Virus record (IMG/VR): IMGVR_UViG_3300021963_000669
Location: 1 to 23,373 of that record
Direction: 5' to 3' (one strand)
From: a virus
DNA length: 23,373 bases
Part shown: one piece after another, positions 1-23,373 of the stretch
Layout of the letters: the number at the start of each line of letters is the position of its first letter
Position numbering within the stretch: the stretch's first letter is position 1
Program-made: the position numbers and the translations under genes
Notes under the pieces: model-generated
The model's database searches: none
The model's input: only the letters and a program-made list of their open reading frames with translations
What the model was told of the DNA's origin: nothing

Positions 1-86
1 CTTTTACTTAGGTACACATTTTTTTAGTTTCTGCATAAAAAAACGGCAACTTGAGTGGATTTTTTAATAAGATTTGGAATTGTCTT

Positions 87-521
87 TCATTCTATATTTT
101 TGTGCCATTGCCCAATGTGTGCGCCATAGTCAGCCCTGCTTAGTGACCGTGTACCCTCTTGGGTGTAGTGTTCGTATATGCCCTTGCGTTCTTGCCCTGT
201 TTTGTAGCTGTGGCAGTCATGGCAAAGGGATTGCCAGATGTTTTGCAAAAATGCGTGTTCGCCTATCTGTCGCCAAGGAAACACATGGTCAACGTGTTTG
301 GCAGATACTACCTGTCCATTGATAAGGCAAGATTGACATAGTGGTTGCTTACTTAGCTGTGCGCGTCTTATGGTGCGCCATGCTGGATTGCTGTAGGCAT
401 TGTGCTTGTCTTGATTGGTATGCTGTAAACCGCCGTGTTCCATACAGTAGGTGTTCAATTTACTTCTGTCGTTTTGACATCCAAGTTGTGAACATTTTGT
501 GGCTTTAGGCACTGATGGCAT
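87..521 (-). CDS. HNH endonuclease
   Basis: This 144-aa protein looks like a phage HNH nuclease that cuts or nicks DNA using one metal ion. Seen: an N-terminal Cys cluster (about residues 10-29, CSQLGC then YCMEHG), a CxxC pair near 62-65, an HVDH segment near 96-99 and a CHDCH segment near 121-125, the usual order of zinc and HNH elements. It starts at an ATG inside the 3' end of the upstream HNH-like gene (17-bp overlap), with AGGGA about 7 nt upstream. Family knowledge: HNH proteins of this size often sit just before the terminase and help packaging in HK97-like phages. It is the last gene before the left edge, so a terminase beyond the window is expected but not seen. A homing or free-standing HNH is the alternative. 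Confidence 0.85.
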   Translation of the reverse strand: MPSVPKATKCSQLGCQNDRSKLNTYCMEHGGLQHTNQDKHNAYSNPAWRTIRRAQLSKQPLCQSCLINGQVVSAKHVDHVFPWRQIGEHAFLQNIWQSLCHDCHSYKTGQERKGIYEHYTQEGTRSLSRADYGAHIGQWHKNIE

Positions 522-930
522 GACTATTCCCTATGATGCCAAGGACATCTGTTGTATGTAATGAATAGTAATCAATTACAGGATGCCAATTATTTAACTG
601 TTGTTTAGCAAACGTAAAAAAATCCCTTGTGTAAAAAGGCTCATATACAGTACCAGCATATACCTCATCCCTATATTGAGCAAAAGCATTTGGGTTGCGA
701 AAACGACAATGTACTGCCATGTGACAACGAAAACACAGGTGATATTGGTCTGTTTTGCCTTTGGCAAAGGGTTCTGAATAATCTTCCGCATGGGCATCAA
801 TAATGCCTTTATCCTGTGTGCAAGCGTGACAGGATACAGGACGCGCCAGTAGACCAGTAGACCATTGTTTATTGAGCCATGCTTGGGCTTTATTACGCTG
901 TGCCGGGCTGAAGCCGTTGTAATGGTTCAT
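505..930 (-). CDS. HNH-like zinc-binding phage protein
   Basis: A 141-aa protein of a conserved phage type. It has a CHAC knuckle (about residues 34-37), a DAHAEDYSEPF segment near 45-55 and an LCFRCHMAVHCRF segment near 65-77. The Cys and His spacing resembles a treble-clef/HNH zinc fold, so a nuclease or other DNA-binding role is plausible. The ATG at 930 overlaps the stop of the methyltransferase-like gene (ATGA, 927-930), which suggests translational coupling in the leftward operon. The C-terminal half after residue 90 has no motif I recognise. Seen: the Cys/His motifs. Inferred: nuclease activity. It is unrelated in sequence to the neighbouring HNH gene apart from the zinc-finger style. 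Confidence 0.7.
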   Translation of the reverse strand: MNHYNGFSPAQRNKAQAWLNKQWSTGLLARPVSCHACTQDKGIIDAHAEDYSEPFAKGKTDQYHLCFRCHMAVHCRFRNPNAFAQYRDEVYAGTVYEPFYTRDFFTFAKQQLNNWHPVIDYYSLHTTDVLGIIGNSHAISA

Positions 931-1478
931 CTAAGTTGCAAAATTGCTGTATTGCCTTGGCGTATTTTGACACTGTAATAATTTATTGCCAGTGCTATTT
1001 CTGCATCTAAAGATGCCAATGGGTTGGTCGCTTTTAATGTTTGGACACGACCTTCCAAAGCAATTTCTTTAATGCCAGATTTGCTTAGTTCAGCAAAAAA
1101 TGATTTTCCAAGTTGCAAATTTTCACCAAAAAGCTCAGGAAAACAACGTCTTGCAATCAAAACGTCTAACATTTTTTCCTGTATGAGCTTAAAAATAACA
1201 GGAAAAGTTTCTGCTTTGAGCTTGATTTGATAAATATCCATTGTGATGGAGTTGTTTTTTGCCAACGCAACGGATTTAGCATCCGAATCAACGCCAACCA
1301 TATAAAACCCATGTCGTTTGTGCAACTGTTCGCCCAACAAACCATGACTACAACACAAATCTAAACCGCGCCGACCATTCAAATGTTCTATTGCAAGTGA
1401 CACAAGAGGCAAGTGGATTGCTGGAAATTTGCCAGTATCCACGTAGATTTGTATGTGTTCTTTGGAATTAAACCTCAT
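927..1478 (-). CDS. SAM-dependent methyltransferase-like protein
   Basis: A 183-aa protein with the start of a class I Rossmann methyltransferase. Residues 39-48 (LDLCCSHGLL) match the SAM-binding motif I pattern, and VGVD at 61-64 puts an acidic residue where motif II usually binds the ribose. No clear NPPY or DPPY catalytic motif is visible, so the target (DNA base, protein, small molecule) cannot be read off. I chose the ATG at 1478 because it forms an ATGA overlap with the stop of the upstream ParB-like gene. An in-frame ATG at 1508 would add 10 residues but overlap that gene by 34 bp. Its position after ParB and PAPS-reductase-like genes suggests a nucleic-acid role. That is inference. 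Confidence 0.65.
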   Translation of the reverse strand: MRFNSKEHIQIYVDTGKFPAIHLPLVSLAIEHLNGRRGLDLCCSHGLLGEQLHKRHGFYMVGVDSDAKSVALAKNNSITMDIYQIKLKAETFPVIFKLIQEKMLDVLIARRCFPELFGENLQLGKSFFAELSKSGIKEIALEGRVQTLKATNPLASLDAEIALAINYYSVKIRQGNTAILQLR

Positions 1479-1993
1479 GATTCCAGCCTTGTGTCGCTTG
1501 GTATCCATGCCTTGCTGTATTTGTAGTCTTTGATGTTTTTCATTTTGAACACGCCATCTTGGTACAAAAGGTCAATTTCTGCTTTGGTTGCGCCAATATC
1601 GCTTGCCAATTCTTCCGGAAGCATTCCATGAATATCAATAAGATTGCGGACAATTTCAGACATACGCATAGCAACGTGTGAGCCTTTGGCGCGATTCATG
1701 CGAATGGTCACAATCATGGCTTCTGTTTGGCTTATATCCATCACGGCACATGGAACTTTGCCTTTGTAGACTTTTTTGAGCTTGGTGCTGTCTTGCGCTA
1801 ACCGATGACGGTGAAACCCATCAATGATTGTGCCGTCTTGCGTAATCAAAATTGGTTGTACCCATCCTGTTTTTAAAATGCTTCGTTCCAGCAGTTTCAA
1901 TTCTGGAGTAAAAACCACGTTTGGGTTGTAGTCATTTGCGTTTAAAGTAGACGCAAGCCGCCATTCAATGCGGTTGATAGGGTCTGATGTCAT
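1475..1993 (-). CDS. ParB/sulfiredoxin-fold protein (172 aa)
   Basis: The protein carries the ParB N-terminal domain. An IIDGFHRHR segment at residues 56-64 corresponds to the conserved G-x-H/E-R-x-R nucleotide- and phosphate-binding stretch of the ParB/Srx fold. A helical segment follows (residues about 95-140, including TIRMNRAKGSH) that looks like the discriminator/HTH part of IbrB-type proteins. In chromosome partitioning ParB binds CTP. Phage copies of this kind have been linked to nuclease or NTP-hydrolysis activity and DNA modification, and their role is not settled. It is translated next to the methyltransferase-like gene and follows the PAPS-reductase-like gene, so it is one of two ParB-type proteins flanking that enzyme. 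A ParB-ParA partition role is unlikely because no ParA is visible. Confidence 0.8.
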   Translation of the reverse strand: MTSDPINRIEWRLASTLNANDYNPNVVFTPELKLLERSILKTGWVQPILITQDGTIIDGFHRHRLAQDSTKLKKVYKGKVPCAVMDISQTEAMIVTIRMNRAKGSHVAMRMSEIVRNLIDIHGMLPEELASDIGATKAEIDLLYQDGVFKMKNIKDYKYSKAWIPSDTRLES

Positions 1994-2024
1994 GTTGTCC
2001 TTTACAGGTGATTATGTGATGCGA

Positions 2025-3077
2025 TTAGACTTTTTGAGGCAGAATTTCACGTTTGTATGCGCCACTCATGAAAGCATTGAGCAAATGCTTGGGCGGGTAC
2101 GCATTGGGAAACTTTTTGGCGCGGCTCATGACGCTGTTGTACCGATTTAACGCTTTGCGGTATTGTTCTTCATCTTCAATGTTTTCTTCTATCCAAGCTC
2201 GGACACCTTCGTAAGTTTGACCATATTTGGCTTTGATAGCGTCCCTGTCCAGTTCTTTGTAATAGCGTTCATGCGCCAGCATTTCAGGAAATATTTCAAT
2301 GACTTTGGCATACATTTCTGGTGCGGACTGTTTTATTTTGTCAAAACGCTTGGCATTTTCCGCATGAAGCGGAGTGGACACTCGCAAAGATTGACCCGCC
2401 CACATCTGCTGGTCATACAGTTTGCAATAGGCAATATTTCTATCGTAAAAATAACGAAAAACATCATCTTCTTCCCAATCATAGATGGGCTTGCACAGCT
2501 TTACCCTGTCTGTTGAGGGAACGGCATTGATGTAGTTTTCATTGAGTTTGTTGACGCTGGCGCGAAACCGCATAATAGATTCGCTTGACCGTATGCCAGT
2601 TAAAAAGGCGACCTTGCCCTTGTAATACTCAGCGGCATAGTCATCCATCGTATATTGGTCAAATATTCTTGCGTCATCTGGTGCTGTGCTTACCGCCCAT
2701 TCAGGCATTGGGCGAATATGCTCACGTTTTTTGTCCCATTGCGTATAGACATGGCACATTCCAAGAATGTATTTGGTGGAAGCCAACGGTACGGCAAACC
2801 AAACCATTTTTATCCAAGGTTCTTGTCGATATTTATCTACAAAATTGATAACTTCCATTGGTATCAATTCTTCATCGCGAAACACTACATTCACAGGTTT
2901 TGTAATGCCGCGCTCATCGTAAACTTCTTTTATCAAATGCAATACGACAAGTGAATCTTTGCCGCCAGAAAACATGACAGCTAATGTGTCAAAAGTATCA
3001 ATTAAATGGTTGATGCGCTGTTTGGCGGCTGTCAATACATCAATGTCAATGTATTTTTTAATCCGTGCCATAGCCAT
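2025..3077 (-). CDS. PAPS-reductase/PP-loop family protein (IbrA/DndC-like)
   Basis: A 350-aa adenine-nucleotide alpha-hydrolase. The PP-loop motif SGGKDS is at residues 37-42, followed by a PVNVVFRDEE segment near 65-74 and the long C-terminal helical extension seen in IbrA/DUF3440-type proteins. True PAPS reductases make sulfite; relatives such as DndC activate sulfur for DNA phosphorothioation, and IbrA acts with the ParB-like IbrB. No matching Dnd core (DndD, DndE, IscS-like) is visible here. I chose the ATG at 3077; ATG 3071 is nearly as good, and a TTG at 3110 would lengthen the overlap with the upstream ParB gene (now 20 bp). The flanking ParB-type genes make an IbrA/IbrB-like pair likely. 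The substrate is unknown. Confidence 0.82.
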   Translation of the reverse strand: MAMARIKKYIDIDVLTAAKQRINHLIDTFDTLAVMFSGGKDSLVVLHLIKEVYDERGITKPVNVVFRDEELIPMEVINFVDKYRQEPWIKMVWFAVPLASTKYILGMCHVYTQWDKKREHIRPMPEWAVSTAPDDARIFDQYTMDDYAAEYYKGKVAFLTGIRSSESIMRFRASVNKLNENYINAVPSTDRVKLCKPIYDWEEDDVFRYFYDRNIAYCKLYDQQMWAGQSLRVSTPLHAENAKRFDKIKQSAPEMYAKVIEIFPEMLAHERYYKELDRDAIKAKYGQTYEGVRAWIEENIEDEEQYRKALNRYNSVMSRAKKFPNAYPPKHLLNAFMSGAYKREILPQKV

Positions 3078-3660
3078 TTGCCCGGACAAATAATTGCAAT
3101 CTGTGACCAACAGTTTCTGCGTCTGGATATTGGTCTTTCAAGTATTTGACAAAATTGTACCAATCGGATTGTTGTTCTTCATCATCAAAAATAATGTTGA
3201 ATTGAATGGTGAAATTGATTTTGGTTGGCTGGTCTTGGTCTGTTTTTTCTTCATTGCCAAACAAGGATTGAAGCTCATGTTCACCAAACCCTAAGATGTC
3301 TAAATCATAGCCAACATCTTTTAAATCATTTATTTCTAATGCTAAAAGCTCATTGTCCCAACCAGCATTTAATGCAAGTTTGTTATCTGTAATTACATAA
3401 GCTCTTTTTTGCTCATTTGTTAAATGTGAAAGCTCAATAGTTGGCACTTTGATTTCGCCCAAATGTTGCGCCGCCAACACTCGCCCATGACCAGCAATGA
3501 TGCCGTTTTGCCCGTCCAAAAGAATTGGGTTGGTAAATCCAAATTCTTTGATGCTTGCCGCTATTTGCGCGACTTGGCCTTCATCGTGTGTTCGGCTGTT
3601 TCTTGCGTAAGGGATTAAATCTTCTGTTTTCTTGTATACGATTTTTAGCTGTGCTGTCAT
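3058..3660 (-). CDS. ParB/sulfiredoxin-fold nuclease-like protein (200 aa)
   Basis: A typical phage ParB-domain protein. After an N-terminal strand (LIPYARNSRTH, residues 15-25) come a QIAASIKEFGF helix (32-42), NPILLDG (44-50), the IIAGHGR motif (54-60) and an AYVITDNKLALNAGWD segment (88-102) that is highly characteristic of the family. Phage members are often fused to or next to DNA methyltransferases and terminase genes, and have been annotated as ParB-like nucleases or chromosome-partition-like proteins. The acidic linker after residue 135 and the C-terminal 50 residues are not recognisable to me. ATG 3660 lies 14 bp after the upstream gene. It overlaps the PAPS-reductase-like gene, consistent with co-translation and a shared function. 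Confidence 0.88.
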   Translation of the reverse strand: MTAQLKIVYKKTEDLIPYARNSRTHDEGQVAQIAASIKEFGFTNPILLDGQNGIIAGHGRVLAAQHLGEIKVPTIELSHLTNEQKRAYVITDNKLALNAGWDNELLALEINDLKDVGYDLDILGFGEHELQSLFGNEEKTDQDQPTKINFTIQFNIIFDDEEQQSDWYNFVKYLKDQYPDAETVGHRLQLFVRANGYGTD

Positions 3661-3674
3661 GTAATGCCCTTTTG

Positions 3675-4082
3675 TTAAGCCAGAAACTTTAGCTTGTAAA
3701 GTGTTGAATCAATCAACTGCACGATTTCATCAGTGATGTTTTGCAATTCTGAATCTTGTGGAAATCCATTTGCTTTGCGAAGCATTGCCACTTCATCGCT
3801 TAGGTATGTTAAGTATGTAACAGGGTCTTGTTCTGGAAACAATGCGGCAGTGACAGGGTACTTTGTCAGCAAACCATATTTGCCTTGAAACGCTTCAACA
3901 AAGTCATCCACATGGTCGCCAATCTCAGTGTAAAAGGTTTCCAGTGCCTTGTGCTGGCTATAACTACGGTTGGACAAATGCAGAATGTGTGCCGTTGTGA
4001 CGCTGTTGAGCAAACAAATGACGTAATCCATCACAGGGTCAGCTTTGCTTATTTCTTGAATGCTTGCAGTGAATTTAACCAT
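3675..4082 (-). CDS. DUF5856-like phage protein
   Basis: A 135-aa, mostly helical protein. The segment from about residue 30 to 70 (AHILHLSNRSYSQHKALE, then FVEAFQGKYG) matches the pattern I associate with DUF5856. That family is found in many large phages and looks like a ferritin/Dps-type helical bundle (H32, H35, H44 and acidic residues on successive helices). Function is unknown; iron binding or protection of DNA is only a guess from the fold style. It begins with a good ribosome site (AAAGGA, 6 nt before ATG 4082) and is preceded by the 327-bp non-coding gap. It may therefore be transcribed from its own promoter as well as from the leftward operon. Confidence 0.6.
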   Translation of the reverse strand: MVKFTASIQEISKADPVMDYVICLLNSVTTAHILHLSNRSYSQHKALETFYTEIGDHVDDFVEAFQGKYGLLTKYPVTAALFPEQDPVTYLTYLSDEVAMLRKANGFPQDSELQNITDEIVQLIDSTLYKLKFLA

Positions 4083-4409
4083 GATTTTCCTTTAAAGGTT
4101 GTCGGCTACTCGCTACTTCTGGTTGACAATTAAGCAACGTGGCGGTCTAGGCCATCCTTCAGCATCCGCTTTCACCAACACGGCTGGAAACTGTACTCAG
4201 GTGAACCCGATTAAATGCCACTGAAAGCAAGTTGACAATTCCCATGCGTGTTAGCTGTTTCACCAACAAGTGTATGGACTGTTATGGGTGCGACCCATGC
4301 AGAGCATCGGGATGAATGACTTGTAGACGGTTAGCTTGCAAGACACCGAACTCTCAGAGGTCACATGACCGACTTCATCCTGCCAATCCACACACTTCTT
4401 GATGTTTTG
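4083..4409 (-). other. Structured non-coding gap, possible leader RNA or ncRNA
   Basis: No convincing gene fits these 327 bp, the only gap of this size in an otherwise overlapping operon. Several inverted repeats are visible. GGATGAA (4310-4316) pairs with TTCATCC (4374-4380) and encloses GGTCA/TGACC (4359-4363/4366-4370). A 6-bp hairpin ATGGGT/ACCCAT with a 3-nt loop lies at 4284-4298. GTTAG/CCAAC (4250-4254/4263-4267, one G-U pair in the RNA) and CCAAC/GCTGG (4175-4179/4183-4187) are further stems. Two direct repeats occur: GTTGACAATT at 4122-4131 and 4231-4240, and TTTCACCAACA at 4170-4180 and 4258-4268. Only tiny ORFs are present. I match it to no known RNA class. It could be a regulatory leader for the downstream genes, a free ncRNA, or a decayed insertion. 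Confidence 0.45.
4210..4238 (-). promoter_or_regulatory. Possible sigma70 promoter inside the non-coding gap
   Basis: On the minus strand TTGTCA (4238-4233) and TTTAAT (4215-4210) are separated by 17 bp, each one mismatch from the sigma70 consensus. Transcription would begin near 4203 and give a leader of about 120 nt before the DUF5856-like gene. The -35 lies in one of the GTTGACAATT repeats, so part of the match may reflect that repeat. Confidence 0.35.
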
Positions 4410-4736
4410 TTAATTATCCACCAGCGGGTCAGGCGAGTCAATCAGTATCAAATCCCGCTTTTGCAACTCAATCCATGTTTTTTTCAATGCGGCAAAAAAC
4501 ATCTTTTGCTTTTGGTCTTTTGTTAAGCTGTGACCGCCATCCAAATCGTGATGGCAAGCAAAGCATAATGCCGCCGCAAACACATCAGAAGCCTTAATGC
4601 CTCGCCCTTTGCCATGTACCGCCATGTTGCTATGCGCCGCTTGCGTTTGCCCCTCTAGGCCGCAATGCTGACATGGCAATGATGCCACGTTCTTCAAGTG
4701 CTTTTTACTGCGAAAATATTGAAATTTTTGCCTCAT
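4410..4736 (-). CDS. YbcO-like nuclease (DUF1364 family)
   Basis: A 108-aa zinc-binding protein. CQHC (22-25), an AHSN segment (34-37), GKGRGIKASD (42-51) and CFACHHDLDGG (58-68) follow the YbcO/DUF1364 pattern. YbcO, from an E. coli cryptic prophage, is a small HNH-type nuclease encoded in lambda nin-like regions, where it is thought to replace other recombination nucleases. The ATG overlaps the upstream stop as ATGA (4733-4736). The neighbours NinB and a VRR-NUC-type nuclease support a recombination or replication-repair role. It is the last gene before the non-coding gap. Confidence 0.8.
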   Translation of the reverse strand: MRQKFQYFRSKKHLKNVASLPCQHCGLEGQTQAAHSNMAVHGKGRGIKASDVFAAALCFACHHDLDGGHSLTKDQKQKMFFAALKKTWIELQKRDLILIDSPDPLVDN

Positions 4737-5191
4737 GTGATATGTACAACCCGATGATTGTTGGAACGAATGTAGTTGATGGTTTTTTCAATCATACGTT
4801 CATATTCAGACCGACTGATGCTTGTTCGTTGCAAATCGTGATATTCGTACAATTCTTTCAAATAACGAATGCCTGTGCCTGTTAAGCCCATCTTGCGGGT
4901 TTTTTCGTACCTGTGCGCCGCTGATTCCATTTCCTTTTGCACAATTTCACACACTGCAAGCACTTCAATGCCAATGCCGTTTGTTGCCATAGTCTCAGCA
5001 ATGTTAAGCATATCCACCAGCACCCGCCAATCGCCAGTTGTAGCGTTACCCTTGACCATTGATTCAATCGCGCTTAATTCGTTCAGGCGCAATTTGTCCA
5101 GTTTGTCTTCAGGCGTAATTGCCGCGCCATGCAAAGCGTGTTCAATGGGATTAACTTTTGCCCATATTTTTCTGCGACATTGTTTTCTCAT
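4733..5191 (-). CDS. Conserved phage hypothetical protein between NinB and YbcO
   Basis: A 152-aa soluble, helical, charged protein. It has a basic N terminus (RKQCRRKIW), a NPIEHALHGAAITPEDKLDK segment at about 14-33, and an LYEYHDLQR segment near 113-121. I recognise this as a type of unnamed protein common in Burkholderiales phages and prophages, without a known function. Start and stop both overlap their neighbours by ATGA, so it is surely translated as part of the NinB-YbcO block. The NinB-like context suggests an accessory role in recombination or replication. No catalytic motif is visible. Confidence 0.75.
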   Translation of the reverse strand: MRKQCRRKIWAKVNPIEHALHGAAITPEDKLDKLRLNELSAIESMVKGNATTGDWRVLVDMLNIAETMATNGIGIEVLAVCEIVQKEMESAAHRYEKTRKMGLTGTGIRYLKELYEYHDLQRTSISRSEYERMIEKTINYIRSNNHRVVHIT

Positions 5192-5592
5192 GTTAAGTCA
5201 ACGCCATTTTGTGCCGCCCATGCAAATAGCCATTCAATAAATTCACTGCCTTGCTCTTTTGTTAATTTCCTGCTTTGCAACCCAAGTTGAACAATGCCTG
5301 TGCCGTCAAGACTTGCAACGATTCTGCCCTGCGGCAAATTTGCTTGTTTGGCAAACTCATGTAACAACAATCGTTTCCAATCGTCAGCATTCCAACGCGC
5401 CCCTTGATGTTGTGCTTGTTTTGCAATTTTGCCAATCATTGCGTGATACATCTCCTCTTGGTCACGTGTTTTGCTTTCTGGCTTAACTTCAATCGTTAAG
5501 CGTTTGCCAGTGTCCAAAGCGGTTTTGATTTTGAACCATAATGTCAATATCAACGCATGGGCTTGCTTGCTGTTTTCCAATTTGTAAATCAT
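5188..5592 (-). CDS. ninB: NinB recombination protein
   Basis: 134 aa, close to the usual NinB length of about 140. Segments KTRDQEEMYHAMIGKIAKQA (residues about 41-60), WNADDWKRLLLHEF and ASLDGTGIVQLGLQ followed by GSEFIEWLFAWAA are diagnostic. NinB (Orf) of lambda is a RecFOR-like mediator that binds single-stranded DNA and SSB and loads recombinase during phage recombination. Here it sits between a VRR-NUC-type nuclease and YbcO. An ERF annealing protein and an SSB-tailed protein are encoded in the opposite operon, so the recombination genes are split across two transcripts. Start ATG 5592 overlaps the upstream stop as ATGA. Confidence 0.92.
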   Translation of the reverse strand: MIYKLENSKQAHALILTLWFKIKTALDTGKRLTIEVKPESKTRDQEEMYHAMIGKIAKQAQHQGARWNADDWKRLLLHEFAKQANLPQGRIVASLDGTGIVQLGLQSRKLTKEQGSEFIEWLFAWAAQNGVDLT

Positions 5593-5876
5593 TTTTTATT
5601 CTGTAATATTTTTAATGCTTCATCGACTGACTTAACAATGTGAACTGAACCACGCCAAAGACTGTGCCAATGCTTTTGATAAATGGTCAATTCTTGCTTG
5701 CTTAACACTTTGTCGCCATCTTTGATTTCCATCAAGTAATTGATGCCGTGATAACCCACAAGCAAATCTGGACAGCCTTTGCCAGTTGTTGCCAATGATT
5801 GAACGCTTGCGCCAGCTTGACGCAATACGTTAACAACATCACTTTGATTGCTGTCCGTCTTTGCCGCTTTTCTCAT
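5589..5876 (-). CDS. VRR-NUC / PD-(D/E)XK nuclease-like protein
   Basis: A compact 95-aa protein with the core of a VRR-NUC-type restriction-fold nuclease: GCPDLLVGY at residues 34-42 supplies the PD, and LMEIKDG at 48-54 the E-x-K. An early N/Q-rich helix (NQSDVVNVLRQAG) would carry the family's E/N-x-x-V element. Such minimal phage enzymes resemble Holliday-junction or flap nucleases. In this operon it lies between the small replication-associated genes and NinB, where lambda-like phages often place a resolvase. It overlaps the preceding small gene out of frame by 38 bp, and its ribosome site is weak, so coupling to that gene is likely. Confidence 0.82.
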   Translation of the reverse strand: MRKAAKTDSNQSDVVNVLRQAGASVQSLATTGKGCPDLLVGYHGINYLMEIKDGDKVLSKQELTIYQKHWHSLWRGSVHIVKSVDEALKILQNKK

Positions 5877-5988
5877 TCATTACTTTCGTTAAATCATCAG
5901 CTATGCCGCGCCAAAACCCTGATGAGTCAGCATCCAATTTCTGCGCCCTGTCCCATGCGTATTTTTTCGCGCCCGACATTGATGCCAT
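5839..5988 (-). CDS. Small hypothetical protein before the VRR-NUC gene
   Basis: About 49 aa (ATG 5988) or 46 aa (ATG 5979, with GGATGG 5 nt upstream). An in-frame reading extends back to 6084, but that part overlaps the better-supported upstream gene and has no family resemblance. The retained part (AKKYAWDRAQKLDADSSGFW, then a helical tail) looks like the small proteins found beside replication genes in related phages. It overlaps its upstream neighbour by 62 bp and the nuclease gene by 38 bp in other frames. Start and function are uncertain. Confidence 0.45.
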   Translation of the reverse strand: MASMSGAKKYAWDRAQKLDADSSGFWRGIADDLTKVMNEKSGKDGQQSK

Positions 5989-6127
5989 CCAAATCAAATG
6001 GTGTAAGGTTTTCTGGTACTCGGAGGTCGCCTGTTTGCCAGAGTGCTTTTGTGATTTCAATAATTGTTGCGATGCGGTTTCCATCTTTTACTTCATCCAA
6101 AAGTTTGTGAGCTTCTTCAATTTTCAT
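5927..6127 (-). CDS. Small hypothetical protein of the replication operon
   Basis: A 66-aa protein beginning MKIEEAHKLLDEVKDG, with a predicted amphipathic helical N-terminal half that ends in ITKALWQTGDL. ATG 6127 overlaps the zinc-ribbon gene's stop (ATGA) and has GGTGG just upstream. ATG 6139 is a weaker alternative start. The pattern resembles unnamed small phage proteins that follow DUF1376-type replication genes. No motif indicates its activity. Confidence 0.6.
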   Translation of the reverse strand: MKIEEAHKLLDEVKDGNRIATIIEITKALWQTGDLRVPENLTPFDLDGINVGREKIRMGQGAEIGC

Positions 6128-6342
6128 TTTTGCCACCATGCTTCAACGTCTGGCGGTGACTCCAACTTGGGTAATTGACTTTTTACGCCAAACTCCTTGA
6201 CATTGCCCCATTGATGAAATGAACACTTTGGGCTTCCCATGTTGACAGACCAGCGTTTGTTGCATCCGGGTGCAGTACACATTAACCGCTGTACATCGTT
6301 GGCTGAATCATCTTCTTTCCGCGCAAAATTATTAAGTGCCAT
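6124..6342 (-). CDS. Small zinc-ribbon-like protein
   Basis: A 72-aa protein with C-x4-C (CTAPGC) and later C-x2-H (CSFH) pairs about 17 residues apart, which could bind one zinc ion. The rest is polar, ending with EAWWQK. The start ATG 6342 is chosen for AAGGGA 6 nt upstream; it overlaps the end of the DUF1376 gene by 11 bp. The TTG at 6357 is a less likely start. It is encoded directly after the replication initiator, so a role with that protein or with replication DNA is possible. This is inference from position only. Confidence 0.65.
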   Translation of the reverse strand: MALNNFARKEDDSANDVQRLMCTAPGCNKRWSVNMGSPKCSFHQWGNVKEFGVKSQLPKLESPPDVEAWWQK

Positions 6343-7090
6343 GATATTTCCCTTCAATTATTTTTGCAAAATTGCTTGGCTTCAAAATCCATTCAAGGTC
6401 AGCCACAAAAGCTCGCCCACCCTTATCGTTAACCCTACCCGTCAAAAATTTAGATTTGCCAACGTGCTGGAAGAATTCTTCCCACCAATTCAAAATGTCT
6501 AAAACAACAATATCCTTGTTTTCTGCCAACTCCGTTGCCACTTCCCGCCATCGTTGCCGTAGGTATCCAGCCCGTGTGTCATTCCAAACCTCAATTCTCC
6601 GCATGGTCGGCAAATGTTGGTGGTAAAGCGCAATGACGCTTTTATGGTCACAGCCGGGTAATTTTCTGGCATTTTCTGGCGGTGGTTCGCCGTCAGGCGG
6701 ACTAATACATATATTATGGTTATTGGTTATTGGTTCTTGGTTGTTGGTTAGCATAGGGGAGGCTATAGGGAGGCTATCACCCCCCTTTGCCCACCTCTTA
6801 GCCGCCCCACGCTTGCCAGCATCAGAAAAACCTTTGTAAACAATGATTTCTTGGTCACATCTCATGTGATGAAACCCATCTTCCTGTTGTACAAACATAT
6901 CAGCCAAAACATCTTGAACAACTGTTGTACTTGTCCGAAGTCGCTTGGCAACCCATGCAACATCCAAAGGTATGGGTTTTTCAGTGTCGTAATACATATC
7001 CAAAAGCCGCCGATATGCTAAATCTTCCTCATTGGATAAATGTGCTGTGGCGGCTCTGTAATCGCCAATATGGAATTGGTAGTAATGCAA
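6332..7090 (-). CDS. DUF1376 replication initiation protein
   Basis: A 252-aa protein. The N terminus (HYYQFHIGDYRAATAHLSN, then EDLAYRRLLDMYYDTEKPI) is the DUF1376 domain found in phage replication proteins that occupy the place of lambda O. A low-complexity Asn/Pro-rich linker at about 110-140 leads to a C-terminal domain (WNDTRAGYLRQRW, FLTGR, GRAFVADLEWILKPSNFAKI) resembling phage helicase-loader or DnaT-like tails. The start must be the TTG at 7090: it has GTGAGG 5 nt upstream and gives the family's usual first residues, and no ATG is available. It is the first large gene after the repressor, as expected for a replication operon. No phage helicase is visible, so the host DnaB is presumably recruited. 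Confidence 0.85.
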   Translation of the reverse strand: MHYYQFHIGDYRAATAHLSNEEDLAYRRLLDMYYDTEKPIPLDVAWVAKRLRTSTTVVQDVLADMFVQQEDGFHHMRCDQEIIVYKGFSDAGKRGAAKRWAKGGDSLPIASPMLTNNQEPITNNHNICISPPDGEPPPENARKLPGCDHKSVIALYHQHLPTMRRIEVWNDTRAGYLRQRWREVATELAENKDIVVLDILNWWEEFFQHVGKSKFLTGRVNDKGGRAFVADLEWILKPSNFAKIIEGKYHGT

Positions 7091-7113
7091 ATTAACCTCA
7101 CTTCATTGGTCAT

Positions 7114-7174
7114 CTTCACGGAAGAAACAACAGCAGGACGGTGAAGAATCGTCTTTTCAGGAGCTACCCTAGCT
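7114..7174 (-). promoter_or_regulatory. Leader hairpins between repressor and replication genes
   Basis: The 101-bp gap at 7091-7191 has two inverted repeats: CTTCAC/GTGAAG (7114-7119/7141-7146, 21-nt loop) and AGCTA/TAGCT (7162-7166/7170-7174, 3-nt loop). No U-tract follows either, so they are not obvious terminators. They could be an antitermination or RNA-processing site in the leftward transcript. No boxA-like element stands out. Confidence 0.3.
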
Positions 7175-7191
7175 GTGCCTCAAATTGTGCC

Positions 7192-7344
7192 TTAAAACCA
7201 CTCAGGCTTCAAGACTTTTAACTGCCAAAATCTTGCATCAGGAACGTCATCACCCCATTGAGAAATCGCTGATTGCGTGATTCCCAAAAGCTCTGCCAGC
7301 TTTACCTGTGACCCTGCTAAACGTATTGCTTCAAGAGTTTTCAT
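7192..7344 (-). CDS. Cro-like HTH repressor
   Basis: A 50-aa Cro/YdaS-type regulator with a single helix-turn-helix at about residues 12-31 (QVKLAELLGITQSAISQWG) and a short C-terminal tail (FWQLKVLKPEWF), the usual Cro length. It most likely binds the ATTAGTTGGCTAAT-type operators in and around its own promoter and the two rightward promoters. I start it at ATG 7344, not the upstream TTG at 7380, because 7380-7375 reads as the -35 hexamer and 7357-7352 as the -10. The ATG then lies exactly where transcription should begin, giving a leaderless mRNA, as lambda cI has from PRM. No second, CI-like repressor with a peptidase domain is in this window. Operator binding is inferred, not shown. Confidence 0.85.
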   Translation of the reverse strand: MKTLEAIRLAGSQVKLAELLGITQSAISQWGDDVPDARFWQLKVLKPEWF

Positions 7345-7351
7345 GCGTGCA

Positions 7352-7380
7352 AGTATAAGCTGACTACATATATTTTGCAA
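7352..7380 (-). promoter_or_regulatory. Leftward promoter for repressor and replication operon
   Basis: On the minus strand TTGCAA (7380-7375), 17 bp, then TATACT (7357-7352). The expected start site coincides with the repressor's ATG at 7344, so the transcript should be leaderless. A degenerate operator (10 of 14 matches, 7355-7368) overlaps the -10, and the best operator (7385-7398) lies just upstream of the -35, which points to autoregulation. Confidence 0.65.
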
Positions 7381-7384
7381 GCCG

Positions 7385-7492
7385 ATTAGTTGGCTAATAC
7401 TTTTATTTGCTGAATTATTATTTGGCTAATACCCCTGTTTGTTGAGTTAGCTAATACCCTTGCATTTGCGTAGGGTATATTAGTTGGCTTAT
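7385..7492. promoter_or_regulatory. Operator cluster, ATTAGTTGGCTAAT and variants
   Basis: Four copies of a 14-bp partly palindromic site lie in the same orientation. 7385-7398 is the best form (ATTAG-TTGG-CTAAT), 7417-7430 has one change, 7442-7455 three changes, and 7479-7492 one change. Spacings between starts are 32, 25 and 37 bp. A fifth weaker site faces left at 7355-7368. The rightmost overlaps the -10 of the amidoligase promoter. The dyad fits a dimer of the adjacent Cro-like protein. Binding is inferred from position and symmetry. Confidence 0.7.
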
Positions 7493-7497
7493 ACTGC
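7449..7497 (+). repeat. 49-bp promoter-operator repeat, copy 1
   Basis: This copy matches 9032-9080 at 44 of 49 positions, with the last 32 bp identical. It contains an ACCCT/AGGGT inverted repeat, the -35 and -10 hexamers and an operator. Outside the repeat the two loci differ, so it was duplicated or maintained as a regulatory cassette. Confidence 0.9.
7466..7495 (+). promoter_or_regulatory. Rightward early promoter for the amidoligase operon
   Basis: TTGCGT (7466-7471), an 18-bp spacer and TATACT (7490-7495), giving a leader of about 35 nt before the amidoligase ATG. The operator at 7479-7492 covers the spacer and half of the -10, so bound repressor would block polymerase. The same hexamers and spacing recur before DUF932. 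Confidence 0.75.
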
Positions 7498-7538
7498 ACA
7501 CATACCGAAACAAACCAACCAATTAAAAAGGATTGAAA

Positions 7539-8348
7539 ATGAACAGAGCATTTGGAATTGAAATTGAAGCAACTGGTTTGAGCATGAGCCGTGTTGTTGA
7601 AGTATTGACCGCTGTGGGCATCCGTGCCGCTGTTGATGGTTACAACCACACTACCAAAACTTATTGGAAAGTGGTCAGTGATGCAAGTTTAGTTGGCGCA
7701 AATGCTTTTGAGTTGGTCAGCCCAATATTGCAAGGCGAAAACGGCTTGATGCAAGTTGCCCTTGTTGCCCATGCGCTTGAAACCGCTGGTGCAAAAGTCA
7801 ACGGAAGTTGTGGTTTCCATGTACACATTGACGGACGCGATTTGACAACTGACCAGTTGAAGCGCGTTTGCAAAATGTGGTTGAAATACGAAAACTGCTT
7901 TGATGCTGTGGTCGGTGCAAGCCGTAGAAATAACCGTTTTTGCAAAGGCATCCGTAGCAAGTTTCAAAGCCTTGAGCAAGGCTTCAAAGCCATTGACAAG
8001 GCAACCAATTTGAACGGCATTATCCAAGCCGTGAACGGTGATGGCAACGGATACACCAGCCGTTACCACAAGCTGAACCTTGAATCCATGTTACGCCACG
8101 GCACTGTGGAATTTAGACAGCATGGTGGCACTGTGACAGGTGAAAAAATGACAAGCTGGATTAAGTTGGTGATGGGTTTTGTGACTTGCGCCATGACCGC
8201 CAAAGCAATCCGCGCTACTGGCGATGGCAAGTTTGCCAACCTGTTGGACGTTTGCCCTGATGCCGCGACCCGCAAGTTTTTTGTGAGCCGCAAAGCAAAG
8301 TTTGCCGATGCAGACCGCGCAAATGGACGCACCCCGATTGCCGCATAA
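7539..8348 (+). CDS. Amidoligase (COOH-NH2 ligase family)
   Basis: A 269-aa member of the Amidoligase_2 family (glutamine-synthetase-like COOH-NH2 ligases). Visible motifs in order: FGIEIE (5-10), WKVVSDASL (43-51) with FELVSPILQGE (57-67), CGFHVHID (91-98), RYHKLNLES (175-183) and TVEFRQHGG (189-197). These supply the Glu, His and Arg residues expected to bind ATP-Mg. The family is predicted to join an amino group to a carboxylate and so make amides or peptide tags; known phage substrates are lacking. ATG 7539 has AAAAGGA 6 nt upstream. It heads an operon with a 79-aa unknown and a cyclotransferase-like enzyme that could undo gamma-glutamyl bonds, and is the first gene behind the repressed early promoter. 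Alternative roles include cell-wall or nucleotide-linked modification. Confidence 0.92.
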   Translation: MNRAFGIEIEATGLSMSRVVEVLTAVGIRAAVDGYNHTTKTYWKVVSDASLVGANAFELVSPILQGENGLMQVALVAHALETAGAKVNGSCGFHVHIDGRDLTTDQLKRVCKMWLKYENCFDAVVGASRRNNRFCKGIRSKFQSLEQGFKAIDKATNLNGIIQAVNGDGNGYTSRYHKLNLESMLRHGTVEFRQHGGTVTGEKMTSWIKLVMGFVTCAMTAKAIRATGDGKFANLLDVCPDAATRKFFVSRKAKFADADRANGRTPIAA

Positions 8349-8358
8349 GGAAATGACC

Positions 8359-8598
8359 ATGACATATTTAGCAATGATGACTGATGGTGCGATTTATGCA
8401 GGACGCACCTGTACCGAAGTTGTGACCCGAATGCGTGAGGCTGGACTGTTTACTGCTGGCAAAAGTGACATGGAATATATGTTGTTTGTCAGCCACCGCG
8501 CCAAGTTTTTAAGTGATGTACCTGTGCGTTATGACACCGCTGAGAATTTTTTGCATGATTTGCAAGCCACCAAACTTTTGATATTGAAAGCACTGTAA
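8359..8598 (+). CDS. 79-aa unknown protein between amidoligase and cyclotransferase
   Basis: Not recognised. A 79-aa alpha/beta-looking protein starting MTYLAMMTDGAIYAGRTCTE, with a hydrophobic, strand-like start and a C-terminal helix ending KLLILKAL. I chose ATG 8359 because AAGGAA lies 6 nt upstream; ATG 8353 would leave no spacing. The downstream gene starts in its stop codon (TAATG), so the two are translationally coupled. Being sandwiched between two enzymes of opposite predicted chemistry makes it a candidate substrate, carrier or adaptor of the module. Nothing in the sequence proves this; it lacks a GG or Cys carrier C terminus. Confidence 0.7.
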   Translation: MTYLAMMTDGAIYAGRTCTEVVTRMREAGLFTAGKSDMEYMLFVSHRAKFLSDVPVRYDTAENFLHDLQATKLLILKAL

Positions 8599-9056
8599 TG
8601 AAAACGAATCGTATTTATGCCGCTTATGGAAGCAATTTGAATCATGAGCAAATGTTGCGTAGATGTCCTAAAGCCAAGTTCATAGGAATTGGCGAGCTTC
8701 ACAATTACCGATTAGTTTTCCGTGGAGTTGCTGACATTGAATATTCACATGGTTCAAAAGTCATGATTGGGCTGTGGAGTGTGTCAAATGATTGTGTTGA
8801 TGCACTGGATAGGTATGAGGGTTATCCAAGCCTCTATGGTCGCAATAACGTGCGAATTTATCGTGGTGCTGGCAAACACACTGAAGCTTTTATTTACTTC
8901 ATGAATTGTCAAGATTATCGCCCACCACAAGCACATTACTTGAAATCTATTGCTGATGGATATGAGGATTGCAACCTGTCTTTGACCCCACTCAAAGACG
9001 CGCTGGAATGGACATTTGAACAATATGAATCAGCTAATAACCCTGAGCTTGCGTAG
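8598..9056 (+). CDS. Gamma-glutamylcyclotransferase-like (AIG2/GGCT) protein
   Basis: 152 aa with the BtrG/GGCT fold motifs: YGSNL at 10-14 (substrate loop) and DRYEGYP at 71-77, whose E74 aligns with the catalytic Glu that protonates the gamma-glutamyl amine. Family enzymes release 5-oxoproline from gamma-glutamyl peptides or amines, for example removing a protecting group in butirosin synthesis. Pairing of amidoligase-type ligases with GGCT proteins is a known genomic theme, thought to be a make-and-trim pair for gamma-glutamyl linkages. It starts in the previous stop (TAATG). Its last codons overlap the promoter-operator repeat for the next gene, so the coding and regulatory sequence are shared at 9032-9056. 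Confidence 0.88.
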   Translation: MKTNRIYAAYGSNLNHEQMLRRCPKAKFIGIGELHNYRLVFRGVADIEYSHGSKVMIGLWSVSNDCVDALDRYEGYPSLYGRNNVRIYRGAGKHTEAFIYFMNCQDYRPPQAHYLKSIADGYEDCNLSLTPLKDALEWTFEQYESANNPELA

Positions 9057-9080
9057 GGTATATTAGTTGGCTTATACTGC
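9032..9080 (+). repeat. 49-bp promoter-operator repeat, copy 2
   Basis: Second copy of the sequence at 7449-7497. Its first 25 bp code for the end of the cyclotransferase-like protein, yet 5 mismatches are all confined to positions 9-17 and the last 32 bp are identical. The identity thus spans coding and non-coding sequence, and selection on promoter function is the simplest explanation. Confidence 0.9.
9049..9078 (+). promoter_or_regulatory. Operator-controlled promoter for the DUF932 operon
   Basis: TTGCGT (9049-9054), 18 bp, TATACT (9073-9078), identical to the amidoligase promoter. An operator variant (9062-9075, 13 of 14 matches) covers the -10, and a weaker half-match lies at 9025-9038. 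A short GT run (9080-9090) follows the start region. Expected leader is about 30 nt. Confidence 0.75.
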
Positions 9081-9116
9081 GTGTGTGTGTGAAACTTAAA
9101 TTTAAAGGAATTAAAA

Positions 9117-10085
9117 ATGGCTCACTTGATAGAACAAAATGTGATTACAGGCAAAGCAGAAATTGCTTATGCAAATGCAATGCCTTGGCATGGACTTGGT
9201 CAACAACTGACCCAAGACGCACCCATTGAAGTTTGGCAACAAGAGGCTGGTTTAAATTGGCACGCAAATGTTGCACCAGTGCAATTTCAGCCAACACTTA
9301 ATGCAAACCTTGTAACAATGCCAAACAAACTTGTGATTTACCGCAATGACACTTTTGCGCCGTTGGGTGTAGTAACCAATAGATACAACATTCACCAGCC
9401 GTCAGAGGTGCTTGAATTCTTTAACACGCTTGTGCAATCCGCTGGCTTTACTCTTGAGGTTGCTGGCGCAATCAAAGGCGGCAAAAGAATCTGGGCGTTG
9501 GCAAATGTAAACCGCGAGTCAGTGGTTTTGCAAGATGATGCTGTGCGCGGATATTTGCTGTTGTCTACGAGCTTTGATGGCACTGCCGCCACGATTGGAC
9601 AATTCACCAGCATCAGGGTTGTGTGCAATAACACGTTGTCTGCCGCCGACCAAGAATCTGCACCAAGCCGAGTAATTTTGACGCATGGTTCAACTTTTGA
9701 CCAAAGCCTGATGCGTGACCGTTTGGGCTTAGTTGTCAGCGGGTTTGACGGCATGATGGACAAATACCGAAAATTTGCCCGGCAAGGAATATCCAGTGAG
9801 TACGCCAATGAATTTGTGAATACTTTATTCCCTGCGGCATACAACCACCAGACCAACACATTCAAAGAGTCTCGCGGATTTAAGCGGGTTTTAGAATTAT
9901 TTGGTGGCGCGGGTATGGGCGCGAATAATTATGGCGTTTACGGCACGAAATGGGGCTTGCTGAACGCTGTTACCCAGTATATCGACCATGAGCGTGGACA
10001 CAATGTTGATACACGCATGAATAACGCATGGTTTGGCAATGGCAACCGCATGAAGTCACAAGCTGAAGAAATGTTGCTTGCTTAA
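9117..10085 (+). CDS. DUF932 (phage/plasmid-type) protein
   Basis: A 322-aa member of the DUF932 family, widespread in phages and plasmids. The N terminus with AMPWHGLGQQL (about 21-31), the IYRNDTFAPLGVVTNRYNIHQPSEVLEF region (two segments, about 74-101) and the VVCNNTLSAA stretch (about 168-177) are typical. The biochemical function is unknown; an early, highly expressed DNA-metabolism or host-takeover role has been suggested for relatives. AAAGGA lies 7 nt before the ATG. It has its own copy of the early promoter and is followed by a hairpin that may end most transcripts, so it forms an almost independent unit under the same repressor. Confidence 0.85.
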   Translation: MAHLIEQNVITGKAEIAYANAMPWHGLGQQLTQDAPIEVWQQEAGLNWHANVAPVQFQPTLNANLVTMPNKLVIYRNDTFAPLGVVTNRYNIHQPSEVLEFFNTLVQSAGFTLEVAGAIKGGKRIWALANVNRESVVLQDDAVRGYLLLSTSFDGTAATIGQFTSIRVVCNNTLSAADQESAPSRVILTHGSTFDQSLMRDRLGLVVSGFDGMMDKYRKFARQGISSEYANEFVNTLFPAAYNHQTNTFKESRGFKRVLELFGGAGMGANNYGVYGTKWGLLNAVTQYIDHERGHNVDTRMNNAWFGNGNRMKSQAEEMLLA

Positions 10086-10092
10086 TTTAATC

Positions 10093-10106
10093 GCCCCTAC
10101 GGGGGC
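10093..10106 (+). terminator. GC-rich hairpin after DUF932, probable partial terminator
   Basis: GCCCC (10093-10097), UACG tetraloop, GGGGC (10102-10106). C(UACG)G is an exceptionally stable UNCG-type loop. The following AUUUGUC is a weak U-tract, so termination is probably partial; the genes downstream have no other visible promoter. Confidence 0.55.
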
Positions 10107-10126
10107 ATTTGTCAAAAGGTTTACAA

Positions 10127-10219
10127 ATGAAAATTACAGAACTTTTCCAAGCAACAGCAGTTGGCCTGATTTTGTCAGTGCCGTTTCTGATTGAAATTGC
10201 TAAGGAGTTGCTGAAATGA
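10127..10219 (+). CDS. 30-aa membrane peptide
   Basis: A short ORF beginning MKITELFQATAVGL with one hydrophobic helix (about residues 9-23) and a charged C terminus (EIAKELLK). AAAAGG lies 7 nt before ATG 10127, and its stop overlaps the next start as ATGA (10216-10219), which supports translation. Function unknown. It is one of three tiny single-helix proteins in this operon. Confidence 0.6.
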   Translation: MKITELFQATAVGLILSVPFLIEIAKELLK

Positions 10220-10431
10220 ACAACCCACCAGCATTTCCAACAGGCATTTTTACTGATGACAAAGGCAGGATTATTGGTGGTAGTAATGGCATGACTTTGC
10301 GTGATTACTTTGCGGCAAAAGCTATGCAAGGGTTGGTATCAATAGATGATTTAGACATGACGCCAAGTGATTACGCACGTTGGGCATATCAACAAGCAGA
10401 CGCAATGCTTGCCGAAAGGGAAAAAGCATGA
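10216..10431 (+). CDS. Conserved small phage protein (MTLRDYFAAKAMQ type)
   Basis: 71 aa. The motif GMTLRDYFAAKAMQGL (about residues 25-40) and an ending with ADAMLAEREK are very common in unnamed early proteins of proteobacterial phages, usually preceded by a Pro-rich NNPPAFP start as here. No function is assigned. Coupled by ATGA to both neighbours. Confidence 0.8.
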   Translation: MNNPPAFPTGIFTDDKGRIIGGSNGMTLRDYFAAKAMQGLVSIDDLDMTPSDYARWAYQQADAMLAEREKA

Positions 10432-10604
10432 CTTGGATAATTACCCTCAAATATCAAAATGATGGCGATATGCGCGACCGTGCCACTATTGAACAAAGAA
10501 TCACCGATGAAATTGTTGAAAATTCATACTTTGACGTTTTGACTTGGCAATTTGAACGCATGGTAGATGAAATGAAACAACAATTGCAGGAGAAAAAAAT
10601 ATGA
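10428..10604 (+). CDS. Small hypothetical early protein
   Basis: 58 aa, start ATG 10428 overlapping the previous stop (ATGA). The N-terminal strand-like stretch (MTWIITLKYQ) is followed by a charged, probably helical part ending KQQLQEKKI. No recognised family. Both ends overlap neighbours, which supports that it is a real gene of the early operon. Confidence 0.65.
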   Translation: MTWIITLKYQNDGDMRDRATIEQRITDEIVENSYFDVLTWQFERMVDEMKQQLQEKKI

Positions 10605-10861
10605 CCTGTTTTTTTACACATCAGCTTTCCAGTGGCGCAGATGTCACAGTTGTTTACAACTTTGTCGATGAGGATGAAGATGTCGGTTTGAACGCCGAAT
10701 TTGAGATTCAAGTTTTTCAAGATGGATTGGAGGTCACAAATGACATTAGCCAAAAAGACACCGCGCAAATTGAAACCGAAATTGCACATCGTTGGCGAAA
10801 ACATTGCGAAGACGAACGCCGTGAAGCCGACATATCTCGATGGGAAAGCCAGCTTGACTAG
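10601..10861 (+). CDS. Small acidic hypothetical protein
   Basis: 86 aa, with an acidic beginning (FVDEDEDVGLNAEFEIQV, about 22-39) and a charged helical end (HCEDERREADISRWE). The ATG at 10601 is coupled to the previous stop (ATGA). Its last 122 bp are also read in another frame by the following gene. Function unknown; the acidic composition allows a DNA-mimic idea, but nothing further supports it. Confidence 0.65.
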   Translation: MTCFFTHQLSSGADVTVVYNFVDEDEDVGLNAEFEIQVFQDGLEVTNDISQKDTAQIETEIAHRWRKHCEDERREADISRWESQLD

Positions 10862-11054
10862 CTTGCCCTACACCACGCGCACTGGTCTACGGATTGGTGC
10901 GTACTACACACCGCCGCAAAAAGCGGTCATGAGCCGCGATGAAGAATTCTGGCAGGGCATTTTGCTTGACATCAAACCCAAGTCAAATTTGCCTATGTTT
11001 GTTTACATCATCGGATTGATATTCTTAATTAAAAATTTGATGGGATTGAAATGA
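10740..11054 (+). CDS. Basic protein with C-terminal membrane segment
   Basis: 104 aa, start ATG 10740 with a strong GGAGG 6 nt upstream; an in-frame ATG at 10701 lacks such a site. The N terminus is very basic (AKKTPRKLKPKLH). The middle has RIGAYYTPPQKAVMSRDEEFW (split here as RIGAYYTPP and MSRDEEFW), a pattern I associate with unnamed phage proteins. The C terminus is hydrophobic (about 84-100). It overlaps the upstream gene by 122 bp in another frame, an unusually long overlap even here. Role unknown, possibly membrane-anchored. Confidence 0.65.
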   Translation: MTLAKKTPRKLKPKLHIVGENIAKTNAVKPTYLDGKASLTSLPYTTRTGLRIGAYYTPPQKAVMSRDEEFWQGILLDIKPKSNLPMFVYIIGLIFLIKNLMGLK

Positions 11055-11263
11055 CAGTTGATGAAATGGTAAGTGAAGCTGAAAAACTTTCACGCGAAAA
11101 ATACCCTGATGATTCAACATCTAGGCTTGCATTTAAATGCGGAATGCTTCAGGGCTATTTGACCCGCATGGATGCAGAAATTGAAACGCTGAAATTACTT
11201 CAAAAAGTTGATGAAGAAGAAATTTTGAACTTACAACGTGAACTAATTGAAAAGGATAATTGA
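11051..11263 (+). CDS. Small coiled-coil-like hypothetical protein
   Basis: 70 aa, start coupled to the previous stop (ATGA). The second half (AEIETLKLLQKVDEEEILNL) has heptad-like hydrophobic spacing and is strongly charged, suggesting a coiled coil. The first half has a conserved-looking FKCGMLQGYL segment. It directly precedes the ERF gene with one base between stop and start. No assigned function. Confidence 0.65.
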   Translation: MTVDEMVSEAEKLSREKYPDDSTSRLAFKCGMLQGYLTRMDAEIETLKLLQKVDEEEILNLQRELIEKDN

Positions 11264-11264
11264 A

Positions 11265-11882
11265 ATGCAAAAAGTATCAGCCGCGCTGGTTAAGGCGCAA
11301 AAAGCATTTGGCAAAGCACTTAAATCCAGCACCAACCCGCATTTCCGGTCAAAGTATGCTGATCTGTCTGCTTGCGTTGAAGCAGTCATTGACGCACTTA
11401 ACGACAATGGCATTGCCTTGATGCAACAGTTCCACGAATGCGATAAAGGCGTGATTGTAGAAACGCTGTTTATTCATGAGTCAGGCGAACAACTTAGCGG
11501 AGGTCGTTTGTTTGTGCCAGCAGTCAAGTTGGATGCTCAAGGCATTGGCAGTTGCGCGACTTATGCCCGTAGATATTCGCTGTTAGCCGCCACAGGGCTT
11601 GCGCCAGAAGATGACGATGGCAATGCCGCTAGCAAGTCAGTGCCAAAAATATCAGCAACACAAGGCGCATGGGATGGGTTGAAACCTGACCGCCAAGCTG
11701 TTGTGCAAGACGTACTGGATGCCATTTTGGAACGAGTGGCGGCAGACGATATGCACGGTGCTTATGAACAATACACAGGCATTGAAGATGGTGATGAAAA
11801 AATTGCGTTGTGGTCAAAATTGGACAGCAAAGTCCGCAGTGCAATAAAAAAGCAAGCTGAATTAGCAAAGGAAAATAAATAA
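11265..11882 (+). CDS. ERF-family single-strand annealing protein
   Basis: 205 aa, the usual ERF length. The N-terminal core (KAQKAFGKALKSSTNPHF, residues 10-27, then FRSKYADLSACVEAV) and GIGSCATYARRYSLLAATGL followed by an acidic EDDDGN segment are diagnostic of ERF. These Rad52-like recombinases form rings that anneal complementary single strands and can circularise or repair phage DNA. The C-terminal 60 residues are a variable tail. AAGGA lies 8 nt before ATG 11265. The next gene carries an SSB-type tail and overlaps its end, forming an annealing module; NinB on the opposite strand is a likely partner. Confidence 0.9.
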   Translation: MQKVSAALVKAQKAFGKALKSSTNPHFRSKYADLSACVEAVIDALNDNGIALMQQFHECDKGVIVETLFIHESGEQLSGGRLFVPAVKLDAQGIGSCATYARRYSLLAATGLAPEDDDGNAASKSVPKISATQGAWDGLKPDRQAVVQDVLDAILERVAADDMHGAYEQYTGIEDGDEKIALWSKLDSKVRSAIKKQAELAKENK

Positions 11883-12133
11883 TGGCATACAAAGAAGTCA
11901 CCGCCGTCATGGGCGAATACGTCAACGCGCAAGGCGAGACAAAGAAAAAGTACCAGAAAATTGGTGCAATCATTGAAAGCAAGCATGGCCCGATGTTGAA
12001 GCTGGATGTCATCCCGCTGGAATGGAATGGGTACGCTTTTATCAATGAACCGTATGACAAAGAAAAGCCCAAGTCTGAACCACGACCCGGTCGCCGTGCC
12101 GAATCCATGCCTGATGACGATATTCCTTTTTGA
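11882..12133 (+). CDS. Small ssDNA-binding-like protein with SSB-type acidic tail
   Basis: 83 aa. A short beta-rich body (about residues 1-55, with MGEYVNAQGETKKKYQKIG and GPMLKLDVIPLEWNGYAF) precedes a Pro/Arg/Lys linker and the terminal DDDIPF. DDDIPF matches the C-terminal peptide by which bacterial SSB recruits RecO, RecQ, PriA and others. The body is shorter than a full OB fold of about 110 aa, so this could be a minimal ssDNA binder or a decoy that only presents the tail. It overlaps the ERF stop by one base (TAATG). The tail is seen; DNA binding is inferred. Confidence 0.7.
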   Translation: MAYKEVTAVMGEYVNAQGETKKKYQKIGAIIESKHGPMLKLDVIPLEWNGYAFINEPYDKEKPKSEPRPGRRAESMPDDDIPF

Positions 12134-12183
12134 TTAACCCCGGCGCATAGGAAACTTGTAAGCCGCCTTTTTGAAAGATTGAT

Positions 12184-12534
12184 ATGAAAATACATGACAT
12201 AGCATTAAACAAAGCGATTTCAATTTTGAATTCTTTGGGTTGCCAGTTTGCAATTATTGATTCAGATGGCAATCAACATGGCGATTTGGTTATTGCGGCT
12301 GAACGCCAAAGGTCAAGTTCACAATACCCGCGAGGCGAACCAACCAAATTTGTCAGCGGTTATTTGTCAACAATTAAAACAGGCCAAGTTGTAGAAATAC
12401 CTTTTGACAAATATGGCGGCATAAAACTTCAATCTTGGGTCAGTTCATATATGTACCGGACTTTTGGGCGAGATTCATACACTAGCCACATCAATGAAAG
12501 CACAGGGTTTCTTGAGGTATTAAAAATCACATAA
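12184..12534 (+). CDS. Conserved hypothetical early protein
   Basis: 116 aa, preceded by a 50-bp gap and a weak GAAAG ribosome site. The C-terminal half (LQSWVSSYMYRTFG, then GFLEVLKIT) looks like a helix-turn-helix followed by a strand, a layout also seen in small phage DNA-binding proteins. The N-terminal half is alpha/beta with an acidic DSDGNQHGD segment. I cannot name a family. Its position after ERF and the SSB-tailed protein would suit a DNA-associated role. Confidence 0.65.
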   Translation: MKIHDIALNKAISILNSLGCQFAIIDSDGNQHGDLVIAAERQRSSSQYPRGEPTKFVSGYLSTIKTGQVVEIPFDKYGGIKLQSWVSSYMYRTFGRDSYTSHINESTGFLEVLKIT

Positions 12535-12544
12535 GGAATTGAAA

Positions 12545-12907
12545 ATGTCAAAAATATTGTTTTTGCTTTTGCTTGCTGGTTGTGCCAACCGAATCATTAT
12601 TGACCCCAAGTTCAGCACAACACCCGGCAACATCTATGCAGACCAGATGGAATGCGAACGTATATCTGAAGAAGTTCATGTGCCTACCGAAATGGCAAAG
12701 TCAGCCGCCATCCAAGGCGCGGCATCAGCCCTTTTAAGCGCATGGATTGCCAGCAAGACGGGTATGCCTATCCATAACGCCGCTGGTGCTGGATTGGCTT
12801 CTGGCGCGATTGTGGGAAGTGGGTCAGGCGCATGGTCAGCCTACCAACGCAGACAAGCGATTGTTAAGACTTGCTTAAACGGTCGCGGTTACAAAGTTCT
12901 GGAGTAA
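12545..12907 (+). CDS. Lipoprotein with glycine-rich segment
   Basis: 120 aa. A short hydrophobic signal is followed by a lipobox LAGC with Cys13 as the predicted lipidation site (signal peptidase II). After residue 55, an Ala/Gly-rich stretch (GAGLASGAIVGSGSGAWSAY) resembles a glycine zipper that packs in membranes. ATG 12545 has AAGGA 7 nt upstream. The product should sit in the inner or outer membrane of a Gram-negative host. An early phage lipoprotein could block superinfecting phage, as known phage lipoproteins do; here that is inference. Lysis outer spanins are also lipoproteins, but this gene is far from the lysis cassette and on the other strand. Confidence 0.8.
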   Translation: MSKILFLLLLAGCANRIIIDPKFSTTPGNIYADQMECERISEEVHVPTEMAKSAAIQGAASALLSAWIASKTGMPIHNAAGAGLASGAIVGSGSGAWSAYQRRQAIVKTCLNGRGYKVLE

Positions 12908-12911
12908 ACAA

Positions 12912-13253
12912 ATGGAAAATTACACAATCGAAGATATTGCACATGAACATAAAGAACAATTCAGCGATGAATTCTTGCGTTGGATACCGGAAAACGCGCA
13001 CATCTGGATTGCCTTTGAGCAAGAAGCCTTTAAAGTGGTCAGGGCTGGTTTTAAGCACTATTCAGCCAGAACCATCATCCATGTATTGCGACACCATTCT
13101 GCGCTGTCTGAGCAAGGCGATGGCGGCTGGAAAATCAACAACAACATAAGCCCTTACCTTGCGCGATTGTTTGCCATACTTAACCCAAACCTTGCAAATT
13201 TGTTTGAATACAGAACAGCGCACATGGCAAGACGGGACGGGTTTTTAAGATGA
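12912..13253 (+). CDS. Conserved phage hypothetical protein (113 aa)
   Basis: Soluble, aromatic-rich protein with a FLRWIPENAHIWIAFEQEA segment (about 21-39), KHYSARTIIHVLRHHSAL (about 48-65) and NISPYLARLFA (about 78-88). I recognise this pattern as an unnamed protein found in many phages of Proteobacteria; no function is known to me. The second segment is helical with basic residues and could contact DNA. It is coupled by ATGA to the tiny membrane peptide that follows. Confidence 0.75.
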   Translation: MENYTIEDIAHEHKEQFSDEFLRWIPENAHIWIAFEQEAFKVVRAGFKHYSARTIIHVLRHHSALSEQGDGGWKINNNISPYLARLFAILNPNLANLFEYRTAHMARRDGFLR

Positions 13254-13357
13254 AACACGCAATCACAATATTGACCAGTTTGTTTTGGGCAACTGTTGTT
13301 GGCATCATTTGCAAGGTTTACAGTTTCTTTTTTATGTTTGGATGGGAATTGCTATGA
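13250..13357 (+). CDS. 35-aa membrane peptide
   Basis: Starts at ATG 13250 in the stop of the previous gene and ends with the ATGA of the next (13354-13357). Nearly the whole peptide is one hydrophobic, aromatic-rich transmembrane helix (residues about 5-32) after a basic N terminus (MKH). Function unknown. Confidence 0.6.
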   Translation: MKHAITILTSLFWATVVGIICKVYSFFFMFGWELL

Positions 13358-13530
13358 GTGAATTTAATAAGCCAACAGAGCCGATTGCGCCAAAGTCATC
13401 GCAAGAATTTTATGATGACTTGCGAAATAAAGTCATTGATGAAGTCACTGTTGAAATTCAAAAGATGCAGGGGTTTGGCAAAGATACGCTAGACAGTCTG
13501 TCTGTTTATATTCAAGGAATGAAGAAATGA
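13354..13530 (+). CDS. Small hypothetical protein
   Basis: 58 aa, start ATG 13354 coupled to the membrane peptide before it and to the gene after it (ATGA at both ends). A Pro-rich start (NKPTEPIAPKSSQEF) leads into one long amphipathic helix (about 20-57). A partner of the membrane peptide is possible from the coupling alone. Confidence 0.6.
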   Translation: MSEFNKPTEPIAPKSSQEFYDDLRNKVIDEVTVEIQKMQGFGKDTLDSLSVYIQGMKK

Positions 13531-13763
13531 CACAAGAAATTATTGAGATGGCTACTGAAGCTGGATTAGCCTACAACCATGATGACTACCCAGATATTTG
13601 GGATACTTACATGAATGTTGGTCGTGAAGAAATTATGGTTTTTGCCAAACTGATAGCCGCTAAAGAGCGTGAAGCGTGTGCAAAGGTTGCTGAACAAAGC
13701 TTTGGTGTTATCGGTATCACGATTGCCCTTGCTATCAGAGCCAGAACAGGAGAACAAACATGA
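13527..13763 (+). CDS. Small phage protein with AAKEREACAKVAE motif
   Basis: 78 aa. The stretch FAKLIAAKEREACAKVAEQ (about 40-58) is a common signature of unnamed early phage proteins, often beside the MTLRDYFAAKAM type. The first residues MTQEIIEMATEAGL resemble the start of the next gene, MTQEVLKLALEFL, suggesting a shared N-terminal module. ATGA overlaps at both ends. Confidence 0.75.
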   Translation: MTQEIIEMATEAGLAYNHDDYPDIWDTYMNVGREEIMVFAKLIAAKEREACAKVAEQSFGVIGITIALAIRARTGEQT

Positions 13764-14152
13764 CACAAGAAGTATTGAAGCTGGCACTTGAGTTTTTGGA
13801 AGACAACCAAGACTTAATTGAAATATATGAAAGACCAGAATATTTGTCGATGTACAAAACTGTCATTAATAAATGCAAAGAAGCCTTGGCACAGCGCACA
13901 GAGCCACCAGCATGGTTTCCTGCTGTTGAGAATATTCTTAAGGAGTATGGTTTGCAAGCAATGGATTTTGTGGCTGACTTTAAAGAAGCGATGAAAGATG
14001 CAGAGCAATCACCGCGCACATGGGTAGGGCTGACTGATGTTGAGATAGATTATCTGCTTGGAAGCACGGTTGGTGAAAATGAAGAAACGCACATTGCTTT
14101 TGCCAGAGCCATTGAAGCAAAACTCAAGGAACTCAATGGTTACAGCATTTGA
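13760..14152 (+). CDS. Conserved hypothetical early protein (130 aa)
   Basis: A mainly helical 130-aa protein. The KCKEALAQRTEPPAWFPAVE region (about 38-57) and a C-terminal GLTDVEIDYLLGS (about 90-102) are the type of short modules shuffled between early phage proteins. The first 12 residues resemble the upstream gene's start. Its last 17 bp overlap the next gene in another frame. No function assigned. Confidence 0.7.
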   Translation: MTQEVLKLALEFLEDNQDLIEIYERPEYLSMYKTVINKCKEALAQRTEPPAWFPAVENILKEYGLQAMDFVADFKEAMKDAEQSPRTWVGLTDVEIDYLLGSTVGENEETHIAFARAIEAKLKELNGYSI

Positions 14153-14306
14153 TTACAGCGGCAAAAGCATCTGGACACGCGACACAAAAATGAAGCGGTT
14201 TAAACAAGGCGAAGAATACGCCAAGCGCAAACAGGATAACCGCGACATCAACGAAAAGAATCAAGTGTTCATTTATTCCAAGGCTTTATCAAGGAAAACA
14301 AAATGA
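14136..14306 (+). CDS. Small basic hypothetical protein
   Basis: 56 aa, ATG 14136 with AAGGA 6 nt upstream inside the previous gene. Very basic and hydrophilic (KMKRFKQGEEYAKRKQDNRD, about 18-37), so nucleic-acid binding is possible. The frame is open back to 14058, but that part is a shadow of the upstream gene. It is coupled by ATGA to the last gene of the operon. Confidence 0.55.
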   Translation: MVTAFDYSGKSIWTRDTKMKRFKQGEEYAKRKQDNRDINEKNQVFIYSKALSRKTK

Positions 14307-14407
14307 TGGATTTTCTGGTGCTGGTATTTGTTTTAATGCTTGGCGGTGCGGTCACAGTTGGCGTTTGCTGTCTGCTTGCCAACTGGATTGCCGATTGGCA
14401 AAGTTAA
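14303..14407 (+). CDS. 34-aa membrane peptide, last gene of the rightward operon
   Basis: ATG 14303 overlaps the previous stop. One hydrophobic helix (about residues 4-28, VLVFVLMLGGAVTVGVCCLL) and a short polar end. Its TAA (14405-14407) overlaps the TAA of the convergent endolysin gene (14406-14404) within TTAA. Function unknown. Confidence 0.55.
   Translation: MMDFLVLVFVLMLGGAVTVGVCCLLANWIADWQS
14376..14401. terminator. Inverted repeat at the convergent gene ends, weak terminator candidate
   Basis: TTGCCAA (14376-14382) and TTGGCAA (14395-14401) can form a 7-bp stem with a 12-nt loop on either strand, right before the overlapping stops at 14404-14407. No U-tract follows in either direction, so intrinsic termination is doubtful. 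It lies inside coding sequence of the membrane peptide. Confidence 0.3.
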
Positions 14408-14913
14408 GCCAGATTCTGTGATTCCTCGCGCACCTGAGCAACTCGCCGTGTCCAGCCTTTGCCAAAAGTTGCAAAGGTCGGCAAGGCTTCCAGAAACGTC
14501 AACCGTTCAGCACAAAATCGGTTAATGACTTCTTCTGGATTTAAGGCTTCTACAGCCGCCATAGTTGCTCTGCCTATAACCCCATCATCATCCACGCCAA
14601 CAGCCCTTTGAAGCAGTTTTGATGCCCTTTTCACGCCACTGTTGACGGCGCAGTCAAACACGCACATATCCACGCCATGCGGCAAACGGTCAGCTTGCAC
14701 CATGTCCCAATATTTAGCTTTGTAAAGCGGCGCAACTTTCTCAGGGCTTAATGCTCGCATCTCAGCTTCATCAACAGGTTGACCGCGCCATTCTTCCCAG
14801 ACTTTTTTGGTCACGCCAAGGTTGGTCATGCCGCCGGGGTCGGCTGGATGGTTAACAAAACCACCTTCATGAAGCAAAAGTTTCAGCAGTGCAACATCAA
14901 AATTGGTACGCAT
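14404..14913 (-). CDS. Endolysin, GH108 (N-acetylmuramidase) with peptidoglycan-binding domain
   Basis: 169 aa. The N-terminal GH108 domain shows LLLHEGGFVNHPADPGG (about 12-28, catalytic Glu16) and MTNLGVTKKVWEEW; the C-terminal part (DCAVNSGVKRASKLLQRAVG onward) is the linked peptidoglycan-binding domain. It cleaves the glycan strands at lysis. There is no signal peptide, so it depends on the holin gene directly upstream. The start ATG 14913 has GAGG 7 nt before it; upstream in-frame codons belong to the holin's coding region. It is the last gene of the late operon and ends tail-to-tail with the early operon. Confidence 0.92.
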   Translation of the reverse strand: MRTNFDVALLKLLLHEGGFVNHPADPGGMTNLGVTKKVWEEWRGQPVDEAEMRALSPEKVAPLYKAKYWDMVQADRLPHGVDMCVFDCAVNSGVKRASKLLQRAVGVDDDGVIGRATMAAVEALNPEEVINRFCAERLTFLEALPTFATFGKGWTRRVAQVREESQNLA

Positions 14914-14920
14914 GGCAACC

Positions 14921-15418
14921 TCACTTTGTTGGGCTGGATTGATGAAGCAATTCGTCTTTCTTTTGACTGCCAGCAGATGAGCCAAAATAGAATGCGATGA
15001 TGCCTGTCCACGCTGTGCCAAGCGAGCCAAGCATCAGCATAAGCGCATCAGTGGTTTTGAAATGGTCGGTCATCAAGCCAATCAAAATGCCGAAGAACCC
15101 ACAGGTGACAATGATTGCCATGCCGCCGGGTATCCACGACTGTGTAGCCACTTGCATTTCCCGTGCTGATTTGCGGTCATCAACGGCAATCTTTTCAAAG
15201 TCCAGCCCAAGTTCCTGTGCGCGCGCCGCCATAGCGAGTTCAGCAGTCTTAATCTGTGCAATCTGGTCAGCAGTTAATTTGCCCTCGCTGATGGTCTTTG
15301 TAACGTCTTTGGGGTCTATGCCCACAGCCTTGCTGATTGCGTCCACGGCAAGCCCTGCCAATGGCCCACCAAGGGCAGTGGCGATTGTCGGTGCAATTTG
15401 TTTAAGCCAATCCATCAT
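14921..15418 (-). CDS. Holin of the 3TM family
   Basis: 165 aa. It starts with an amphipathic or hydrophobic segment (PTIATALGGPLAGLAVDAI, about 10-28), then a charged cytoplasmic region (about 45-90), followed by two transmembrane helices (about 96-116 and 124-146), the layout of the holin/GTA-release 3TM family. Such holins make lethal membrane lesions that let endolysin out. ATG 15418 overlaps the stop of the preceding gene (ATGA); the second Met codon follows directly. Placement before the endolysin supports the call. Confidence 0.85.
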   Translation of the reverse strand: MMDWLKQIAPTIATALGGPLAGLAVDAISKAVGIDPKDVTKTISEGKLTADQIAQIKTAELAMAARAQELGLDFEKIAVDDRKSAREMQVATQSWIPGGMAIIVTCGFFGILIGLMTDHFKTTDALMLMLGSLGTAWTGIIAFYFGSSAGSQKKDELLHQSSPTK

Positions 15419-15699
15419 TCATCCTTTCGTTTTTCTTGCTCAATCTGTCGGCGCAACTCTTGCACCTTGGTCAATTCAATCTGAACGTCTTTCTTTGCCG
15501 TCAATATATCCACATACAGGAATCCAAGCAAGGGTAGTAGCAACCCTATGCAGATGCACATGGCGACCCATCCCATTATGTCTTTTGCCACCGATTGAGG
15601 AGTATCAGCCACAGCCAAACGTATAGCAGGAGGAACGCCGTTGCCAAAAGGTACGCTATTTTTAATTTGAGGGACTTTTCTTTTTCCCGATGTAGCCAT
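15415..15699 (-). CDS. Single-pass membrane protein of the lysis region, spanin-like
   Basis: 94 aa with a basic N-terminal tail (ATSGKRKVPQIKNSVPFGNG), one transmembrane helix (about 43-62) and a C-terminal coiled-coil-like segment (KVQELRRQIEQEKRKDE). That topology, and a place just before holin and endolysin, resembles an inner-membrane spanin, but spanin tails are usually longer and periplasmic and no outer spanin is seen nearby. AGGCGGG precedes ATG 15699. Its first 41 codons overlap the upstream gene by 124 bp in another frame. Holin antagonist or assembly partner are alternatives. Confidence 0.7.
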   Translation of the reverse strand: MATSGKRKVPQIKNSVPFGNGVPPAIRLAVADTPQSVAKDIMGWVAMCICIGLLLPLLGFLYVDILTAKKDVQIELTKVQELRRQIEQEKRKDE

Positions 15700-16250
15700 G
15701 AATCCCGCCTGTCTTGTGCTTCCTGTGCAAGTCGTGCTTTGGTTTGTTGTTCCTGCATCTTGCCGCGCAACTCAAAAGTCTGGGTGTACAAGTCAGCTAA
15801 ACCCGGTGTCTGATACACCATGATTTCACGAATTGTCACTTCCAATTCTTGCATCTGTTGCCGACACATAATCACGTTCATCGCCGTTCCCATCATTTCA
15901 GCATTGCTTATGTTTGGGTTATAGACTTTTGCTTTTAATTCTTCAGCCCTCAGATATTCGTTAAGCTGGTCTTGCAGTGAAAAGAATTCGGTCAGTTGCT
16001 TAACAATGTCGGCGGCGGCTTGTGTCTCTGTGTAGGCAACATATTTTTCTTTTTTCCGCGCTTTCGCCACAGGCTTGGGCGTTGATTTTTTGGGTTTGAA
16101 AAAGTTACTAAAGTTACTCCAAAATCCAGTAACTTCCTTATATATGCCAACAACCTCATCAGCGGCGGCTTTGACTTCAAGGAAAGATTCTTTGGCTTGT
16201 TTATAAAGTGACGCACCTTGTCTAATAGCCGCCACGCAACTATTTGCCAT
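15576..16250 (-). CDS. Coiled-coil membrane protein of unknown function
   Basis: 224 aa. The central part is charged and helical (EELKAKV, RQQMQELEVTIREIM, KMQEQQTKARLAQEAQDRRD) and would form coiled coils; a tail-anchor-like transmembrane helix lies at about 200-218. A hydrophobic/Lys-rich patch (FKPKKSTPKPVAKARKKEK) sits near 51-69. I choose ATG 16250 over the TTG at 16259; neither has a strong ribosome site. Encoded between tail-fibre-side genes and lysis genes, so it may act in lysis or at the membrane during assembly. Family not recognised. Confidence 0.7.
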   Translation of the reverse strand: MANSCVAAIRQGASLYKQAKESFLEVKAAADEVVGIYKEVTGFWSNFSNFFKPKKSTPKPVAKARKKEKYVAYTETQAAADIVKQLTEFFSLQDQLNEYLRAEELKAKVYNPNISNAEMMGTAMNVIMCRQQMQELEVTIREIMVYQTPGLADLYTQTFELRGKMQEQQTKARLAQEAQDRRDSWLHREKEKSLKLKIAYLLATAFLLLYVWLWLILLNRWQKT

Positions 16251-16277
16251 GACCAACAAAGTAATAGGGTCAATTTT

Positions 16278-16553
16278 TTACCCCTTTTTGCTTGCGTAAA
16301 ACCAGACGCTACCAATTACCATAATCAAAAATCCTTTGGTCAGCCAGCTTATTGCCGTTCTAAATGCCGTGCGCTTTGCATCGCGCCATGTTTCAAGCAA
16401 GCCGCGCAATTCCTTAACATCTGAACCAGCGTCATCATCATGCAAGCCAATGTCAGCCAATGCGCGTTTTGCGCCCCATTCTGCCGCTTCTCGCAACATT
16501 GCTTTTAATTCTTCATCGCTGATATTGCGAACAGACAGAATAGGTGAATCCAT
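16278..16553 (-). CDS. DUF6127-like phage membrane protein
   Basis: 91 aa. A helical soluble part (ISDEELKAMLREAAEWGAKR, about 11-30; LRGLLETWRDAKRTAFRTAI, about 49-68) and one C-terminal transmembrane helix (about 70-86). This pattern is common near lysis and tail genes of phages and prophages and has been labelled DUF6127; function unknown. It begins 4 bp after the dioxygenase stop and probably inserts in the inner membrane. Confidence 0.7.
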   Translation of the reverse strand: MDSPILSVRNISDEELKAMLREAAEWGAKRALADIGLHDDDAGSDVKELRGLLETWRDAKRTAFRTAISWLTKGFLIMVIGSVWFYASKKG

Positions 16554-16557
16554 TTTG

Positions 16558-17670
16558 CTACCTAAAAAATTTGCCTACCATCCAACACACAACAGAAAAT
16601 CGTTCACCCTCCTCAACATCCTCCACGCCGTGCATTATGAAAGATGGAAACACCAACACAGTGCCTTTGGTTTGAGGCGGGTAATAACGATTCTGACCGT
16701 CTTGCAAGAAGAACTTGCCACCCTTGAAATTATCGTTCAGGAACGCTAATACCGTCAATTTACGGCATTCATCCCCATGTTGCAAAAAAGTGTCCACATG
16801 GGCTTGATAGCGACCGCCAGCAGGATATGCAAGGAATTCAGCTTGATTGGCATGGGTAACGTCAAAGTTCCACATTTGTTTATTTGCCCACAGACCAGCC
16901 GCCGCCAATCGACCGCCAATGTCTTTGTATGTCGGCAACATCACACGAATGACATTTCGCACTTCCAGATTGATTGCGCCAACACCATCACCAATCACAG
17001 GTGGTTCTTTTGGTACTCTGTCTTGTGTGTAAAGCCGAATCAATGAATCACACGCATCAGATGTCAAGATGTCGTTGTAAACCCAATGCCGCATTTCAAC
17101 CGATGGCAAGTTAAGTGATGGTCGTTTGTCAAATTTCCATTCAGCGTGTATGCCATCAACATCAACATAATGCAGAAAAACCTGTGCTTGCCATTTTCCC
17201 TCTGTGTATGTCTCGCGCCAATGATGTTTGTCCATGCCCCTGTAAAGCACAGCATCACCCACAGCCATATCAATCTTGCTTGCGTTAGCCTTATCCTCAT
17301 CACCCATGTAAATAGGCCACACATTACCATCAAATCCAAGCGTCAAGGTTGCGCTAATTTCACAAGATTCGCGGTCGGTGTGAATGGTTAATTCATCATT
17401 AGGCGCATACAGTCGAGCATACGAATATGTCGGATAAAGTCGTTTGCCTGATGCTTTTTCAAAGTATGGCAATAAGTCAACCAGCAATTTATCAAATGCC
17501 ATTGCGCCGTGAATTGCTTCTGACTTTGGGCATTGACTGTCTTGTGTGGTTTGTTTTTCAGCAACCAAACGGTTCAATTCAGCGGTTAACTCAGCACATG
17601 ATTCTTTGGCAAGAAAGTCCTTAAGATGGACATATTTTTCAACAATGAATTGACTGAGTTGGTCGCACAT
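16558..17670 (-). CDS. Tandem 2-oxoglutarate/Fe(II) dioxygenase
   Basis: 370 aa containing two double-stranded beta-helix domains in one chain. Domain 1 (about 75-170) has HTD (H97, D99), a distal H149 and K159 ten residues on. Domain 2 (about 195-367) has HVD (H291, D293), a distal H347 and R357. Each set matches the HxD...H iron triad plus the basic residue that holds 2-oxoglutarate, so both domains look catalytically complete. The fold is prolyl-4-hydroxylase-like (GGKFFLQDG, KGTVLVFPSFIMHGV). Substrates may be tail, cell-surface or nucleic-acid groups; unknown. It lies in the late operon 4 bp after a tail-associated gene, so it probably modifies virion or host-surface components. Confidence 0.88.
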   Translation of the reverse strand: MCDQLSQFIVEKYVHLKDFLAKESCAELTAELNRLVAEKQTTQDSQCPKSEAIHGAMAFDKLLVDLLPYFEKASGKRLYPTYSYARLYAPNDELTIHTDRESCEISATLTLGFDGNVWPIYMGDEDKANASKIDMAVGDAVLYRGMDKHHWRETYTEGKWQAQVFLHYVDVDGIHAEWKFDKRPSLNLPSVEMRHWVYNDILTSDACDSLIRLYTQDRVPKEPPVIGDGVGAINLEVRNVIRVMLPTYKDIGGRLAAAGLWANKQMWNFDVTHANQAEFLAYPAGGRYQAHVDTFLQHGDECRKLTVLAFLNDNFKGGKFFLQDGQNRYYPPQTKGTVLVFPSFIMHGVEDVEEGERFSVVCWMVGKFFR

Positions 17671-17673
17671 AAT

Positions 17674-17859
17674 TTATCCTGTAATGTCAAATGGTTTGAT
17701 TGTCTGGTCGCTTGGGTCGTACCAACATTGGTCTGCTTTGTCGGTATCTGCACAGTCTACCCAAAACAAGGGAAGTGCCACTTCAAATTCTTGTTGTTCA
17801 ACTTGAGCAACACGATAGCCAATTTCTCTTGGCTCATTAGGTGAAACCAATGCTTTCAT
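17674..17859 (-). CDS. Small tail-fibre-associated protein
   Basis: 61 aa. The first residues (MKALVSPNEPREIGYRVAQV) and PLFWVDCADTDKADQCWYDP (about 30-49), then IKPF, fit a type of short protein I know from beside phage tail fibre genes, likely a tail-tip add-on or fibre chaperone. ATG 17859 overlaps the fibre stop (TGATG), with GGAG 8 nt upstream; the TTG at 17862 is not needed. Confidence 0.7.
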   Translation of the reverse strand: MKALVSPNEPREIGYRVAQVEQQEFEVALPLFWVDCADTDKADQCWYDPSDQTIKPFDITG

Positions 17860-18701
17860 CAATAAAACTCCTCAACAATCATAAATCCTCCAGAAGATGA
17901 ACCGCCGGGGGCAGGGCCAGCAGTACCTGCGCCGCCCATGCCATACCCACTTGCATTTTTTGTAGTTGGGCCAGTTAGACCACGAACACCATAAGCCTGA
18001 ACTGGTGTTGCTGTTGGGCTTGTAAGTTCTAACGATGAAGTTGTTGGTGTTGTTGTAATCGTATACGAACCACCGGGCGCACCCGCTACACCGGGTGTTG
18101 GGCCACTTTGACCAGTACCAGCACCACCTCCAGTTGTAGAAAAAACAGTACCAAAAGAACTTGTTCCACCCGTCACTCCGGGGTTACTTGGTGTGCCGGG
18201 TGTGCCATTTGTGCCGCCAGCATTACTAGAACCAACGGTAATAGATAAAGGGCCGGGGATTGCTGACGCTTGTGCAAAACCTTGCAAAATCCCGCCATTA
18301 CCGCCGGGGCCGCCCAGAATTGAACTCAAAGCAGGGTTTGTAGTTCCCGAGCCACCACTACCACCCGCCGCAACCATAAAGACTTTTACCGCTTTAAGTG
18401 TTGGAGATTTTGTCCATGTAGCTGGTGCTGAATAAATAGTAACTACAGGCGTTCCACCACTTGATGCTTGTGAAACCCAAGTTGTCCCATTAGATGTTAA
18501 TACGTTACCCAATGTACTTGCCGCAACTGTTTGCAATGCACTTGTGCCATTTCCAAGTAGCACAGCATTTGCCGCCAATGTTGCCGCACCAGTACCACCG
18601 TTTGCCACAGGCGTTTGGTTATACAAACCAGCCGCCGCATTAAGCTGACCAGTGGTATTGACGTTGTTTGCAAGTTGTGAAAGATTAAATGCTTGAGTCA
18701 T
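17859..18701 (-). CDS. Tail fibre with glycine-rich C-terminal domain
   Basis: 280 aa. The N-terminal part contains VANGGTGAATLAANAVLLGN and a LTSNGTTWVSQ repeat (about 31-80), a hallmark of phage tail fibres near the attachment end. From about 105 on it is built of Gly-, Ser-, Thr- and Pro-rich stretches (GGPGGNGG, GGGAGTG, GMGGAGTAGPAPGGS) resembling polyglycine receptor-recognition domains. A conserved-looking end (FMIVEEFY) closes it. It should bind the host surface. Its start lies in the tail-hub stop region (TAATG-type, at 18701). No chaperone domain or catalytic motif is visible. Confidence 0.8.
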   Translation of the reverse strand: MTQAFNLSQLANNVNTTGQLNAAAGLYNQTPVANGGTGAATLAANAVLLGNGTSALQTVAASTLGNVLTSNGTTWVSQASSGGTPVVTIYSAPATWTKSPTLKAVKVFMVAAGGSGGSGTTNPALSSILGGPGGNGGILQGFAQASAIPGPLSITVGSSNAGGTNGTPGTPSNPGVTGGTSSFGTVFSTTGGGAGTGQSGPTPGVAGAPGGSYTITTTPTTSSLELTSPTATPVQAYGVRGLTGPTTKNASGYGMGGAGTAGPAPGGSSSGGFMIVEEFY

Positions 18702-21700
18702 TATGCCGCCCCTGATGCGTTGTAAGTCTGTTGAACAAGAACTGTTGTGTTGTTGGTTGGTGTCGGAACAAGCGTGTATGAGCCTGTTGCCGTTGTGAAA
18801 TCTACGCCTTGGTCATAGTAGCAACCATTGGCAAAGATTTCAAAATATGCTGGTGTGTAGGAATAACTGTAAACAGGTGTTCCGCTTATTGTGAATGTAG
18901 ATACTGCCGTTGGCAAACCATTTGGTACGCCTTGATTGTTAGGTGCAAATTGAATTATTGTGAAATTACCTGTTGCCGTAGATGGAAAATTATTGATTGT
19001 GTTTCCGACCAAATCATAATCTTGGTCATTGACTTCTGTACCATTCAAGTACAAAAGCTCAGAGCCAGATACCAACTGGAATGTTGTCGGCGTGTAAGTG
19101 CTTGCGGCAGTCAATGTGGCAGTCCAGCGGCTGAATGATGGGTAAGTTGCACCTGATGCACGATAACGATAAACAACATTACCAGCGGTTGCTGTGAACG
19201 CCGCAGTAAACACAATTTGTTTGGTCACATAATTGATTGTGGATACTGTGTATTGCGTTGGCGTTCCAGTATTGCTGAATGTTAATTTATCGCCAGCATT
19301 AATAATTTGATGCGGCAAGTTTGTATAGGTTAATGTTGTCGTTCCTGTGCCGCTTGAATACAGCAAGCCCAAATCTTCATAAGTGTTTGATGACGCAACA
19401 GAACGCATAGACACAATGGCAACAAAAGTGCCAGCCACGCAAGCAGTGTTCATAGTCACTGTTGTGCTGGATTCTGTATATTCTGTTGTGTCCAGCAAAA
19501 TACCATTGCGAAAAACCAAATCTTGACCAGTGATATATCCAGCTTGTCTTGCGGTTGGTGTAAATACTGTTTGACTAGCGGTTGCCGTGAAATCTTCTGA
19601 TGTGTAATAAAACGAATCAGGTGGCACAACACCAACCACTCGACCATAAATATCAATGGTCAATGATGCGACTGAACTGGTGTAGGTTGATGCGCCACCA
19701 AAATTCAAAAATTGAGCCAAAGACCCAATCATTGTTCCATCAGGATTATTGGTAATTGCAATTTGTCCAGAGCCAACAGTAGTTGTACCTGTGCGCGTAA
19801 GCTGACCCGTGCGAACATCAAGGTCAATGTAATTTGTTCCATCAGGCAATGCAGACCACAGCGAGTTATCAAATGTTGATACAGGAACATACGCCGCAGT
19901 TGATGAAGCGTATCCCGCTGGTGCAGTACCAAAGCTAAACTTCCTGCCCGTGCGATTTATAAAACAAAGTTTGTTAACAGTGCCAAATGTTGGCTGTGCC
20001 AAATACCATGTGTAGTTAGAAGCAACCGCGCTGTATGTGTTTGATGTTGAGTTGTACAAGCCATAATAGTTCTTGCCTGTTGGTGATGCTGAAATGCCTG
20101 TGCCGACAAGGTCATTTCCATAAGCTACAACAAGGTATTGTTCAACATAGGTGAATGTGTTTGGTCGCCATTGAAACACTGAAGATGGTGAGCTATAAAC
20201 GCTTGAACCAAGACTATTAACCATGCGGCTAAAGAAATACCAATTACCCGCTGGAATATCAGTCAACGTAATAGTCAAATAAGTGTTGGGGTCATAAGGG
20301 TTACCATCAGAAGCAATCGCTGATGTGCCAGCAAAGAATCGTTGTGATGTTGTAGGGCTTGCGTATGCGGAATACCAGCATTCAACATAATCAACAATAC
20401 CCGCAGAAGATGTTGTGATGTTAACTACAAATGATGGATTTGCGGCAGATGGATAACTTGCCGTAATTAGTGGTGTCGGAATTGTTCCAAAGGTCAATGG
20501 TGAAGCCAAGCCAGTGTTAGGTGATGGCGCAAACTGCGTAATGCTTACATCATCATAGATTGTGCTGTTGTATTCAGTCAGCATTAAAGTCGCGGTGATT
20601 GAACCATCAGAGCCAAAATTTTCTGTTACCCTAGAAATGCGAAATAATTTAGCCGACCAACCATAATTTGTATTAGTCAATGAAACAATGTCGCCAGCTT
20701 CTAATTCCAAGCCTACATAATTTATAGTTAATTGAATTTGCAAATCTTCACGGCAAGTTTCAAGGAATCTGTTTGCAAGATATTGCGCCCGAACATTATC
20801 GTTAACTAATGGCAAACTAATGGTCTGTTTATTTACAGGTTCATTAGGGTAAAGCAATGATGGATTGATAACAGCAAGATTTAATGTTGCTGAGTTAAAG
20901 CTGTCTTGGGCTGAATTGTCAGGAAATTTAACTTCTGCAATATTAAATGATGAAGCAATGTCAAGAGGAGTGACAGCAATCGACCCAACAATGTTGTCAT
21001 CATTTAATGCCATTGCAACTGTATAAGTCGGGCTTTGAACCACTACGCCCCATGTGTTTAATACTTCGTTATAACGAAGCAAGCAATCACAACAAGTTGC
21101 CATATATTGCAAGTTCGTCATGATTGGCTGTTGAGTGTCCAGAACGCCATCAAAGCGAAATCTTTGCGGCAATGAACCAGTTCCGATTGAATAGGTTGTG
21201 AATGTAAAAGGCTGATTGCAATAAGCATTTAAAGCGGTAAGGCTTGTGCTATCAATGTTTGATGCGGGTATTGCCGCCCCGTATCGGGTAGAAAACAAAT
21301 AGTCGCTGAAGCAATCACCGGGCGCATATCTAGCATTAGTAACTTGAAATTTAGTTGGTTGAATGCCAGTTAAGTTTGCGCTTGCTGAATATCTGATTTT
21401 GATAATCACAAAAGCGCAGTTACTCATCAATTTAGTGTTATCCCATTGATACACTAAATTTGTATTACCCATGACTTGAGAGCCATAAGCAAAAAATGCG
21501 CTATTTGTTGGGTTTGTTGAACCGTTTTTATAAAAATAAAACTCTAATTTTCCAGCCACAGAATAATCGTAAAGCCCTGTTGACTCATCTAGTAGCGATG
21601 CAACAGTGTACCCGTTAGCTTGGAAAATAACCCGTTTGCCACTCCAATAAGTGTTTCCAAAAGTAATTGTGTCGGGTGTGCCGCCGCTTTCAGTGTTGGT

Positions 21701-22006
21701 TACCTCGCATAAAGCTAAACAATAATAAAGATTTTGTGAATCGTTGGTTATAGATAAGTCAGTGATTGTGCCGCCCGTATAAGCAGAGCCATAAATAACT
21801 GGAATCTTGTTGTCGCCAGCGGGAGGAATCTGCAAACGACTGCCGGGGTTTCTCTGGTCGCCTTGAGTATTGTTTGCGTTTGAATTTGGTGAAAACTGCT
21901 TAGAAAGAATTGCAGATGCAACTGTGTTAATAGCAAACGCCGCAACTGATGCCGCAAAACCAGTTAATGACGGAAAATATGTGGCAACAATTATTGAACC
22001 CGGCAT
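18701..22006 (-). CDS. Tail tip hub / host-specificity protein (J-like)
   Basis: 1101 aa, the largest gene. An Ala-rich hydrophobic N terminus (about 15-35) precedes a Pro-rich IPPAGDNKIPVIYG (about 59-72), typical of lambda J-type tail hubs. A conserved middle (about 420-480, LEAGDIVSLTNTNYGWSAKL then FRISRVTE) matches the family's hub domain. The rest is beta-sandwich-like, with many TY/SxS/TFT strands that suggest fibronectin-like and receptor-binding modules. It forms the tip of a long, probably flexible tail and contacts the host. It starts 2 bp after the acetyltransferase stop and overlaps the fibre gene by 1 bp. Confidence 0.85.
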   Translation of the reverse strand: MPGSIIVATYFPSLTGFAASVAAFAINTVASAILSKQFSPNSNANNTQGDQRNPGSRLQIPPAGDNKIPVIYGSAYTGGTITDLSITNDSQNLYYCLALCEVTNTESGGTPDTITFGNTYWSGKRVIFQANGYTVASLLDESTGLYDYSVAGKLEFYFYKNGSTNPTNSAFFAYGSQVMGNTNLVYQWDNTKLMSNCAFVIIKIRYSASANLTGIQPTKFQVTNARYAPGDCFSDYLFSTRYGAAIPASNIDSTSLTALNAYCNQPFTFTTYSIGTGSLPQRFRFDGVLDTQQPIMTNLQYMATCCDCLLRYNEVLNTWGVVVQSPTYTVAMALNDDNIVGSIAVTPLDIASSFNIAEVKFPDNSAQDSFNSATLNLAVINPSLLYPNEPVNKQTISLPLVNDNVRAQYLANRFLETCREDLQIQLTINYVGLELEAGDIVSLTNTNYGWSAKLFRISRVTENFGSDGSITATLMLTEYNSTIYDDVSITQFAPSPNTGLASPLTFGTIPTPLITASYPSAANPSFVVNITTSSAGIVDYVECWYSAYASPTTSQRFFAGTSAIASDGNPYDPNTYLTITLTDIPAGNWYFFSRMVNSLGSSVYSSPSSVFQWRPNTFTYVEQYLVVAYGNDLVGTGISASPTGKNYYGLYNSTSNTYSAVASNYTWYLAQPTFGTVNKLCFINRTGRKFSFGTAPAGYASSTAAYVPVSTFDNSLWSALPDGTNYIDLDVRTGQLTRTGTTTVGSGQIAITNNPDGTMIGSLAQFLNFGGASTYTSSVASLTIDIYGRVVGVVPPDSFYYTSEDFTATASQTVFTPTARQAGYITGQDLVFRNGILLDTTEYTESSTTVTMNTACVAGTFVAIVSMRSVASSNTYEDLGLLYSSGTGTTTLTYTNLPHQIINAGDKLTFSNTGTPTQYTVSTINYVTKQIVFTAAFTATAGNVVYRYRASGATYPSFSRWTATLTAASTYTPTTFQLVSGSELLYLNGTEVNDQDYDLVGNTINNFPSTATGNFTIIQFAPNNQGVPNGLPTAVSTFTISGTPVYSYSYTPAYFEIFANGCYYDQGVDFTTATGSYTLVPTPTNNTTVLVQQTYNASGAA

Positions 22007-22008
22007 GA

Positions 22009-22455
22009 TTATTTAATCCAAGTTTCCTCTAACTTTTCAAAACCGAACTTTTCATACGACAAGTCGGGACTGTTTACCATTTTACTTAAGCTAAAAAATT
22101 GAATGCGGTTTTCTTGCTTCCATTCTTCGCATTGTTGAATATAGGCGTGAAGCAGTCGATGAGCAGACTTGCCGCCGCGATGTTCTTCGTCAACCCAGAA
22201 TGCAATCTCGCTGATTTGCATCACTTCAGGATTCCAAATGTTTGGATGCTGTGCGGCAACTACCATACCGACAGGGTCTTCATCTTTGATTGCAAGTAAG
22301 ATAAATCCTGCGCCAGCAAGGATGTTGTTAATCAGCTTTTCAATGTGTTCTTGATTGCTGGAATCTCGCAGGAACTGCGCGGGTGCTTTGTCGCGGTATG
22401 CCTTAAGCATCCGAACAATGGCTTCCATGTCAAATTTGTTAGCTTGTCTTATCAT
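22009..22455 (-). CDS. GNAT-family acetyltransferase
   Basis: 148 aa with the GNAT order: MIRQANKFDMEAIVRML at the start, LAIKDEDPVGMVVAA (beta 2-4, about 54-68), ISEIAFWVDEEHRGGKSAHRLL (motif A, about 81-102, where HRGGKSA is the acetyl-CoA pyrophosphate loop), and SYEKFGFEKLEETW at the end. It transfers an acetyl group, target unknown. Single GNAT genes inside tail operons are common in phages of Proteobacteria; modification of tail or host surface proteins has been proposed. Flanked by tail genes with gaps of 2-8 bp. Confidence 0.88.
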   Translation of the reverse strand: MIRQANKFDMEAIVRMLKAYRDKAPAQFLRDSSNQEHIEKLINNILAGAGFILLAIKDEDPVGMVVAAQHPNIWNPEVMQISEIAFWVDEEHRGGKSAHRLLHAYIQQCEEWKQENRIQFFSLSKMVNSPDLSYEKFGFEKLEETWIK

Positions 22456-22463
22456 GTTTTGTC

Positions 22464-23147
22464 CTATGAATTGGGGCTTTTACCAAATTGATAGTTTACA
22501 GTTTGGATGTAATTAACACGATTCATGCTGGTATCAGTTGCATTAAATTGTGTCCATGCGTTATTGTTTGTGTAACGCCCAGCCGTGCGGTTTTGCAAAA
22601 TAAGCTGAATGCTGGATGCGCTGACAGTCACTGTGCCAACATAGCCGCGAATCTCCTCCATCCACTGTTCGCTAATGCCAAAGCTGTTTATGTAACCATT
22701 GAAATATTGGTACAAGCCGCTGTTTGCCGTTGATGTTTGCCACGGCACTTGCACACCCGTGCTGTTTGTCCATCCAAGATAATAATTTGATGAGTTAATC
22801 CATGCGGCATTGCTGGTGGTTATCAGGTTGCCAGCCGCATCAAAGAACCCGTGCCACATTTCAATTTCTGAACCCTTAATACCCGCGCCAAGCACCAGCG
22901 AAAGCATGGAGGTATCTATGCCTATCAACGTCACAGTTGTTTCGTTTGCAGTGCTTTTGATGTCTCTGGTGGCTGAACCAATGCTGACCAGTTGGCTTAA
23001 GCCTGTGAACGCTGAAGCATCCACCGCCGAAACCGTGATGGCGGTCGGTGCAGTAGAAAACCGATAGACCGCCGATGCCGTTGTGATTCGCACAAAGTCG
23101 GCATAGCGTATGACGTTGGTATCTTCAACTGGTGCGATTATGTTCAC
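22464..23147 (-). CDS. Tail-tip protein upstream of the GNAT gene
   Basis: 227 aa. The start is the GTG at 23147, whose GTGA overlaps the previous stop; an earlier in-frame ATG at 23183 would add Cys-rich residues that belong to the upstream reading frame. Segments IRYADFVRITTASAVYRFST (about 13-32), STANETTVTLIGID (about 65-78) and EQWMEEIRGYVGTVTVSASS (about 160-179) suggest a beta-rich tail component between tape measure and hub, perhaps of the DUF2163/DUF1833 type. Assignment rests on order and style, not on a motif I can prove. Confidence 0.65.
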   Translation of the reverse strand: MNIIAPVEDTNVIRYADFVRITTASAVYRFSTAPTAITVSAVDASAFTGLSQLVSIGSATRDIKSTANETTVTLIGIDTSMLSLVLGAGIKGSEIEMWHGFFDAAGNLITTSNAAWINSSNYYLGWTNSTGVQVPWQTSTANSGLYQYFNGYINSFGISEQWMEEIRGYVGTVTVSASSIQLILQNRTAGRYTNNNAWTQFNATDTSMNRVNYIQTVNYQFGKSPNS

Positions 23148-23373
23148 AGCACAACCTCGTAAGCATTGAACGCACCATCCCATTGGATGAATGAATCATT
23201 AGTCATTGGCACAAGCGTGTAGGTCGGGTAATCGCGCAGGACAACAGGGAAAGTCACGCCTGTGTAGGTAGACCCGCCCAAGCTCGTTGTCGTGCCGTAT
23301 TGACCGATTACAGCAGGGCTTTGAGCCGACACGGTGGTCATGATGGTGCGGTGGACAGGAATGGTCACAGTTG
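23144..23373 (-). CDS. Partial tail protein, cut by the window edge
   Basis: About 76 C-terminal residues are visible, ending NDSFIQWDGAFNAYEVVL. The frame stays open to base 23373, so the start is probably outside; a GTG at 23368 and an ATG at 23341 exist but neither is shown to be the true start. Beta-rich composition and coupling (GTGA) to the next tail gene suggest a tail-tip component. Confidence 0.6.
   Translation of the reverse strand, partial: TVTIPVHRTIMTTVSAQSPAVIGQYGTTTSLGGSTYTGVTFPVVLRDYPTYTLVPMTNDSFIQWDGAFNAYEVVL

Follow-up and report, generated by a model that had tools for sequence, protein, structure and literature searches.

A small protein family encoded directly behind amidoligases of phages, plasmids and bacterial genomes

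The 79-aa protein encoded between an amidoligase gene and a GGCT/AIG2 gene in a 23,373-base virus record from IMG/VR (hereafter the window, i.e. the whole stretch of DNA analysed) belongs to a compact, previously undescribed family. Its gene is a steadier partner of the amidoligase than GGCT, as a family member stands directly behind 80 of 108 non-redundant amidoligases (<80% identity) of phages, plasmids and bacterial genomes, against 34 of 108 with GGCT nearby; the GGCT count misses YtfP-type GGCT and GGCT beyond the fetched flanks, and all these frequencies describe the clade of the window amidoligase, since its relatives were fetched by similarity to it. Amidoligase and GGCT are already known together from phage cassettes and the small family is the new addition; no open-licence PMC paper naming it was found. 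The best explanation, to which we give an even chance, is a two-component ligase in which a small subunit confers specificity on the amidoligase or regulates it, GGCT being an optional eraser.

The locus and its two enzymes

The + strand of the window carries, in this order, Amidoligase_2, the 79-aa gene, GGCT, a DUF932/TIGR03299 gene and an Erf-type annealing protein. The amidoligase (7539-8348, ATG at 7539; 269 aa) matches PF12224 with 148.6 bits (curated cut-off 22; E 3.6e-43) over positions 2-244 of the 245 in the profile, and its residues E8, E10, H94, R129, E191 and R193 are invariant in 37 relatives. The AlphaFold2 model (pLDDT 93.6, pTM 0.92) has YbdK, Dop, gamma-glutamylmethylamide synthetase (GMAS) and glutamine synthetase as its best PDB matches by Foldseek, YbdK being the top one (1r8g, E 2.4e-5). 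Intact motifs and a glutamine-synthetase-like fold make the protein a predicted carboxylate-amine ligase, which by analogy may use ATP. The likeness to YbdK and the glutamate-cysteine/carboxylate-amine ligases is one of fold, whereas sequence identity between YbdK and the window amidoligase is only ∼12%. YbdK is a chromosomal enzyme and is not known to depend on a small partner. Several Bacteroidota amidoligases (our loci L009, L002, L006, L024 and others) possess a conserved N-terminal extension comprising the first 65-70 residues (TKTxKIxQLLxLGLTRRQVADL...); by eye it resembles a helix-turn-helix, a resemblance for which Pfam and PDB searches gave no match.

The GGCT protein (8598-9056, + strand; 152 aa) scores 43.2 bits against PF06094 (cut-off 22.8; E 6.7e-11), has the YGSN motif at residues 10-13, and matches human GGCT with an E of 2e-08. 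Its E74 occupies the position of the human GGCT Glu (Gln in PDB 3cry), and 41 of 41 homologues have Glu there. The protein is a predicted cyclotransferase with an intact catalytic Glu. The stop of the small gene and the start of GGCT are joined by TAATG. The original prediction, which placed the motifs of both enzymes on either side of an unrecognised small gene coupled by TAATG, is borne out on each of these points, and the decay of catalytic residues in relatives, which it had named as evidence against itself, is seen in neither enzyme. PADLOC gave no match at E 0.1 for the amidoligase, the 79-aa protein or GGCT.

A divergent Cro-like HTH regulator is encoded upstream (7192-7344, - strand; Pfam P22_Cro, E 1.3e-13). 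The 18-mer TATTAGTTGGCTTATACT occurs at four sites in the window with ≤3 mismatches, where 0.02 would be expected by chance; three operator-like copies (7384, 7416 and 7478, spanning 7384-7495 on the + strand) lie between the repressor and the amidoligase, and one lies upstream of the DUF932 gene (9117-10085, + strand; DUF932 E 7e-51, TIGR03299 E 2e-82). A promoter/operator-like stretch of 55 nt is also duplicated on the + strand, with copy 1 at 7443-7497 and copy 2 at 9026-9080, overlapping the end of GGCT and preceding DUF932. Identity between the copies is 87%, rising to 100% over a 32-nt core, and both carry the TATTAGTTGGCTTATACT element. DUF932 thus appears to own a copy, which brackets the amidoligase, small gene and GGCT, the only + strand genes in the interval between repressor and DUF932, as a separate unit. 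Among the loci tested, the duplication is found in the window only.

The claim that these are the first genes behind an early promoter stands in part. A repressor-type early position is plausible from the TATTAGTTGGCTTATACT sites, but a simple sigma-70 scan flagged no + strand promoter at the 55-nt stretch, so that the promoter is deduced from the layout, from which early, repressor-controlled expression of the three genes may reasonably be inferred. Adjoining the Cro-like gene is a match to int-alpA RNA (7113-7179, - strand; RF02996, 32.2 bits, cut-off 35.8), an RNA scoring above the cut-off in the relatives L185, L187, L188 and L251. Elsewhere the window encodes a 2OG-Fe(II) oxygenase-domain protein of 370 aa (16558-17670, - strand; PF13640, E 4.5e-17) and, close to each other, a PAPS-reductase-like protein (2025-3110, - strand; PF01507, E 3e-19) and a ParB_N-like protein (1475-1993, - strand).

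Association of the small family with the amidoligase

The small gene occupies 8359-8598 on the + strand and belongs to the conserved amidoligase-linked family. An in-frame ATG at 8353, 6 nt upstream, is a possible alternative start, but 8359 is preferred because the spacing from AAGGA (8347-8351) fits it better. With the 79-aa protein as a single query, IMG/VR yielded nothing, and of two weak tblastn matches in annotated phages one lay directly behind an amidoligase. The 79-aa protein could be aligned with the products of genes placed likewise in Porphyromonas phages, gut phages and Phocaeicola plasmids. A profile was built from nine seeds, and loci, many of them metagenome-derived, were drawn from IMG/VR and GTDB genomes by amidoligase similarity. 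In the first-round loci, the profile located the small gene behind nearly all amidoligases, on the same strand and mostly overlapping or at most a few tens of nucleotides apart; over IMG/VR and GTDB together it is present in 140 of 179 loci, on the same strand throughout. A conserved presence beside the amidoligase is therefore found; the original prediction had proposed to look for it next to amidoligase/GGCT pairs. The family extends over at least seven phyla (Bacteroidota, Thermodesulfobacteriota, Pseudomonadota, Bacillota, Verrucomicrobiota, Cyanobacteriota, Spirochaetota, Ignavibacteriota) in addition to phages. Long 'small' ORFs overlapping the ligase turned out to be mis-called starts, the 72-aa gene of UFV-P2 was rejected as a member, and in Bacillus phage 055SW001 the product of a 74-aa gene that follows the amidoligase can be aligned with the family over 60 columns, though with a P of only 0.021.

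A profile search of Bacteroidota genomes that was blind to the ligase found an amidoligase immediately upstream in 18 of 24 small-family loci, two of the 18 being search-centre genomes picked for carrying the pair. The six ligase-free loci comprise one by a diadenylate-cyclase gene, one isolated on a chromosome, one broken by internal stops, and three longer proteins of two-domain or unclear setting. The small gene is hence closely but not invariably linked to the ligase, and the domain can occur by itself. The stand-alone gene beside the cyclase (L266:3851-4075) lies 11 nt upstream of a DACNH + diadenylate-cyclase (DAC) gene (4087-5829) on a chromosome, with no amidoligase detected nearby. 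In two Prevotella-type loci (L127, L133), an apparent second small-family copy is present upstream of the amidoligase, besides the downstream one.

The amidoligase tree requires few changes, 8, for the small gene, against 13 for GGCT and 2 for glutamine amidotransferase. Distances among amidoligases and among small proteins correlate (r 0.61, against ≤0.10 in 500 permutations), a correlation that can arise by co-inheritance alone. In 61 of the 108 amidoligases the small gene is present while GGCT is undetected nearby, which goes against a tie of the 79-aa protein to the GGCT half. Amidoligases lacking the small gene on the same tree are accompanied by GGCT only, by glutamine amidotransferase or, in a few cases, by neither. 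A class-II glutamine amidotransferase is found with 11 of the 108; ten of these rows form one clade nested among small-gene-bearing amidoligases, and the small gene occurs in none of 12 loci having this enzyme, as if the glutamine amidotransferase had taken its place in the nested clade. Pairs of amidoligase and class-II glutamine amidotransferase, e.g. those of OM43 phages (PMC10580990), resemble the present pair in the position behind the amidoligase, and differ from it in that the small gene is never co-present. Bacteroidales amidoligases with the glutamine amidotransferase at the small-gene position are those of L012, L147, L162, L164, L165, L167-L169 and L174-L176.

The cassette as mobile cargo

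Among 80 IMG/VR relatives of the window DUF932 gene (68-87% identity), the interval between repressor and DUF932 is empty, filled with small ORFans, or occupied by the triad of amidoligase, small gene and GGCT, the DUF932 gene being the downstream border of a variable cargo slot. The triad is complete in 5 of the 80 loci and partial in none; it is wholly absent from the closest relatives (83-87%), an absence that is certain only where the repressor is present (59 loci), since some of the contigs stop before the interval. This all-or-none pattern implies that the cassette comes and goes as a whole, and that phages of this group can do without it. Absence of the 79-aa gene in related phages, which the original prediction took as a sign against itself, is thus observed in the nearest ones, but only together with both enzymes, whereas the gene is present in all five enzyme-bearing DUF932-linked loci and in the window.

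The pair of amidoligase and small gene also adjoins portal and adaptor/head genes in Porphyromonas phages, and, in Bacteroidales plasmids or contigs, genes of the ParA and DUF3408 types, which are of plasmid or conjugative character. Both settings argue against a module specific to early takeover, and the proposal of a dedicated early-infection unit is not upheld. In relatives, though not in the window, the slot before DUF932 contains type-I hammerhead ribozymes, one to three each, just upstream of genes (L180 at 3368-3419, 3660-3711 and 3922-3973; also L179, L183, L185-L190, L192, L195, L200, L202 and L204). There are 20 copies, against none in shuffled controls; their stems vary compensatorily and the RNA folds as expected, with Rfam scores below threshold. 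Hammerheads flanking prophage genes have been described previously (PMC3088659).

Fold and possible roles of the 79-aa protein

The 79-aa protein has a compact and confident model (pLDDT 91.6, pTM 0.80, no residue below pLDDT 70), with the order beta-beta-alpha-alpha-alpha-beta. Neither the protein nor its relatives have a significant match in the family libraries searched (Pfam, PHROGs and NCBIfam, and PADLOC for the 79-aa protein). Foldseek against the PDB gave no match (best E 0.13) and no carrier fold, and the fold is shared with a few uncharacterised viral proteins (A0A516M232, E 1.8e-5, TM 0.85). A likeness to the boca/MESD chaperone, seen as a weak PDB profile match (E 0.012), was not confirmed by Foldseek. 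Across 86 non-redundant members the conserved positions are G10, R26, Y/F40, M41, R47, R57, F64, D67, L68 and G72, that is, glycines, hydrophobics and charged residues (R26, R47, R57, D67) of structural or charged type; no Cys, Ser, Lys or Glu acceptor and no C-terminus is conserved. Since neither a nucleophile nor a C-terminus is conserved, a role as substrate or carrier is disfavoured and that of a specificity or regulatory subunit is favoured. Sequence and model together point to a domain that binds rather than to a carrier or tag that is loaded covalently, so that of the substrate, carrier or adaptor envisaged in the original prediction, adaptor is the better choice.

According to the two-component explanation, the three genes would together make up a single cassette of mobile elements that carries out an amide-bond modification. 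The amidoligase would couple a carboxylate on the target to an amine, for which glutamate or another amino acid is a candidate. The 79-aa protein, co-produced with the ligase, would have no catalytic part; by binding either the ligase or the ligase's target, it would determine specificity or activity. GGCT, as the optional third member, would remove gamma-glutamyl groups as 5-oxoproline and so limit or trim the modification. The target may be a peptidoglycan peptide, as in the published proposal, or a protein. In the window phage the cassette would be cargo in a repressor-controlled early slot between the Cro-like gene and DUF932.

That the 79-aa protein is itself the substrate or tag, amino acids being added to it or the protein being ligated to targets as Pup is by PafA, with GGCT trimming the product, is unlikely. 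Resemblance to the PafA/Dop/Pup system lies in the glutamine-synthetase-like fold class of the ligase, in Dop, with bound Pup, among the nearest solved folds, and in a small protein encoded beside the ligase and co-inherited with it. Unlike Pup, however, the window protein is folded and has no disordered stretch, a C-terminal Gln/Glu or Gly is not conserved in its family, and the cassette is without a proteasome-type partner. An acyl or peptidyl carrier would likewise differ, as the family has no conserved Ser/Cys/Lys attachment site and the fold is not four-helix. The missing acceptor, the stand-alone copies and the want of a carrier fold by Foldseek all count against a substrate. The broader form of this idea, in which members of the small family serve as dedicated protein substrates or tags in a pupylation-like mobile-element system acting on host proteins in many phyla, is more doubtful still; if true, phages and conjugative elements would possess a pupylation-like system consisting of a ligase, its own small protein and sometimes a cyclotransferase eraser.

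There is a similarly slim chance that the small protein restrains the ligase as an inhibitor or antidote, in a pair resembling toxin-antitoxin or immunity systems where chromosomal orphans confer immunity. Tight coupling, distribution on mobile elements, orphan chromosomal copies without ligase and the optional nature of the cassette agree with this idea; amidoligases of the same tree lacking the small gene (the GGCT-only and glutamine-amidotransferase clades), the second place that the antidote would take in the pair and the lack of a PADLOC match speak against it.

Co-occurrence of amidoligase and GGCT, cited as known in the original prediction, is indeed published (PMC5498523, PMC5513430, PMC3890496), including amidoligase with AIG2 in Arthrobacter and LUZ24-like phages (PMC5513430, PMC3890496); amidoligase/GGCT proposals of Iyer 2009 are quoted here as cited in PMC5498523, PMC11318856 and PMC10580990. 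In phiEco32-, LUZ24- and PSA-HP1-type phages, amidoligase, GGCT, ATP-grasp and glutamine amidotransferase are read as peptidoglycan modification (PMC5498523, PMC11945000, PMC10580990). An extension of this interpretation to the window, with stem peptides altered against superinfecting phages and the small protein incidental, appears improbable. The published cassettes share with the window the ligase and cyclotransferase Pfam families and a location among early/replication genes, and they also occur with glutamine amidotransferases. The window unit, in contrast, has three genes with the small gene in the middle, and is devoid of the ATP-grasp and second COOH-NH2 ligase of the pathway and of glutamine amidotransferase. 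Moreover, the profile did not find the small family in phiEco32 and UFV-P2, whose amidoligases are distant (50.7 and 65.3 bits), the family is too constant for an incidental member, and the peptidoglycan target is itself a prediction. A chance neighbourhood, with a hitch-hiking or unreal ORF, has nothing but small size in its favour and is refuted by the confident fold and by same-position homologues across these phyla at 14-49% identity with E down to ∼1e-30.

Phage amidoligase cassettes have been known since 2009 and, to our knowledge, their target is without confirmation. A small foldable protein trailing the ligase would offer a direct handle on this question, as the ligase may be purified via its partner and the target sought. 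The pair is present in Phocaeicola vulgatus ATCC 8482 and Bacteroides xylanisolvens XB1A, which makes the question testable without the uncultured phage. Within the clade the small family mostly follows the ligase, and does so both in phages and in cultured organisms.
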